Part shown: positions 1-64,000 of the stretch, in pieces
Numbering within the stretch: position 1 is the stretch's first letter
Layout: each line of letters begins with the position of its first letter
Source: Jeotgalibacillus malaysiensis
Lineage (GTDB): Bacteria; Bacillota; Bacilli; Bacillales; Jeotgalibacillaceae
NCBI GenBank assembly: GCA_000818095.1
Contig: CP009416.1
Coordinates: forward strand, 1,286,501 to 1,350,500
DNA: 64,000 nucleotides
Reading direction: 5' to 3'
Position numbers and translations under genes: made by a program
Notes under the pieces: model-generated
Told to the model about the DNA's origin: nothing
The model's database searches: none
The model's input: the letters and a program-made list of their open reading frames with translations, nothing else

Positions 1-1
1 C

Positions 2-295
2 TTTAAACTGCCAATGAGTGATGAGGAAATTGATGAACAGTTGAAGGTACTTGAAGCATATGACCTCAGTCTTCATCCTGAAAAGCTGAACAATAGACCG
101 CTTATGTTCTGGCACGGCAAGGCTGATACAGTTGTTCCTTATGAGCCGACATATGCATTTTTCAAATCTATCCATCAGGCCTATGATAACAAGGAAAACC
201 TCAAATTTATAACTGAAGAGACTGAAGGTCATAAAGTGACAAGAAAAGGGTTGCTTGAAACCATTAAGTGGTTTGATCTTCATATGCAAACCTGA
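2..295 (+). CDS. alpha/beta hydrolase (YitV-like), C-terminal part only
   Basis: The frame is open to the left edge of the window, so this is the 3' end of a longer gene; an internal ATG at 14 is probably not its start. The visible 97 codons show the end of an alpha/beta-hydrolase fold: FWHGKADTVVPYEP carries the usual acid-residue loop and EGHKVT carries the histidine expected near the C terminus of serine hydrolases. The nucleophile would lie outside the window. The next gene is a YitW-like protein; yitV-yitW is the B. subtilis order, which supports a YitV-type esterase. The substrate cannot be told. Confidence 0.75.
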   Translation, partial: FKLPMSDEEIDEQLKVLEAYDLSLHPEKLNNRPLMFWHGKADTVVPYEPTYAFFKSIHQAYDNKENLKFITEETEGHKVTRKGLLETIKWFDLHMQT

Positions 296-355
296 CAGTT
301 TCAGTGAACGCATTTTTTTGTTATGATAAAGGCAAAGCGTTAAAGGAGTGATTGG

Positions 356-664
356 ATGGATCAGGATACTAAAGACAGCATCATGGGTGCCCTTGAACAG
401 GTTATTGACCCTGAGCTTGGTATTGATATCGTAAACTTAGGCCTTGTCTATGATGTGTTTATGGACGATGCAGGAAATACAGAAGTTAAGATGACATTGA
501 CATCTATGGGTTGTCCGCTTGCACCGGTTATTGTTGACCAGGTAAAAGCAGCACTTGCAGATGTACCAGAAGTAAAAGAAGTAGACGTTAATATTGTCTG
601 GAGCCCGCCATGGAGCAAAGACAATATGTCACGCTACGCTAAGATCGCGTTGGGTATTACGTGA
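356..664 (+). CDS. yitW: MIP18/DUF59 family iron-sulfur assembly protein (YitW-like)
   Basis: A 102-residue single-domain protein of the DUF59/MIP18 family, linked to Fe-S cluster assembly or maturation. Typical features are IDPELGIDIVNLGLVY near the N terminus, TSMGCPLAP with the conserved cysteine in the middle, and VWSPPWSKDNMS near the C terminus. An AAAGGAGTG ribosome binding site sits about 10 bases before the ATG. It lies 60 bases after the hydrolase gene and ends at a clear terminator. Length is normal for the family. The exact client proteins are not known from sequence. Confidence 0.9.
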   Translation: MDQDTKDSIMGALEQVIDPELGIDIVNLGLVYDVFMDDAGNTEVKMTLTSMGCPLAPVIVDQVKAALADVPEVKEVDVNIVWSPPWSKDNMSRYAKIALGIT

Positions 665-679
665 TCAACCAAATGAAAA

Positions 680-714
680 ACCGCTGGATCCTTAATGGGT
701 TCAGCGGTTTTTTT
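680..714 (+). terminator. rho-independent terminator after the yitW-like gene
   Basis: ACCGCTG-GATCC pairs with GGGTT-CAGCGGT around a short TTAAT loop and is followed by seven or more T residues. Confidence 0.85.
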
Positions 715-959
715 GTAGAAAATGTTTTTCAGCGGGGGTGGGTGCTTAGCGGTAAAGGCTATAAGCGTTCAAATAACGAAAAAGGTGATAGTAATCATGG
801 GATAGGTGTAAGAATAATATGCATAGATGACAGATAAAATTTGCCCTTGGTCGAAGAGTATCGAATAAAACTCATTAGTGTCAGAAAAATTCAAAATACC
901 GATAGATTTATTGCAAAAGGTGAACGAATTCCAGCCACCTCAACTTTCACTCCCCACTC
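715..959. other. intergenic stretch with no supported gene
   Basis: About 245 bases between two terminators facing each other. I see no open frame with a ribosome binding site, no strong hairpin and no recognisable RNA motif. Confidence 0.5.
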
Positions 960-991
960 AAAAAAGGCTCAGCCGTCAACACGGCCAAGCC
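960..991 (-). terminator. terminator of uppP
   Basis: GGCTCAGCCGT pairs imperfectly with ACGGCCAAGCC across CAAC; on the minus strand the stem is followed by a run of T (the A run at 960-965 on the plus strand). It lies about 60 bases after the uppP stop codon. Confidence 0.7.
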
Positions 992-1049
992 CTCCAATAA
1001 TTAAATGAAACAATTACCTATATGCAACGTACATAAGGAAACCAATTCT

Positions 1050-1880
1050 TTATGAAATCCAAAGGACAAGTAAAACAATTGGACCTACTGTCAGACAGTA
1101 AATCGCAAAATAAATCAGATTACCCTTCGCCATAATATTCATAAACCACTTAAGCGAGAAGTATGAAGCAATGAGTGATGCGATAAATGCCAGCAGGTAA
1201 GGCAGCCACAGGTCAGCAAGATTATCATCCTGCAGAAAATCTGAAAAGCTCAGTACCATACCGCCAAGGCTTACAGGGACAAACAGCAGGAAAGAATAGC
1301 GCAGTGCTGTTTCCTGGTGAATCCCTCTTGCCATAGCTGCGACAATTGTTGCACCGCTCCGGCTGATACCCGGTATCAGTGCGATTGCCTGAGCACCACC
1401 GATGATTAATGCATCCTTAATAGACATTCCGCTCTCGCCGCGTTTACCACGCAGGTTTCTGATCAAAAATAATGCGATACCTGTGATCATTAATGTAATC
1501 GCAACCGTCTGAGGGCCTGAAAGACGTGAAATATCATCATCAAACAGAACGCCGATTACACCGGCAGGAATTGTACCGATAATCAGATACAAAATAAAGT
1601 TGAATTCAGTTTTATCTTCAGGCTTTCTTGTTTTTATGTAGCCGAGGCCTCTGGTGATCAGACGCATAATATCTTCTCTGAAAACGAGCAAAACTGCGAT
1701 CAGTGAAGCTGAGTTCACCATTAATTCAAACGTAAAGTTGTTTCCTTCAATTTCAATACCGAGAAAATATTGTGCCAGCTGAAGATGTCCGCTGGATGAG
1801 ATTGGAATCGGTTCAGTAAATCCCTGAAACAATCCGAGAAAAGTAAATTTTAATAGTAACCAAAGCTGTTCAATTTCCAT
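1050..1880 (-). CDS. uppP: undecaprenyl-diphosphatase (UppP/BacA)
   Basis: Membrane enzyme that dephosphorylates undecaprenyl pyrophosphate, recycling the lipid carrier for peptidoglycan and teichoic acid synthesis; also gives bacitracin tolerance. Both family signatures are present: [14 protein letters not shown] near the N terminus and [10 protein letters not shown] in the middle, with several hydrophobic helices. The frame extends upstream, but GGAGG lies 6 bases before the ATG at 1880, giving 276 residues, the usual length. The upstream in-frame ATG at about 1889 would place that GGAGG inside the gene. It is transcribed away from clpB and ends at the terminator at 960-991. Confidence 0.93.
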
Positions 1881-1954
1881 AAAATCCTCCATTATTTTAG
1901 CATCACACGCTCTTAATTTAACCACCGAAAAGGGAAGATGTAAAGTGCTGGTTC

Positions 1955-1984
1955 TTTACAATTTGATGAAGAGAATGATAAAAT
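1955..1984 (+). promoter_or_regulatory. SigA-type promoter of clpB
   Basis: TTTACA, an 18-base spacer and TAAAAT; the predicted start near 1991 falls at the edge of the CtsR operator. Confidence 0.65.
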
Positions 1985-1993
1985 ACGACAAAA

Positions 1994-2010
1994 GGTCAAA
2001 GAAGGTCAAA
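1994..2010 (+). promoter_or_regulatory. CtsR heat-shock operator
   Basis: Two direct GGTCAAA heptads separated by GAA (GGTCAAAGAAGGTCAAA), an exact match to the CtsR consensus of tandem heptads with a 3-base spacer. It sits between the clpB promoter and its ribosome binding site, where bound repressor would block transcription. CtsR itself is not encoded in the window. Confidence 0.9.
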
Positions 2011-2021
2011 GGAGTGATCGG

Positions 2022-4598
2022 ATGAAATTGGATCAAATGACATACAGTGTGCAGGACGCATTTGCAGAAGGAAAAGAGCTCGCAGTGAATAGTCAGCATT
2101 CTTCTATTGATATAGAACATGTCTTCGCCGCAATGCTGAATAACGATTTTACAGGACGTCTTTTAACTGGTATCGAACTTGATGTGGCTGAGGTCAAAGC
2201 CTATATTTCAAACAGACTTTCCTCATTTCCAGTGATTCATTCTGAAGGGTATGATCCTGTTTTTGCCGGGGACGTCGGGTTGTGGCTGAAAAAATCCGAA
2301 GAGATAATGAAAGAGTATACGGATGAGTTTCTATCATTAGAACATCTGATGCTCGGTCTTATGCAACTGCCACACCTTGACACAGTAAAGTATTTGTACA
2401 CAAATAGTAAAGGGCCTGATGCGTTAAAACAGGTAATCGATGAGATCAGAGGGGGAAGAAGAGTGACAACTCAAAATCCTGAAGTAGCATATGAAGCACT
2501 ATCCAAATACGGACGCGACTTAGTGGAAGAAGTGAAAAAAGGAAAAATGGATCCTGTCATCGGGCGTGATGCAGAAATCAGACACGTTATCAGAATCCTG
2601 TCCCGTAAAACAAAAAATAACCCTGTTCTGATCGGTGAACCGGGTGTTGGTAAAACCGCTATTGTAGAAGGACTTGCACAGCGGATTGTCAGAAAGGATG
2701 TACCTGAAGGACTTAAGGATAAAATTGTCTTTGAACTTGATATGAGCGCGCTTGTAGCAGGTGCAAAGTTTCGGGGGGAATTTGAGGAAAGACTGAAAGC
2801 GGTACTTGCTGAAGTGAAAAATAGCGATGGACAGATCATCCTGTTTATTGATGAATTACACATGATTGTGGGTGCCGGGAAAACGGAAGGTTCAATGGAT
2901 GCAGGAAATATGCTGAAGCCGATGCTTGCTCGTGGCGAAATTCACTGTATTGGTGCGACTACATTAAATGAACACAGACAGTATATCGAAAAAGATCCTG
3001 CGCTTGAACGGAGATTCCAGCAGGTCATGGTGCAAGAGCCGGATGAAGATGATACAGTTTCGATTCTGAGAGGACTGAAAGAGCGTTTTGAGCTCCACCA
3101 CGGTGTCAGAATTCACGACAGTGCGATTGTTGCTGCTGCAAAACTGTCTGAGCGCTACATTACAGACCGGTTTCTGCCGGATAAAGCGATTGACCTGATT
3201 GATGAAGCCTGCGCCATGATCAGAACCGAAATTGACTCCATGCCACAGGAATTAGATGAAGCCTTCCGCCGCGTCATGCAGCTTGAAATTGAAGAAGAGG
3301 CGCTTGCAAAAGAGAAAGATCCGGCAAGTATGGAGCGTCTGAATAAACTTCGTCTGGAACTGGCTGAACTGAAGGAACAGGCAGAGGTAATGAAGGCCAA
3401 GTGGGAAGGCGAAAAGCAGTCCCTGGTTGGTATTCAGGAGAAAAAAGAAGAGCTTGATAAGCTGAGAAGAGAGCTTGAGGATGCTGAGAATAACTATGAT
3501 CTGTCAAAAGCTGCTGAGCTGAAGCACGGTCATATCCCTAAGCTTGAAAAGGAAATTAAAGCACTTGAAGCTGAAAATGAACAATCACGTGATGAAAACC
3601 GTCTGCTGAGAGAAGAAGTGTCAGAAGAAGAGATTGCTTCGATTGTTGCAAGGTGGACGGGAATCCCGGTGAACAGATTAATAGAAGAAGAACGTCAAAA
3701 ACTGCTGAGACTTGAAGATACGCTTCAGGAAAGAGTCATTGGACAGCAGGAAGCTGTCGTAGCTGTCAGTGAAGCAGTCTTAAGAGCACGTGCAGGCATT
3801 AAAGATCCTGATCGCCCAATTGGTTCATTTATATTCCTTGGACCAACAGGTGTCGGTAAAACAGAACTCGCCAAATCACTGGCTTTCACACTTTTCGATA
3901 GTGAGGATCAAATGGTCAGGATCGATATGTCTGAGTACATGGAAAAGCATGCTGTATCAAGACTGATTGGTGCACCACCAGGATATATCGGGTATGAAGA
4001 GGGTGGCCAGCTGACTGAAGCTGTCAGAAGAAAGCCTTATTCAGTCATCCTGCTGGATGAAATTGAAAAGGCGCATCCTGAAGTGTTTAATATTCTTCTG
4101 CAGATGCTTGATGAAGGTAGAATCACTGACTCTAAAGGACGTACAGTAGATTTTAAAAACACAATCATTATTATGACCTCTAATATCGGCTCAAGTCATT
4201 TGCTAGAACAATCCGGTGATATCGAGCAGGCACGGGATCTTGTCATGGAAGACCTTCACCGCCATTTCAGACCTGAGCTTTTAAACAGAATGGATGACAT
4301 TGTACTATTTAATCCTCTGACAGAAAGTCATATGAAGGGAATCGTCTATAAGATGATGGAAGAACTGCAGGAGCGGTTAACTGAGCAGCACATTACACTC
4401 GAATTGTCAGATGAAACAGTCGGCTATATTGCTAAGACTGCTTATAATCCATCTTTCGGTGCCCGACCGTTAAAGCGTTATATTCAAAAAGAAATTGAAA
4501 CGCTTATTGCAAAAGAGCTGTTAAAAGGAAATATAAAGCCACACAGTCATATTCTGATCGAGCGTGAGAATGAACAATACAAGATTATACACAAATAA
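2022..4598 (+). CDS. clpB: ATP-dependent disaggregase ClpB
   Basis: Hexameric AAA+ chaperone that pulls apart aggregated proteins with DnaK after heat stress. Order of parts: Clp N-domain (about 1-145), first AAA domain with Walker A GEPGVGKT at about 205 and Walker B LFIDELH, a long coiled-coil M-domain (about 400-520), second AAA domain with Walker A GPTGVGKT at about 607, then the C-terminal small domain with [11 protein letters not shown]. The 858-residue length and long M-domain distinguish ClpB from ClpC and ClpE. B. subtilis 168 lacks clpB, so this is a difference from the otherwise similar region. Expression should be repressed by CtsR through the site just upstream. Confidence 0.95.
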
Positions 4599-4636
4599 AA
4601 AATCATGATCCCTGTTTTCGGGGATCATGATTTTTT
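4599..4636. terminator. bidirectional terminator between clpB and yjzD
   Basis: AATCATGATCCC pairs with GGGATCATGATT across a short loop, with A-rich left and T-rich right flanks, so it can end both converging genes. It overlaps the last two bases of the yjzD stop codon. Confidence 0.9.
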
Positions 4637-4829
4637 ATTGATGTTCAGCAGGCTGAGGTTTTGGAATAATTGTACCAAGTACAAATAGCAGTACAGTTAC
4701 AATCACTGCGATAATGTTAGCCGTCATGAACTCGTAAGGAACACCGTTCATTGAGCTGACAACATAAGCCATCATGTGTGTTAAAAGGAACGTCCAGAAT
4801 AATGTGAAGAAATATGCCAAAGGATTCAC
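4635..4829 (-). CDS. yjzD: DUF2929 family small membrane protein (YjzD)
   Basis: A 64-residue protein with two hydrophobic helices (YFFTLFWTFLLTHMMAYVV and IIAVIVTVLLFVLGTII) and a conserved-looking HMMAYVVSSMNG loop, matching the YjzD/DUF2929 family found next to comZ-fabH in Bacillus. The listed start is GTG. A TTG three codons later has AGGTGA five bases upstream and is an equally plausible start, shortening the protein by three residues. Function is unknown. Confidence 0.75.
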   Translation of the reverse strand: MNPLAYFFTLFWTFLLTHMMAYVVSSMNGVPYEFMTANIIAVIVTVLLFVLGTIIPKPQPAEHQ

Positions 4830-4937
4830 CTCATTTCGAAAAAATACATCGCTTTCATTTTAGCACAGTTTTTTAGAAAAGAAATGTCGAATCAATGAAT
4901 TCATCATGAAATTCAGTTATGATATTAAAATAATTGC

Positions 4938-5111
4938 TATGTTAAAGGTGGCTGTTAATTGCAGCTCCAGGGGGGACGCTTTCCGCAGGGACGGCTGTGA
5001 GCCTCCTCGGCTTCGCCTGTAGGGTCTCACCTGTCCGTCTTCTCCTGCTGGAGTCGCCCCCCTTCAGCTACAATTAACAGCTGTGCAGGTATGACACAGG
5101 TCTTTAACATA
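4938..5111. repeat. dispersed repeat, flank type I, full copy
   Basis: About 174 bp bounded by TATGTTAAAG on the left and CTTTAACATA on the right (terminal inverted repeat). Inside are GCTGTTAATTG and CAATTAACAGC, then a GC-rich core with GACGCTTTCCGCAGGGACGG, GAGCCTCCTCG, GGGTCTCACCTGTCCGTC and CTGGAGTCGCC. The same core occurs at 5366-5494 and 30746-30870 in the opposite orientation, and a shortened copy lies at 60737-60851. No reading frame. Core sequences like this are, from memory, common between genes in Bacillaceae. Confidence 0.85.
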
Positions 5112-5149
5112 ACTAAATTATTAAAAAGGAAAAAAGAGGAGAGAGTCAA

Positions 5150-5332
5150 ATGGCAGACGATAAAACAATGGAATTTATGCAGATTGCAATGAAATACCTA
5201 CCGGAAGCAAAAGCAAAAATGGATGAAGCGGGTATTGAAGTATCAGTAGAATCCCTCCAGCCATTCATGGCTATATTCGCAAAAGCAATGAACGATGCTT
5301 ACGAGCTAGGGAAAGCTGACGCAGAGAAATAA
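5150..5332 (+). CDS. comZ: ComZ family protein
   Basis: A 60-residue, probably helical protein containing FMQIAMKYLPEAKAKMDEAGI and AYELGKADA, the pattern of ComZ. In B. subtilis comZ follows med just upstream of fabHA and its product is described as a negative factor for late competence (comG) expression. Here it keeps its place before fabH, but med is not present upstream. GAGGAGAG provides the ribosome binding site. A dispersed repeat lies on each side, which may affect its transcription. Confidence 0.85.
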   Translation: MADDKTMEFMQIAMKYLPEAKAKMDEAGIEVSVESLQPFMAIFAKAMNDAYELGKADAEK

Positions 5333-5365
5333 AAGAGAAAATAGCATATAGATCAGTAATATTTG

Positions 5366-5494
5366 AGGTGAGCGTAGCGTAGGGCGGCGACTCCACCGGG
5401 ATAAAACGGACAGGCGAGACCCAGCAGGCGCGCAGCGACGAGGAGGCTCACCGCCGTTCCCGGGGAAAGCGTCCGCCCGGAGCGCAGCGAGCGG
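5366..5494. repeat. dispersed repeat, flank type II, full copy
   Basis: Contains GGCGGCGACTCC, ACGGACAGGCGAGACCC, CGAGGAGGCTCACCGCCG and GGAAAGCGTCCGCC: the reverse complement of the core at 4938-5111 but with different flanks (AGCGTAGCG on the left, GGAGCGCAGCGAGCGG on the right). Much richer in G and C than surrounding DNA. Confidence 0.85.
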
Positions 5495-5505
5495 GTTATT
5501 TTTTC

Positions 5506-5534
5506 AGCTAAGACTAAAATGTCTTAGCTTTTTT
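5506..5534 (+). terminator. terminator after comZ and the repeat
   Basis: AGCTAAGAC, loop TAAAAT, GTCTTAGCT, then TTTTTT. It insulates fabH from upstream transcription. Confidence 0.85.
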
Positions 5535-5558
5535 ATTACATAACAATCCCAGCATCAG

Positions 5559-5604
5559 TTGAAAACAAATTCATTATCATATATTATTAGTACCAACTCA
5601 TAAT
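5559..5604 (+). promoter_or_regulatory. fabH promoter with FapR-like operator
   Basis: TTGAAA (5559), 17-base spacer, TATTAT (5582). TTAGTACCAACTCATAA at 5587-5603 overlaps the -10 end and start site; its left half is identical to the FapR consensus TTAGTACC and the right half is degenerate (12 of 17 positions overall). The exact FapR box in front of fabI supports the reading. Confidence 0.65.
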
Positions 5605-5649
5605 ATATGATCATATCGATAGATAAAAAATCAGAAAGAAGGAAGATAT

Positions 5650-6585
5650 ATGCGTGCAGGTGCTTTAGGAGTAGGGCGTTACTTACCGGAAAGGGTCGTT
5701 ACTAATCTAGACCTTGAAAAACAAATGGACACTTCAGATGAATGGATCAGAACCCGTACAGGGATTGAAGAGCGCCGGATTGCCGGGGATGAAGTAGACA
5801 CTTCAGATATGGCATATGAAGCAGCCTTGAAGGCAATTGAACATGCAGGTACGAAAGCTGAAGACATCGACATGATCCTCGTGGCGACAGTGACCCCTGA
5901 CAGACCGTTTCCTTCTGTGGCGACAATTTTACAGGAGAGACTTGGTGCCACTAAGGCTGCAGCAATGGATCTATCAGCTGCATGTGCCGGATTTATGTAT
6001 GGCATGGTGACTGCAAAGCAATTTATTGAAAACGCAGGTTATAAGCAAGTCCTTGTAGTTGGTGTAGAAAAACTGAGTAAAATCACAAACTGGGACGACC
6101 GTAATACTGCTGTATTATTTGGAGACGGTGCTGGGGCAATGGTCTTAGGTCCGGTTGATGATGAGAAAGGGATTCTGTCATTTGAGCTCGGCTCTGATGG
6201 TTCAGGTGGTAAGCACCTTTATCAGGCGGAAGATGGCATTTATATGAATGGCCGTGAAGTATTCAAGTTTGCTGTACGACAAATGGGTGAATCAAGTATT
6301 AATGTCCTTGAAAAAGCAGGATTAACAAAAGAAGATGTCGATTATCTGATTCCGCATCAGGCAAACATCAGAATCATGGAAGCTTCAAGACAAAGACTTG
6401 AATTGCCGGTTGAAAAAATGTCTATGACTGTAAATAAATATGGCAATACGTCAGCAGCTTCAATTCCAATCTCATTAATAGAAGATCTTGAAGCAGGCAG
6501 AATTAAAGACGGAGACCTTCTTGTAATGGTTGGCTTTGGTGGCGGACTGACATGGGGCGCAATTGCAATGCGCTGGGGAAAATAA
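5650..6585 (+). CDS. fabH: beta-ketoacyl-ACP synthase III (FabH)
   Basis: Starts fatty acid elongation by condensing a (branched) acyl-CoA primer with malonyl-ACP. The Cys-His-Asn triad is visible: C112 in [11 protein letters not shown]236 in IPHQANIRI and N266 in YGNTSAAS; the glycine-rich [11 protein letters not shown] forms the usual C terminus. 311 residues, full length. The ATG follows AAAGAAGGAAG. fabF begins 31 bases after the stop, so the two form an operon as in B. subtilis fabHA-fabF. Confidence 0.95.
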
Positions 6586-6616
6586 CTTAGCACAATAGAA
6601 ACAGGAGATGACAATA

Positions 6617-7852
6617 ATGACGAAAAGACGCGTTGTAGTAACAGGTCTTGGAATGGTTTCACCACTTGGGAATGATGTGGATACGACCTGGAAGAATATT
6701 ATTGACGGTAAATCGGGAATCGGTGAACTGACAAGATTAAATCAGGAAGAATTTCCTGCAAGGGCAGTCGCTGAATTAAAAGACTTTAATATTGAAGATT
6801 ATATAGAAAGAAAAGAAGCGAGAAAAATGGATCGTTTCACCCATTATGCAATCGTCGCTGCACGTGAAGCAGTGAAAGATTCAGGCCTGGATATCTCTGC
6901 TAATGCTGAGAGAACAGGTGTATGGATCGGTAGCGGGATCGGCGGGATGGAAACGTTCGAAAAGCAGTTTGAAACGTTCCAAAAGCGTGGATACAAGCGC
7001 GTCAGCCCATTCTTCGTTCCGATGATGATCCCTGATATGGCTGCAGGACAAGTGTCGATTGACCTTGGGGCAAAAGGAATGAATTCATGTACAGTTACTG
7101 CATGTGCAAGTGGAACGAATTCAATCGGAGATGCATTCAAGGTGATTCAGCGCGGCGATGCTGATGCGATGGTGACAGGAGGATCAGAAGCGCCGATCTC
7201 TCAGATGGCAATGGCAGGGTTTGTAGCTAACACTGCGCTGACACTAAATGAGGATGTGACAAAGGCCAGCCGCCCGTTTGATAAAAACCGAGACGGCTTT
7301 GTGATGGGAGAAGGCGCAGGAATTTTAGTCCTTGAAGAGCTTGAACATGCACTGGCAAGAGGCGCTGAAATCTATGCTGAAATCACAGGCTATGGCTCAA
7401 CTGGTGATGCGTATCACATTACAGCACCGGCGCCTGGTGGAGAAGGCGGGGTTCGTGCGATGAGACAATCTCTTGAAGATGCAGGTATAAAGCCTGAAGA
7501 AGTTGGTTACATTAACGCACATGGTACAAGTACACCATACAATGATAAATATGAAACAATGGCGATCAAGGAAGTATTCGGTGACCACGCTTATAAGCTT
7601 GCAGTCAGTTCAACAAAATCAATGACAGGTCATTTGCTTGGAGCGGCCGGTGGAGTTGAAGCAATATTCACTGTACTTGCACTTAAGAACAGTATATTGC
7701 CTCCAACGATTAACCTTGAAGAAGCAGATCCTGAATGCGATCTGGACTATGTACCTAACCAGGCACGTAAACAGGAAATCCGGGCTGCAGTCAGTAATTC
7801 CCTGGGATTCGGCGGCCATAATGCAACAATTGTATTCAAATCGTACGAGTAA
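6617..7852 (+). CDS. fabF: beta-ketoacyl-ACP synthase II (FabF)
   Basis: Elongating condensing enzyme of type II fatty acid synthesis. C163 in [10 protein letters not shown] is the acyl-binding nucleophile; [11 protein letters not shown] and [12 protein letters not shown] carry the two catalytic histidines; GGHNATIVF closes the protein. The first in-frame ATG at 6608 touches the AGGAG site, so the ATG at 6617 with about 9 bases spacing is preferred, giving 411 residues, the family norm. Second gene of the FapR-controlled fabH-fabF operon. Confidence 0.95.
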
Positions 7853-7867
7853 TATCGACATACCAAG

Positions 7868-7900
7868 GCAGGGTTTGCGACAAGCAACCCTGTTTTTTTT
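7868..7900 (+). terminator. terminator of fabH-fabF
   Basis: CAGGGTTTGC, loop GACAA, GCAACCCTG, then nine T residues. Confidence 0.9.
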
Positions 7901-7908
7901 TATGAATA

Positions 7909-7926
7909 TGAATGAATATTCATGCA
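7909..7926. promoter_or_regulatory. FadR-like operator upstream of the app operon
   Basis: TGAATGAATATTCATGCA matches the B. subtilis FadR (YsiA) consensus TGAATGAMTANTCATTCA at 17 of 18 positions and is nearly palindromic. A TATAAT at 7938-7943 has no good -35, and the -35 position would fall inside this site. The only gene downstream is appD, 267 bases away. Confidence 0.55.
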
Positions 7927-8110
7927 TCCTATTGTAATATAATTCATTTTACCTATTAAAGTATGTTGAATAATAAAGTATTGTAAATATTACACCGATC
8001 ATTCGACCTTAAAAATATTTTTAAAATTTTTTTATTTCGACAAAACCCTTTAAAATCAACGCTTCTGGGATGGTGTGGGGGGGTAATTTCAAAGAATTAG
8101 AAAAAACAAG

Positions 8111-8139
8111 TTGAAATTGTAATCTATCTGTAATAGTAT
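8111..8139 (+). promoter_or_regulatory. promoter of the appDFABC operon
   Basis: TTGAAA, exactly 17 bases, TAGTAT, ending 53 bases before the appD start. The remainder of 7927-8192 is AT-rich with no other gene. Confidence 0.6.
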
Positions 8140-8192
8140 TTTATACAAATAATATAAATTGATTGAAAATAAGAAATATTAGAGGTGTTCAA

Positions 8193-9221
8193 ATGGTTAG
8201 AAAAACGGCAGGACAGAATGAGACACCACTTTTAGAGATCAAGGAGCTTCAGACAGGGTTTAAGATTGGTAAAGACTACTATAACGCTGTTGAAAAAGTA
8301 TCCTTGAAAGTCGACAGACGAAAAATTGTCGGAATAGTCGGAGAATCCGGCTGCGGTAAAAGTGTAATGTCACTGTCAGTTATGCAGCTTCTTCCTCAGG
8401 GGATCGGAAAGATCAGAGGGGGAGAAATTAAATTCGAAGGTAGAAATATTGAAAATCTTTCAGAACGCGAGATGAACAAAATCCGCGGAAAAGATATCTC
8501 AATGATTTTCCAGGAGCCGATGACTGCTCTTAATCCGGTATTTACAATCGGATATCAAATAGAAGAAGTGCTTCTCAATCACGAGAAGATTGATAAAAAA
8601 GAAGCTAGAAAGAAAAGTGTTGCACTATTAAAGAGCGTGGGAATTCCTAGACCGGAAAGTATTGTTGAAGAATATCCTCACCAGCTGTCAGGTGGTATGA
8701 GACAGCGTGTCATGATCGCAATGGCGATTGCATGTCAGCCTAAGCTGCTGATTGCAGACGAACCGACAACGGCACTTGACGTAACCGTACAGGCTCAGAT
8801 CCTTGAGCTGCTGAAGGATATTCAGGAAGTTAACGACATGGCTATTATCATGATTACGCATGACCTGGGCGTCGTCTCGGAAATCTGTGACGAGGTCATT
8901 GTTATGTACGCAGGAAAAATTGTAGAAAGAACAGATGTAATTGAACTGTTCGAAAACCCTAAACATCCATATACGCAGTTATTAATGAATGCAATTCCGA
9001 AAATGGATGAAGATGTTGAGACGCTTGCAACAATTGATGGTCTTGTACCTTCGATTCAAAAGATGCCTCAGACAGGATGCAGATTTGCTAACAGATGTCC
9101 AAAAGCAATGCCTGAGTGTACGAAGATTACACCTCTGCTGGCTGAAGATGAGCCTGGTCATGAAGTAGCCTGCATTCTATATGAGAACAGTAAACAGCCT
9201 GAAGGGGTGGGTGAAAGATGA
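8193..9221 (+). CDS. appD: oligopeptide ABC transporter ATP-binding protein AppD
   Basis: ATPase of a peptide importer. Walker A GESGCGKS, signature LSGGMRQRVMIAMA, Walker B LLIADEPTTALD, switch histidine in MITHDLG, then the C-terminal oligopeptide domain with the cysteine-rich GCRFANRCPKAMPEC. The frame can begin at a TTG at 8163, but AGAGGTG sits just before the ATG at 8193, giving 342 residues. First gene of a five-gene operon in the order D-F-A-B-C, and placed between fabF and trpS, exactly as B. subtilis app rather than opp. It overlaps appF by ATGA. Confidence 0.9.
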   Translation: MVRKTAGQNETPLLEIKELQTGFKIGKDYYNAVEKVSLKVDRRKIVGIVGESGCGKSVMSLSVMQLLPQGIGKIRGGEIKFEGRNIENLSEREMNKIRGKDISMIFQEPMTALNPVFTIGYQIEEVLLNHEKIDKKEARKKSVALLKSVGIPRPESIVEEYPHQLSGGMRQRVMIAMAIACQPKLLIADEPTTALDVTVQAQILELLKDIQEVNDMAIIMITHDLGVVSEICDEVIVMYAGKIVERTDVIELFENPKHPYTQLLMNAIPKMDEDVETLATIDGLVPSIQKMPQTGCRFANRCPKAMPECTKITPLLAEDEPGHEVACILYENSKQPEGVGER

Positions 9222-10231
9222 ATATGACAGAAACGCGCGAGACAGCCACTCAGCCGCCTAAAACTGAAAAAGAAGTACTGCTCGATATTCAAAACCTGAA
9301 AACGTACTATCCAATCAAAGGCGGGTTTCTGAAAAGAACAATCGGAAATGTTAAAGCCGTTGATGATATTAATATTCAGATTAAAAAAGGTGAAACAATG
9401 GGTCTCGTTGGAGAGTCTGGCTGCGGTAAATCTACAACCGGCCGCACAATCCTGAGACTGTTGACGCCAACATCCGGCAAAATTATTTTTGACGGAAAAG
9501 ACATTACAAAAATTAAAGGAAATGTCCTGAGAAAAGCCAGACAGGATTTCCAGATGGTGTTCCAGGATCCTTATGCATCGCTGAATCCTACACAAAGTGT
9601 TGGAGACATCGTATCAGAGCCGATCCGGAACTACCGCAAAGTCAGTAAGAAAGAATTAAAATCAGAAGTCATTGAACTGCTGAGACGCGTTGGGCTTCCA
9701 CCTGAAGCATATGACAAATATGCGCATGAATTCTCAGGCGGTCAGAGACAGCGTATCGGAATTGCAAGAGCGCTTGCACTGAAGCCAAAGCTGATCGTAG
9801 CCGATGAGCCGGTATCAGCACTTGACGTGTCTGTTCAGTCACAAGTACTGAATCTGCTGAAAGAGCTTCAGGATGAATTTGATTTAACCTACTTATTTAT
9901 TGCCCATGACCTTAGTGTTGTTAAACATATGAGTGACAGAATCGGGGTTATGTATCTTGGCAACATGGTTGAAGTAGCAGATAACAAGAGCTTATATGCT
10001 GAGCCGCTTCATCCATATACTCAGGCACTGATTTCAGCAATTCCGGAAACAGATCCTAAAAAACGTAAAGAAAGAATCGTTTTACAGGGTGACGTACCAT
10101 CTCCTGCAAATCCGCCGTCAGGCTGCCCGTTCCATACGCGCTGTCCAATGGCGAAAGCGGAGTGTGCTGAGATCAAGCCTACTTTAAAGGAGGTGAAACC
10201 TGGTCATCAAGTAGCGTGTATTCTTTACTAA
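9218..10231 (+). CDS. appF: oligopeptide ABC transporter ATP-binding protein AppF
   Basis: Second ATPase of the heterodimer that drives the AppBC channel. Walker [10 protein letters not shown], signature [14 protein letters not shown], Walker [24 protein letters not shown] switch region, and a C-terminal oligopeptide domain with [15 protein letters not shown]. 337 residues. The start overlaps the appD stop by four bases, which implies coupled translation. Confidence 0.9.
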
Positions 10232-10259
10232 GAAATTAAACCAATTTGGGGGGAACAAA

Positions 10260-12008
10260 ATGAAAAAGAAGTCACTATTGCTGATGCTTACTCTTCTTCT
10301 TGTACTATCTGCATTCCTTGCAGCATGTAGTTCAGATGACAGTTCAAGCGAACCGGCAGAATCAGACAATAACACAGCAGAAGAAGGTTCAGACGAAGGT
10401 TCTGAAGATGAAGCAACTGGCGAAGCACAACCTGGGGGAACGCTTACATATGGTGTAGACTCTCCACCGGAAGGTCTTTTCAACTGGGCATTTTACGGTA
10501 TCGTAACTGATGCTGATATCCTTGCACTTTTCGATGAGAACCTGATCGAATTTGATGAGAACCTTGCACCACAGCCAAACATCGCAAGCTGGGAAACAGA
10601 AGATAACAAAACTTTCACATTCACTTTCGAGCAGGGAGTTATGTGGCATGATGGTGTTGAACTTACAGTAAATGACTGGGTTTTCGCACTAGAAACAATT
10701 GCACATCCGGACTATGATGGTCCTCGTTATGCAAACGTACAGACAATTGAAGGTGCTCCTGCATTCCGCGATGGCGAAGCAGACAGCATTTCTGGTATTA
10801 ACGTAGTTGACGATTACACAATCGAAATCACATTTGACGAAGCACGTGTTAACAACCTTGTTAACCTTTGGACTTACCCAATGAGCCGTGCGCAATTTGA
10901 AGGTATTCCTGTAGCTGAAATGTCAGCTTCTGAGCAAGTACGTACGAAGCCGGTTGGTCTTGGACCATTCAAGGTTGACAGCATTACTCCTGGTGAAGCT
11001 GTAATCATGACGAAGTTCGAAGACTACTGGAAAGGTGAGCCAATGCTTGACGGAATCAACGTTCAGGTTATTGACAACACAACTACAGTTGGAGCACTTG
11101 GAAATGGCGATATCGACATGATGTCACTACAGCCGGTAAACGCTGCTGAAGTTGAAGAACTTGATAATGTTGAAGTAGTAACTTACCCAGGTCTTTCTTA
11201 TTATTACATTGGTTTCAAGCTTGGAACATTCAATCCTGAAACAAATGAAATTGTTGAAGACAAAGATAAGTATGCAGATGTAAACCTGCGTAAAGCTATG
11301 GCACACGCAATTGACCGTGAATCTTGGATCGATGCATTCTTCTTCGGTTACGGTTCACCTGTAAACGGTCCTGTACCATCAAACCACTGGATCGCTGCAG
11401 ACCCATCTGACCTTGCAACTTACGAATATGATCCTGAAAAAGCAAAAGAACTTCTTGCTGAAGCTGGATACGAAGATACAAACGGTGACGGATTTGTTGA
11501 AGATCCAAACGGAGAAGAATTTACTGCTAAGTTCTCTCACTACGATACTGGTAACCCGACATTTGAAACGCGTGCTCAGGCAATCGTTCAGTTCTGGGAA
11601 GCAGTAGGAATCAAGACTGAGCTTGAAATGTCAGAAGTTAACCTTTACTACGATGACATTGAAAAAGATGCTGATTCAATTGAAACATTCTTCGGTGGCT
11701 GGGGAACTGGCGCTGACCCGGATCCAACTGCACTTTGGGGATCTGACCAGCTTTGGAACTACCCACGTTACAAGAACGAAGAGTCTGACAAGCTTCTTGC
11801 TGACGCTCTAGATATCGAAGTTGTTGGAGACGACCAGCAGGCTCGTAAAGACCTTTATGTTGAATGGCAGCAAATGGTAGCTGAAGATGTACCAATGATC
11901 TTCATCGCTGAGCTTGAAGAAATCGTAGCACTTAGCGACCGCGTTCAGGGTGTTGAATATGACGTATCTGGTCAGAACAGCCCACACGAATGGTCTATCG
12001 CTCAATAA
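10260..12008 (+). CDS. appA: oligopeptide-binding lipoprotein AppA
   Basis: Family 5 extracellular solute-binding protein that captures peptides for AppBCDF. A signal peptide ends in a lipobox, LSAFLAAC, so the mature protein is lipid-anchored at C22 or close to it. A low-complexity Ser/Glu/Asp linker follows (about 23-55), then the binding domain with GGTLTYGVDSPPEG and DGVELTVNDWVFALE. 582 residues, somewhat longer than B. subtilis AppA because of the acidic linker. A strong GGGGGG ribosome binding site precedes it. Acidic surface composition is consistent with salt adaptation, which is inference. Confidence 0.9.
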   Translation: MKKKSLLLMLTLLLVLSAFLAACSSDDSSSEPAESDNNTAEEGSDEGSEDEATGEAQPGGTLTYGVDSPPEGLFNWAFYGIVTDADILALFDENLIEFDENLAPQPNIASWETEDNKTFTFTFEQGVMWHDGVELTVNDWVFALETIAHPDYDGPRYANVQTIEGAPAFRDGEADSISGINVVDDYTIEITFDEARVNNLVNLWTYPMSRAQFEGIPVAEMSASEQVRTKPVGLGPFKVDSITPGEAVIMTKFEDYWKGEPMLDGINVQVIDNTTTVGALGNGDIDMMSLQPVNAAEVEELDNVEVVTYPGLSYYYIGFKLGTFNPETNEIVEDKDKYADVNLRKAMAHAIDRESWIDAFFFGYGSPVNGPVPSNHWIAADPSDLATYEYDPEKAKELLAEAGYEDTNGDGFVEDPNGEEFTAKFSHYDTGNPTFETRAQAIVQFWEAVGIKTELEMSEVNLYYDDIEKDADSIETFFGGWGTGADPDPTALWGSDQLWNYPRYKNEESDKLLADALDIEVVGDDQQARKDLYVEWQQMVAEDVPMIFIAELEEIVALSDRVQGVEYDVSGQNSPHEWSIAQ

Positions 12009-12042
12009 TAATTTGCAGTAAAGTTAGATAAGGAGAGTATCT

Positions 12043-13008
12043 ATGTTAAAGTATACAATTCGCCGTATTCTCGGCATGATTCCAATGCTTCTCCTTATCT
12101 CCTTCGTAGTGTTTCTCCTGGCGAAAGCAATGCCAGGAGATTCGCTAAGCGGGGAGATTGATCCGAACAACACAGACCCACAGTACATAGAAGAAATGCG
12201 TGAACGACTCGGTTATAACGATCCGATTCCGGTACAGTATTTCAGATGGGTTGGCGGATTTTTAGAAGGTGATTTTGGAAAATCAACACGATATAAAGTA
12301 CCTGTAGCCGACTTAGTAGCAGAAAGACTTCCTAACACGATATTCTTAGGTGTTTCATCACTTGTAATTACGTATATTTTAGCCTTTGCAATGGGGATAT
12401 ATGCAGGAAGAAAACCTTATACGTTTGGTGATAATTTAATCGGTGGACTTAACTATCTTGGCCTGGCCATACCATCATTTATTGCCGCTGTATTTGCTAT
12501 TTATTTCTTCTCCTTTAACCTTGGCTGGATCCCTTATTCAGGCTCAGTAGATCCAACCCTGCAGCCCGGTACCTTTGATTACTGGTTAAGCCGTCTTCAT
12601 CACGTAATTATGCCGGCAATCGTTTTAGGAGCATTGGCAACTGCAAGTTATACGCAGTTTTTACGAAATGACATTATTGAAAACAGCAGAAAAGACTTTG
12701 TGCGTACAGCGCGTGCAAAAGGAACACCAACATCAAAGATATATAATGTTCATATCATGCGTAACTCAATTATCCCGCTTATTACATTTCTTGGCTTTGA
12801 TATCGCAACACTCATCAGTGGTGCAATTATTACGGAGACAATCTTTACTTATCCGGGTATCGGTCAGCTGTTCTTAAACTCAGTTACCAACCGCGATTAT
12901 CCAACACTGATGATTATTACAATGATGCTTTCAGCACTGACGCTAATCGGGAATCTGATTGCTGATATTTTGTATGGTGTTGTTGATCCAAGAATCCGTC
13001 TGGATTGA
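12043..13008 (+). CDS. appB: oligopeptide ABC transporter permease AppB
   Basis: Inner-membrane channel subunit with about six transmembrane helices. The N-terminal IRRILGMIPMLLLISFVVFLL is the usual first helix and the EAA loop appears as RTARAKGTPTSKIYNVHIMRN (about 222-242), which docks on the ATPases. 321 residues, typical of OppB/DppB-type permeases. Confidence 0.9.
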   Translation: MLKYTIRRILGMIPMLLLISFVVFLLAKAMPGDSLSGEIDPNNTDPQYIEEMRERLGYNDPIPVQYFRWVGGFLEGDFGKSTRYKVPVADLVAERLPNTIFLGVSSLVITYILAFAMGIYAGRKPYTFGDNLIGGLNYLGLAIPSFIAAVFAIYFFSFNLGWIPYSGSVDPTLQPGTFDYWLSRLHHVIMPAIVLGALATASYTQFLRNDIIENSRKDFVRTARAKGTPTSKIYNVHIMRNSIIPLITFLGFDIATLISGAIITETIFTYPGIGQLFLNSVTNRDYPTLMIITMMLSALTLIGNLIADILYGVVDPRIRLD

Positions 13009-13026
13009 TGAAGGAGGAATTATTCA

Positions 13027-13932
13027 ATGGTTAATGTAACCGCAGATTCAAATAAGTCACAGGAAAAAACCATTAATATGTCTCCTTGGGCAATCGCCAG
13101 ACGTAAGTTTTTGAGGAACAAACTTGCTATGACCAGCAGTTTTTTCCTGTTGACAGTAATTATCGTTTCATTTTTAGCACCATATGTTACAACTGCTGAT
13201 ATTTCAAAAGTTAATATCATGCAGATGACACTTGAACCGAGCAGTGAGCATTGGCTTGGTACAGATAAATCAGGACGTGACGTCTTTACACGCCTATTAT
13301 ACGGCGGACGTGTCTCACTGATCGTTGGTATGTCTTGTACACTGCTAGTTGTATTGTTCGGAACAATTGTAGGATCGATCGCAGGGTTTTATGGCGGGTT
13401 TGTTGATTCAGCGCTTATGCGTTTCACTGACTTTGTTCTTAACTTCCCATTCCTTGTATTCGTTATTGTACTTGGTGCGATCTTCCGTGAATATGTGGAT
13501 GGTCTGACAATCCTGATTGTTGTAATCAGTATACTCAGCTGGGGAGGCGTGGCCCGTATCGTAAGAAGTAAAATTCTTGCTGAGAAGGAAAACGAATATA
13601 TACTTGCTGCAGTATCGATCGGTTGTAAGCCATCAAAAGTGATTATTAAACATTTGTTACCTAACGTATTATCTACCATCATCGTTCAATCAACGATTCT
13701 ATTTGCAACATTGATCGTTGCTGAATCAGGTCTTAGTTATCTGGGATTTGGTGTACCGGCAACAATCCCGAGCTGGGGCAACATGCTTTCTGCTTCTCAG
13801 GAATCAGATGTTCTTGCAAATAAGCCGTGGATCTGGATGCCACCGGCGATTATCCTGACAGTAACGATTCTTTCAATTAACTTTATCGGTGAAGGACTGA
13901 AGGATGCATTTAACCCTAAGTCTCAACGGTAA
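13027..13932 (+). CDS. appC: oligopeptide ABC transporter permease AppC
   Basis: Second channel subunit, OppC/DppC type, 301 residues. The N-terminal OppC domain is visible as SPWAIARRKFLRNKLAM before the first helix; HWLGTDKSGRDVFTRLLYG is the classical OppC signature; the EAA-like loop is around YILAAVSIGCKPSKVIIKH. AAGGAGG precedes the ATG. Last gene of the operon, followed by a terminator. Confidence 0.9.
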   Translation: MVNVTADSNKSQEKTINMSPWAIARRKFLRNKLAMTSSFFLLTVIIVSFLAPYVTTADISKVNIMQMTLEPSSEHWLGTDKSGRDVFTRLLYGGRVSLIVGMSCTLLVVLFGTIVGSIAGFYGGFVDSALMRFTDFVLNFPFLVFVIVLGAIFREYVDGLTILIVVISILSWGGVARIVRSKILAEKENEYILAAVSIGCKPSKVIIKHLLPNVLSTIIVQSTILFATLIVAESGLSYLGFGVPATIPSWGNMLSASQESDVLANKPWIWMPPAIILTVTILSINFIGEGLKDAFNPKSQR

Positions 13933-13939
13933 ATAACTA

Positions 13940-13967
13940 AGCACTCCTCTTAGAAGGGGTGCTTTTT
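13940..13967 (+). terminator. terminator of the app operon
   Basis: AGCACTCC, short loop, GGGGTGCT, then TTTTT. Confidence 0.8.
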
Positions 13968-14022
13968 CATTTCTTGGGAAATGATCGCTCCATACGCTGC
14001 ATATGATGACTATGGGGTGTTT

Positions 14023-14238
14023 ATGTTGATCAGACTTCTTTTATACATAACAGGTTTTATTTTACTCAGCTCAGGTTTTTTGCATAGTATGATTTTTTTG
14101 AATTTGATTCCTTCGGGTAACTCTACAATAGAATACATAACCTATTTGTTCAGCCACAGCGAGACGTATGGCATTCCGGCAGGAGCATTATTAATCCATC
14201 TGTCGACATTAAAAAAGTCCGGCAGCAGCCGGACTTAA
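14023..14238 (+). CDS. small membrane protein of unknown function
   Basis: Frame of 71 codons from the ATG at 14023, which follows GGGGTG at 14014-14019; the frame is also open from 13981. Two hydrophobic helices: LIRLLLYITGFILLSSGFL and a second around residues 44-55. I do not recognise a family; B. subtilis has yjbA here, which this is not. Its last codons (KKSGSSRT) lie inside the inverted repeat that terminates trpS on the other strand, so the gene runs through the trpS terminator. It could be spurious. Confidence 0.4.
   Translation: MLIRLLLYITGFILLSSGFLHSMIFLNLIPSGNSTIEYITYLFSHSETYGIPAGALLIHLSTLKKSGSSRT
14210..14236 (-). terminator. terminator of trpS
   Basis: On the minus strand AAGTCCGG, loop CTGCTG, CCGGACTT followed by TTTTTT. 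Confidence 0.85.
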
Positions 14239-14240
14239 GA

Positions 14241-15526
<1,286 letters not shown>

Positions 15527-15530
15527 TCTT

Positions 15531-15560
15531 ATTATAAGCCAGACTGTAAATAGGAATCAA
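15531..15560 (-). promoter_or_regulatory. promoter of the trpS T-box transcript
   Basis: On the minus strand TTGATT (15555-15560), 18-base spacer, TATAAT (15531-15536), placed just before the start of the T-box stem I. Confidence 0.7.
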
Positions 15561-15635
15561 TGATTTTTCAACAGTTTATGAGATGACTTTATTAGTTCCT
15601 AAGTAAAGTTATAATTACTTGCGATCATTTAGTCA

Positions 15636-15690
15636 TTGGCTGTTGGTTACAGCAGGAGTGGGACGCTTGTTGCAGTCAGCAGCTATCTTT
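15636..15690. repeat. decayed remnant of the type I dispersed repeat
   Basis: GGCTGTTGGTTACAGC followed by GGGACGCTT resembles the left end of the copy at 4938-5111 (GGCTGTTAATTGCAGC then GGGACGCTT). The rest is not recognisable. Confidence 0.4.
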
Positions 15691-15826
15691 AGCAGAGCCA
15701 CCAAAAAAATAAAAATATGGCATTTCAGAAATTATTAACAAAATAATTCAATATGACGTTTCTTTTACGATTGTTACTTGTTAGAATTATAAGGTACATA
15801 AAAATGAGTTGGTAGGAGAGGTAAAC

Positions 15827-17020
15827 GTGTCATTGAAATACATCGCAACTTCTGCAAGCGCTGCAATTTTAGCTTTTACAGTTTTTAGCACTGACGCAAA
15901 TGCAGAAACACAACATGAAGAACATCAGATCAGAGAAATGATTGAAATGCAAAAAGGATTCCCGGACTCTATGCCAAGGTTTGTTTACGACTCAGGATTA
16001 TCATTTGAATATCCCGATGCTGTAAGAGGGATATATGTAACCGGTCATTCTGCCGGTGGAGAAAGATTCGAAACGCTTTTAGACTTGATGGACAATACAG
16101 ACTTAAATGCAATGGTCGTTGACGTGAAAGAGGATCATGGTTATCTGACATATAAGCCTGAAGAAGACTCACCTTTTTCAGATATTGGACAGCCATACAT
16201 AAAAGATATGCGTGAAATGCTTGAAACTCTTGAAGAGCATGAAGTATATCCGATTGCACGCGTCGTTGTTTTCAAAGATTCTGTATTAGCGGAAAAGAGA
16301 CCGGATCTGTCATTTCAGGAAAATGGACAGGTTTGGGCTAATGGACGGGGAGAATCATTTGTAAATCCGTTTATGAAAGAAGTATGGGATTATAACGTAG
16401 ATATTGCGATTGAAGCTGCGAAAATGGGCTTTAAAGAAATTCAGTTTGACTATGTAAGATTCCCTGAAGGGTTCGAGACTCGCGATGATCTCCTCGAGTA
16501 TGGCACAGGTGATTATGCTGATGATGGCAGCGATGACACAAATGAGCGTGTAGATGCTGTAACAGACTTTGTTGAATACGCTTCAGATCAGCTTAAACCT
16601 TATGATGTGGATGTTTCAGTTGATATCTTCGGCTACTCAGCTACATTACCTGAAGCGCCGGGAATCGGTCAGAACTTTAACCGTATTTCTGAGCATGTAG
16701 ATGTGATTTCATCCATGATCTATCCAAGTCACTGGACTTCATATTTCGGGATTGAAAAGCCGGACCTTGAGCCGTATAATCTGATTGCAGAATACGCAAA
16801 AGTTGAAAATGCAAAGCTTGGAGAGCTGGAGAATCCCCCAGTTTCAAGACCATGGATTCAGGACTTTACTGCATCCTATCTTGGTGCAGGCAACTACCTG
16901 GTTTACGGACCAAATGAAGTAAAAGCACAAATTGACGCACTTTATGACAATGGTATTAATGAATTCCTACTGTGGAATGCAGGAAACACATACACAGGTG
17001 GAGTGGATTACCTGCCTTAA
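15827..17020 (+). CDS. secreted putative glycoside hydrolase (DUF4015 family)
   Basis: 397 residues from a GTG preceded by TAGGAGAGG; an in-frame TTG at 15809 lies before that site and is unlikely. A signal peptide is seen (YIATSASAAILAFTVFSTDANA, cleavage after ANA). The body matches the DUF4015 TIM-barrel family: RGIYVTGHSAGG, NAMVVDVKEDHGYLTY, IARVVVFKD, and GFKEIQFDYVRFPEG, where Asp and Glu at strand ends would be catalytic candidates. It probably acts on a cell-wall or extracellular polysaccharide; the substrate is unknown. Monocistronic. Confidence 0.8.
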   Translation: MSLKYIATSASAAILAFTVFSTDANAETQHEEHQIREMIEMQKGFPDSMPRFVYDSGLSFEYPDAVRGIYVTGHSAGGERFETLLDLMDNTDLNAMVVDVKEDHGYLTYKPEEDSPFSDIGQPYIKDMREMLETLEEHEVYPIARVVVFKDSVLAEKRPDLSFQENGQVWANGRGESFVNPFMKEVWDYNVDIAIEAAKMGFKEIQFDYVRFPEGFETRDDLLEYGTGDYADDGSDDTNERVDAVTDFVEYASDQLKPYDVDVSVDIFGYSATLPEAPGIGQNFNRISEHVDVISSMIYPSHWTSYFGIEKPDLEPYNLIAEYAKVENAKLGELENPPVSRPWIQDFTASYLGAGNYLVYGPNEVKAQIDALYDNGINEFLLWNAGNTYTGGVDYLP

Positions 17021-17040
17021 CATCTAAGACAAGCAACAGG

Positions 17041-17072
17041 AAGCCGGCACGTTTACTTTGTGCCGGCTTTTT
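17041..17072 (+). terminator. terminator of the DUF4015 gene
   Basis: AGCCGGCAC, loop, GTGCCGGCT, then TTTTT. Confidence 0.85.
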
Positions 17073-17251
17073 ATATTCAGCTGTGTTAAGTACTTAAATT
17101 GTTCTGGCGCAGCCTGCTTTAGCACAGCAAAAAATTTTAAGAGTAATTGGTTTAAAACTGAATAATGAGGGTAAAATAAAAAAGTTATAACCCTCATTTA
17201 TCACCTCACAATATCCAGTTTTTAATCTTCAATATCGAAAGGGGACCTACT

Positions 17252-17824
17252 ATGCACTGGTATGAAAAATTAAAAGATTACTTCCCGGTGGAAGAAATGA
17301 AATCGCGAGAACATATGGAAACGCTTTTAAAAGAGAGAAGCGATATTTATCATAAAGATGAAAGTGATAAGCATGTACTCATGTATGTGGAAACAAAAGA
17401 GTTTATTTTTATCGACTACCTTTTTGTCTCAGGAGCGGCCAGAGGGGAAGGTCTTGGTGGGAAACTGATTCAGAAGCTGAAGGATAAAAATAAGCCGATC
17501 ATTCTTGAAGTTGAACCGGTGGACTATGAAGACACTGATACAGAAAAGCGTCTGCGTTTTTACAAGCGTGCAGGTTTTCAGCATGCAACTTCAATCGGCT
17601 ACAACCGCCGTTCCCTTGCGACAAATGAAGTGAATACAATGGAGATTCTTTATTGGGCTCCCGGTGAAGAAAGTGAAGAAGTAATTTATGAAGCAATGAA
17701 AAAAACATATGAAGATATTCACACTTACAAGGACAAAACTTTTTACGGCGATGAATATGAGCCTGTAGATCAGGTGCTGAAAAAAGACCGTGAAAACGCA
17801 GAAGATGTACTGAAAGAAATTTGA
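17252..17824 (+). CDS. yjbC: GNAT family acetyltransferase (YjbC)
   Basis: 190 residues. The acetyl-CoA pocket is FIDYLFVSGAARGEGLGGKL (about 51-70), with the family R-x-x-G-x-G pattern as RGEGLG, followed by FYKRAGF. The long acidic C-terminal tail is typical of YjbC. In B. subtilis yjbC lies upstream of spx and can be co-transcribed with it; here about 270 bases separate them and there is no strong terminator between them. Substrate unknown. The upstream ATGAGGGT/ACCCTCAT pair (17164-17201) with a long loop may be a weak hairpin. Confidence 0.85.
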   Translation: MHWYEKLKDYFPVEEMKSREHMETLLKERSDIYHKDESDKHVLMYVETKEFIFIDYLFVSGAARGEGLGGKLIQKLKDKNKPIILEVEPVDYEDTDTEKRLRFYKRAGFQHATSIGYNRRSLATNEVNTMEILYWAPGEESEEVIYEAMKKTYEDIHTYKDKTFYGDEYEPVDQVLKKDRENAEDVLKEI

Positions 17825-18097
17825 GATTTTCAATTAATCAATTTTAAATGAGAATGGGTAGAACGAATTGCTTAACAGATGTTTAACTTGTTGATATACG
17901 GGAATAGCTATATTAAGGTTGTAATTTAGAAGGCTTCATCACATTTATATGACAATTTCGTTAAGAGTCTATTCAAAACTTACTTATTTGTGTATAATGA
18001 ATTCAAGATATCTTTTTAAAACGATTTTAATCTAGGAATGAATCGTTTAAGATATTGCAGGATAAAATTTTTAAATTTGAGGGAGTGTGAATGGTTC

Positions 18098-18493
18098 ATG
18101 GTAACGTTGTTCACTTCACCTAGCTGTACATCATGCAGGAAAGCTAAAGCCTGGTTGGAAGAACATGAGATTCCATATACAGAAAGAAATATCTTCTCTG
18201 AACCGTTAAGTATTGAGGAAATCAAAGAAGTGCTTCGAATGACTGAAGATGGAACTGATGAGATCATCTCTACAAGATCTAAAATCTTTCAAAAGCTGAA
18301 TGTCGATTTAGAATCTCTGCCACTGCAGGATCTATTCGAACTGATCCAGGAAAACCCGGGATTACTTAGACGTCCGATTATTATGGATGAAAAGCGTCTT
18401 CAGGTTGGTTACAACGAAGATGAAATCCGCAGATTCCTGCCAAGAAAAGTACGTACATTCCAGCTGCTTGAAGCGCAAAAAATGGTAAATTAA
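18098..18493 (+). CDS. spx: transcriptional regulator Spx
   Basis: Redox-sensing RNA polymerase-binding regulator of the ArsC fold that activates thiol-stress genes and is degraded by ClpXP with SpxH. 131 residues, near-identical in pattern to B. subtilis Spx: CTSC redox pair at residues 10-13, [40 protein letters not shown]. The start ATG is 12 bases from the GGGAG site; a second, out-of-frame ATG at 18091 lies at the ideal distance and opens a 10-codon frame that ends inside spx. The adaptor gene spxH is 5 kb downstream. Confidence 0.96.
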
Positions 18494-18512
18494 TTTTAGT
18501 TATAACTTATAA

Positions 18513-18552
18513 AAAAGACTTGTCTTATTCCCGCAATAGGACAAGTCTTTTT
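18513..18552 (+). terminator. terminator of spx
   Basis: AAGACTTGTC, 14-base loop, GGACAAGTCTT, then TTTT. Confidence 0.8.
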
Positions 18553-18855
18553 GTATAAATAAAGTGTTATTTGATTGCTGTACAGTTCCTTAAAAAGCTG
18601 ACTGATCCAGGTGATAAGTAAGCGGTTTAAAGTTTACACTTCTATAAGCTTCACTGCTTGAAATAATTGACGGAATAGTCTACACTCAAGTGACAATCCT
18701 TATAATAATTAGACGCCATATAATTTCCCTTTATGGCAGAATTATCATACAATATAAGAGTAGAAAGATCACCCTATTCTTTGAGTGCGATTGTATTACC
18801 TATGACTAGGGGGGAGATTCCCTTCATCCAACACATAGGAAGGGAGAGTTGAAAG
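18553..18855. other. intergenic stretch before mecA
   Basis: About 300 bases; yjbE, which separates spx from mecA in B. subtilis, is absent. CCTATG (18799) and CATAGG (18834) could pair around a purine-rich loop containing AGGGGGGAG, just ahead of the mecA ribosome binding site. Confidence 0.4.
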
Positions 18856-19512
18856 ATGGAAATTGAACGCATTAATGATCATACTGTAAAGTTTTATATT
18901 TCTTACGGAGATATAGAAGACAGAGGATTTGACAGAGAAGAAATTTGGTATAACCGTGATAAAAGTGAAGAGCTCTTCTGGGAAATGATGGATGAGGTTC
19001 ATCAGGAAGAAGACTTTACTGTAGAAGGACCGCTATGGATTCAAGTGCAGGCGCTTGAAAAAGGCCTTGAAATCCTTGTAACGAAAGCACAGGTTACAAA
19101 GGATGGCCAAAAGTTCGAATTGCCGATGCAGGATGATAAAAACGGTACAGGACTTTCCAATCAGATTGAGGATTATCTTGATCAGCATTTTGATATGGAA
19201 GATGAACAGCAGGAAGAGTTGGAAATGAAGCTTGTCATGCGTTTCCAGGACTTTGAGGACGTCATTTCGCTGTCAAAAAGATTCGAAACAGAAGACCGTT
19301 TAACAACAAAGTTATTCTCTTATGAAAACCACTACTTTATGTATATTGAATTTCCTGAAAACCAATTCGAAGAAGATGATTTTGAAAACATCTCAAGTCT
19401 TTTATACGAATATGGTAAAGAAACTAACGTGACTGTTCACCGTCTGGAAGAATACGGTAAAGTGATCATGAAGGATCAGGTATTTAAACAAATCGTTGAA
19501 TATTTCAGCTAA
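18856..19512 (+). CDS. mecA: adaptor protein MecA
   Basis: Adaptor that delivers ComK and other substrates to ClpCP and helps ClpC hexamerise. N-terminal substrate-binding part begins MEIERINDHTVKFYISYGDIEDRGF; an acidic linker (about 95-125) separates it from the C-terminal ClpC-binding domain, with FSYENHYFMYIEFP and LYEYGKE typical of the family. 218 residues, full length. Strong site AGGAAGGGAGAG. Followed by coiA, as in B. subtilis. Confidence 0.95.
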   Translation: MEIERINDHTVKFYISYGDIEDRGFDREEIWYNRDKSEELFWEMMDEVHQEEDFTVEGPLWIQVQALEKGLEILVTKAQVTKDGQKFELPMQDDKNGTGLSNQIEDYLDQHFDMEDEQQEELEMKLVMRFQDFEDVISLSKRFETEDRLTTKLFSYENHYFMYIEFPENQFEEDDFENISSLLYEYGKETNVTVHRLEEYGKVIMKDQVFKQIVEYFS

Positions 19513-19520
19513 GAGTTCTA

Positions 19521-19561
19521 CTGTACTGTCTGCTTTACTTAAAGCGGCAGTACAGTTTTTT
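19521..19561 (+). terminator. terminator between mecA and coiA
   Basis: CTGTACTG...GCTTT pairs with AAAGC...CAGTACAG and is followed by TTTTTT. Confidence 0.75.
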
Positions 19562-19586
19562 AATATGAGATTAAAGGAGAGAACCT

Positions 19587-20786
19587 ATGCTTATTGCACA
19601 AACCCCTCAAGGAAGCCCCGTTTCACTCTATCTTGCAAGACACAACAGCCCGTTAGTCAGTTCACTTCGCACCCAGTCACTCATTTGTCCTTCGTGCAAA
19701 TCCACTGTTATCGTAAAGGCCGGTCAAAAAGTGATTCCTCATTTTGCTCACAAATCAAAAGCAGCGTGTAGAGGGTTCTCAGAAAACGAATCAGCCTTTC
19801 ATCTGCTTGCCAAAACTTCACTTAATCGCTGGTTTTTGAACCAGTCTCTTCAGACCGAGCTTGAGAAAAATTACGCTGACATTAACAGAAGAGCTGATAT
19901 CAGTGTTCAGATTCAGCAGACTGATTTTGCTGTGGAAGTGCAATGCTCCCCAATTTCTGCAGAGCTGCTTCAATTAAGGTCTGCTGACTATCGTAAAGTG
20001 GGTGCAGTACCTTTTTGGTTATTACCTTCAGAATTTATACAGAAATCTTCTATGATTAAGCTGAGTGCTTTTTATCAGCAATTCATCAGATACTCACCCG
20101 CTGCGAGGCAATATTATCTCCTGACTTATTCACCTCACGAACATACATTTACGATTTATCATCATTTAATCCCCCTCAGCAAGTCTTTATTCCTTACGAG
20201 CTTCAACGAATATCACCAGGACACACTATATTTTCCTTCCTTTCCAATCAGGCCATTTTCAATGAGTGACAGTCTTTATAACGTGCATATTAAAATGAAT
20301 GAAAAATGGCTGGTTAATGTATTAAGATATCGCAGGAGTGTAAAGGACCCATTGCTGAGAAAGCTTTATGAAGCAAATTTATCTCTGTATAAAACGCCGC
20401 CATGGGTCGGTCTGCTGCTTAGAAGTAATATTTTTTTCTTAAGTTCACCGATGGAATGGCAAATTCATCTCTATATCAGCATGCAAAGAGGACGCACCTT
20501 TGCTAAACATCAGCTGATTCAAGAACTGCAACAGCTGATCAGGCGGAAAGTAATCCATCAAAGAGTGTTACTTGATCCTCCAGCAGATTACATGTTTGAA
20601 CAGACAGTTGATGAGCTGCTGAATGTGTTAGAAAAATGTGACTTGATCTTACCGGTTCAGTCAGGTTATATGCTGAAGAAGAGCGGTGAGGCAATAGGAG
20701 TAAAAGAAGAAACAGGATTACATTCCATACGGGAATTTCATAACAGAATGAAAGCGCAAATCATTCAGGAATATAATAGAAGATAG
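19587..20786 (+). CDS. coiA: competence protein CoiA
   Basis: CoiA acts in natural transformation during recombination of incoming single-stranded DNA. Near the N terminus CPSCKSTVIVKAG and HFAHKSKAAC look like a zinc-binding or nuclease-leader segment; RRADISVQ...FAVEVQCSPIS (about 111-132) carries the Asp and Glu-x-Gln spacing of a restriction-endonuclease-like nuclease fold. 399 residues. AAAGGAGAG precedes the ATG. No frameshift, so a functional gene is likely. Confidence 0.88.
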   Translation: MLIAQTPQGSPVSLYLARHNSPLVSSLRTQSLICPSCKSTVIVKAGQKVIPHFAHKSKAACRGFSENESAFHLLAKTSLNRWFLNQSLQTELEKNYADINRRADISVQIQQTDFAVEVQCSPISAELLQLRSADYRKVGAVPFWLLPSEFIQKSSMIKLSAFYQQFIRYSPAARQYYLLTYSPHEHTFTIYHHLIPLSKSLFLTSFNEYHQDTLYFPSFPIRPFSMSDSLYNVHIKMNEKWLVNVLRYRRSVKDPLLRKLYEANLSLYKTPPWVGLLLRSNIFFLSSPMEWQIHLYISMQRGRTFAKHQLIQELQQLIRRKVIHQRVLLDPPADYMFEQTVDELLNVLEKCDLILPVQSGYMLKKSGEAIGVKEETGLHSIREFHNRMKAQIIQEYNRR

Positions 20787-20853
20787 TTGCAACTTGCTTT
20801 AAAAAGAGAGAAAATAAAGAAAGTTCGAGTAATGAAATGATAGGGGGAGCAAT

Positions 20854-22677
20854 ATGTCCAGTCAGGCAGTAAAAAAATTAAAAGCTAGAAATGAAGTACC
20901 GGAAGAATTAACTTGGAACCTTGAAGCAATTTTTTCAACCGATGAAGCGTGGCATAGTGAATATAGAGAAGTGCTTGAAGAATCTAAAAAGGCAGAAGAG
21001 ATCCAGGGAACACTTGGAAATAGCGCAGATTCTTTTTATGAAGCATTAAAGTTCCAGGACTCAGTGATGGAACGCCTCGAGAGACTATATACATATTCAC
21101 ATATGCGTCATGATCAGGATACTGGCAATTCAACTTATCAGGGAATGGATGACCGCGCTAAAAACCTGGTGTCACAGGTGAGTAGTGCATTTGCATTTAT
21201 GCTTCCTGAGATTTTATCAATTGAAGAAGAGAAAATTCATCAGTTCTTACAGGAAAAGCCTGAGCTTGAAACATACAGACACTCGCTTGAAGTGCTGAAT
21301 GCACAGCGACCACACGTTTTAACTGCAGAGATGGAAGGCTTGCTTGCAGAGGCTTCTGAAGTGCTGAATGGATCAGCAAATACATTCGGAACGTTAAATA
21401 ACGCGGATCTTACTTTTCCAACGATCAAGGATGAAAACGGCGAAGAAGTAGAAGTCACACACGGCCGTTTTATTAATTTCCTTGAAAGCAGTGACCAGCG
21501 TGTCAGACGTGACGCATTTAAAGCTGTTTATGAAACATATGGAAAGTTCCGTAATACGTTCGCTTCAACACTTGGTGGCCAGGTGAAAAAGGATAATTTC
21601 AACGCCAGAATCAGAAAATATCGTTCAGCGAGACATGCTGCACTTTCAAATAACAGTATCCCTGAAGATGTATATGAAAACCTGACGGGTACAATCAATA
21701 AAAATCTGCATTTGCTTCACCGCTATGTAAAGCTGCGTAAAAAAGTGCTTGGTCTTGATGAGATCCATATGTATGATCTTTATACGCCGCTCGTTAAGGA
21801 TGTTGCGATGAAGGTGTCTTATGGTGAAGCAAAGCAGCTGATGACAGACGGACTTAAACCGCTTGGCGATGACTATCTGAGCGTCGTTAATGAAGGGTTG
21901 TCAAGCAGATGGGTTGATGTAGAGGAGAATAAGGGAAAGCGCAGTGGCGCATACTCTTCAGGCGCATTTGGCACAAATCCTTATATTCTGATGAACTGGC
22001 AGGATAATGTTAATAACCTGTTTACACTTGCACATGAGTTTGGACATAGTGTACACAGCTATTATTCCAGATCTAATCAGCCATATCATGATAGCGGATA
22101 TTCAATTTTCGTAGCAGAGGTTGCGTCTACGTGTAATGAAGCGCTACTAAACGATCACTTACTTGCAACAATTGATGATGAGAAAAAGCGCTTATATATC
22201 CTGAATCATTTTCTTGAAGGCTTCAGAGGCACAGTGTTCAGACAGACAATGTTTGCTGAGTTTGAACATAAAATCCATCAGATGGCTCAGGACGGGGAAG
22301 CACTGACTGCAGATACGCTCACAAAAGAGTACTACGAGCTAAATAAGAAGTACTTTGGTGAGGACTTGGTTGTGGATGAAGAAATTGGTCTGGAATGGGC
22401 GAGAATTCCACATTTCTACTATAATTACTATGTTTATCAATACGCAACAGGCTACAGTGCTGCTACTGCCTTAAGCAAGAAGATTCTGGATGAGGGAGAG
22501 CCTGCTGTCGAGAAGTATATCAATGAATTTTTAAAAGCCGGAAGCTCTGATTATCCGATTGAAGTGCTTAAAAAAGCAGGAGTGGATATGACAACAGCTC
22601 AGCCGATTGAAGAAGCATGTAAGGTCTTTGAAGAAAAACTGAACGAAATGGAAGCATTGCTTGATCGCATAAACTGA
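20854..22677 (+). CDS. pepF: oligoendopeptidase F
   Basis: Cytosolic M3B zinc metallopeptidase that cuts short peptides. The zinc motif HEFGH lies at residues 394-398 (LAHEFGHSVHS), with the third ligand probably in the following EVAST segment. 607 residues, full length. The site GATAGGGGGAG is strong. Order mecA-coiA-pepF is conserved with B. subtilis (yjbG), where PepF has been tied to peptide turnover affecting sporulation and competence. Confidence 0.94.
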   Translation: MSSQAVKKLKARNEVPEELTWNLEAIFSTDEAWHSEYREVLEESKKAEEIQGTLGNSADSFYEALKFQDSVMERLERLYTYSHMRHDQDTGNSTYQGMDDRAKNLVSQVSSAFAFMLPEILSIEEEKIHQFLQEKPELETYRHSLEVLNAQRPHVLTAEMEGLLAEASEVLNGSANTFGTLNNADLTFPTIKDENGEEVEVTHGRFINFLESSDQRVRRDAFKAVYETYGKFRNTFASTLGGQVKKDNFNARIRKYRSARHAALSNNSIPEDVYENLTGTINKNLHLLHRYVKLRKKVLGLDEIHMYDLYTPLVKDVAMKVSYGEAKQLMTDGLKPLGDDYLSVVNEGLSSRWVDVEENKGKRSGAYSSGAFGTNPYILMNWQDNVNNLFTLAHEFGHSVHSYYSRSNQPYHDSGYSIFVAEVASTCNEALLNDHLLATIDDEKKRLYILNHFLEGFRGTVFRQTMFAEFEHKIHQMAQDGEALTADTLTKEYYELNKKYFGEDLVVDEEIGLEWARIPHFYYNYYVYQYATGYSAATALSKKILDEGEPAVEKYINEFLKAGSSDYPIEVLKKAGVDMTTAQPIEEACKVFEEKLNEMEALLDRIN

Positions 22678-22709
22678 TGTGTCATAATCTTTAACCCGAT
22701 GTATACTGA

Positions 22710-22740
22710 AGCCTGAGACACCTGCTGTCTCAGGCTTTTT
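22710..22740 (+). terminator. terminator of pepF
   Basis: AGCCTGAGACA, loop, TGTCTCAGGCT, then TTTT. Confidence 0.9.
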
Positions 22741-22753
22741 CAATTGTTTATCA

Positions 22754-22924
22754 CTACCTTTTAAACCTTCTGGGCTGGTAAAACGTCCATAAAAATAGTG
22801 TGATGGAAGAGAATAAAAACAATGATGACAGCGTTACAGAATAGATCTCAAGCAATGCAAACAGATGATAAATAAAAGCTGAAGGAATGAAAACAACCAG
22901 CAGAATGTATCTGAATAACTTCAT
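22754..22924 (-). CDS. small membrane protein, positional counterpart of YizD
   Basis: 56 codons starting MKLFRYILLVVFIPSAF and ending QPRRFKR, with two hydrophobic helices (about 5-28 and 34-48). GGAGG lies 8 bases before the ATG. In B. subtilis the small gene yizD occupies the same place between pepF (yjbG) and spxH (yjbH). Homology to YizD is inferred from position and type, not from an alignment. A TGTGA-N6-TCACA dyad lies about 90 bases upstream of its start. Confidence 0.65.
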   Translation of the reverse strand: MKLFRYILLVVFIPSAFIYHLFALLEIYSVTLSSLFLFSSITLFLWTFYQPRRFKR

Positions 22925-23016
22925 GACAGGCGCCTCCTGCTAATAAATATATGAACAACCTGCAAATTTAAAACCGATTGACTTGTCAGACTTGTAAATA
23001 CATGATAAGATAATGG

Positions 23017-23032
23017 TGTGAAATTGATCACA
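23017..23032. promoter_or_regulatory. Fnr/Crp-type dyad TGTGA-N6-TCACA
   Basis: TGTGAAATTGATCACA matches the B. subtilis Fnr half-sites exactly with the right 6-base gap. It is upstream of the YizD-like gene on the minus strand; a weak -10 (TATTTA, 22995-23000) is at a plausible distance. Confidence 0.4.
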
Positions 23033-23093
23033 TACAAACATATACCCCTTTGTTTGACCGTGAAAAATTTCTCCCATCCCCTTTGTTCGTAAG

Positions 23094-23122
23094 AAAAGGC
23101 CCTCACATTGTGAGGGCCTTTT
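23094..23122. terminator. terminator of spxH (bidirectional)
   Basis: AAGGCCCTCACA and TGTGAGGGCCTT form a nearly perfect hairpin with A and T flanks, 12 bases after the spxH stop. Confidence 0.9.
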
Positions 23123-23134
23123 CGTTATGAATAA

Positions 23135-23998
23135 TTAAAAGATATAACGCCAGAATGTACCGTTTCCTGCATCAATTTTTTCAACTTTATTCGTAAACAT
23201 CAGTTTTTTCAGCTTTTTTTCTGCCTCTTTGGTGGAAATGTCATAAACCTCAGCAACTTCTACCGTTGCAGCAATTTTAAACCTCATTAAAAACTCTTCA
23301 ACTGATGGCAGATCTTTTTTTACCGGTTTTTCCTCAAGCATCTGTTCGATAATTTGTGAATAGATCTCATAAGGATACAAACCGTCTACTTTTATACCTT
23401 CATCTTCAATATTTTCATTAAAGAAAACGAGAGTGGGTGTACTGTGAACTTCCATTTCGCTTGCGATTTTCACATCACATTGAAAGGCTTTTGAGGCGGT
23501 AGCAGAGTTCATATCATGCGTAAACTCATCCAGGTCAAGCCTTGATTGCTCTGCACACTGAAGCAGAACATCGTAATCAGAAATGTTTTTCTGTTCCACA
23601 AATAATTGTTCCTGGATTGATCTTAAGAATCTGCTGCCGGCTTTTTTCCCCTGCATTTCAGCAGCTTTTACTGCGACTGATGCTAGGAACGGTGATTCAA
23701 CAGGATTTTTGAGCCATTGATTTCCGTTACAAGGCATGCCTGATTTTTTAGCTGTTTCATTCCATGAATTTGCAATTTCCTGACGCTGCTTTTGCGTCTG
23801 GCAATTCAGCGTATCAAGGCTGCTGCTTAAAATGTGTTTGATTCTGATATATGGTTCATACTCTAGTAAAAGCTTTTTTATTTTAGGTTCAAGCGCCCAG
23901 CAATCTGAACTGAGTGGATCGATAAATAGATAAATTTCCAATGGCTTCTGGTCCTGGTTATACCAGCTTGCATCTGTCCATTTTTTTGCACTCACCAT
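23135..23998 (-). CDS. spxH: ClpXP adaptor protein SpxH (YjbH)
   Basis: DsbA-fold adaptor that binds Spx and presents it to ClpXP; loss of the adaptor stabilises Spx. 287 residues; IYLFIDPLSSDCWALEPKI is the N-terminal active-site region and a C-terminal winged-helix-like tail ends the protein. B. subtilis and staphylococcal homologues have C-x-x-C at this place (CPEC/CGEC); here it reads SSDC, so the first cysteine is a serine (codon AGT). The start overlaps the stop of the globin gene, so they form one operon. Confidence 0.9.
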   Translation of the reverse strand: MVSAKKWTDASWYNQDQKPLEIYLFIDPLSSDCWALEPKIKKLLLEYEPYIRIKHILSSSLDTLNCQTQKQRQEIANSWNETAKKSGMPCNGNQWLKNPVESPFLASVAVKAAEMQGKKAGSRFLRSIQEQLFVEQKNISDYDVLLQCAEQSRLDLDEFTHDMNSATASKAFQCDVKIASEMEVHSTPTLVFFNENIEDEGIKVDGLYPYEIYSQIIEQMLEEKPVKKDLPSVEEFLMRFKIAATVEVAEVYDISTKEAEKKLKKLMFTNKVEKIDAGNGTFWRYIF

Positions 23999-24390
23999 TG
24001 ATCACCTTCATGTTCAGGCGTGTTCACCATATGCTTGGCTGTCAGTGACAGGCGGTAGTATAGCGCATCTCTGAAGTCGCCCTCAACACCTGTTTCATCC
24101 ATTGCTTCGTTCATACAGCTTAACCAGGCTTCAGCACGGGATGGTGTAATCACATGAGGCAGGTGTCTTGCTCTGAGCATCGGATGACCGTGTTCTTCAG
24201 TATAAAGCTGAGGACCTCCAAGGTACTGTGTTAAAAACTGTTTTTGCTTTCTGGCAGTCTCTGTAAGGTCATCAGGAAATATTGATTTTAGTTCTGGGTG
24301 ATTGCCAACTCTTGTATAAAAAGCGTTAACGAGTTCAGTTAGTTTAGCTTCACCAATATATTCGTATGGTGTTCTATTCTGTTCATTCAT
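23992..24390 (-). CDS. yjbI: group II truncated hemoglobin (YjbI)
   Basis: 132-residue 2-on-2 globin of the trHbO type. PYEYIGEAKLTELVNAFYTRV is the start of the fold; FLTQYLGGPQLYTEEHGHPMLRARHLPH contains the conserved GGP, Tyr and the distal and proximal region with histidines. Such globins bind O2 and may deliver it or protect thiols. It overlaps spxH by 7 bases, linking it to Spx turnover and redox control as in B. subtilis. Confidence 0.92.
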   Translation of the reverse strand: MNEQNRTPYEYIGEAKLTELVNAFYTRVGNHPELKSIFPDDLTETARKQKQFLTQYLGGPQLYTEEHGHPMLRARHLPHVITPSRAEAWLSCMNEAMDETGVEGDFRDALYYRLSLTAKHMVNTPEHEGDQW

Positions 24391-24501
24391 GAAAAAACCC
24401 CTTTACGCCCGTAGTTCGAATGTATAACTATTGTAGCAACCGCCCATTTTTTTCTCAAATAGTTCGCTTGAATATAAGAAAAAACGCCTGTAAACAGACG
24501 T

Positions 24502-25125
24502 TTAAGATAAATAAGTATCCATTACTTTACGAACGTAATTCGTCGTTTCTTTAAAAGGCGGGATGCCATTATATTTATCTACATTCCCTGGTCCTGCGTT
24601 ATAAGCAGCAAGTGCGAGCTTTGGATCCTGATTGTACTTGTTCAGCATATCTCTCAGGTATTTGACACCGCCATTCACATTTTCTGCAGGATCAAAAATA
24701 TTTTTTACACCCAGCCATTTGGCAGTACCCGGCATCAGCTGCATTAAACCCGAAGCGCCTGCATGACTGACAGCATCGGGATTATAATTTGATTCGTGCT
24801 GAATGACCGACCTCACCAGCTTTTCTGGCACCTGATATTTCTCGGCGGCATTTTTAATGATCTGATCAAGCGGTTGTGATTTAGACTGAACTGCCTGAGC
24901 AGTTGTTTCAATCGGCGATGGCACCTGAAGCGTCTGAAGTGGCATAATGTTTTGCAGCTTATGCTGTTCAACGAGATTCGCAACGGATCCAAGCTGGTTA
25001 GGGTTAATCTCCATGCTCTGCTGCATCAGCTGGAAAAAGCTCTGACTGCTTTTTTCAGGGTTCTCAGATCCAAGTGTCCGCATTGCCTGCATTTCCATCA
25101 GCTTATTGATCGAATCGATATTCAT
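24502..25125 (-). CDS. yjbJ: lytic transglycosylase, SLT domain (YjbJ)
   Basis: Soluble lytic transglycosylase-like protein of 207 residues. The C-terminal domain (about 95-200) has the catalytic glutamate in [14 protein letters not shown], then [13 protein letters not shown] and [19 protein letters not shown]. The N-terminal about 90 residues are Gln-rich without a clear signal peptide. Two adjacent ATG codons follow GAGGAGG; the second has the better spacing. Cleaves glycan strands of peptidoglycan; how it is exported is unclear. Confidence 0.88.
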
Positions 25126-25218
25126 CATTAACCTCCTCTGAAATGATAAGCGTTGTTAAAGACTGCTGGCACCTCTGAAAATGACAGCTGCGCTCAATAG
25201 ATCGGTCCGAAACATCAC

Positions 25219-25785
25219 TTATTTAAAGCGGGCTTTATAAAACCTTTTAATTTTATTATCGGTTTCTCTGACAGGTATTTTGTAGGACGTTAGTAGGGAG
25301 AGGAAATTTTCTTTGCCTTCATCATAAGACGGAACTTCATATTCAAGTTCGTAATCTTCATGTCCCAGGTATTTACTGTGATCTAGTACTAATAAACCGT
25401 CTTTATATCCAATTTCCGTCCGGCTGGTTTCTAGTGAGCCGAAGTGTACGATATCCTGAGGAGAAATATTCATCAGTTTAAGCAGCTCAGCGATTTCTCC
25501 ACCGATCAGACCGCCTCCCGATAACATATCCTCTGTATCGAGTCTTGATATCGTCTGATGCGTTTCAAGCAGACCTTCTTCAACCGGCTGCTTTAATGTT
25601 AGTGTCAGCTTTCCTGACTTTTCCCGGATTCTCAGTGCAGATCCGGCATCTTTCAGATGAAATAACGGTGTATCAAAATAATGATTAATCTGATGAATCG
25701 GCTCATCCATGTTGAAATCCTGATACAGTCTTTTGTATTCATTTTCAGTAAGCAGATTTTTAAATTCGATTTCAAGCTCCTGCAC
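25219..25785 (-). CDS. yjbK: CYTH domain protein (YjbK)
   Basis: 188-residue triphosphate tunnel metalloenzyme. The E-x-E-x-K hallmark is ELEIEFK at the N terminus, and strands of alternating charged residues follow (ALRIREKSGKLTLTLKQP, GLLVLDHSKYLGHEDYELEYE). These proteins hydrolyse triphosphate-containing substrates or inorganic triphosphate. The start is GTG after AAAGGGG. It is divergent from relQ, as yjbK and yjbM in B. subtilis; yjbL is missing. Confidence 0.88.
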   Translation of the reverse strand: MQELEIEFKNLLTENEYKRLYQDFNMDEPIHQINHYFDTPLFHLKDAGSALRIREKSGKLTLTLKQPVEEGLLETHQTISRLDTEDMLSGGGLIGGEIAELLKLMNISPQDIVHFGSLETSRTEIGYKDGLLVLDHSKYLGHEDYELEYEVPSYDEGKENFLSLLTSYKIPVRETDNKIKRFYKARFK

Positions 25786-25938
25786 AGTGAACGCCCCTTT
25801 TAGTTGATAGTCATATTATGGAGTCTTTTCGTTGAAACATCAATGGGAAGGTGAAAGCGGCGGGGGTCTGTGATAAAATGTAAAGGCAACTATTGGACTA
25901 GAAAAACCTGAGTTAGACAAACTGACGGGGTGATGCTG

Positions 25939-26619
25939 ATGAAATGGGAGACATTTCTGGAGCCTTATAAACAGGCTGTAGACGAATTGAAAATAAAATT
26001 AAAAGGGATGCGGACACAATTTCAGCTTGAACAGACCCATTCCCCGATTGAATTTGTAACAGGAAGGGTAAAGCCCATTGCAAGCATTTTAGATAAGGCA
26101 AGGGAAAAAGAGATCTCCGAGGATGAATTTAACCGGCTTGCTTATCAGATTCAGGATATTGCCGGCCTTCGAATGATGTGTCAGTTTGTAGATGACATTG
26201 AAAAAGTGGTTAAACTGTTAAGGCAGCGAAGGGATTTTATCATTGTTGAAGAAAAAGATTACATTTCTCACAAAAAATCAAGTGGATACAGGTCCTATCA
26301 CGTTGTCATTGAGTACCCCGTACAGACGATTAACGGCGAAAAGAAAATTCTTGCTGAAATACAGATCAGAACGCTTGCCATGAATTTCTGGGCGACAATT
26401 GAGCATTCATTAAACTATAAATATCAGGGGCAGTTTCCTGAAGATATCCAAAACAGACTACAGCGTGCTGCTGAAGCGGCTTTCAGGCTTGATGAGGAAA
26501 TGTCTGAGATCAGAGAAGAAATTCAGGAAGCCCAGGCCTTTTTTCAAAAAAAGAAGGAAAAAGGTAATCAGCACAAGGATCATCGAAAAAATGGATGGAA
26601 TGGAGGAGGGACACGATGA
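25939..26619 (+). CDS. relQ: small alarmone synthetase RelQ/SasB (YjbM)
   Basis: Single-domain (p)ppGpp synthetase that transfers pyrophosphate from ATP to GDP/GTP. Seen: [47 protein letters not shown], and [23 protein letters not shown] with the catalytic Glu-Gln region. 226 residues from the ATG at 25939, 8 bases after GGGG; two earlier in-frame starts crowd that site. It ends in a Lys-rich tail and overlaps nadK by ATGA, so alarmone and NADP synthesis are translationally coupled. Confidence 0.94.
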
Positions 26620-27410
26620 AGTTTGCAATCACATCAAAAGGCGATGCAAAATCAAATGCACTGATGCATAAAATGCGCACATACTTAAAAGATTTCAACC
26701 TTGAATATGACGAGAAGGAACCTGAAATCGTTATTTCAGTCGGCGGAGACGGTACGCTCCTTTACGCGTTTCACCGCTACAGCTCCCGCCTGTCAAAGAC
26801 GGCCTTTGTCGGCGTACATACAGGACACCTTGGATTTTATGCTGACTGGGTACCTGATGAAATTGAAAAACTCGTTATTGCGATTGCAAAAACCCCTTAT
26901 CAGATCATTGAATACCCTCTGATGGAAGCCATTATCCGCTATAAAAACGGCGGTCGTGAAACGCGCTATCTCGCATTGAATGAATCTACAGTTAAAAGTG
27001 TAGATGGCACGCTTGTAATGGACGTAGAGATCAGGGGACAGCATTTTGAAGTATTCAGGGGTGACGGACTTTGTCTGTCTACACCTTCAGGCTCAACTGC
27101 CTATAATAAAGCGCTTGGCGGAGCAATTATCCATCCGTCTCTACCTTCAATTCAACTCGCAGAAATGGCATCTATCAACAACAGGGTATTCAGAACAGTC
27201 GGCTCACCGCTCATTATGCCGGCACACCATACGTGTATGCTAAAGCCGGTCAACCGATCTGATTTTATGATTACGATTGATCATTTAACACTTGTGCACA
27301 AGGATGTAAAGTCGATTCAGTATCGGGTGGCTGATGAAAAAATCAGGTTTGCCAGATTCAGACCTTTCCCATTCTGGAAGAGAGTTCATGACTCATTTAT
27401 TGATGGATAA
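26616..27410 (+). CDS. nadK: NAD kinase
   Basis: Phosphorylates NAD+ to NADP+. Signature [17 protein letters not shown] near residue 45 contains the GGDG motif; [10 protein letters not shown] and [20 protein letters not shown] form the nucleotide site. 264 residues, normal for the Bacillus PpnKA form. GGAGGAGGG precedes the ATG, which overlaps the relQ stop. Probably also needed for the NADPH that supports the neighbouring redox functions. Confidence 0.95.
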
Positions 27411-28311
27411 GCGCTTAATAATGGAATGGACGGCAGGAGCGGAAGAAGAAGGGATGCTGCTGCGTGAGTTTTTAGGATTGAAAGGGATCTCTAAAAGAGG
27501 TTTAACGTCAATTAAATATGATGGTGGCGGGATTTTTGTCAATAATGAAGAAGTCACCGTCCGCAGGAAATGTCACGAAGGGGATAAGGTGAAAATTTAT
27601 TTTCCTCCTGAGACCAGAAGTGACTCTTTGATTCCGGAAGACCTTAGTCTTGAAGTACTATATGAGGACAGTTTTCTGATTGCAGTCTATAAACCTGCCG
27701 GCATGAATACAATCCCGTCACGTGATGCCCAGACTGGCTCGCTTGCCAATGCACTGGCCGGTTATTATGACAAACATGCGATTGCAGCGGGTATTCATAT
27801 TGCAACAAGACTTGATAAAGACACTTCAGGTGTCGTACTTGCTGCTAAATACGCGCATATCCATCATCTGGTGAGTGAGATGCAGCAGGCGAACCTTGTG
27901 AATCGAGAATATATAGGAATTGCAGAAGGCCATGTTTCTGAAGATGATGGAACAATTGATCAGCCGATTGCACGCAAGCCGGACAGTATCATTACAAGAA
28001 TGGTGGATAGCCAGGGAAGACGTGCGATCACCCATTATAAAAAATTGGCTGAAGGCGACAGGCATACAATGCTTTCATTTAAACTTGAAACAGGCAGAAC
28101 GCATCAGATCAGGGTCCACACTTCATGGCTCGGCTATCCGCTTGCAGGCGATGATTTGTACGGCGGCACATGTGAATTGATCAGCAGACAGGCGCTTCAC
28201 TGCAAAAAGCTCTTGCTGCCTCACCCTGTCACCCGCACTGAGCTTACCATCGAATCACCATTACCCGGTGATTTGACATTACTAATGAAAAAAACTGGCA
28301 TGATCACGTAA
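27388..28311 (+). CDS. yjbO: RluA/RluD family pseudouridine synthase (YjbO)
   Basis: Converts specific uridines in RNA to pseudouridine. N-terminal S4-like part with [21 protein letters not shown] and GGIFVNN; catalytic Asp in [46 protein letters not shown] is the RluA signature. Start is uncertain: the ATG at 27388 after GGAAGAG gives 307 residues and overlaps nadK by 23 bases; 27403 is the next option. The third gene of the relQ-nadK-yjbO operon. The RNA target is not known. Confidence 0.88.
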
Positions 28312-28324
28312 CCTCATGCCAGTT
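28287..28324 (-). terminator. terminator of prpE
   Basis: On the minus strand AACTGGCATGA, loop, TCATGCCAGTT, then seven T. It overlaps the last codons of yjbO on the other strand. Confidence 0.8.
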
Positions 28325-29057
28325 CATTATCTCTGAATTTTTCGGGATTATAGCTCATTGAAGATGGCACAGACACGACTTCCATCTCAGGATACCTGAG
28401 CGCAGTCAGTTTATTGCCAAAAACAGCCCCAGTATCAATATTGACTGTACGGTTTTTAAACCTTGCTTCATGTACAGGCGTATGACCATAGACAATCCAT
28501 GGTTTTCCTTTATAATGCCTTGCCCAGTCTTTTCTGACAGGCAGGCCTTTTTCATTTTTCTCTCCTGTAATATCACCATATAGTACAAATACAGCGACCC
28601 GCTTATTGAACTGACCAATGTCCTCTTCTCTAATGCCGGCATGAGCAATCACCAGGCGTTTATGATCAAGTACGTGATATAGAGGTGCTTCTTCATAAAG
28701 TGTTAAAAACTGCTCAGTGACTATTTTTCTTTCCTTTTCTGACAGTCTTTCCAGTTCAGCAGCAGTTGTCTCAAGCCCGTGAATCAGCTTCACATTATTT
28801 CCTTTCAGATAACGGTAGAGCTTATTACAGTGATTCCCGGGTACATAAAAAGCATGATGATCTTTTACAACCCTGAAAACATCTCTGATCACCTGGACTG
28901 AATCAGGACCTCTATCTGTCAGATCCCCGACAAACGCAAGGTGTCTTCCGACGGGGTGGACAGGTAAACCGGTTTCCCAGGAATAACCGAGCTTTTTAGT
29001 TAAAGAAACCCACTCATCATGACAACCATGAATATCACCTATAATATCGATTTGCAT
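28314..29057 (-). CDS. prpE: bis(5'-nucleosyl)-tetraphosphatase PrpE
   Basis: Calcineurin-like metallophosphoesterase hydrolysing Ap4A and able to act on phospho-tyrosine. Metal motifs: [13 protein letters not shown] at the N terminus, [20 protein letters not shown], and VIAHAG and YGHTPVHEA further on. 247 residues from the ATG at 29057 behind AAGGAGG; the longer upstream frame has no support. It faces yjbO tail to tail, as in B. subtilis. In spore formers PrpE has been tied to spore germination. Confidence 0.92.
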
Positions 29058-29280
29058 GTCTGCCTCCTTAAATAGCTGGCTTGTTTGAAATTGACGGCGA
29101 TCATAATGGAACCTGACTGCCAATATCAATAAAGCCGAATATATAAACAATTGATTTTTTTAATAAAAAACGATATCAATATAAAGTGTGCTTTTTTCCG
29201 TTTATTTCTCAGTGTACCACCAGTCATACAAAAATATCACTTAGAGGCTGCTTTGTCAGAATGAAAGGAGTGTGGATTAA

Positions 29281-30657
29281 ATGGCTGAACAGGAACTAGA
29301 AAAAGAAACAGTAATTGATGAAGACTATTTAATAAAAACGCTTGAGAACAATGAGTTTGATGTTTTTAGGGATGAGTACTTTAATCTGCATCCTTATGAT
29401 CGTGCCCAGTTTTATTTCAGGCTTGAGCCAGAGCAGCGTGTAAAAATTTATGAATATCTGTCCCCTGAAGAAATGGGGGAAATCATCGAAAATATTGAAG
29501 CGGATGATGAGGATTACGAGCCGCTTTTTGCTGAGATGAATGCCCAGTATGCTGCAGATACGCTTTCACATATGTATACAGATGATGCAGTAGACGTATT
29601 AAATGAATTAAACAAGGATCAGGCAGCAAGTTATTTAACAATTATGGATCAGGAGTCTGCAAAGGAAATTAAGAACCTGCTTCATTATGAGGAATATACT
29701 GCCGGGTCCATTATGACAACAGAATTTATCTCAATCCCCGAGCACTCCACGGTCCGTTCAGCAATGGCGATCTTAAGAAACAAAGCGCCGGACGCTGAGA
29801 CCATTTACTATACGTTTGTCATTAATGAAGACAGACAACTTGTCGGCGTTGTGTCATTAAGAGATCTGATCACTTCAGAAGAAGACAGGCTGATCAAGGA
29901 GATTATGTCAGACAGAGTCGTATCCGTTTCAGTAAGTGAAGACCAGGAAAACGTTGCGAGAATGATGAAGGATTACGACTTTCTCGCACTGCCGGTTGTT
30001 GACTTTCAGCAGCATTTACTTGGAATTATCACAGTCGATGATATCATCGACGTTCTAGATGAAGAGGCTTCTGATGACTACTCAAAGCTTGCCGGGGTCT
30101 CAGATATGGACTCCCGCGACCGTACACCAATCAGAGCTGCAAGAAAACGTCTGCCATGGCTGATTGCCCTACTTTTCCTGGGCATGCTTACAGCTAACTT
30201 GATAGGAAGCTTTGAAGATACACTTGAACAGGTAGCGATCCTTGCCGTATTTATTCCACTGATCGCAGGGATGGCCGGAAACACAGGAACACAGGCACTG
30301 GCCGTTGCAGTCAGAAGTATTGCTACAGGTGATATTAAAGATGAAAGTAAAATGAAACTCATCATAAGAGAAGCAGGCACAGGTCTGATCACAGGTACAG
30401 TTTGCGGGATACTTGTTACAGGAATCGTATACGTATGGCAGGGTTCATTTTTTCTCGGTCTACTCGTCGGATTCTCGATCTTTGCATCATTAATTGTCGC
30501 GACACTTGCTGGCTCGCTTGTCCCGCTTGTCATGCACAAATTCAACATCGACCCGGCCGTCGCATCAGGCCCATTTATTACAACCATCAACGATATCATC
30601 AGTATTTTGATTTACTTTGGCATTGCAACATCGTTTATGGGATACTTACAGCCTTAA
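29281..30657 (+). CDS. mgtE: magnesium transporter MgtE
   Basis: Dimeric Mg2+ channel with self-gating. Order: superhelical N-domain (about 20-135), paired CBS domains (about 140-265, with TAGSIMTTEFISIP and MSDRVVSVSVSEDQ), plug helix, then five transmembrane helices with the pore signature PLIAGMAGNTGTQALAVAVR. 458 residues. I looked for an Mg2+ M-box leader in the about 220-base upstream gap and see none, so gating by the CBS region may be the main control. Confidence 0.93.
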   Translation: MAEQELEKETVIDEDYLIKTLENNEFDVFRDEYFNLHPYDRAQFYFRLEPEQRVKIYEYLSPEEMGEIIENIEADDEDYEPLFAEMNAQYAADTLSHMYTDDAVDVLNELNKDQAASYLTIMDQESAKEIKNLLHYEEYTAGSIMTTEFISIPEHSTVRSAMAILRNKAPDAETIYYTFVINEDRQLVGVVSLRDLITSEEDRLIKEIMSDRVVSVSVSEDQENVARMMKDYDFLALPVVDFQQHLLGIITVDDIIDVLDEEASDDYSKLAGVSDMDSRDRTPIRAARKRLPWLIALLFLGMLTANLIGSFEDTLEQVAILAVFIPLIAGMAGNTGTQALAVAVRSIATGDIKDESKMKLIIREAGTGLITGTVCGILVTGIVYVWQGSFFLGLLVGFSIFASLIVATLAGSLVPLVMHKFNIDPAVASGPFITTINDIISILIYFGIATSFMGYLQP

Positions 30658-30745
30658 TTTATGATGTATAAAGCTGTGAAAATAATTATTATTTTATTCC
30701 AGCTAACTTTTTTTTGAAATCAGCGAAGTCCCTTCAAAAAATTTA

Positions 30746-30870
30746 GTGTAGCGGAGCGGAAGGCGGCGACTCCAGCAGAATGTGACGGACAGCTGAGACC
30801 CCACAGGGCGAAGCACGAGGAGGCTCAGCGCCGTCCCTGCGGAAAGCGTCCGCCTGAAGCGTAGCGAAAC
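30746..30870. repeat. dispersed repeat, flank type II, full copy
   Basis: GGCGGCGACTCCAGCAG, GACGGACAGCTGAGACCCC, ACGAGGAGGCTCAGCGCCG and GGAAAGCGTCCGCC match the copy at 5366-5494 in the same orientation, with GTAGCGGAGCGG on the left and GAAGCGTAGCGAAAC on the right. It lies right before the fabI promoter. Confidence 0.85.
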
Positions 30871-30888
30871 GATTACTTATATAAAATA

Positions 30889-30933
30889 TTGCCTCCAATC
30901 ATGTAAATGTGTTAAGTTAGTATCAGGTACTAA
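30889..30933 (+). promoter_or_regulatory. fabI promoter with FapR operator
   Basis: TTAGTATCAGGTACTAA at 30917-30933 is, read on the other strand, the FapR consensus TTAGTACCTGATACTAA. TTGCCT (30889), 17 bases and TTAAGT (30912) is a candidate promoter, so bound FapR would cover the start site and be released by malonyl-CoA. Confidence 0.85.
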
Positions 30934-30960
30934 TAACTTGTTCTAAACAAGGAGGACAAA

Positions 30961-31734
30961 ATGAGCTTATCACTAAAAGGAAAAACAATTGTTGTAATGG
31001 GAGTTGCCAATAAAAGAAGCATCGCCTGGGGAATAGCAAGATCGCTTGACGAAGCAGGCGCAAATTTAGTTTTTACATATGCAGGCGAACGTTTTGAAAA
31101 ACCTGTACGTGACCTCGTCAGTACACTTAAAGGCAATCATGAATTAATTTTACCGTGTGATATCACAAATGATGATGAAATTAAATCATGCTTCAATACA
31201 ATTAAAGAAAGTGTTGGCACAATTCACGGCTTTGCACACTGTATTGCATTTGCAGCTAAAGAAGATCTGCAGGGTGAATACACAAATACAAACCGTGATA
31301 ATTTCCTTCTGGCACATAACATCAGTTCTTATTCACTGACTGCTGTTGCGAAGGAAGCCCGTCCATTAATGACAGAAGGCGGGAGCATTGTGACACTGAC
31401 TTATCTCGGTGGAGAAAGAATTCTTCCAAATTACAACGTCATGGGTGTGGCAAAAGCTTCACTTGAAGCAAGTGTTCGTTATCTTGCAGGTGACCTTGGT
31501 AAAGACAATATTCGCGTTAACTCAATTTCAGCGGGACCAATCAGAACGCTGTCAGCAAAAGGAATTAACGACTTTAACTCGATTCTGAAAGAAATTGAAG
31601 AAAAAGCACCACTCAGAAGAAATACAACGCCGGAAGAAGTAGGCGACACAGCAGCATTCCTTTTCAGTGACTACTCACGAGGAATGACGGGTGAAAACCT
31701 GCACGTTGATTCAGGCTATCATATCGTAGGTTAA
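30961..31734 (+). CDS. fabI: enoyl-ACP reductase I (FabI)
   Basis: NAD(P)H-dependent enoyl-ACP reductase closing each elongation cycle. VVMGVANKRSIAWGIARSL is the modified Rossmann glycine motif of FabI; the Tyr-x6-Lys pair is in LPNYNVMGVAKASLEASVRYL; the end GENLHVDSGYHIVG is typical. 257 residues. AAGGAGGA precedes the ATG. FapR-controlled; target of triclosan-type inhibitors. Followed by cotO as in B. subtilis. Confidence 0.95.
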   Translation: MSLSLKGKTIVVMGVANKRSIAWGIARSLDEAGANLVFTYAGERFEKPVRDLVSTLKGNHELILPCDITNDDEIKSCFNTIKESVGTIHGFAHCIAFAAKEDLQGEYTNTNRDNFLLAHNISSYSLTAVAKEARPLMTEGGSIVTLTYLGGERILPNYNVMGVAKASLEASVRYLAGDLGKDNIRVNSISAGPIRTLSAKGINDFNSILKEIEEKAPLRRNTTPEEVGDTAAFLFSDYSRGMTGENLHVDSGYHIVG

Positions 31735-31736
31735 TC

Positions 31737-31772
31737 AAAAGGCTTATCGGCATTTGCTGATAAGCCTTTTTT
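31737..31772 (+). terminator. terminator of fabI
   Basis: AAGGCTTATC, loop GGCATTTGCT, GATAAGCCTT, then TTTT. Confidence 0.9.
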
Positions 31773-31774
31773 GC

Positions 31775-32010
31775 TGTCTTAAGTGAAGCAGGCATCTGCG
31801 TAGGTAAAATGACCCTAAGTGGCGAACATGGCGGGTCAAACGTCGAACTGGCGCTTTGAAGTCGCGAATGACAACCGGTATACTTTGAACGTCAGTTATT
31901 TCCCGCCGAACCTTCACAATTTCCCGCCGAACCGCATCATCCCGCACCAACATAATATCCGGCATACAACTCACACGCCATACATATACTGAACCACTAA
32001 CCGTTAAAGG
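31775..32010. other. unusual non-coding block with a short tandem repeat
   Basis: About 235 bases before the cotO remnant. ATTTCCCGCCGAACC occurs twice 21 bases apart (31898 and 31919), followed by a partial third unit ATCCCGCACC. Repeated GCG/CGAAC words and a base composition unlike the flanks suggest a degenerate dispersed element distinct from the core repeats. The open frame on the minus strand has no ribosome binding site. Confidence 0.5.
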
Positions 32011-32020
32011 GAGTGAGGAC

Positions 32021-32488
32021 TTGCACAAAAAGGGGCGTCCGCTTTTTTATGTCAACCAGCCTGAGTTTCCTGAAATTAAGCCTGTCATGCAGCACTGTTA
32101 TAAGGCCCCGTCAGTCCATGAAAAAACACCTGTTAAAAATGCGAAAGTACCACCGCTTGGATATGTAGAAGAATCAGCGATTGAAAAACCGCTGCCTGAA
32201 ACACCCTTACAGTAAAAACCGAGGGAATACAAATTCACCTTTAAAGAACTGAAGCCATTTAAAAAAATGACGCTTCCTGAAAAGCTGGATTACCTTGGAG
32301 CGTTTGAGGGAAGACGAGCGCCGTTTCAGTGCCACTTTTTAAATAAATTGGCAGAAGGTGCTGTAAGCAGAATTTTAGTCGTTGCAACAGGTACACTATT
32401 ATCCCCACTGACCTGTCAGCAAAAAGAAACCATTCCCTGTATCGCTCATGCCGTTTCACTGATCAGTCCTATGAAAGGAGTGCATTAG
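32021..32488 (+). pseudogene. cotO remnant with in-frame stop, fused to the C-terminal end of spoVAD
   Basis: One frame starting at a TTG behind GGGAGTGAGG and broken by TAA at 32213. Before the stop, RPLFYVNQPEFPEIKPVMQ resembles the CotO spore coat protein, whose gene follows fabI in B. subtilis. After it, FKELKPFKKMTLPEKLDYL continues the CotO pattern. From about 32330 the frame changes character: LNKLAEGAVSRILVVATGTLLS and IPCIAHAVSL match the last roughly 50 residues of SpoVAD (ILVVATGALLSP...ESIPGIAHAV type). The stop lies one base before spoVAE, as spoVAD does. I read this as a deletion that joined cotO to spoVAD and removed spoVAC and most of spoVAD. Confidence 0.75.
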
Positions 32489-32489
32489 A

Positions 32490-32846
32490 ATGAGTCCAAT
32501 GTTTTTTTGGGCATTTGTTGTCGGTGGATTAATCTGTGTGATTGGACAAATCATGATGGATGTATTAAAGCTGACGCCTGCACATACGCTTAGCACGCTT
32601 GTTGTCAGTGGGGCGCTCCTCGAAGCTTTTGGATTCTATGAACCGCTGATCGATTTTGCCGGGGCAGGTGCAACCGTTCCAATCACTTCTTTTGGCAATG
32701 CGCTGCTGCACGGCGCCATGCAGGAAGCAGAGAAGCATGGGATCATTGGCGTCATGACTGGCATGTTTGAAGTGACAAGCTCCGGTATTTCAGCAGCGAT
32801 TATTTTCGGGTTTATAGGTGCATTGATATTTAAACCAAAAGCCTGA
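32490..32846 (+). CDS. spoVAE: stage V sporulation protein AE (SpoVAE/SpoVAEB)
   Basis: 118-residue membrane protein of the SpoVA channel that moves dipicolinic acid into and out of the spore. Several hydrophobic helices with [40 protein letters not shown] and [22 protein letters not shown], the family pattern. AAAGGAGTG precedes the ATG. It normally works with SpoVAC and SpoVAD, which are not intact here, so this copy is either orphaned or a supplement to another spoVA operon elsewhere. Confidence 0.9.
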
Positions 32847-32907
32847 ACGTATACCCACTCTTTCTATATACCTTCTACATAGAATATAGAAGTCAGGGGG
32901 TGAAGGT

Positions 32908-33024
32908 ATGTACGGGAACTGCGGATACGGCAATTATGGCGGGTACAACGGCGGCTCTACGTTTGTGCTGATTGTTGTGCTTTTCATTCTATTAGTTATT
33001 GTTGGCGCAAGCTTCTACTATTAA
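32908..33024 (+). CDS. yjcZ: YjcZ family sporulation small protein
   Basis: 38 codons: a Gly/Tyr/Asn-rich head ([16 protein letters not shown]) and one hydrophobic helix ([19 protein letters not shown]) ending in YY. This is the YjcZ/sporulation membrane microprotein pattern. GGGGGTGA lies upstream. CATAGAATA at 32878-32886 resembles a SigK -10 (CATAnnnTA), which would fit late mother-cell expression, but the -35 is unclear. Confidence 0.85.
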
Positions 33025-33030
33025 GTGCAA

Positions 33031-33058
33031 GAGCCACTCCGATATGGAGTGGCTTTTG
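33031..33058 (+). terminator. terminator after yjcZ
   Basis: AGCCACTCC, loop GATAT, GGAGTGGCT, then TTT; the T run is short. Confidence 0.65.
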
Positions 33059-33080
33059 ACAATCAGAGGGAGGGTTAAAT

Positions 33081-33335
33081 ATGAACGATGCTTTTTTAAA
33101 AAAAATAGAGAATAAAACCGGGGTTAATATGGATCAGATTTTTGCGCTGGCTAATGCATTTCAGCATGCAGATTTCAACGATGAACAGACAGTCAGGAAG
33201 CTTGTGCGTCAGGTCGTATCAGCTGCCGGAAAGCCGATTACAAAAGAAATGGAAGAAAAAATTGCAAAAACTGTAACGGCGAAAGGTGAAAAGATTGATT
33301 ATCATACTTTGTCCAATATGATTAACAAAAAATAA
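33081..33335 (+). CDS. spoVIF: stage VI sporulation protein F (SpoVIF)
   Basis: 84 residues, matching SpoVIF (YjcC): FLKKIENKTGVNMDQIFALA, HADFNDEQTVRKLVRQVVSAAGK and a Lys-rich end. In B. subtilis SpoVIF is needed for late coat assembly and GerR-dependent gene expression and lies in the same yjc region. GAGGGAGGG precedes the ATG. Confidence 0.85.
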   Translation: MNDAFLKKIENKTGVNMDQIFALANAFQHADFNDEQTVRKLVRQVVSAAGKPITKEMEEKIAKTVTAKGEKIDYHTLSNMINKK

Positions 33336-33430
33336 CCCCCATAAAAATTGTCAGCTGTCCGAACACTATAGCATAAAGTTTAAAATGCCGGAAAAAAGGT
33401 AATAATAAATAGTATTCGGAGGTGATAAGA

Positions 33431-33721
33431 ATGGGCTATATTGCACCAGTAAATCAGCTGCAGTATCAGCAGTACGCCGAAAGAGTGACAATGAAGGACT
33501 ACGATCCATACTACTTAACGCCTGTTCAAAAAGTCAGTAAGCTTCGCAGATCTGACAGAGATTTTGAAGAAGAGCTTGAGGAGAAGATGGACAGAAAAAC
33601 AAAGAGTCGTAAAAGCGATTTTAAAAGCGGGGACGCTCCCATCTTTCACATCCAGACCATTCCACCACACCTGATACAGCAGGTGACTGGTAAAGGACAG
33701 CACTTTAACGCTTCAATTTAA
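33431..33721 (+). CDS. hypothetical protein, possible sporulation gene
   Basis: 96 residues from the ATG at 33431, six bases after GGAGGTGA; the frame also runs from a GTG at 33422 that is part of that site. N terminus MGYIAPVNQLQYQQYAERVT, then a strongly charged middle (DRDFEEELEEKMDRKTKSRK) and PIFHIQTIPPHLIQQVTGKG. No membrane segment, no known domain that I recognise. It is placed after spoVIF and shares a terminator with yjcF. CATAAAGTTTA upstream (33371) is vaguely SigK-like. Confidence 0.7.
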   Translation: MGYIAPVNQLQYQQYAERVTMKDYDPYYLTPVQKVSKLRRSDRDFEEELEEKMDRKTKSRKSDFKSGDAPIFHIQTIPPHLIQQVTGKGQHFNASI

Positions 33722-33742
33722 ATATGTTGTAAATGAACAGTA

Positions 33743-33781
33743 AAAGAGGCTGGAACATAACTATGTTCCAGCCTCTTTTTT
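33743..33781. terminator. bidirectional terminator
   Basis: AGAGGCTGGAACATA, loop ACT, ATGTTCCAGCCTCT, then TTTTT; serves the genes on both sides. Confidence 0.9.
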
Positions 33782-34211
33782 AGTCTGTTCTTAAATCTTT
33801 TTGCATCGTATAATGCGGTATGCCTGCATCCATGAATTCATCTGAAATGACATGGTACCCGAGCTTTTTATAAAAGCCTAGCGCATGTGTCTGTGCATTC
33901 AGGATCAGTGAGCTGATACCTGTATTTTTGGCATGCCGCTCAATTTCTGTCATTAATAAAATGCCGGCATGTTGTCCGCGCAGCGCTCTTTTAACGCAGA
34001 CCCTTTCAACTTTTCCTTTTCCGTCTTTCATACGAAACCTGCCTGCACCTGCCGGCTGATCTTCTGCATAAAGGACAAAATGGGCAGCTGTCTGATCGTA
34101 TTCATCAAGCTCAAGTTCTTCCGGGACCTGCTGCTCACTTACAAATACTTCTTTACGCACCTGAAATGCGTCCTGTAACTCTTTATCATTTTCAACATGT
34201 TTTACATACAT
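33780..34211 (-). CDS. yjcF: GNAT family N-acetyltransferase (YjcF)
   Basis: 143 residues of the ElaA/YjcF type: VRKEVFVSEQQVPEELELDEYD is the family N-terminal signature; VERVCVKRALRGQHAGILLM carries the acetyl-CoA pyrophosphate loop (RGQHAG in place of R-x-x-G-x-G/A); NAQTHALGFYKKLGY follows. It starts on the TGATG overlap with yjcG, so it is translated from the same mRNA. Substrate unknown. Confidence 0.88.
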   Translation of the reverse strand: MYVKHVENDKELQDAFQVRKEVFVSEQQVPEELELDEYDQTAAHFVLYAEDQPAGAGRFRMKDGKGKVERVCVKRALRGQHAGILLMTEIERHAKNTGISSLILNAQTHALGFYKKLGYHVISDEFMDAGIPHYTMQKDLRTD

Positions 34212-34726
34212 CAGCTGTCGCCACCTAAACGGTACGTTTCATATACAGTCCATGATCCGTTCTCGAGCTGATATAACAGATGAAAACGGTCTACGGTTTC
34301 TTCGTGATCCACCCCAGCCATTCTCAGTGAACCATATACATCTGAATGTTCATCATTAGACAGCTTCTGTGCAATCGTAATATGCGGTACGAAAGAATAC
34401 TGTGATTCTCCGCCGAATTCACTGCTGTGAAGTGATTCGTAAAGACTTAATAGCTCAGGTACTGCATCGACCTTCATATAAATGACAGTATTAACGGGCT
34501 GAAAGGAGCTGATTTTATATGCTCTTAATGTAAATGGCGCTGCGTGCTTAGCGACATCGCCTAATTTTTTTGCAATCTCATTAATTTCATCATCCGTTGC
34601 ATCAAATGGCTCTTTAAGAGTCAGGTGAGGCGGAATCAGTGAATAGTGTGGATCATAACGCTTCCGGTAAGAATTCGCAAGATCCTGTAATTTTTTTGAA
34701 GGGAATACTGCGATACCAAACTTCAT
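34211..34726 (-). CDS. yjcG: 2H phosphoesterase / 2'-5' RNA ligase family (YjcG)
   Basis: 171 residues with the two H-x-T/S-x motifs of the 2H superfamily: [10 protein letters not shown] (about 33-42) and [10 protein letters not shown] (about 114-123). The family acts on 2',5' or cyclic phosphate bonds; the B. subtilis protein has a solved fold but no confirmed substrate. Behind GAGGAGG. Middle gene of yjcH-yjcG-yjcF. Confidence 0.9.
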
Positions 34727-34809
34727 AATTGTCAGCCTCCTCTTTTACATCATAAATTAATCATTGTCTCATACAATTATATCAGACAAATAGTTGAATA
34801 TTGCGTCGT

Positions 34810-35544
34810 TTAATAAGAAGTTTTTCTAAACATTTTTTCCATTACACGTTCAAGATCAGGCTGCCAGTATTTCCATGAGTGATCACCTTCGAATTCATCA
34901 TAAAATACACTGTACTTTTTTTCTTCCATAATCTCATGAAGCTTTCGGTTTGGTCCCAGAAAGTCTGCTTCAGAGCCGTTCGTTGTTTTTACTGAAGTCT
35001 CTCCATCACCAATAATATGATAAAAATTAATCAGCTGAACATCGCTGAACTGCTGTGCATTTTGCAGTACATTTTCATCGACAAGAGGTGATTGCATAAT
35101 CACGCGGCCGAATGTATTCGGATACTTCAATGCTGTCTGGAATGATACTGTACCAGCTAGAGAATCTCCGATCAAAGCACGCCCGATCCCGATATTGTAC
35201 GTGGGATATTCTTCATCAATAAATGGTACCAGCTCTCTGGCGATGAAACGGACGTAAGCATCATGCTGACTGCCTTGTGGGTGATATTTATCATAACGAT
35301 CTTTAACATTTTTATAAGGTACACCTACAAAAATCAGGTTTTCAATTTTTTCGTCTTCATTCAGCTGATCAAGCAGCCTCGGTACACGGCCAAGCTGAAA
35401 ATAATCTTTCCCATCCTGGGCAATCAGTACCGTATATTTATATAAAGGCGAATAATTATGAGGCAGATAAACAAGCAGATTCATTTCCTCTCCAAGCGCC
35501 TCACTGTATAGCTGATGTTCTTTTACTGTCCCTGTCTTAGGCAT
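34810..35544 (-). CDS. yjcH: esterase family protein (YjcH)
   Basis: 244-residue alpha/beta hydrolase of the esterase D/Fes type. VLIAQDGKDYFQLGRVPRL near the N terminus, the nucleophile in ALIGDSLAGTVSF (G-D-S-L-A), and a C-terminal EGDHSWKYWQP histidine. No signal peptide, so cytosolic. First gene of the yjcHGF cluster, with GGGAGG before the ATG. Confidence 0.88.
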   Translation of the reverse strand: MPKTGTVKEHQLYSEALGEEMNLLVYLPHNYSPLYKYTVLIAQDGKDYFQLGRVPRLLDQLNEDEKIENLIFVGVPYKNVKDRYDKYHPQGSQHDAYVRFIARELVPFIDEEYPTYNIGIGRALIGDSLAGTVSFQTALKYPNTFGRVIMQSPLVDENVLQNAQQFSDVQLINFYHIIGDGETSVKTTNGSEADFLGPNRKLHEIMEEKKYSVFYDEFEGDHSWKYWQPDLERVMEKMFRKTSY

Positions 35545-35660
35545 CAGAAATCCTCCCTGTTACAAAAAAAGTTTGAAGCGTTTACAAATAGATTGTATCA
35601 TATCAGTCTATACAGTTATCAAATCCGGCACCTCAGCAATGTCGAATGCTGTAGGAGTGT

Positions 35661-35735
35661 TATATTTAGGCTGGCTGATGATTGCACCGGCAGGGGACGC
35701 TTTTTGCCGTGCTGAAAAGACTGGTTTTTAACATA
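35661..35735. repeat. shortened type I dispersed repeat
   Basis: TATATTTAGGCTGGCTGATGA, ATTGCACC, GGGGACGCTTTTTGCCG, then GACTGGTTTTTAACATAGCTAAA. Both ends align with the copy at 4938-5111 (TATGTTAAAGGTGGCTGTTA and GGTCTTTAACATAACTAAA), but most of the core is gone. Confidence 0.65.
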
Positions 35736-35764
35736 GCTAAATACAAAGTAAAAGGAGATTGACG

Positions 35765-36316
35765 ATGAGAAATAAAAACAACAGAGTTCACTCACATGAT
35801 GTTACGCAGGCGGCTTATAATGCGCTGATTGAACGGGGCGTGACAATTAATGATATAGCAGAGATTGTCTATGAAATGCAGGGACCTTATAATGAGCAGC
35901 TTCAGCTTGATGAATGCATTGAAAGCGTTGAAAAAGTGCTGCTGAAAAGAGAAATGCAGCATGCGATACTTGTATCGGTTGAGCTTGACCGACTTGCTGA
36001 ACAGAAGAAGCTGTCAGAACCGCTTCAGTCACTCGTAGAAACAGATGAAGGGCTGTTTGGCGTAGATGAAACAATTGCACTTGGTGCCTCACTCGGTTAT
36101 GGCAGTATTGCCGTGACAACATTTGGGCATCTGGATAAAAATAAAATCGGTATCATTGAAAAGCTAGATACAAAAAGAGGCGGTGCGATCCACACGTTTC
36201 TTGATGATATGGTTGCAGCAATTGCAGCCAATGCCTCGTCAAGACTTGCACACAGGCTGAGAGATATTGAAGAAAATCTGCCGAAAAATGAAAGAAGAAT
36301 TATAGAAGACGAATAA
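35765..36316 (+). CDS. phosphatidylglycerophosphatase A family protein
   Basis: 183 residues of the PgpA family, like B. subtilis YutG and YpjQ. Seen: YNALIERGVTINDIAEIVYEMQ, ETDEGLFGVDETIALGASLGYGSIAVTTFGHLDK, and DKNKIGIIEKLD, plus Ala-rich helix IHTFLDDMVAAIAANASSRL. PgpA makes phosphatidylglycerol from its phosphate, although the soluble Bacillus proteins have no proven activity. ATG at 35765 follows AAAGGAG; the TTG six bases earlier is less likely. Confidence 0.85.
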   Translation: MRNKNNRVHSHDVTQAAYNALIERGVTINDIAEIVYEMQGPYNEQLQLDECIESVEKVLLKREMQHAILVSVELDRLAEQKKLSEPLQSLVETDEGLFGVDETIALGASLGYGSIAVTTFGHLDKNKIGIIEKLDTKRGGAIHTFLDDMVAAIAANASSRLAHRLRDIEENLPKNERRIIEDE

Positions 36317-36462
36317 GGCTATTCAAATTTTATACAAACCCTCCTGAAATATTGCAGAAACTTTTACATGAGATGACATGTTTACTGAAGAAAAGTCAGC
36401 GTTTACATCGTTGATTTATCAACATATGCAGTAAAATAATCTGTGCGCAAAATGATTTAAGT

Positions 36463-36493
36463 TTGACACAAATGTAATATTGCGTGATAAAAT
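36463..36493 (+). promoter_or_regulatory. candidate promoter of the TRAP operon
   Basis: TTGACA at 36463 with GATAAAAT downstream; the spacer is 17 to GATAAA or 19 to TAAAAT. Confidence 0.5.
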
Positions 36494-36535
36494 AGTATAC
36501 GTAGTTATGCAATTTTATAAGGAGGGGGAACTACT

Positions 36536-37513
36536 TTGAAAAACAAAAAGTTTAGTTTAAGCCTGATATTGCTTCTTGCAGTATCAATGATTCTTGCTGC
36601 CTGCGGTGGAGATGACAGCGGCAGTGGAGATGGTGAAGGCGAAGGCGGTTCAGACCAGCCTGAATTCATCAATATCGCAACTGGCGGTACTGGCGGTACA
36701 TACTACCCGCTTGGTGGAACATTCGCTCAGCTGATTGAAGAGGAAACTGGTATTACAACAACTGCCAATACTTCAAACGCTTCAGCTGAAAACATGGCGA
36801 TGATCGACAACGAAGAAGTTGAAATTGCGTTTGTTCAAACGGATATCGCTTCTTACGCTGTTGAAGGTACACAAATGTTTGATGCACCAATCGAAACAAT
36901 CCAGGGTCTTGCAACGCTTTACCCTGAAACAATTCAAATCGTAACAAGTGCTGATTCTGGTATTGAATCAGTTGAAGACCTTGCTGGTATGACTGTATCA
37001 GTAGGTGAGTCAGGTTCAGGTACACGTCTGAATGCTGAACAGATCCTTGAAGTTCACGGTATGTCATTTGATGACATGGACGTTCAGAACCTTTCATTCG
37101 ATGATTCAACTACTGGTATCCAGGATGGATCAATCGATGCTGCATTTATCACAGGTGGTACGCCAACTGGAGCGGTAGAAGGTCTTGCTGCTCAGGTTGA
37201 TGTTGTCATCGTTCCAATTGAAGCAGATATGGCTCAGGCGCTGATGGATGAATATCCATTCTATTCTGAAGATGAAGTTGCTTCAGGCACATACGGTCTT
37301 GAAGAGGCAGTTCCGACTGTAGCTGTTCAGGCGATGCTTGCTGTATCTTCTAACCTGTCTGAAGATGTTGTTTACGACATCACAGCTGCAATCTTTGAGA
37401 ACACTGATTCAATCACACACCCTAAAGGTGAGTTCATTACTGTAGATACTGCACTAGAGGGAATCGGAATCGATGTACACCCTGGTGCTCAGCGTTACTA
37501 CGACGAACAGTAA
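36536..37513 (+). CDS. TAXI family TRAP transporter solute-binding lipoprotein
   Basis: 325 residues, TTG start behind AAGGAGGGGG. Signal peptide with lipobox SMILAAC and a Gly/Asp/Glu-rich linker. INIATGGTGGTYYPLGGTFAQLI is the TAXI signature; DLAGMTVSVGESGSGTRLNAEQIL and FITGGTPTGAVEGLA follow. It binds an organic acid-type ligand outside the membrane for the fused permease two genes downstream. Related proteins bind glutamate or dicarboxylates, but the ligand here is unknown. Confidence 0.92.
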   Translation: MKNKKFSLSLILLLAVSMILAACGGDDSGSGDGEGEGGSDQPEFINIATGGTGGTYYPLGGTFAQLIEEETGITTTANTSNASAENMAMIDNEEVEIAFVQTDIASYAVEGTQMFDAPIETIQGLATLYPETIQIVTSADSGIESVEDLAGMTVSVGESGSGTRLNAEQILEVHGMSFDDMDVQNLSFDDSTTGIQDGSIDAAFITGGTPTGAVEGLAAQVDVVIVPIEADMAQALMDEYPFYSEDEVASGTYGLEEAVPTVAVQAMLAVSSNLSEDVVYDITAAIFENTDSITHPKGEFITVDTALEGIGIDVHPGAQRYYDEQ

Positions 37514-37539
37514 ACCGGAATTTAAATGAAATACGATGC

Positions 37540-37570
37540 GGCAAACAGGTCCTTACAGGGCCTGTTTGCC
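37540..37570 (+). other. intercistronic hairpin in the TRAP operon
   Basis: GGCAAACAGG plus TCC pairs with GGG plus CCTGTTTGCC, 13 pairs around TTACA, 26 bases after the binding-protein stop. There is no T run, so it looks like an mRNA-stabilising or partial-attenuation hairpin that keeps binding-protein levels above permease levels. Confidence 0.7.
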
Positions 37571-37594
37571 CATTCTTATGGAGTTGTCAATGAA

Positions 37595-38116
37595 ATGCAG
37601 AAGAAAAAAATGATTCCTATTCTGATTATCCTTATAACGGGAGTATTTTTTGCTGCTGTATTTCTGCCATTCAGACAAGCGATAACATTTCATCATCAGC
37701 AATCAGGAGAGCTGATCAGCTATATCCCCGCATCAGACAAAACAGATTTTCAATTAAGCTATACGCATTCAATACATCAATCAGAGGTTATTGATTTTTA
37801 TCAAATCACACAAGAAAATGAGATTAGGCAAATCGCACTTGAGTATGAAGATCTGGCAATTGGTATGCCATCAAATGCGATGTATGAAGGCGAGACATTC
37901 GTTGAAGAAGATGGAAAGTACAGGATTGAGAATATGAACCGTGTGTTTCCATCCATTAATCTGCATACAAGTCAGGTTGTAGTCAGTCACGTCATTCACT
38001 ATCGTGACAAGGATTATGCCCTGGATGACTATATTGAACCTGGAACATTTATTACAATTTCTATTAAACAATTAACTTTATCAGAGCTTTTGAGAGGAGT
38101 TGGGATGGATGACTGA
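37595..38116 (+). CDS. DUF1850 protein of the TAXI TRAP operon
   Basis: 173 residues from the ATG at 37595; the earlier ATG at 37526 would put the hairpin inside the gene and adds a sequence without domain character. One N-terminal helix (IPILIILITGVFFAAVFLPF) followed by an extracytoplasmic DUF1850 domain: FQLSYTHSIHQSEVIDFYQI and YEDLAIGMPSNAMYEGE. The family is almost always found beside TAXI TRAP transporters; its role is unknown. It overlaps the permease start. Confidence 0.82.
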   Translation: MQKKKMIPILIILITGVFFAAVFLPFRQAITFHHQQSGELISYIPASDKTDFQLSYTHSIHQSEVIDFYQITQENEIRQIALEYEDLAIGMPSNAMYEGETFVEEDGKYRIENMNRVFPSINLHTSQVVVSHVIHYRDKDYALDDYIEPGTFITISIKQLTLSELLRGVGMDD

Positions 38117-40097
38117 GGACAAGAATAAAGCTGAACTGGAGCATAAAGACGATGAACAGTTCGGTGAGAAAGAACAAAAAGATCTGCTGGCAAAATATGA
38201 TCCCGATGCAAGAACGAAACAATATGAGGGCATTCTGAACTGGATCGTCTTTATCGGGCTGATTGCGTTTTCTGTATTTCAAATCTATGCTGCCATTACA
38301 CAGTCGATTCCAAGACAAACGCTATTATCTATTCATTTAGGTTTTGCACTTACTTTAGTATTTCTGCTGTTTCCAGTTACAAAAAAGAAGGTTGGTCACA
38401 ACAAACTCACTTGGTATGACAGTATTCTGGCACTGCTGTCAATCTGGGTAGGTGCTTACTATCCGCTGAATGAAGATCGGATTGTCAATACGATCGGATC
38501 AATTTCACCAATGGATTTCTGGACAGGTCTGATTGCGATTTTGCTTGTACTTGAAGCAACAAGACGTGCAGTTGGTCTGCCAATTATGATTATCGCAGTG
38601 ACATTTATGGCGTATGCCTATTTCGGACCGCAGATGCCGGGCTTCCTGCGTCACAGAGGACTTGACATGGAAGCATTAGTGAATACCATGTTTATTTCTT
38701 CAGAAGGTATTTTCGGAACGCCGCTTTATGTATCGGCAACATTTATTTTCCTGTTCCTGCTATTTGGCGCTTTCCTCGTGAAGACTGGAATTGGTCAATA
38801 CTTTAATGATCTTGCTGTGGCATTCGCCGGTAAAGCAGTAGGTGGACCTGCAAAAGTTGCGATCTTCTCGAGTGCGATGCAGGGAACAATCAGCGGTAGT
38901 TCTGTAGCAAACGTTGTAACATCGGGTTCATTCACAATTCCGATGATGAAACGGCTTGGCTACAGAAAAGAATTTGCCGGTGGTGTAGAGGCAGCCGCTT
39001 CTACGGGTGGACAGCTGATGCCGCCAATCATGGGTGCGGCAGCGTTCCTGATGGTTGAGTTTATAGGCGGTGTAACATATTGGGAAATTGCCAAAGCTGC
39101 TACAATTCCTGCTTTATTATATTTTGCAGGGATCTGGATCATTACGCACTTTGAAGCGAAAAGAATTGGTCTGACAGGATTACCTGACTCGGAAATTCCG
39201 AAAAAATCAGAAGTGCTAAAAAAGATATATTTATTAACACCAATCTTTGCAGTTATTTTCTTACTGCTTGACGGGAACTCAATTATCAGAGCTGCGCTTT
39301 ATTCAATCGTAATTACGATTCTTGTCAGCTTAATCAGAAAAGATACGCGAATTAATATCAGAAAGTTTTTCGATGGACTTGCAGATGGTGCGAGAACTGC
39401 TTTATCAGTTGCTGTAGCGACAGCCTGTGCTGGTATTATCGTAGGGGTTGTAACACGTACCGGACTTGGTTTGAAGCTTGCTAACGGCCTTGTAGAGCTA
39501 TCAGGCGGTATCCTGCTGCTCACGCTATTCTTTACAATGTTTGCAGCGATCATTCTTGGAATGGGATCACCAACTACTGCAAACTATGTAATTACAGCCA
39601 CGATTGCAGCACCGGCACTGATTCTTCTTGATGTGCCGCCACTTGCTGCTCACCTGTTTGTATTCTACTTTGGAATTGTGGCAGATATTACGCCACCGGT
39701 AGCGCTCGCCGCGTTTGCCGCCGCAGGGGTATCGGGCGGGGAACCGATACGAACCGGGGTCAATGCCGCCAAGCTTGCCATTGGGGCATTCATCATCCCG
39801 TATATGTTTGTACTATCGCCACAGCTTCTGCTAATCGATACAAATGCAGGAGAAATTACACTTTCAGTTGTCACAGCCCTTGCAGGTATGACAGCGATTG
39901 GTGCAGCAGTGATTGGTTACTGGTACAGACCGGTACATCCAATTGAAAGAATTCTTGCACTGACTGCAGGTATTATGCTGATTTATCCTGAAGGGATTAC
40001 TGACTTGCTTGGCGCCGGATTGTTTGTTGCGCTGCTTGTTCTTCAGTTTGTATGGAAGAGAAAAGACAAAAACAATCTTCAGACTGCCAAAGCATAA
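38109..40097 (+). CDS. TRAP transporter permease, fused DctQ-DctM type
   Basis: 662 residues, ATG at 38109 behind GAGGAG and overlapping the DUF1850 stop. About 18 or more hydrophobic helices; an N-terminal small-subunit part is fused to the large subunit. Signatures: FSSAMQGTISGSSVANVVTS, GVEAAASTGGQLMPPIMGAAAF, ILGMGSPTTANYVITATIAAP, and FGIVADITPPVALAAFAAAG. It uses an ion gradient (Na+ in most TRAP systems) to import the ligand held by the TAXI protein. Confidence 0.93.
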   Translation: MTEDKNKAELEHKDDEQFGEKEQKDLLAKYDPDARTKQYEGILNWIVFIGLIAFSVFQIYAAITQSIPRQTLLSIHLGFALTLVFLLFPVTKKKVGHNKLTWYDSILALLSIWVGAYYPLNEDRIVNTIGSISPMDFWTGLIAILLVLEATRRAVGLPIMIIAVTFMAYAYFGPQMPGFLRHRGLDMEALVNTMFISSEGIFGTPLYVSATFIFLFLLFGAFLVKTGIGQYFNDLAVAFAGKAVGGPAKVAIFSSAMQGTISGSSVANVVTSGSFTIPMMKRLGYRKEFAGGVEAAASTGGQLMPPIMGAAAFLMVEFIGGVTYWEIAKAATIPALLYFAGIWIITHFEAKRIGLTGLPDSEIPKKSEVLKKIYLLTPIFAVIFLLLDGNSIIRAALYSIVITILVSLIRKDTRINIRKFFDGLADGARTALSVAVATACAGIIVGVVTRTGLGLKLANGLVELSGGILLLTLFFTMFAAIILGMGSPTTANYVITATIAAPALILLDVPPLAAHLFVFYFGIVADITPPVALAAFAAAGVSGGEPIRTGVNAAKLAIGAFIIPYMFVLSPQLLLIDTNAGEITLSVVTALAGMTAIGAAVIGYWYRPVHPIERILALTAGIMLIYPEGITDLLGAGLFVALLVLQFVWKRKDKNNLQTAKA

Positions 40098-40098
40098 C

Positions 40099-40144
40099 AA
40101 AAAGCCTCCTGTTACCGGATCAATTCCGGTAACAGGAGGCTTTT
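40099..40144. terminator. terminator of the TRAP operon
   Basis: AAGCCTCCTGTTACCGG, loop ATCAATT, CCGGTAACAGGAGGCTT, then TT; A-rich on the left so it may work both ways. Confidence 0.9.
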
Positions 40145-40148
40145 ATAT

Positions 40149-40553
40149 TTATTTGAGATTGTGCTTTTGCCCGAGGCTGGTTGCCCAGGATTCACACCAA
40201 AAAGCGTCGTAGGGCTTTAACGAATAACCTTTCTTTATTTTACGCGCCCGGTAATGATAACGTACTGCTGAAGGAATGGAGACCGCGAAAGGCATGAGAG
40301 GACCCAGGTACAGGTTTTGAAAACAGTGCCCATATTCATGAGATTTCAATCGATCAGAGCCATTTTTCTGAATGAAGAAAAAGCCTCCAAAATTTACACC
40401 TCCCCAGTTTTCACCCGCTTCAAAGTAAATTGCCTGTCTGTAGCGTTTTGGTCTTTTGCCAGAGCATAATAATATACAAGCTAAAATGGTACCTGGAATA
40501 TTGATCAATATACCCCAGGTTAACTGAATGAACCAGAATAGATAGGTATTCAT
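40149..40553 (-). CDS. membrane protein with HExxH-like motif, function unknown
   Basis: 134 residues. N-terminal helix (YLFWFIQLTWGILINIPGTILACILL), then GENWGGVNFGGFFFIQ and LKSHEYGHCFQNLYLGPLMPF, where HEYGH has the form of a zinc peptidase motif; a conserved-looking end CESWATSLGQ includes a possible third-ligand glutamate. I do not recognise a named family, and peptidase activity is only a suggestion. Solitary gene on the minus strand, sharing the TRAP terminator. Confidence 0.65.
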   Translation of the reverse strand: MNTYLFWFIQLTWGILINIPGTILACILLCSGKRPKRYRQAIYFEAGENWGGVNFGGFFFIQKNGSDRLKSHEYGHCFQNLYLGPLMPFAVSIPSAVRYHYRARKIKKGYSLKPYDAFWCESWATSLGQKHNLK

Positions 40554-40633
40554 GGAATCTCCTTTAAAATGGGGATCGTTGGCGATCTTTCTGTTTCTAT
40601 TCTAACGGTTTGATCTTACTTTGTCAGCGCATG

Positions 40634-40665
40634 AAAAAAAGCACTTTTTATTAAAAAGTGCTTTT
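40634..40665 (-). terminator. terminator of the tRNA-Val gene
   Basis: On the minus strand AAAAGCACTTTTTA pairs with TAAAAAGTGCTTTT and is followed by more T. Confidence 0.8.
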
Positions 40666-40670
40666 CCGGA

Positions 40671-40742
40671 TGACCTGTGAGGGACTTGAACCCCCGACCC
40701 CTTCCCTGTCAAGGAAGTGCTCTCCCACTGAGCTAACAGGTC
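40671..40742 (-). tRNA. tRNA-Val (anticodon GAC)
   Basis: Cloverleaf on the minus strand: acceptor GACCTGT/ACAGGTC, D arm GCTCAGTGGGAGAGC, anticodon stem CTTCC/GGAAG with loop TTGACAG (anticodon GAC), T arm GGGGGTTCAAGTCCCTC, discriminator A. CCA is not encoded. 72 nt. It stands alone rather than in an rRNA-linked tRNA cluster and has its own terminator. Confidence 0.92.
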
Positions 40743-40856
40743 ATAATTATTGTAATGAGTCAATGTTATATGTATCGGACAAGTATTATCTTACCTTTTA
40801 GACAATCCATTGTCAATCAGTTATTGTGAGTATATTAGACTTTTAAAAGAGGTGCC

Positions 40857-41978
40857 ATGATGAAAAAAATCATTGTAATAGGCGGAGGGATTGCAGGTGC
40901 TTCAGCTGCTTATTATTTATCAAAGCAACCGTGTGAAGTGATATTAATTGATCGTGAAGATCCGGGACAGGCTACCGGTGCAGCAGCAGGCATTATCTGT
41001 CCATGGCTTTCACAAAGAAGAAATAAAAAGTGGTATTTTCTTGTGAAAGAAGGTGCCGCCTATTATCCGGAATTAATTGAAGAACTACAATGTGATGGGG
41101 AAACTGATACGGGATATAAAAAAACTGGGGGAATCGCACTGCATGCTGAACGATCAAAAAGAGATAAAATGATGGAGCGTGCAATAGAGAAAAGGGAAGA
41201 AGCGCCTGAGATCGGAGAAATCAATGCTATTGATGACGAACAGATCAAACAGCTGTTTCCTTATCTGACTGAGGAATACCACGGATTACATGTTACCGGA
41301 GCAGCCCGTGTAGACGGAAGAAAGCTCAGGCAGTCTCTGATTCGTGCGATGCAAAAAAATGGGGGGCAGCTGATAACAGGAGATGCGCAGTTACAGAGTG
41401 ATGAGACAAAGTCTGTAACTGTACTTGTAAATGGTAAACGTCATTCAGCTGACCGAATTATTTTAGCGGCTGGCGCATGGGCACCTGAAGTGTTAAAAAA
41501 CCTTCATATAAAGATTGATGTTTCTTATCAAAAAGCGCAGATCAGTCACCTGGGTGTTGCTGAAGAAACAAGTGAGCTTCCTGTTGTAATGCCGCCGGGT
41601 GATCAATATCTTCTCGCGTTTGATGATCAGAGAATTGTTGCAGGTACAACTCATGAGAACGACAGACCAATGGATGATAAAATCACAGCCGGTGGAATTG
41701 CTGAAATTATGGGGAAAACATTGGCCGTTGCTGGCCACCTGAGTGAGGCTGAATATCTTGAGACCAGAGTGGGTTACCGGCCTTTCACACCGGGCTTCTT
41801 ACCGGTTGCCGGACCTTTTCCGCACATTCCCAAGCTTTTATTTATTAACGGACTTGGATCATCAGGCTTAACATCCGGTCCATTCATAGGAAAGGAAGTT
41901 GCAAAAATAGCTTTAGGGCAAGAATCAAACATTAATCCGGAAGATTATCCGGTGGAGAATATAATAAAAGAGCGCTAA
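40857..41978 (+). CDS. FAD-dependent oxidoreductase (DAO family)
   Basis: 373 residues of the D-amino-acid oxidase-like family. IIVIGGGIAGASAAYYLSKQ is the FAD-binding Rossmann motif, VILIDRED the ribose-binding acid, TGAAAGIICPWLSQRRNKKWY a family segment, and VGYRPFTPGFLPVAGPFP...INGLGSSGLTSGPFIG the C-terminal flavin contact. Possible substrates are glycine, sarcosine or a related amine; none can be assigned. AGAGGTG precedes tandem ATG codons. Confidence 0.88.
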   Translation: MMKKIIVIGGGIAGASAAYYLSKQPCEVILIDREDPGQATGAAAGIICPWLSQRRNKKWYFLVKEGAAYYPELIEELQCDGETDTGYKKTGGIALHAERSKRDKMMERAIEKREEAPEIGEINAIDDEQIKQLFPYLTEEYHGLHVTGAARVDGRKLRQSLIRAMQKNGGQLITGDAQLQSDETKSVTVLVNGKRHSADRIILAAGAWAPEVLKNLHIKIDVSYQKAQISHLGVAEETSELPVVMPPGDQYLLAFDDQRIVAGTTHENDRPMDDKITAGGIAEIMGKTLAVAGHLSEAEYLETRVGYRPFTPGFLPVAGPFPHIPKLLFINGLGSSGLTSGPFIGKEVAKIALGQESNINPEDYPVENIIKER

Positions 41979-41992
41979 TCGGCGCTCTTTTA
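41966..41992. terminator. bidirectional terminator
   Basis: AAAAGAGCGC, TAATCG, GCGCTCTTTT. It overlaps the stop of the oxidoreductase gene and the 3' end of the histidine kinase gene. Confidence 0.75.
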
Positions 41993-43255
41993 TCGTTCTC
42001 TATAAACAGGAAGGAAGATCTCAAATGTCGTTCCGTGATTTTTTACACTGGATACTTTTACAGAACCGCCAATCGCTTTGATAATGCTGTAAGAGACCAT
42101 TAGCCCAAGACCTGTGCCTTTTTCTTTCGTTGAAAAGTAAGGTTCACCCAGCCTGTTGACCTCTTCATCAGACATGCCATGGCCTTGGTCGGCCACACAT
42201 AATACGTAGCCTTTGGAATCACTGGATATACTGATAGTCAGCACCCCGCCGTCTGGCATCGCTTCAATGCCATTTTTAAAAATATTGATCAGGCTTTGCT
42301 GGAACTGCTTTTTCTCAGCAAGTAGCAGAGCATTTTCAGGAAGCTGGTCGTGCAGGTGAATATCTACGTGATTCATATTCGCCAGGGGCTGAATTACATT
42401 CACAGAATGAGTCAGTTCCTCTTTAATTCTGATGATATCCTGCTGATCAGAAGCCGGCTTTGCAAATGTCAGATAGTCATTAATAATATCTGTTGCATGA
42501 TCGATTTCTTTCAGCGCAGTATATAAATAATAGTCCTGGCGTTCATCCTGTCCGCGGTCCTGAAGCGCCATCTGAATGAAGCCTCTGCTCACTGTGAGCG
42601 GGTTTCTTACTTCATGTGAGATACTTGCTGCTAAGTGGCTGACAACAGAAAGTTTTTCAGCTCTGATTAAATCATTTAAAATCAGGAAGTTTGTTCTGAT
42701 GATTTCCCATAAAATCATTGCGACAATCAGGCCGACAATATTAATAATCGTAAATGTCACCCACACATCAAGCGGCATTAATACATTAAAAATTAGATAA
42801 GATAATGTCAGGTTACACAGGACGAGAAAAGAAACAAGTAAAGTGCCGATCATGATTTTACCTGGGACTTTTGAGCGTTGAAACTGCTTCATGAATGCGA
42901 GGTATAAAATCCAGATCAGCAATAACGTAATGGTTGATACCAGTACGCCGTCTCCACCCAGTGCAGCACGGCTGATCAATGCGACCGCCGTAAGGAAGAT
43001 TCCCATCCGGTAACCGCCATATAATGTACCGAGTACAATCGGAACCGCACGCAGGTCCCAAAGAAAGCCTTCATTAATGGTAAAAGGGAAGGAGAGGCAT
43101 AACAGAATAGATATGGCAGGGAAAATCGCTGCAAATTTACTTTCTTTCTTTTGCAGACGATTACGGTATGAATAAAAATAAACAATCTGAATAAATAATA
43201 AAGGCAGGATCATTAATAAAAAATTCACCAGCAGATCTTTCGTTAATACGTCCAT
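41990..43255 (-). CDS. 5TM sensor histidine kinase (KinB-like)
   Basis: 421 residues. N-terminal 5TM-LYT-type membrane region of five to six helices (about 1-190) with AVPIVLGTLYGGYRMGIFLTA; then the H-box SHLAASISHEVRNPLTVSRGF, N-box NIFKNGIEAMPDGG, and G-boxes VADQGHGMSDEE and STKEKGTGLGLMVSYSIIKA. No response regulator is next to it, which is the rule for phosphorelay kinases of spore formers such as KinB. A role in Spo0F phosphorylation is inference. Confidence 0.88.
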   Translation of the reverse strand: MDVLTKDLLVNFLLMILPLLFIQIVYFYSYRNRLQKKESKFAAIFPAISILLCLSFPFTINEGFLWDLRAVPIVLGTLYGGYRMGIFLTAVALISRAALGGDGVLVSTITLLLIWILYLAFMKQFQRSKVPGKIMIGTLLVSFLVLCNLTLSYLIFNVLMPLDVWVTFTIINIVGLIVAMILWEIIRTNFLILNDLIRAEKLSVVSHLAASISHEVRNPLTVSRGFIQMALQDRGQDERQDYYLYTALKEIDHATDIINDYLTFAKPASDQQDIIRIKEELTHSVNVIQPLANMNHVDIHLHDQLPENALLLAEKKQFQQSLINIFKNGIEAMPDGGVLTISISSDSKGYVLCVADQGHGMSDEEVNRLGEPYFSTKEKGTGLGLMVSYSIIKAIGGSVKVSSVKNHGTTFEIFLPVYRER

Positions 43256-43313
43256 ATATCAAACTCCATACAGTTAGTCAGTACGTATCATAACATAACT
43301 TAAAGCATTTAGA

Positions 43314-43342
43314 TTGAAAAATATCAGCGGTTACGCTATGAT
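43314..43342 (+). promoter_or_regulatory. promoter of the candidate structured RNA
   Basis: TTGAAA, exactly 17 bases, TATGAT; the predicted start is near 43349. Confidence 0.75.
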
Positions 43343-43348
43343 TCTAAT

Positions 43349-43564
43349 TCAGGCTGCGTTGTTCGTATGTTCTAAGTAAGTTTTAACCTTTGATCTGTTA
43401 ACGGGAGTTTTAAATAAAAGTCGGATTGTCATGCCTCATCAGCGTATGAGGACGCGCATGAACACTTTTGCGAACACCCACTTTGAGGAGTGGTGGTTTA
43501 AAAACTTTCTTAATAAAACTACGGCAAAGGCGGCTGTAAAACCGGGGATCTCCCCGGTTTTTTT
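43349..43564 (+). ncRNA. candidate structured small RNA, possibly 6S-like
   Basis: About 216 nt with its own promoter and terminator and no convincing frame. The ends pair: GCTGC..TTG at 43353-43361 with CAA..GCGGC at 43525-43534. After an internal bubble, AAGTAAGTTTTAACC (43374-43388) pairs with GGTTTAAAAACTTTCTT (43495-43511). Inside are hairpins (CTCAT/ATGAG within TCATGC/GCATGA; CCACT/AGTGG). A rod with a closing stem, central bubble and terminal arm of this size is the architecture of 6S RNA. I cannot confirm the family by sequence. Confidence 0.6.
43538..43564 (+). terminator. terminator of the candidate RNA
   Basis: ACCGGGGA, TC, TCCCCGGT, then seven T. It may also stop kynA transcripts, weakly. 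Confidence 0.85.
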
Positions 43565-43576
43565 AATGCCTTCTCC

Positions 43577-44395
43577 CTAAAGCTCCGTTCTCAAATCCCA
43601 AAGCTCCGGAAAGAAATAAGTATCGAGCACGCTTTTCAAGTAGTTAACACCTGCTGAGCCGCCGGTTCCTTTTTTGAACCCGATAATCCGTTCTACCGTC
43701 TTCATATGACGGAATCGCCACTGCTGGTGCCAGTCCTCAAGGTCAACAAGCTTTTCAGCAAGCTGATAAAGTGTCCAGTGGGTTGCGGAGTCTTTATAGA
43801 CTTCACTCCAGGCAGCTTTTACGTCAGCGTTTTTCTTATAAGGCATAGAGAAGTCCCTTTGAAGAATGTCCTCCGGTATATGAAAACCTGCCTCTGATAG
43901 CTTATCAATTGCGATATCATATAGACCCTTTTCCTGATACGCTTTTTCAAGCACCTGATAAATATCCTGATCCTGTTCATATATTTTTAGAATGTGCGGG
44001 ATTTTGTAGCCAAGTGAAAATTCAATCAGTCTGTACTGATACGACTGGAATCCTGAAGCTTTTCCAAGAGAATCACGGAATTCAATATATTCAGATGGAG
44101 TCATAGTAGCAAGAACATCCCAGGCTTTAATAATCTGCTCCTGAATTTTGGATACACGCGCAAGCTGTTTAAAGGCTGGTTCAAACTGATTACTAAGGAG
44201 TGATTCGCAGGCTGCCTGTATTTCGTGGATAATCAGCTTCATCCACAGTTCGCTTACCTGATGAATCACAATAAAAAGCATTTCATCATGATGTCCGGAC
44301 AGTCTGTTTTGTGCTGCGAGAAGCTGATCAAGAGAAAGGTAATCCGCATAGGTCATATCATTTTTAAAATCAGTATAGATTTGTTGATCACTCAT
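43577..44395 (-). CDS. kynA: tryptophan 2,3-dioxygenase
   Basis: Heme enzyme opening the indole ring of tryptophan to N-formylkynurenine. 272 residues: [33 protein letters not shown] (substrate pocket), and [20 protein letters not shown] with the proximal heme histidine. kynB and kynU, the usual partners, are not adjacent. Solitary gene; the rest of the pathway would have to be elsewhere. Confidence 0.94.
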
Positions 44396-44586
44396 TTAAT
44401 ACACATCCTTTTCCTTTATAAAGTGACATGTTCATTTTAACAAAACGCCTGATGAAAAAGGAAAAATTAAAAATAATGTAAAACTTATATGTGAAATGTG
44501 GTAAAATAGATTCATTACATATCTTTATATAGGCCTTTATTATTATCCTTTAATATATCCAATATATTTGAAGAAGGTGTAAAACA

Positions 44587-46389
44587 TTGTCCACGATGAA
44601 CCATTCTCTTTTCAGAACCCAACAGCAGCGGCTTTTTCAGCTTGCCAAGGCGAAAAGAATATCAGCACTTGAGCTTCAGTCTACCGTTGAGAAGCTTTGT
44701 GAGGCGATGGCTGAAATGATTCAGTGTGAGAGAGTAAGTGTGTGGGTCTTTGATCAGGAAGGTCCTGCATTAAACGCAGTGAATGTATATCATGGTACTC
44801 ATTCAAAAGGTGAAGTCTTACATAAAGAACAGTTTCCTTATTACTTCAGTCTTCTGCAGGGCACAAGGGTACTTTCTATTTCAGATGTTTCTTCAGATGA
44901 ACGGGTAGGAGAGCTATATCCGCATTATTTTAAGGAAGCTGGAAATATCCGTTCAATGATCGATGCACCAATTGTGATGGCGAATGGAGTAATTGGTGTT
45001 ATTTGTTGTGAAACTTCAAGACAAACGGAGTGGGGAAAGCTTGATGAATCCTTAGCGGGCAGTTTTGCGGATTTGATCGCGTTTCTTTTTGACAGTATTC
45101 AGCAGCAGGAGCTTGAAAAGAGACTCGAACACCTCGCATATTATGACCAGCTGACTTCTCTACCTAACCTCAATCTGTTTTACAAGGAAGCAGACAGCCG
45201 GATTGAAAAAGGTCACTACAGCGTCTGTTATATAGAAATTGATCAGTTGCATCAGATGGTTGATGCGCTTGGTTATGACTCAGGAGATCTAATTGTTAAA
45301 AAGATCGCCGAACGCTTCAACAGGATGTTAAAGAACGGTGAGTTTCTGGCTAAAGCTGATCAGGCACACTTTGTGTTTTTAACAGACCGGGTGAACATAG
45401 AAGAAAGAATTCATCAGATTCAATTTTTATTAACGACACCTTTTAAAGTAAATAATTATGACGTTGCTGCTTCCTTCAGTTTCGGGATCAGTCAGTCCGG
45501 ATGCTCCGCAAAAGAGCGTCTGCAAACAGCCCAGATTGCACTGAACAGAGGAAAGGAACTCTCATCAAGGAACAGCCTGACCTATTTCACAGATGAGATG
45601 AAGGATACGAGCAGAGACCATTTTGAAATTGAGATGAACCTGAGAAAAGGTCTTGAACTCAATCAGTTCACCCTCTACTATCAGCCGCAAATTAAAGCAT
45701 CTACAGGAATGGTCTCAGGCTTTGAAGCACTTGTCAGGTGGAATCACCCTGAAATCGGTCTTGTCGCACCAGATGTATTTATCCCGCTGGCTGAATCAAC
45801 AGGGTTTATCGTACCGCTTGGAGAATGGATTATTGAGCAGTCTATCAGGAAAATGAGTGAGCTTGAACAGACGGGGGCTGAGAATATAATGATCTCAGTT
45901 AATATTTCTCCGAGACAGTTTATTCATGAGAATCTGCCGGAAATGATTTTCAGGACACTGGCATTATATAATGTCGCGCCATCTCGGTTGTGCCTGGAAA
46001 TTACAGAATCAGTGGCAATGGAAGAAAATACTCTTGTCATTGAAAGGTTGAATCTCTTTAGTGAAAAGGGAATCAGACTGTCGATTGACGACTTTGGAAC
46101 AGGATTTTCTGCATTCGTTTACCTTCAGGATTATCCTGTGCATGAAATTAAAATAGATCGTGAATTCATAAAAGTTCTGACAGATAATAAAAAGAGTAAA
46201 GCACTTGTGAAAACGATTATCGATCTGGCAGGAAATCTCGAGCTGTCAGTCATTGCTGAAGGTGTCGAAACACCGGCTCAGCTTGATCTTCTAAGAGAGT
46301 TAGGGTGCGATTATTTTCAGGGGTATCTGATTAGCAGACCATTGCCTTCAGATGAGCTTGAAAAGTGGATGAACCAATTCGAATATTAA
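44587..46389 (+). CDS. GAF-GGDEF-EAL protein, probable c-di-GMP phosphodiesterase
   Basis: 600 residues, TTG start behind GAAGAAGGTG. GAF domain (about 20-170), then a GGDEF domain (about 185-330) whose active site reads ADQAHFVFL instead of GGDEF and cannot make c-di-GMP, then a complete EAL domain: FEALVRW, SVNISPRQF, CLEITES, SIDDFGTGFS, IKIDREF, AEGVET. So it should degrade c-di-GMP, with the GAF and degenerate GGDEF parts as sensors. Cytosolic; no membrane helices. Confidence 0.92.
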   Translation: MSTMNHSLFRTQQQRLFQLAKAKRISALELQSTVEKLCEAMAEMIQCERVSVWVFDQEGPALNAVNVYHGTHSKGEVLHKEQFPYYFSLLQGTRVLSISDVSSDERVGELYPHYFKEAGNIRSMIDAPIVMANGVIGVICCETSRQTEWGKLDESLAGSFADLIAFLFDSIQQQELEKRLEHLAYYDQLTSLPNLNLFYKEADSRIEKGHYSVCYIEIDQLHQMVDALGYDSGDLIVKKIAERFNRMLKNGEFLAKADQAHFVFLTDRVNIEERIHQIQFLLTTPFKVNNYDVAASFSFGISQSGCSAKERLQTAQIALNRGKELSSRNSLTYFTDEMKDTSRDHFEIEMNLRKGLELNQFTLYYQPQIKASTGMVSGFEALVRWNHPEIGLVAPDVFIPLAESTGFIVPLGEWIIEQSIRKMSELEQTGAENIMISVNISPRQFIHENLPEMIFRTLALYNVAPSRLCLEITESVAMEENTLVIERLNLFSEKGIRLSIDDFGTGFSAFVYLQDYPVHEIKIDREFIKVLTDNKKSKALVKTIIDLAGNLELSVIAEGVETPAQLDLLRELGCDYFQGYLISRPLPSDELEKWMNQFEY

Positions 46390-46394
46390 TATTT

Positions 46395-46427
46395 AAAGCA
46401 GCCTGTCGTATTCTGACAGGCTGCTTT
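46395..46427. terminator. hairpin between converging genes
   Basis: AAAGCAGCCTGTC, loop GTATTCT, GACAGGCTGCTTT; lacks a long T run on either side. Confidence 0.7.
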
Positions 46428-46439
46428 AGATAAAAAAAC

Positions 46440-47714
46440 TTATTCTAAAGATTGAAAAGTGACATTTCTGGGATTTTTAAATACTTCTCTGCCGGAAATT
46501 TTATTAATGATGTGAATGTTTCTATTCACAGCCATTCCCATGTTAGTTGCCTCTGCACCATGCGTTTTTTCAATTGCAGTTAACAGGTAAACATTGTGTG
46601 TTCTCTGATCATTGAATTGAAGATGATACGCTCTTGAGACCGCAAAATGATCATTCTCCTTTTTAGCATGATCAAATGCTTTTATAAAGAAGTCTGGAAC
46701 GTTGGGCTCATAACCGGTTGCAGCAATAATGTGTTGAAAAGAGCGTTCAAAGTATTTATTGGACAGCTTATGTTCAAATTGACAGTGAAGCAGACCATCA
46801 TCCATTCTAAGTTCTTTAAGCTCTGCGTTAGGCTGAATACTAACCTTTAGCTTCTCACCCCCGGAGGACCGGTGATATAACCACTTATATATTGCGTCTA
46901 ATGTGTCGGGTGCAATGCCGTTCCTGACATAATCGAGCATAGAAAGGGCCCGCTCCCTATTTTCTATAGGCAGGTCATGAAAATAATCTGTAAAATCAGG
47001 CGTGAAAAACTCCTGACCGAATTTTGATGACTCAAGCTGCAAAATACCTGAGGAACGCGTATACCATGACAGATGATAGCGATGATAAGGCTGTGACTCA
47101 AGCAAATCAAGGAAGATTTCGGCCGCACTCTGCCCTGATCCGATCACGGCAATGGATTCAGCTTTTTTATAGTCTTCTTTTACATTCAGATATTCAGCAG
47201 AATGGCTAAGGCCTGGAACGTTAACAGCAGGAGCGGGGAGGAAGGGTTTACTTCCGGTACCGAGGCTGATGTTTTTCGCGTAATAAGTTACTGTTTCGCC
47301 ACCTGTTGATAAAACTGTAACTTCATAATAGCCGTGTTCTTTGTGATCATGAATAGAGATGACTTCACATTCATACTGACAATTATGCAGCTGAGATGCA
47401 GTCCATTTCGCATAATGGTTATATTCTGCACGGGGAATTTCAAATTCTTTAAAAGAAAAAAACTGATATAACCGCTTGTGCTCATGTAAATAGTTCAGAT
47501 ATGTAAAATGGCTTTTCGGATTGGCAAACGTTACGAGGTCAGCAAGAAATGCCACCTGCAGATCAGTACCGTCAATTAACATACCGGGATGCCATTCAAA
47601 CTGAGTTTCTTTTTCAAGGAACAGTGCTTCAAATGCACCGGATTCCTGAATCAGTGCAGCCATACCGAGGTGATATGGACCAAGTCCAACTCCGATGAGA
47701 TCATATATTTTCAT
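46440..47714 (-). CDS. lysine N6-hydroxylase / ornithine N5-oxygenase family protein
   Basis: 424-residue flavin monooxygenase of the SidA/IucD/PvdA family. LIGVGLGPYHLGMAALIQ is the FAD motif, SIAVIGSGQSAAEIFLDLLES the NADPH motif, and HIIAATGYEPNVPDF the family ATG-x-Y motif. Such enzymes start hydroxamate siderophore synthesis, yet no siderophore synthetase, transporter or clear Fur box lies near; only a half-match TGATAAT is seen about 20 bases upstream. It may serve an unlinked pathway. Confidence 0.9.
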   Translation of the reverse strand: MKIYDLIGVGLGPYHLGMAALIQESGAFEALFLEKETQFEWHPGMLIDGTDLQVAFLADLVTFANPKSHFTYLNYLHEHKRLYQFFSFKEFEIPRAEYNHYAKWTASQLHNCQYECEVISIHDHKEHGYYEVTVLSTGGETVTYYAKNISLGTGSKPFLPAPAVNVPGLSHSAEYLNVKEDYKKAESIAVIGSGQSAAEIFLDLLESQPYHRYHLSWYTRSSGILQLESSKFGQEFFTPDFTDYFHDLPIENRERALSMLDYVRNGIAPDTLDAIYKWLYHRSSGGEKLKVSIQPNAELKELRMDDGLLHCQFEHKLSNKYFERSFQHIIAATGYEPNVPDFFIKAFDHAKKENDHFAVSRAYHLQFNDQRTHNVYLLTAIEKTHGAEATNMGMAVNRNIHIINKISGREVFKNPRNVTFQSLE

Positions 47715-47764
47715 ATTCTCAACTCCTGTTTATCTTGTACGTGATAATTAAAAATAGCTCTTAT

Positions 47765-47795
47765 AAAAAAGACTCCTGCTACATGAGCAGAAGTC
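47765..47795 (-). terminator. terminator of the 33-residue gene
   Basis: On the minus strand GACTTCTGCT, loop, AGCAGGAGTC, then TTTTTT. Confidence 0.8.
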
Positions 47796-47822
47796 ATAGT
47801 CAGCTGATTTAATTGTAATGGA

Positions 47823-47924
47823 TTAAATGCTTGTCAGGAAGAGGAGAATAGCTGTAATGACCCCTGTACCGGCAAATCCTGTAAGAATGTCCGACTTTGT
47901 ATATGAAACGTTTTCTTCTCTCAT
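47823..47924 (-). CDS. 33-residue membrane microprotein
   Basis: 33 codons, MREENVSYTKSDILTGFAGT then VITAILLFLTSI: a short charged head and one hydrophobic helix. TAGGAGG is 8 bases from the ATG and a strong terminator follows the stop, so it looks like a complete gene with its own transcript. I do not recognise a family. It lies between the aldehyde dehydrogenase and the monooxygenase on the same strand. Confidence 0.6.
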   Translation of the reverse strand: MREENVSYTKSDILTGFAGTGVITAILLFLTSI

Positions 47925-48015
47925 GATGACGTCCTCCTATGTAAAACGTTATGTTTTTAGTGATATTAGTCTATTCCCGGATGTCAAATGATTAAACAAG
48001 AGGGGTCGAAAAGAA

Positions 48016-48053
48016 GAAAAAAGACCCACACTCTATAAAGGTGTGAGTCTTTT
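48016..48053 (-). terminator. terminator of the aldehyde dehydrogenase gene
   Basis: On the minus strand AAAGACTCACAC, loop, GTGTGGGTCTTT, then TTT, 7 bases after the stop. Confidence 0.85.
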
Positions 48054-48059
48054 GGCGTG

Positions 48060-49505
48060 TTATTCTGTTTTGTACTGCATATAAGCAACATGTGTAACAA
48101 GGAAGTCATCAAGACCATGCTTGCCGTCAGCTCCACCCAGTCCGGACTTTCTGACACCTGCATGATAACCCTGCAGTGCTTCAAAGTTTTCGCGGTTAAC
48201 AAAAGTTTCACCGAACTTCAGCCCATTGATCACACGCATTGCTTCGTGATAATTTTCTGTATAGACTGAAGAAGAGAGTCCGTATTCTGTATCATTACTC
48301 ATTTCGATCGCTTCATCAAGCGTTTTATAAGTCACAATCGGCAGTACCGGTCCGAAAATTTCTTCTTTAATAATCGACATGTTATGCGTTACATTTCCAA
48401 TGACTGTCGGTGCATAGAAGAATCCTTTGTCACGGTCAAGCGGCTTTCCCCCTGTCAGGATCTCTGCACCTTCTTCAACCGCTTTTTGTACCATCTCATG
48501 GACGGTATCAAGACGGTCTTTACTAACGAGCGGTCCAAGGTCCAGATTAGATTCTTCATTTGGGTTTCCTGCCTGCGCCTTCTCCATTGCTTCTGTCAGC
48601 TTTTTTGTAAATGCTTCTGCTACAGATTCCTGCACATAGACACGCTCAGCGTTCGTACATGCCTGTCCCGAATTCGTCAGACGGGAAGTTACGATATGCT
48701 TTACTGCAAGGTCAAGATCAGCATTTTCTGTCACGATTGCAGGTGCTTTTCCGCCAAGCTCAAGATTTACTTTCGTAATATTCTGTGCTGCAGCTTCCAT
48801 TACCTTAGTACCCGCACCGACACTGCCTGTCATCGTAATAATACCGACTTTAGGGTGAGAGGCCATAACATTACCGATTGTTGAGCCTGTACCAGTTACA
48901 TAGTTGTATACGCCTTTTGGAATCTCATCCATGCCATCTATAATCTTGGTGAATTCAGCAGCTGTGTTAGGCGTCTGCTGACTTGGTTTAAGTACAATTG
49001 AACATCCTGCAATCAATGCAGTTGCAACTTTTCTGGCAAGAATAAATACCGGAAAGTTCCATGGAACAATTCCCGCTACGACACCAATTGGTTTTTTGTA
49101 GATCAGTATGTTCTCATTCGGCCGGTCACTTGGCAGGATTTCTCCTTCAATTCTTCGAGCCCATTCAGACATATAATGAAAATATTTAATCGCCGTATCT
49201 ACTTCATCGCTCGCCTGATCTTTCGGTTTACCCTGTTCTTCAATTAACAATTCGATGAAAGTTTCACGCTTTTCCTTAATCTTATCGCCGAGCTTTCTGA
49301 CAATCTCACCGCGCTCGTTTGAAGGGACCTTTTCCCATTGCTTCTGAGCTTCAAAAGCAGCATCGATTGCTTTATTTACATCTTCTTCAGTGCCTTTTGG
49401 TGTTTGTGAAATGACTTCTTCAGTAGCAGGATTGATAATGTCAATCCACTCATCACCGGTTGAATCTGTGTATTGCCCATTAATATATAATTTATGCTTA
49501 TTCAT
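48060..49505 (-). CDS. NAD(P)-dependent aldehyde dehydrogenase (AldA-like)
   Basis: 481 residues from the ATG at 49505 behind AGGAGG. WNFPVFILARKVATALIAGC and LKPSQQTP form the cofactor site; LELGGKAP holds the general-base glutamate; SGQACTNAERVYV holds the catalytic cysteine; EEIFGPVLPIV follows. The pattern is closest to lactaldehyde/glycolaldehyde dehydrogenases. A 29-bp dyad lies in the leader directly before the ribosome binding site. Confidence 0.92.
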   Translation of the reverse strand: MNKHKLYINGQYTDSTGDEWIDIINPATEEVISQTPKGTEEDVNKAIDAAFEAQKQWEKVPSNERGEIVRKLGDKIKEKRETFIELLIEEQGKPKDQASDEVDTAIKYFHYMSEWARRIEGEILPSDRPNENILIYKKPIGVVAGIVPWNFPVFILARKVATALIAGCSIVLKPSQQTPNTAAEFTKIIDGMDEIPKGVYNYVTGTGSTIGNVMASHPKVGIITMTGSVGAGTKVMEAAAQNITKVNLELGGKAPAIVTENADLDLAVKHIVTSRLTNSGQACTNAERVYVQESVAEAFTKKLTEAMEKAQAGNPNEESNLDLGPLVSKDRLDTVHEMVQKAVEEGAEILTGGKPLDRDKGFFYAPTVIGNVTHNMSIIKEEIFGPVLPIVTYKTLDEAIEMSNDTEYGLSSSVYTENYHEAMRVINGLKFGETFVNRENFEALQGYHAGVRKSGLGGADGKHGLDDFLVTHVAYMQYKTE

Positions 49506-49519
49506 AAAAAATCCTCCTA

Positions 49520-49548
49520 AATGTGGAATAGTGTATGTTTTCCACATT
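49520..49548. promoter_or_regulatory. dyad in the leader of the aldehyde dehydrogenase gene
   Basis: AATGTGGAA, 11 bases, TTCCACATT: a perfect 9-bp inverted repeat two bases upstream of the Shine-Dalgarno sequence. Could be an operator or a leader hairpin. Confidence 0.6.
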
Positions 49549-49574
49549 CAGAAGGATAGAAACCTTTTAATGCG

Positions 49575-50012
49575 CTATATCGCTTCGAAATTTTTCTCAA
49601 GTCTGATCTCCACGTTTCCCTTAAGCGCGCGTGAAATCATACAGCTTTGTTCAGACTGATCCATATATCGCTCTATTTTTTTCTGCAGCTCTGCGTCTGC
49701 TTTTACATAAGGACGGTGAATAATGGCTTTATAAGTGATCACACCTTTATCATCCACTTCGACAATTCCCTCTGATTCAAGAGACATTTTCTCCGTTTCG
49801 ATATTTGCACGCTCAAGCTTCGCTGCAAGTGTGATGATATAGCAGGTGGCAGCTGCACCAAGCAGCATTTCATCAGGATTTGTGCCAATACCCGGTCCAT
49901 TCATTTCAGGAGGAATTGAAATATCAGTTTTCAGGTTGCCTGCTTCAATAGAGCCGACTGTATTTCGGCCGCCTGGCCATTTTGCTGTTAAATGAAAAGA
50001 ATGTTCAGCCAT
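49575..50012 (-). CDS. OsmC/Ohr family peroxiredoxin-like protein
   Basis: 145 residues of the OsmC-like group found in Bacillus and Staphylococcus. Two active cysteines are visible, LLGAAATCYIITLAAKLE and SEQSCMISRALKG. These enzymes reduce organic hydroperoxides with thiols. ATG at 50012 follows AAAGGAAG; the longer frame is unsupported. Located just upstream of the aldehyde dehydrogenase gene on the same strand, which fits a detoxification pair. Confidence 0.88.
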   Translation of the reverse strand: MAEHSFHLTAKWPGGRNTVGSIEAGNLKTDISIPPEMNGPGIGTNPDEMLLGAAATCYIITLAAKLERANIETEKMSLESEGIVEVDDKGVITYKAIIHRPYVKADAELQKKIERYMDQSEQSCMISRALKGNVEIRLEKNFEAI

Positions 50013-50124
50013 CCAATCTTCCTTTCTCATGGAATATCATCATTATTGTAACATTGAAGCAGAAAAAGGTAGATCAATTGAACCTGTGCTACAATATTTT
50101 AAAAAAGATGCAGGAGAGATCATC

Positions 50125-50805
50125 ATGAAAAAAAGAGTGCTGATCGTAGAAGATGAAGAAAAAATTGCGCGTGTGTTAGAGCTTGAACTCGGCTTTGAAG
50201 GGTACGATACCGATAAGGCATTCTCAGGTTATGACGCACTTGAAAAATATCGTGAAGGAAACTGGGACCTGATTCTGCTTGATGTGATGCTGCCCGAAAT
50301 GACCGGGATTGAACTATTAAGAAGAATCCGTACAGCTGATTCAGAAACACCTGTTATTTTACTGACTGCCAAAGACTCAGTGGAAGATAAGGTATCAGGG
50401 CTTGATCTTGGTGCCAATGATTACATCACAAAGCCCTTTCAAATAGAAGAACTACTTGCCAGAGTCAGAGCAGTGCTCAGAACAAAAAAAATAGAAGATG
50501 TTCATATATTAAAAGCAGGGGATCTCATACTGAATGAACAGACAAGGGAAGTGACCAGAGGAACATACGAGATTGATCTCACGCCCCGTGAATTTGATCT
50601 GCTAGTCTATCTGCTGAAAAACATCAGACAGGTACTGAACAGAGAACAGATTCTAAATGCTGTATGGGGCTATGATTATTACGGAGATACAAATGTGGTG
50701 GATGTGTATATACGCTATATACGTAAAAAGATTGACCTGGATGGGCATACACCGCTGATCCACACAGTAAGAGGTGTTGGATATGTACTGAAGGTGAGTG
50801 AATGA
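50125..50805 (+). CDS. OmpR/PhoB family response regulator (YkoG-like)
   Basis: 226 residues from the ATG at 50125 after AGGAGAG. Receiver domain with EDEEKI acidic pair, phospho-acceptor Asp in LILLDVMLPEM, T in LLTAKD and Lys in ITKPF; winged-helix DNA-binding domain (about 128-226) ending VHTVRGVGYVLK. It overlaps the kinase gene by ATGA. With a PepSY protein downstream the order equals B. subtilis ykoG-ykoH-ykoI. Confidence 0.92.
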   Translation: MKKRVLIVEDEEKIARVLELELGFEGYDTDKAFSGYDALEKYREGNWDLILLDVMLPEMTGIELLRRIRTADSETPVILLTAKDSVEDKVSGLDLGANDYITKPFQIEELLARVRAVLRTKKIEDVHILKAGDLILNEQTREVTRGTYEIDLTPREFDLLVYLLKNIRQVLNREQILNAVWGYDYYGDTNVVDVYIRYIRKKIDLDGHTPLIHTVRGVGYVLKVSE

Positions 50806-52154
50806 AGCTTCAAAACAAAATTCACCTGTTTACATCCGGCGTGTTTGCGATTCTGCTTTTACTGATCAGTATCTCAATTTATGTGATATTCAGTAATTTA
50901 ACTTACAGCAGTGAGCTGAATTCTGCTGAATTAAATGCTGCAAATACTGCTTCCGGTATGATTTCAAGTGCAGGGATTATTCCGGAAGGTGATCTGCTGC
51001 GGTCGTTCGGTCCGCTTGATGGTGCGACTTCTATTCTGAGAGAAGATGGAACCTCACTAGGAACGGTCACTTCAGTGGGTCAGAGTGCCTTAAATAATAC
51101 TGAGAATATTTTTTATAATAATCAGCAAGCTGAGATTGTAGATCTTGAAGGCGGTAAATATACATTTGTCTCAATACCGATGATCTGGACAGATGGTGCG
51201 GTTGTGAATCTGCAGACATATGAAAGTATAGAGCCTGCCGTCAGCAACCTGCAGATACTCAGAAATACACTCGCCCTTGTGACAGTGCTTGCTTTAATAC
51301 CGGTATTTATCTCAGGACGTATATTAGGTAACCTGATCATGGGACCGATCAGATCGATGACCGGAACCATGAGGGAAATCCGTAAAAGTGGTGAATTCAA
51401 AAGAATACCGCTAGAGGAAAAGTCTAAGGATGAACTCTATCAGATGGGTGACAGCTTCAATCATATGATGAACCTGCTTGAGACAAACTATGAAAAGCAG
51501 GAGCAGTTTGTTGCCAATGCTTCCCATGAATTAAAAACCCCGCTCACTGTGATTGAAAGCTATGCTGATTTAATCAAGCGCAGGGGTACTGATAATCCGG
51601 AAGTCGTCGCTGAATCCGTTGAAGCGATTCACTCAGAAGCAATTAGAATGAAAGATTTAACCCAGCAGCTTCTCCTGCTTGCAAAGCATGGCGAACAGTG
51701 GAATTTGTCGATGGAAACGTTTAATTTGAAGCCGCTGGTTGAGGAATCTGCCGAGGCATTTAAAAATGCATATAATAGGGATATTGTGATTCGGGGTGAA
51801 GGGCCAATCACTGCGAATGCCGATAAACAGAAGCTTAAACAGCTCATTTATATTTTAATTGACAATGCAATCAAATATAGTGAGCAGGAGATCATTGTAG
51901 CATTAACAAAAGACGGATCAACAGGCAAAATCATGGTTGAGGATAAAGGAATTGGTATACCGGAAAGTGATCTTCCGAAGGTGTTTGACAGGTTTTACAG
52001 GGTAGATAAAGCAAGAACCCGGAAATCAGGAGGATCAGGCCTCGGACTCTCACTTGCAAAAGAATTATCCGAAGCCCTGGAAATGAAGCTCACACTTGAA
52101 AGTATTGAAGGTAAAGGTACTACAGCCACAATACATTTTCAGGCTCAATCTTAA
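50802..52154 (+). CDS. sensor histidine kinase (YkoH-like)
   Basis: 450 residues. Two transmembrane helices (about 9-30 and 155-178) enclose an extracellular sensor of about 120 residues; HAMP linker; H-box FVANASHELKTPLTVIESYAD; N-box LIYILIDNAIKYS; G-boxes VEDKGIGIPESDLPKVFDRF and SGGSGLGLSLAKEL. Partner of the preceding regulator. The signal is unknown. Confidence 0.92.
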   Translation: MKLQNKIHLFTSGVFAILLLLISISIYVIFSNLTYSSELNSAELNAANTASGMISSAGIIPEGDLLRSFGPLDGATSILREDGTSLGTVTSVGQSALNNTENIFYNNQQAEIVDLEGGKYTFVSIPMIWTDGAVVNLQTYESIEPAVSNLQILRNTLALVTVLALIPVFISGRILGNLIMGPIRSMTGTMREIRKSGEFKRIPLEEKSKDELYQMGDSFNHMMNLLETNYEKQEQFVANASHELKTPLTVIESYADLIKRRGTDNPEVVAESVEAIHSEAIRMKDLTQQLLLLAKHGEQWNLSMETFNLKPLVEESAEAFKNAYNRDIVIRGEGPITANADKQKLKQLIYILIDNAIKYSEQEIIVALTKDGSTGKIMVEDKGIGIPESDLPKVFDRFYRVDKARTRKSGGSGLGLSLAKELSEALEMKLTLESIEGKGTTATIHFQAQS

Positions 52155-52219
52155 TCTGATTCTCATCAAATTCTAATCTGACTGGAGTAAGATAAAAGAA
52201 AAACGCCGGGGTGAATCAT

Positions 52220-52951
52220 ATGAAAAAACAAAGAATCATCTGGATGACCGGTGGTGCACTGCTCGCTATTGTATTATTTGTCATTGTCCAGCAATTTATG
52301 ACTACAGGCACTTCAGCTGCTCCGATGACTGAAGGGGAGGCAGTACAGCTGATTAGTGAACAGTATCCTGATAGTACACCTGAACTGATTGAAGAGAATG
52401 ACAGCACCTTTTTATTTAACCTGACAAATGATTACGGTACGTATGAACTTGAAATTGACCGTGAGAATAAGAGTGTCGCATATCTTAACAGCATTACGCT
52501 TAATGAGTCAGCGGGAGAAGGTGACAGCGGCGCAGTTGAACCTGACCAGCCCTCAGCAGAAGAACTGACAGAAGAAGAAATTGTCGCGATCGCACAGGAA
52601 AACAGTAACGGAGAATTCGTTTCCGTCACTCCAATAGAAAACAATCAATTTGAAGTGATATTTGAAGAAGAAGAACGTATGCTGACAGTCACTGTGGATG
52701 CTAACACCGGAGCTTCACAGGTTACAGGAGAAGAAGCAAAAAATACTGAGGAGCCTGCCAGAATTTTATCTGAACAGGAAGCAATCAATATCGCACTTGG
52801 TGTGGTGGCAGGAGAAGTAGATGATGTAGATCTTGAACAGGAAAATGGTGTTCCCTACTTCCTCGTTGAAATTGAAACTGAAGAAGATGATGCAACCGTA
52901 CAGATAAACGCTATATCAGGCGAGATCATGTCAACTGTATGGGATGACTAG
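52220..52951 (+). CDS. PepSY domain membrane-anchored protein (YkoI-like)
   Basis: 243 residues. N-terminal helix IIWMTGGALLAIVLFVIVQQF, then acidic PepSY repeats: GEAVQLISEQYPDSTPELIE, EEIVAIAQENSNGEFVSV and EQEAINIALGVVAGEVDDVD...VQINAISGEIMSTVWDD. PepSY proteins are proposed to inhibit proteases or sense signals; here the gene is probably the output or modulator of the two-component system. ATG at 52220, nine bases downstream of the GGGGTGA site. Confidence 0.85.
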   Translation: MKKQRIIWMTGGALLAIVLFVIVQQFMTTGTSAAPMTEGEAVQLISEQYPDSTPELIEENDSTFLFNLTNDYGTYELEIDRENKSVAYLNSITLNESAGEGDSGAVEPDQPSAEELTEEEIVAIAQENSNGEFVSVTPIENNQFEVIFEEEERMLTVTVDANTGASQVTGEEAKNTEEPARILSEQEAINIALGVVAGEVDDVDLEQENGVPYFLVEIETEEDDATVQINAISGEIMSTVWDD

Positions 52952-52983
52952 ACAAAGCGGGCGGGGCTCGCTTTGTCTTTTTT
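52951..52983 (+). terminator. terminator of the YkoGHI-like operon
   Basis: GACAAAGCG, GC-rich loop, CGCTTTGTC, then TTTTTT. Confidence 0.85.
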
Positions 52984-53033
52984 CAACTGTGTAGTACACT
53001 GATACTTAAATGAATTTTACAGGAGGAAAATGT

Positions 53034-54083
53034 ATGCAGCCTAACACGAAGGAAACAATGAAACTGTTAAAAGAATTAGTATCAATCAAAAGCCCGTCCG
53101 GACATACATCTGAGATCATTACATATATTAAAAACTGGTTTGCTGAGAGAAACATCTCATCAAGGATTACAAATAAAGGCGGCCTGATTGTTACATTACA
53201 TGGCGCTAATACACAAGAACAGAGAATCCTTACTGCACATGTGGACACACTTGGTGCAATGGTCAAAGAAATTAAACCTGATGGCAGGTTAAGTATGACA
53301 ATGATCGGTGGATTCCGCTGGAACGCAGTAGAAGGTGAATACTGTACTGTGGAAACATCAGAAGGACACACATATAGAGGAACGATCTTACTCCACCAGG
53401 CTTCTGTCCACACTTATAAAGAAGCAGGATCGCTTGAGCGCAGTGAAAAAAATATGGAAGTCAGACTTGATGAAGTAGTCCATTCCCGTGAAGACACTGA
53501 AGCACTTGGTATTTCTGTAGGGGACTTTATCTCATTTGATGCACGCCCTGAAATCACACCAAGCGGATTCTTTAAGTCTCGTCATATTGATGATAAAGCA
53601 AGTGTAGCCATGTTAATGACAGTTGCAGAACAGATCACACAGGCTGAATATCAGCTGCCATACACTACGCATCTGATTATTGCCAATAATGAAGAGATCG
53701 GTTTTGGCGGTAACTCAAATATTCCATTTGAAACAGTTGAATATATTGCTGTCGATATGGGCGCGCTCGGTGACGGACAAAGCTCTGATGAATTTACAGT
53801 ATCCATCTGTGCAAAAGACAGCTCAGGTCCTTATCATTATGGCCTTAGAAAACATCTGATTAACCTTGCAAAACAACATAATATTGAGTATAAGGTTGAT
53901 ATTTATAACTATTACGGTTCTGATGCTTCTGCTGCAGTCAGAGCGGGTGCTGATATCAAGCACGGTTTGATCGGTGCAGGAGTGGATGCTTCCCATGCAA
54001 ATGAGCGCACCCATGAAAAATCTCTTTATCATACTGAATCTCTTATTCTTAAATATCTGCAGTCTCCAATGAGTGAGGATTGA
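53034..54083 (+). CDS. M42 family metallopeptidase
   Basis: 349-residue aminopeptidase of the tetrahedral M42 group. Metal ligands: HVDTLG (His, Asp), HIDDKAS (Asp), ANNEEIGFGG (Glu-Glu), AVDMG (Asp) and ASHANERTHEKS (His). AGGAGG lies 7 bases before the ATG at 53034. The segment EYCTVETSEGHTYRG includes the PDZ-like inserted domain. A cytosolic peptide-degrading enzyme; may be a deblocking or glutamyl aminopeptidase. Confidence 0.92.
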   Translation: MQPNTKETMKLLKELVSIKSPSGHTSEIITYIKNWFAERNISSRITNKGGLIVTLHGANTQEQRILTAHVDTLGAMVKEIKPDGRLSMTMIGGFRWNAVEGEYCTVETSEGHTYRGTILLHQASVHTYKEAGSLERSEKNMEVRLDEVVHSREDTEALGISVGDFISFDARPEITPSGFFKSRHIDDKASVAMLMTVAEQITQAEYQLPYTTHLIIANNEEIGFGGNSNIPFETVEYIAVDMGALGDGQSSDEFTVSICAKDSSGPYHYGLRKHLINLAKQHNIEYKVDIYNYYGSDASAAVRAGADIKHGLIGAGVDASHANERTHEKSLYHTESLILKYLQSPMSED

Positions 54084-54147
54084 AGAAATTTAAAAAAAGA
54101 GTAAAATATCAAATGAATAAATCATCTAACGAGTGAGGAATTTTGAG

Positions 54148-55611
54148 ATGAAGACGAATGAATGTATACAAAACTTATCTTATATTAAACAAATCGGATC
54201 TCTGCCAGCGGAGATAACAGCATTGGAAATCGACTCAAGAGCCGTTACGGAAGGAGCAGCTTTTATCTGTCAGAAGGGTTATACCGTAGACGGTCATGAT
54301 TATGCTGGACAGGCAGTAAAGCAGGGCGCAAGACTGATCATCACAGAGAAAGAACTTGATCTGCCTGCAGATGAAGCGGCACAGCTTATTGTGAAAAATT
54401 CTTCACGTGCGCTTGCCGTACTTGCTGATACATTTTACGGCTCACCATCAGAGCGGATGAGCGTATTCGGCGTGACCGGGACAAACGGTAAAACATCTGT
54501 CTCAAACCTGATACATGAGCTGATCAGAAAATTAAATGGCCGTTCAGCACTGTCAGGAACGATCGGATTTGATCTTGATGGTGACCTCAGACAGAGCGCA
54601 AATACAACGAGTGATTTATTGACTACTCAGCGGATGATCCGCACTGCAGAAGCTGAAGGGATCAATAACATGATATTTGAGGTATCTTCTCACGGCTTAG
54701 TAGAAGGAAGACTGTGGGGGATCGACTTTGATGTGGCTGTATTTACAAATCTCAGCCATGACCACCTGGACTATCATCATACGATGGAGCATTACGGCTA
54801 TGCAAAAGGGCTTCTTTTTGCGCAGCTAGGTCAGGATCTTACGAAAAAGAAAGCTGCAGTACTAAACCTTGATGATGAATGGTTCGATCGCTATGCACAG
54901 ATGACGCCACATGAAGTTATCAGCTATAGCATGGAAAGACCTGCAGACTTCTATGCAGAAGACATTCAGTATATGGCTGACCGTACGTACTACAAGCTCA
55001 TTTCGCCGGAAGGAGAGTTCGAACTTGAAACACAGCTTCTGGGCACATTCAATGTATCCAACACATTAGCAGCCATTGCGGCTCTTTATGCGAGAGGATA
55101 CAAAGTTTCTGATCTTGTGGAAGCGCTGAAAGATATCGCACCTGTATCAGGAAGAATGCAGCTTGTGCCAACAAGCGCTCCATTATCGATCTATATAGAC
55201 TATGCACACACGCCTGACGCGATTGAAAAAGCAATCAGATCAGTTATGCCGTTTAAGAAAAACAGGATTCTTTTCCTGATTGGCACAGGTGGTAACCGTG
55301 ATAAATCAAAGCGTCCTGCAATGGCTCAGATGGCTTCACTAGCGGACTATGTTGTGTTAACGACTGATGATCCGCGTTATGAAAGCTATGACAGTATTAC
55401 AACTGACCTTGAAAAAGGGATGTTGCATGAAGACTATGCGTGCATCGGAGACAGAGCAGCAGCAGTCAGGCACCTCATGCAACAGGCAGAACCAGATGAT
55501 ATTATCATTTTCGCCGGCAAAGGCCACGAAGATTATCAGATCATCGAAAACACAAAATACCCTCACAGCGATAGCGAAATCGCCCTAGAAGTGATTTCAG
55601 AGAGGTTCTAA
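54148..55611 (+). CDS. UDP-N-acetylmuramyl-peptide ligase, second MurE-like protein
   Basis: 487 residues. ALEIDSRAVTEGAAFIC is the N-terminal UDP-MurNAc domain; VFGVTGTNGKTSV the P-loop; SSHGLVEGRL and DHLDYHHTMEHYG the central domain; LIGTGGNRDKSKRP the C-terminal domain. The amino-acid selecting motif reads DDPRYES. meso-DAP enzymes have DNPR and Lys enzymes DDPN or DNPA, so this one is intermediate. It stands outside the mra/dcw cluster, so it is likely a paralogue of a main murE. Confidence 0.85.
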   Translation: MKTNECIQNLSYIKQIGSLPAEITALEIDSRAVTEGAAFICQKGYTVDGHDYAGQAVKQGARLIITEKELDLPADEAAQLIVKNSSRALAVLADTFYGSPSERMSVFGVTGTNGKTSVSNLIHELIRKLNGRSALSGTIGFDLDGDLRQSANTTSDLLTTQRMIRTAEAEGINNMIFEVSSHGLVEGRLWGIDFDVAVFTNLSHDHLDYHHTMEHYGYAKGLLFAQLGQDLTKKKAAVLNLDDEWFDRYAQMTPHEVISYSMERPADFYAEDIQYMADRTYYKLISPEGEFELETQLLGTFNVSNTLAAIAALYARGYKVSDLVEALKDIAPVSGRMQLVPTSAPLSIYIDYAHTPDAIEKAIRSVMPFKKNRILFLIGTGGNRDKSKRPAMAQMASLADYVVLTTDDPRYESYDSITTDLEKGMLHEDYACIGDRAAAVRHLMQQAEPDDIIIFAGKGHEDYQIIENTKYPHSDSEIALEVISERF

Positions 55612-55636
55612 ATTTCTTGTGCTTATGGTTAACTGA

Positions 55637-55681
55637 GCTGAACCTTCCGCGGAAAACTGAGTTCTCCACGGAAGGTTCAGC
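55637..55681 (+). other. long hairpin without a T run after murE
   Basis: GCTGAACCTTCCG pairs with CGGAAGGTTCAGC around a 19-base loop. Followed 14 bases later by the separate nupC/murE terminator. Confidence 0.6.
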
Positions 55682-55694
55682 GATTATAGAAAGT

Positions 55695-55730
55695 AAAAAA
55701 GGGTTGTCCTTAAATGGACAACCCTTTTTA
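55695..55730. terminator. bidirectional terminator between murE-like and nupC
   Basis: AAAGGGTTGTCC, loop TTAAAT, GGACAACCCTTT, with A and T flanks. Confidence 0.9.
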
Positions 55731-55739
55731 AATCATTTA

Positions 55740-56957
55740 TTAGAAGAACATCCCTGCAATCGAAGCAGAAAGCATCGACGCAAGTGCACCTGCTGCAACA
55801 GCGCGGATACCCATACGAGCGATATCAGGACGTCTGTTTGGTGCCAGGTTACCAAGACCGCCAAGCAGAATCGCAAGAGAAGAAATATTTGCAAATCCAC
55901 AAAGTGCGAATGTAATAATGGCAACAGATTTATCTGAGAATGAATCGATTTCAGGAGCGAAATTTGCATAAGCAACGAATTCATTCAGTACAAGCTTTTG
56001 TCCGATAAAGTTACCTGCACGGATTGCTTCATCCCATGGAATACCGATTGCAAAAGCAAGAGGGGCGAAAACATATCCAAGGATCAGCTCGATTGAAAGC
56101 TGTTCAAAGCCGAACCACCCGCCAATCCCGCCAAGAATACCGTTAAGCATTGCAATCAAAGCGATAAAGGCGATTAACATCGCACCTACATTCAAGGCAA
56201 GCTGTAAACCTGTTGAAGCTCCTTTTGCCGCTGCATCAACGACATTAGAAGCATCTTCATCTGCTTCCATTTTAAAGTCATCCGGGTCAGGCGTGTCATC
56301 AGTTTCAGGTACAAACATTTTTGCCATAACAAGACCGGCAGGAGCAGCCATGAAACTTGCAGCTAACAAGTATTCCAATGGTACACCCAGTGCAGCAACC
56401 CCTACAAGAACAGCACCAGCTACTGATGCAAGTCCACCTGTCATAACTGCGAAAAGCTCTGAGTTTGTCATGTTTTTAAGATAAGGTTTAATAACCAGTG
56501 GTGCTTCAGTCTGCCCAACGAAGATGTTTGCAGCTGCTGACATAGACTCTGCTTTTCGTGTGCCAAGTAACCATGATAGTCCACCACCGAGGAATTTAAT
56601 CACAACCTGCATTACTTTCAGATAATACAGGACAGAAATAAGAGAAGAGAAGAAAATGATAATAGTTAATACATTAAATGCAAAAACCATAGGATTGTCA
56701 GGATTTGCATACGCGAATCCACCAAGAACGAAATCAATACCTGCATTTGCATAGTTAATGATGTTATTAACACCAAGCGTCAAAGTTTCTAAAAACTGTG
56801 CTCCAAAACTTGTCTGAAGAACAATGAATGCAAAAGTTAACTGAATGGCCAGTCCTCCAAGTACTGGGCGCCACTTGATACGCGATCTATTTTTCGAGAA
56901 GATAAAGGCGATGCCAAGGATCGTTAATATCCCTGCAAATCCCCATAAAATGTTCAT
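55740..56957 (-). CDS. nupC: NupC/CNT family nucleoside transporter
   Basis: 405 residues, multispanning. [20 protein letters not shown] and the following [20 protein letters not shown] are the CNT core; [31 protein letters not shown] and [13 protein letters not shown] the second half. Imports nucleosides with H+ or Na+. ATG at 56957 after AGGAGC. A loop rich in Asp ([10 protein letters not shown]) between helices is unusual. A cre-like site lies about 70 bases upstream. Confidence 0.9.
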
Positions 56958-57024
56958 GTTGCCAGCTCCTAACAATTGATAAAATAGTGTGTTGCCTAAT
57001 TGCTTTTCTCATTCTACAATGCAA

Positions 57025-57040
57025 TTGCAAGCGTTTCAAT
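57025..57040. promoter_or_regulatory. cre-like (CcpA) site upstream of nupC
   Basis: TTGCAAGCGTTTCAAT fits WTGNAANCGNWWNCAW at 15 of 16 positions. Confidence 0.4.
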
Positions 57041-57098
57041 AATCGTCACAGAAACGTCAAACAAATGTATGATGTCTGACATCTGAGGAGGTGAAAAC

Positions 57099-57338
57099 TT
57101 GAAAATCAGAAAAAGCTATGGTTCAAATGGGGAGAGATCTGTATATATTCATGAAAATAAAAAAGATGAATCCATTCTAGTCGCAATTCCTTCGTTAGAA
57201 TGGTCCTGCTACTTTACTTATGATGAGGCAGGTGAGGAATTGCAGGAGCGGATGATGAAGTCATTGGCTGAAAGGACGGATGATTCAGAGGCAAATGAAC
57301 TCTCAGGACGTATTCGCGGATGGACAGGGGAAATGTAA
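57099..57338 (+). CDS. yueH: YueH family protein
   Basis: 79 residues, TTG start behind GAGGAGGTG. MKIRKSYGSNGERSVYIHEN, LVAIPSLEWSCYFTYDEAGEEL and GRIRGWTGEM resemble the YueH family of short Bacillus proteins with no known role. No membrane segment. The sequence identity to YueH is from memory, so the symbol is tentative. Confidence 0.65.
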   Translation: MKIRKSYGSNGERSVYIHENKKDESILVAIPSLEWSCYFTYDEAGEELQERMMKSLAERTDDSEANELSGRIRGWTGEM

Positions 57339-57344
57339 TCATAT

Positions 57345-57374
57345 TAAAGGCTGATCAGCTTTGATCAGCCTTTA
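57345..57374. terminator. bidirectional terminator of yueH and the sortase gene
   Basis: AAAGGCTGATCA, GCTT, TGATCAGCCTTT; overlaps the sortase stop codon. Confidence 0.8.
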
Positions 57375-58035
57375 ATTCGGTATAAACTACTAATCTTTCA
57401 ACATATCCCGCACCTCCACGGTCAAAGTAACCGGTACAGGTAATCAGGTTCAACCCTCTTTCAGGAGATGAACCGAAAATATCTGCAATTGGCGCTTCGC
57501 CCGTATCATATGCAACAGAATCTTTTACAACAAAAACAAGTGTTTCACCGTTTTCATCAGTTACAGTAATTTCATCACCAGGGGTCAGTTCTTTAAGGTC
57601 CCAAAAAACTGCAGGCGCTTTTTCACTGTCAACGTGACCTGCAAGGACAGCATTTCCTCTTTGCCCAGGTTTATAACCGGGTTCAAACCAGGCAACTTCC
57701 TCACCGTTATCAGGTACTGCCATCCCACCTGATTCATCAAGTCCGTAGGGATTAACGACAGCATCCACACCGATAGCCGGTATTGTCACTCTGCTTGGTC
57801 TAATTGATACATCCTGTACAATAGAAGTAATGGTTGGTTCGTCCACTTCTGATATTTGATCGGATTCTGCAGTTTCATCGTTTTCAGCTTCATTTTCCTG
57901 CGTTACTTCAGGGACAGTGTTTTCTTCTGTTTCTTCTGCAGGAGGAGCAGCCGTATCTGCAGAAAAAAGCTGATCAGATGGTGAGCAGCCGCCCACCATC
58001 AAAATCAGCCCTGTGAATATCAATAGTTTTTTCAT
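57355..58035 (-). CDS. class F sortase, lipoprotein-anchored
   Basis: 226 residues. A lipobox ends at C17 (LILMVGGC), then an acidic Glu/Thr/Pro-rich spacer (about 20-75), then the sortase barrel: VTIPAIGVDAVVNPYGLD, NAVLAGHVDS (catalytic His), LNLITCTGYFD (catalytic Cys) and YVERLVVY (catalytic Arg). It anchors proteins to the cell wall. Only 7 bases separate it from the upstream gene, whose product ends in a sorting signal, so the pair forms an enzyme-substrate operon. Confidence 0.9.
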   Translation of the reverse strand: MKKLLIFTGLILMVGGCSPSDQLFSADTAAPPAEETEENTVPEVTQENEAENDETAESDQISEVDEPTITSIVQDVSIRPSRVTIPAIGVDAVVNPYGLDESGGMAVPDNGEEVAWFEPGYKPGQRGNAVLAGHVDSEKAPAVFWDLKELTPGDEITVTDENGETLVFVVKDSVAYDTGEAPIADIFGSSPERGLNLITCTGYFDRGGAGYVERLVVYTELKADQS

Positions 58036-58042
58036 GTTTTAA

Positions 58043-58843
58043 TTATGATTGGAATACGCGCTTGCGGAATACAACCAATAGTGCTGCTCCAGCAGCAATT
58101 GCTGCTACTGCCATCATACCTGCATTAGACTGGTTAGCTGCTCCACCCATACCTGTTTCAGGCATTTCAGAAGGCATGCTTTCAGCTGCAGATGCAGTGA
58201 CAACTAATGGCTCAATGCTATCAAGTGTATTAACTGCATATACACTGTATGCTGTTCCAGCTTCTAGTGCTGTACCAGACAGATCAAGTACCTGATCTCC
58301 TTCTGGCGTACGTACTTCGAGGTCATATGTGCCAGCTTCAAGTTCTGCAAAATCAGTTACTCCAGGGAATTCTGCTCCAGAGAATACTGCATCTCCATCA
58401 ATCAGACCAACATCTACTGCCGGTGCATCAGGAGAGAAGTGTCCTGCACGAACTTTTGTCATTCCTTCACCAATTGTAAGGTCATCTTGTGTTACATTAA
58501 GCTCAATGCTATCAAGTGTTCCTACAGCAGCTGCAGTATAGTACATACCTTCTTCAACTGTAAGTGTTTCTGAAATGACAGCTGTTTCTGTGTCTCCAGC
58601 AGGGAAGATTTCAACTTCATGGTCTCCTGCAGGAAGTGCTAAGTAATCAGTGAATGCTTTGAATTCTGCGCCTTCAACAACTGCTTCACCATTCACATAG
58701 ACATCTACTGCCGGTGCGTCAGGTGATGCGTGAATGACTCGAACCCATCCTTCTCCACCTTCATGGTTGTCAGCCAGTGCTGCCCCGCCCATCATTGCCA
58801 TTACCATAATAGCAGCAGCGATCGAACTAAAAAGTTTCTTCAC
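58043..58843 (-). CDS. cell-wall anchored DUF4397 repeat protein
   Basis: 266 residues from a GTG behind AAGGAGAG. Signal peptide (LFSSIAAAIMVMAMMGGAALA), two DUF4397 domains each with the HxSPDAPAVDV motif (VIHASPDAPAVDVYVNG and AGHFSPDAPAVDVGLIDG), then MPETG, a hydrophobic helix GMMAVAAIAAGAALLVVF and RKR tail: a cell-wall sorting signal with Met in place of the Leu of LPxTG. Very low pI expected. Probable substrate of the class F sortase next to it. Confidence 0.88.
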   Translation of the reverse strand: MKKLFSSIAAAIMVMAMMGGAALADNHEGGEGWVRVIHASPDAPAVDVYVNGEAVVEGAEFKAFTDYLALPAGDHEVEIFPAGDTETAVISETLTVEEGMYYTAAAVGTLDSIELNVTQDDLTIGEGMTKVRAGHFSPDAPAVDVGLIDGDAVFSGAEFPGVTDFAELEAGTYDLEVRTPEGDQVLDLSGTALEAGTAYSVYAVNTLDSIEPLVVTASAAESMPSEMPETGMGGAANQSNAGMMAVAAIAAGAALLVVFRKRVFQS

Positions 58844-58894
58844 AAAAATCCACTCTCCTTTTTTGATTGGTATAAATTTGTGTACGATATACAT

Positions 58895-58918
58895 ATACCC
58901 AATTGAAATAATTTAACT
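58895..58918 (-). promoter_or_regulatory. possible SigB-type promoter of the DUF4397-sortase operon
   Basis: On the minus strand AGTTAA, 12 bases, GGGTAT; the -10 is a perfect SigB element, the -35 is partial. It lies about 50 bases before the GTG. Confidence 0.35.
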
Positions 58919-59052
58919 CTTCTGAATGTTCAGATTAGAACATTTAAGTGAGATAAGTTATTTCATTCGGTATAAGTAATGTACAACTTATTTATACTAT
59001 GTGTTTAAAATTTGTACAACTCTGAATGTGCTTTTTAACATTTTGCATCGGA

Positions 59053-59081
59053 TTGCAATCTGCTATAGAAACTAATATGAT
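59053..59081 (+). promoter_or_regulatory. promoter of prfC
   Basis: TTGCAA, 17-base spacer, TATGAT; 37 bases before the prfC start. Confidence 0.6.
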
Positions 59082-59118
59082 GTTAAAGGTAGAAATTCAT
59101 ACATGAGAGGAAATGGAT

Positions 59119-60684
59119 ATGACACTTATAGATGAAGTACAATCACGCAGAACGTTTGCAATTATTTCACACCCGGATGCCGGAAAAACAACACTGACTG
59201 AGCAGCTGTTATTATTTGGCGGCGCAATCAGAGCGGCAGGTACGGTTAAAGGTAAGAAAACAGGTAAATATGCAACGTCTGACTGGATGGAAATTGAGAA
59301 GCAGCGTGGAATTTCAGTTACATCTTCAGTGATGCAGTTTGACTATCTCGGTAAAAGAATTAATATCCTGGACACACCTGGACACCAGGATTTCAGTGAA
59401 GACACATACCGTACACTGATGGCAGTGGATAGCGCTGTGATGATTATAGATGCAGCAAAAGGGATAGAGGCACAGACGTTAAAGCTTTTTAAAGTATGTA
59501 AGATGAGAGGAATTCCAATCTTTACTTTTGTAAATAAGCTTGACCGTCAGGGAAGAGAACCACTTGAGATTATGGAGGAATTAGAGGAAGTTCTTGGTAT
59601 TGAATCTTATGCAATGAACTGGCCGATTGGAATGGGAAAAGAATTTCTTGGTATTTATGATCGCCACCATAACCGGATTGAACAGTTCAGAGTAGAAGAA
59701 GATCAGCGTTTTCTTCCATTAAATGAAGATGGTGAACTTGATGGAGATTATGAAATTAAAAAAACTTCATTATATGATCAGGCATTAGAGGATGTCATGC
59801 TGCTGAATGAAGCGGGGAATGAATTCACAACGGACAGACTTAAAAAAGGAGAAGTTACACCGGTGTTCTTTGGCAGTGCCTTAACAAACTTTGGCGTTCA
59901 GACATTTCTTGAAACGTATCTTCAGTTTGCGCCTTCTCCTCAGCCAAGACAGACTGATCAGGGAGAAGTAGCGGCAACAGAGGAAGATTTCTCGGGATTC
60001 ATCTTTAAAATTCAGGCGAATATGAATCCGGCTCACCGTGACAGAATCGCATTTTTACGTATTTGCTCGGGACAGTTTGAGCGCGGAATGCCTGTACAGC
60101 TGAGCAGAACGGGTAAAACGATTAAACTCAGTTCCTCAACCTCATTCCTTGCTGACGACCGTAACACAGTTGATAATGCGGTTAGTGGAGATATAATCGG
60201 TATACACGATACAGGAAACTATCAGATCGGTGATACACTGACTGGTGGAAAAAAGAACTTTGCATTTGAAAAGCTGCCTCAGTTCACTCCTGAATTATTC
60301 ATGCGCGTAACTGCTAAAAATGTCATGAAGCAAAAACATTTCCATAAAGGGATCAACCAGCTCGTTCAGGAAGGTGCGATTCAGCTATATAAAACTTACC
60401 GTACGGATGAAATTATTCTTGGTGCAGTCGGTCAGCTTCAGTTTGAAGTTTTTGAGCACCGGATGAAAAATGAATACAATACGGATGTCATGATGGAGAA
60501 CATCGGATCAAAGATTGCCCGATGGATTGAGAATGAAGAGGATGTAAAAGATGCAATGTCTTCTCAAAGAAGCATGCTTGTAAAAGATCGTTATGGCAAG
60601 CTCGTCTTCCTGTTTGAAAATGATTTTGCTATGAGATGGTTTTCAGATAAACATCCTGAAATAAGGCTTTACAGCCTGCTGTAA
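59119..60684 (+). CDS. prfC: peptide chain release factor 3
   Basis: GTPase that recycles RF1/RF2 from the ribosome after termination. G1 [12 protein letters not shown], switch I near [12 protein letters not shown]3 [16 protein letters not shown]4 NKLDRQGR, then beta-barrel and C-terminal domains. 521 residues from the second ATG (59119), which is 8 bases from GAGAGG; the first ATG at 59113 is too close. RF3 is absent from B. subtilis 168 but common in other Bacillales. Confidence 0.93.
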
Positions 60685-60696
60685 AAGATTAATTAA

Positions 60697-60727
60697 AATT
60701 CCGCCTAAGTAAAGGCGGAATTTTTTT
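60697..60727 (+). terminator. terminator of prfC
   Basis: AATTCCGCCT, loop AAGTA, AGGCGGAATT, then TTTTT. Confidence 0.9.
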
Positions 60728-60736
60728 ATAAAAAGC

Positions 60737-60851
60737 TATGTTAAAGACCAATATTGTTTTCGCACAGCTGTTGATTGTAGCGGAAGAAGGCTCTTAGCAC
60801 GCCTACGGAAAGCGTCCTCCTCTCGCTGCAATCAATAACCACCTTTAACAA
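60737..60851. repeat. shortened type I dispersed repeat, opposite orientation
   Basis: Bounded by TATGTTAAAG and CCTTTAACA. Its reverse complement aligns with 4938-5111 at both ends (GTTAAAGGTGG, ATTGCAGC, GACGCTTTCCG, GCTACAATCAACAGCTGTGC, GGTCTTTAACATA) with most of the middle missing. Confidence 0.75.
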
Positions 60852-60958
60852 AGCCTTATAAAAAAACATTAAATTTTTACAAACTAATAGGAATAAAGTA
60901 TGCTTTTAATGGGTAGATACAAAGCAGTGTATCAGAACATTAAAGGTGGGGAAGACAA

Positions 60959-61984
60959 ATGGTGGCAAAGTGTGTGAATTGCGGTGTCAGTATGAAGTTC
61001 GCGGATGAAGGAACTTTTCATTTGAAAAATGTGAGTGAGAATGAAATTAAGGGCTTATCTTTTCCGGTAATGGGGCTTAGCGGAACTTATAAAGCAGGTT
61101 ACGAAAGTATAGGCCAGCTTGAGGAAATGACAAATGAAGTGGTCAAGGTGAGTACGCATATTGAATGCGGAATCTCATCTAAAAACCATTACGCCCAGTA
61201 TATGAATGCAGACCTTTTCAGAAGACGCCTTGAGAATAGGGAAACAGTTGAATTTATTCAGGAAGGTAAACTGATCAGTCATCTGCAGCCGATCGTTAAT
61301 ATTTCTTCAGGTGAATTATATGCATACGAGTCACTGCTCAGAGCAGACAGCACTGAAAAGAAAATTTCACCTTATGAATTATTTCAGGTGGCCAACCAGG
61401 CTGAAATGCATTCACTGCTTGATCAGAGGGCGAGAGAAGAAGCGATCCGTGCAAGGAAGAATCATATTCCTTCAGGCATTAAAAGCTTTATCAACTTTCT
61501 TCCTTCTACTATCTATAACCCGGAGTACTGTCTGCAGCACACATTCCATGTCGTAAATAAATATCAGGTTGACCCTGCCGATCTGGTTTTTGAAGTAGTA
61601 GAAACAGAGAAGATCCAGGATGTAGAACATCTGAAAAAAGTATTTAAAACTTATAAACGAGAAGGCATGAAGGTTGCACTTGATGATGTCGGAGCAGGTT
61701 TTTCTACGATAGATATGCTGAAGATGCTTGAACCTAACTATGTAAAAATTGACCGGTCATTTGTTGACCGGTGTGACGAGGATATTCAAAAGCAGGAGTT
61801 TTTATCAGAAGTTAATCGGATCTCTAAAGAACTCGGCATTATTGTACTTGCTGAAGGGCTTGAAAGAGTTGAAGAACTGAAGGTATGTAAAGAAATCGGT
61901 ATTGACCTTTGCCAGGGATATTTAATTGGCAAACCTGAGCCAACAGCCACTACACCAATCATCAATACATCAGTAGCATCATAA
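60959..61984 (+). CDS. EAL domain protein, probable c-di-GMP phosphodiesterase
   Basis: 341 residues. A short N-terminal region with CVNC, suggestive of a metal-binding knuckle but with no second cysteine pair next to it; then an EAL domain (about 95-335): YAYESLLRAD (ESL for EAL), INFLPSTIYNP, VFEVVETEKI, ALDDVGAGFS, VKIDRSF, AEGLERVEE, CQGYLIGKP. All metal and general-base positions appear kept, so activity is likely. GGTGGGG precedes the ATG. Preceded by a repeat copy. Confidence 0.87.
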   Translation: MVAKCVNCGVSMKFADEGTFHLKNVSENEIKGLSFPVMGLSGTYKAGYESIGQLEEMTNEVVKVSTHIECGISSKNHYAQYMNADLFRRRLENRETVEFIQEGKLISHLQPIVNISSGELYAYESLLRADSTEKKISPYELFQVANQAEMHSLLDQRAREEAIRARKNHIPSGIKSFINFLPSTIYNPEYCLQHTFHVVNKYQVDPADLVFEVVETEKIQDVEHLKKVFKTYKREGMKVALDDVGAGFSTIDMLKMLEPNYVKIDRSFVDRCDEDIQKQEFLSEVNRISKELGIIVLAEGLERVEELKVCKEIGIDLCQGYLIGKPEPTATTPIINTSVAS

Positions 61985-61994
61985 ATGTTATGAC

Positions 61995-62023
61995 TTGACG
62001 AGCAGACCAATCCCATATAAAAT
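61995..62023 (+). promoter_or_regulatory. promoter of the nhaC T-box transcript
   Basis: TTGACG, exactly 17 bases, TAAAAT; predicted start about 62030. Confidence 0.8.
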
Positions 62024-62029
62024 CATCGT

Positions 62030-62262
62030 ATACTTTACCACTTAAAAGCGTTTAAGTGAAACAGAATATTGCGGTGATCCGACAGAATCAGTAGATCATT
62101 GACATGCAGCAGCTAGAGACCGGGAATTTGGTGAAATTCCGGGCAAGTCATTGATTGAATTACCACTGTCTATTTGGATGTACGGTTTGAGTGAGTGCAA
62201 AGCTAATTTGGGTGGTACCGCGGAGTTAACTTCGTCCCTTTTACAGGGGGCGGAGTTTTTTG
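62030..62262 (+). promoter_or_regulatory. T-box leader of an NhaC family transporter gene
   Basis: Stem I helices GACAG/CTGTC (62081 and 62166) and ATCATTGAC/GTCATTGAT (62095 and 62147), AGTA at 62090 opposite GAA at 62157, apical CCGGGAAT...ATTCCGGG, T-box GGGTGGTACCGCGG at 62210-62223 and terminator 62228-62262. By the register GAA-NNN the specifier is TTA (Leu, 62160-62162); TAC (Tyr) is one base further. The T after TGG fits a tRNA with A as discriminator, true for both. Confidence 0.9.
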
Positions 62263-62293
62263 CGTCTATATTGTTTGGTTTGGAGGACTTTGT

Positions 62294-63655
62294 ATGAAAA
62301 AGATAGACCGGGAAATTACACCTTCTTTTATTGAAGGAGCATTAATTGTCATCATGATGATAAGTATTATGAGTGTCAGTATGATTGGATTTGGTTCGGT
62401 TCCGCATATACCGATCATGATATCTATTCTACTTTTAATCATCTATGGCTTAATAAAAAGGGCATCATTTAAAAAACTTCAGGATGGAATGGTTACTGGC
62501 GCTGCTTCAGGTATGCCGGCTATTTTTATCTTTTTGTTTATTGGTGTATTAATCAGCGCCTTTATGCTGTCGGGTACAATTCCGACTTTGATGTACTACG
62601 GATTATATTTAACGGACTTTCCGTTTTTCTTTACTGCTGTTTTTGCAATTACGGCTATTATTGGAATCAGTATCGGAAGTTCACTCACAACTGTTGCAAC
62701 AGTAGGCGTTGTGTTTATCAGTATTGCCGGTTCACTTGATTTATCTCTTGCAGTGACGGCAGGCGCGATTGTCTCGGGTGCATTCTTTGGAGATAAAATG
62801 TCTCCTCTTTCTGACACAACAAACCTTGCTTCATCAGTGGTAGGGGTCGATCTCTTTACCCACATCAGGCATATGTCCTGGACAACAATTCCTGCATTTA
62901 TATTAACGGCTTTATTTTTCATGCTGTTTTCTTCAGGTCAAGAAGGTAATGCAGGGCTAAGTCAGCTTCGGGAGCAGTTAATGAATACAGGGTTAATTCA
63001 TATCTACAGTTTATTGCCAATTTTACTGCTGTTTATATTTGCGGCAAAAAAAATTCCTGCTTTGCTGACGCTGATTTCAGCGATTGTCTTCAGCATCATG
63101 ATTTCCTATATCCACAGTACTGTACCGGTCTCTGAGCTTTTTCAGGTTTTGTTTTCGGGGTATAGTGCATCATCTGAGAGCGAACAGATCACAGCATTGC
63201 TGAACAGAGGTGGAGTAGAGTCGATGATGTTCACAATCGCTTTAGTCTTTTTAGCACTTGGTCTCGGCGGATTATTGTTTTCAACTGGTGTTATTCCAGT
63301 GTTATTCGATAAAATGAATGACGCAAAGCATTCGCTAGTGAAGGCAGCGGGTACTGCTGTCGGAACGAATGTACTGATTGGTGAACAATATTTGTCTATT
63401 TTATTGACCGGAGAAACTTTCTCAGAGCAGGTAGATAAAGAAAAACTCGAGAGAAAAAATCTCTCAAGAGTACTTGAAGATGCCGGAACAGTAATTAACC
63501 CGCTGATTCCATGGGGTGTCTGTGGTGTTTTTATTACGAATGTTTTAGGTGTTGAGGTCATTGATTACCTGCCTTACGCTTTCTTTTGTCTGATTTCTCC
63601 ATTGCTGACGCTTACCTATATTTTTACGGGATGGACTATTACGAAATCCGAATGA
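62294..63655 (+). CDS. NhaC family transporter under T-box control
   Basis: 453 residues with about 11-12 hydrophobic helices, NhaC/antiporter superfamily: GAIVSGAFFGDKMSPLSDTTNLAS is the hallmark, with VGTNVLIGEQYLSILLTGE and DAGTVINPLIPWGVCG later. Control by an amino-acid T-box argues that the physiological substrate is an amino acid (uptake or exchange) rather than only Na+/H+. GGAGG lies 8 bases before the ATG. Monocistronic before the RND gene. Confidence 0.9.
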   Translation: MKKIDREITPSFIEGALIVIMMISIMSVSMIGFGSVPHIPIMISILLLIIYGLIKRASFKKLQDGMVTGAASGMPAIFIFLFIGVLISAFMLSGTIPTLMYYGLYLTDFPFFFTAVFAITAIIGISIGSSLTTVATVGVVFISIAGSLDLSLAVTAGAIVSGAFFGDKMSPLSDTTNLASSVVGVDLFTHIRHMSWTTIPAFILTALFFMLFSSGQEGNAGLSQLREQLMNTGLIHIYSLLPILLLFIFAAKKIPALLTLISAIVFSIMISYIHSTVPVSELFQVLFSGYSASSESEQITALLNRGGVESMMFTIALVFLALGLGGLLFSTGVIPVLFDKMNDAKHSLVKAAGTAVGTNVLIGEQYLSILLTGETFSEQVDKEKLERKNLSRVLEDAGTVINPLIPWGVCGVFITNVLGVEVIDYLPYAFFCLISPLLTLTYIFTGWTITKSE

Positions 63656-63687
63656 TTTGAGGATATTGTGAACGCTACATTTTAAAA

Positions 63688-63716
63688 TTGATTAGCGACA
63701 GTTTTGTCGGTATAGT
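63688..63716 (+). promoter_or_regulatory. promoter of the RND pump gene with a palindrome in the spacer
   Basis: TTGATT, exactly 17 bases, TATAGT. The spacer holds CGACA-GTTT-TGTCG (63696-63709), a perfect 5-bp dyad placed where a repressor would block polymerase. Confidence 0.7.
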
Positions 63717-63768
63717 GAAAAGTACAGTAAAATGCCTGTCTCTGAAGACTGGCGGAAGGAGCGTTCAC

Positions 63769-64000
63769 TTGAACATCAGTCGTTTTTCAATCAGACGGCC
63801 TGTCTTTACTATCGTAACGATGTTGGTTGTTCTTTTAATAGGTACGATTTCACTATCAAGAATTCCGCTTCAGCTGATTCCTAACATTAATGCGCCGGTT
63901 TCAGTTGTTGTTACATCTTATCCTGGTGCGGGACCAACAGAAGTGCTAGAAAAGGTAACTAAGCCGATTGAAGCACAGGTATCACAGCTTCCCGGACTGG
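63769..64000 (+). CDS. RND family efflux transporter, N-terminal part (SwrC/AcrB-like)
   Basis: Runs off the right edge. TTG start seven bases after GGAAGGAG. The 77 visible residues are the classic RND N terminus: NISRFSIRRPVFTIVTMLVVLLIG (first transmembrane helix), RIPLQLIPNINAP and TSYPGAGPTEVLEKVTKPIE. In Bacillus the equivalent is SwrC (YerP), exporting surfactin-like and other amphiphiles. Its promoter carries a probable repressor site. Confidence 0.88.
   Translation, partial: MNISRFSIRRPVFTIVTMLVVLLIGTISLSRIPLQLIPNINAPVSVVVTSYPGAGPTEVLEKVTKPIEAQVSQLPGL

Follow-up and report, generated by a model that had tools for sequence, protein, structure and literature searches.

The stretch at about 43349-43564 on the forward strand of the window is, with near certainty, the gene for a 6S-2 RNA of Jeotgalibacillus malaysiensis: a counterpart of BsrB, about 193 nt long with a terminator tail in addition, which would act in the usual way of 6S RNAs. 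(The window is the whole 64,000-nucleotide stretch of DNA that was analyzed, and coordinates refer to it unless another locus is named.) 6S RNA is well known from bacteria; it mimics an opened promoter and holds RNA polymerase. The gene is real but ordinary, and no new biology is required to explain it. That it is the second paralogue, 6S-2, goes beyond what the original prediction, made from the letters only, could see. We found no paper on 6S RNA in Jeotgalibacillus.

The 6S match and its features

An Rfam scan of the 64-kb window returned four matches above the cut-off, and the one at 43348-43540 (+) is to the 6S RNA family, RF00013. It scores 78 bits (E = 1.1e-13), above the curated cut-off of 46.4 bits, and it spans model positions 1-187 of 187, so the match is full length. 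The original prediction had guessed at 6S RNA and had named a covariance search as the way to check; that search bears the guess out, and the start it had proposed (43349) is one base away from the start of the Rfam match. The features of the locus are as follows.

41990-43255, - strand: divergent neighbor, 5TMR-LYT sensor histidine kinase, 421 amino acids
43314-43342, + strand: sigma-A-type promoter TTGAAA-17-TATGAT, 10 of 12 consensus matches, place and spacing kept in 12 of 12 congeners
43348-43540, + strand: 6S RNA (RF00013), 6S-2 type, 78 bits, clade taken from the tree
about 43349-43564, + strand: putative transcript
43349-43366, + strand: closing (terminal) stem, 5' strand, projected from Rfam
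43380-43388, + strand: P2-like helix beside the central bubble, 5' strand GUUUUAACC, which makes up most of the predicted template for the product RNA
43389-43402, + strand: 5' side of the central bubble (probable; modeled on B. subtilis 6S-1)
43403-43479, + strand: apical arm, from GGGAG to CACCC, with an inner hairpin at 43434-43451 (Rfam projection)
43478-43493, + strand: alternative hairpin on the 3' side of the bubble, CCACUU-UGAG-GAGUGG (fold and RNAalifold)
43495-43505, + strand: P2-like helix beside the central bubble, 3' strand GGUUUAAAAAC
43521-43538, + strand: closing (terminal) stem, 3' strand, projected from Rfam
43538-43564, + strand: intrinsic terminator AAAACCGGGG-AUCU-CCCCGGUUUU plus T run, with the stem at 43538-43561
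43577-44395, - strand: convergent neighbor, tryptophan 2,3-dioxygenase (kynA), 272 amino acids

We rejected a coding gene. There is no credible frame, as had been stated from the sequence: no open reading frame of 60 amino acids or more overlaps the stretch, and one spacing inside the RNA is 67, 72, or 63 bases among the congeners, in steps of 5 and 4 bases. Presence in phages was also rejected, with no match in the phage collection.

Two other Rfam matches in the window are to the RsaE/RoxS small RNA, at 23018-23123 (+) with 105 bits, and to a T-box leader, at 15306-15514 (-) with 134.5 bits.

Two 6S genes and the class of the window copy

J. malaysiensis has two 6S matches: one of 109 bits at C1:2110880-2111068 and the window copy at 78 bits. 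(The genome is described as having 3,516,439 and 603,070 bases, the smaller part being a megaplasmid [PMC5027565].) The two genes are about 780 kb apart, and each has promoter-like hexamers of its own; the Bacillus cereus group is likewise described as having two 6S genes per genome, but there they are adjacent and cotranscribed (PMC7726162). All 12 genomes of the genus, which include J. terrae, J. proteolyticus, and Jeotgalibacillus sp. S-D1, contain exactly two 6S genes, or one copy only in two of them (G007 and G011) if stricter filters are used. More broadly, we searched 101 genomes, 12 of the genus and 89 from elsewhere in the order; 99 of them contain one or more 6S matches, and two (G033 and G067) have none.

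The 109-bit copy lies between aspS and tcdA, and we take tcdA to be the same gene as yrvM. The place of 6S-1 in B. subtilis is given as aspS-yrvM (PMC11077062), and the copy at aspS/tcdA is the counterpart of B. subtilis 6S-1. The window copy lies between the 5TMR histidine kinase and kynA. Across the 12 congeners, kynA is within 1.5 kb of the second copy in 11 and the 5TMR kinase in 7; one genome (G002) has neither gene within that distance. We see the kinase/kynA place as a feature particular to Jeotgalibacillus.

We placed the copies in a tree of 131 tips, comprising three named Bacillus copies and 128 others, which are all 24 copies of the genus and 104 from the rest of the order (a subset of all matches). 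The tree was midpoint-rooted and rests on an alignment of sequence rather than of structure. It separates 59 tips, which form a 6S-2 clade (support 0.998), from the remaining 72, whose node has a support of 0.469 after the midpoint rooting. The window copy falls within the 6S-2 clade, in a group of 32 that has the bubble motif (support 0.983) and that includes B. halotolerans, B. pumilus, and B. swezeyi. Some of the inner nodes are weak: the node that joins all 12 congeners has a support of just 0.059, because the copy from G002 does not group with the other 11. The neighborhoods divide in the same place, with aspS or tcdA within about 1.5 kb in 71 of the 72 clade-1 loci (the exception is L015) versus none of the 56 clade-2 loci. 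These counts use the position in the tree and not the motif label; L109 is 6S-1-like by a loose motif, yet it lies in the 6S-2 clade. The window copy thus sits with the 6S-2 copy of the B. subtilis group rather than with the 6S-1 genes at aspS/tcdA.

B. subtilis 168 is outside the compared set, and the likeness to BsrB is read through the copy from B. halotolerans, which we take to be a member of the B. subtilis group. That copy scores 77.3 bits, similar to the window copy, lies in the same clade, and has the same bubble GUUUUAACCUUU, the same GGGAG, and the same CACCCACUUUGAGGAGUGGUGGUUU. With B. subtilis 6S-1 (BsrA), the window copy has in common the family and the overall rod structure, but the bubble and the template sequence differ.

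The chromosomal place of 6S-2 in the B. subtilis group is not shared. In B. halotolerans, the gene is flanked by a Flavodoxin_2 (azoreductase-like) gene and recQ, which is presumably the yocJ-bsrB-yocI place of B. subtilis, as opposed to the kinase and kynA here. (No paper turned up in a literature search that paired bsrB with yocI.) By eye, the place varies more widely: recQ is also the neighbor in B. pumilus, and there are other neighbors in B. swezeyi, Metabacillus indicus, and Peribacillus frigoritolerans. Given these neighbors, we do not treat a shared place as defining 6S-2.

The distinct place in Jeotgalibacillus is what might be expected if the window copy were a recent, lineage-specific duplicate of the organism's own 6S-1 gene instead of an old 6S-2 paralogue. 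However, the window copy shares just 82 of 176 aligned letters with the organism's own 6S-1 copy but 130 of 187 with that of B. halotolerans, and the tree puts the window copy within the 6S-2 clade with high support, both for the motif group of 32 and for the whole clade. On the tree and the identities, we rejected a recent duplication, which we consider very improbable.

We also considered whether the 6S-2 gene of Jeotgalibacillus might be regulated together with the adjoining membrane sensor kinase, via the 58 bases that they share between the start of the kinase and the -35 box of 6S-2. We doubt this strongly, as the kinase is beside 6S-2 in only 7 of the 12 congeners. We kept the idea because a homologous 5TMR kinase adjoins a 6S-1-type gene in L015, which is from a genome of another family: there, the 6S-1-type gene (1501-1677 of that locus) is away from aspS/tcdA and just upstream of a 5TMR-LYT histidine kinase (1767-3152) that is 37% identical to the kinase in the window. 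If the idea were true, then a signal system of Jeotgalibacillus would set how much polymerase is held back.

The searches turned up 6S genes in unusual settings as well. A circular plasmid of Niallia sp. XMNu-256 (unnamed2, NZ_CP137638.1, 22,218 bases; L250) encodes a 6S-2-type RNA at 4429-4621 (59.9 bits), which was missed by the faster scan and found in a further search. The same plasmid carries a full 16S-23S-5S operon (5513-10346) and 24 tRNA genes (10411-10584 and 14527-16601), and it also encodes ParA and a replication initiator. This combination of genes on one plasmid is more curious than the 6S-2 gene of the window. rRNA operons on plasmids are known, and PMC10645730 also reports them for small contigs in Bacillus sp. 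OV322 and Ureibacillus xyleni; the main text of that paper nowhere uses the words "6S RNA". A plasmid of Cytobacillus spongiae (NZ_CP089998.1, 689,878 bases; L251) has a 6S RNA gene at 4004-4192 (76.8 bits). Other loci contain repeated 6S-2-type genes: three in tandem in Ureibacillus sinduriensis (L239, 28-746), three within 8 kb in Filibacter tadaridae (L230, 1-7861), and pairs whose starts are 248-342 bases apart in seven loci (L156, L165, L190, L206, L208, L214, and L234). All of these repeated genes are above the Rfam cut-off (three of them are cut or short at the end of the locus) except for one copy in L208, which is missing from the Rfam matches and sits at the end of its locus.

Conservation of the promoter, terminator, and structure

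The promoter that the original prediction had picked out is present at 43314-43342. The match alone is not above chance: there is one promoter-like site in 1.3 kb, versus a mean of 3.1 in shuffled sequences. It is convincing because, in all 12 congeners, TTG and TAT(G/T)AT keep the identical place and are 17 bases plus three apart. (In one congener, L048, the scoring script favored another, equally weak pair of hexamers.) The strong terminator that had been described is plain in the sequence, as a GC-rich stem at 43538-43561 followed by a T run; a simple terminator scan did not list this stem. By our own script, a hairpin with a T run is found by rule in 9 of the 12 congeners, and the other 3 fail that rule. 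With the promoter in every congener and the terminator in most of them, the RNA may have its own transcription unit of about 200 nt.

The predicted fold of the RNA, terminator included, has an energy of -63.5 kcal/mol, versus a mean of -52.1 kcal/mol for shuffled sequences (z = -2.71; 1 of 200 shuffles was as good). The helix that Rfam sets next to the central bubble lies within the pairing of AAGTAAGTTTTAACC with GGTTTAAAAACTTTCTT that had been proposed at the outset.

Compensatory changes, which had been named as a check, are found in relatives: 18 of 49 pairs changed on both sides across 43 sequences. For this count, we projected the Rfam structure onto the window copy and then scored it on 43 rows, which were taken from 144 distinct sequences with the bubble pattern. 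Twenty-eight of the rows were first found with the Rfam model and 15 were hand-picked for variety among the pattern matches; all 43 were kept for holding the pattern. The count left out the 27 of 56 clade-2 loci without the bubble pattern, which is present in 29 of the 128 loci. (A pattern scan of genome contigs found it in at least 120 stretches.)

Across the 43 rows, 85.2% of cells are paired, versus 41-50% in controls with the pairing partners slid, and none of 500 shuffles reaches any of five structure measures. Because kinship alone can beat shuffles without any structure, the slid control and the spread of the paired changes over the closing stem and the apical arm are the better argument. 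In the closing stem (helix 1), 6 of 17 pairs changed on both sides, and in the apical arm (helices 3-5), 12 of 23 did. Helix 2, beside the bubble, is paired in 98.6% of cells but shows no paired changes in these rows, which were selected for the motif. It hardly varies, partly through that selection, so it speaks neither for nor against the structure; similarly, the conservation of this helix and of GGGAG/CACCCAC is by selection, as all 43 rows were kept for the bubble pattern. All 12 congeners also carry the pattern; they came from the search with the Rfam model and were not picked for it. Overall, the arrangement expected of a 6S RNA, with a closing stem, a central bubble, and an apical arm, is kept by paired changes, except that the helix adjacent to the bubble is uninformative.

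The projected structure does not fit perfectly: 6 of the 49 Rfam pairs are nonstandard in the window copy, and two of the 49 form in none of the 43 rows. An RNAalifold consensus from the same rows, in which 10 of 32 pairs changed on both sides, prefers the hairpin at 43478-43493 to the helix beside the bubble. This hairpin is nearly invariant.

The window copy's covariance score is below that of the 6S-1 copy (78 versus 109 bits), as might be seen in a decaying 6S-like pseudogene or remnant. However, all 12 congeners retain the promoter, the flanks of the bubble, and most of the closing stem while differing at other positions, and relatives show joint changes at paired positions, which makes decay even less probable than a recent duplication. 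Finally, we rejected a new structured RNA unrelated to 6S, whose probability is negligible and in whose favor there is nothing beyond the caution of the original prediction: the Rfam match is full length, only RF00013 passes its cut-off at 43348-43540, and a permissive search of 371 bases (E up to 1) found, besides RF00013, only AbsR28, whose 18 bits fall short of its cut-off of 50.

Probable mode of action and significance

By analogy with the rest of the family, the 6S-2 RNA of J. malaysiensis would be expressed, bind RNA polymerase, and serve as a template for product RNAs. It would fold into a rod whose central bubble resembles an opened promoter, and it would bind the sigma-A RNA polymerase holoenzyme, so that part of the enzyme would be kept off DNA promoters. 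The polymerase would copy short product RNAs from the bubble as template, and this synthesis would open the neighboring helix and free the enzyme. Such a mechanism has been described (PMC8876501, PMC12005410, PMC11077062): resembling an open promoter, 6S RNA takes up the sigma-A holoenzyme until the synthesis of product RNA releases it. In B. subtilis, both 6S RNAs are reported to have been found with the holoenzyme, 6S-2 at a lower enrichment, and the peak of 6S-2 is put in mid-exponential phase (PMC11077062).

The product RNA of the window copy is predicted, by analogy, to be 5'-AAAGGUUAAAAC, or that sequence preceded by an extra C, on the opposite strand; its synthesis would start at about 43391-43392 (uncertain by one base). 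This predicted RNA has GG at positions 4/5 or 5/6, as described for product RNAs of other bacteria (PMC8414754). For the organism's own 6S-1 copy, the predicted product is GUUCGGUCAAAACUG, which by eye is identical in the first 14 of 15 letters to GUUCGGUCAAAACUA, the product reported for B. subtilis 6S-1 (PMC12005410).

The function of 6S-2 was described as unclear when PMC7726162 was written, and a later report of earlier sporulation is cited in PMC9147052. Both of the 6S paralogues known from B. subtilis are now placed in a halotolerant genus, and we provide an alignment of 6S-2 that is supported by covariation; of the two paralogues, 6S-2 has the less clear role. The practical value of the finding lies in annotation and in a check of what can be recognized by reading a sequence alone.
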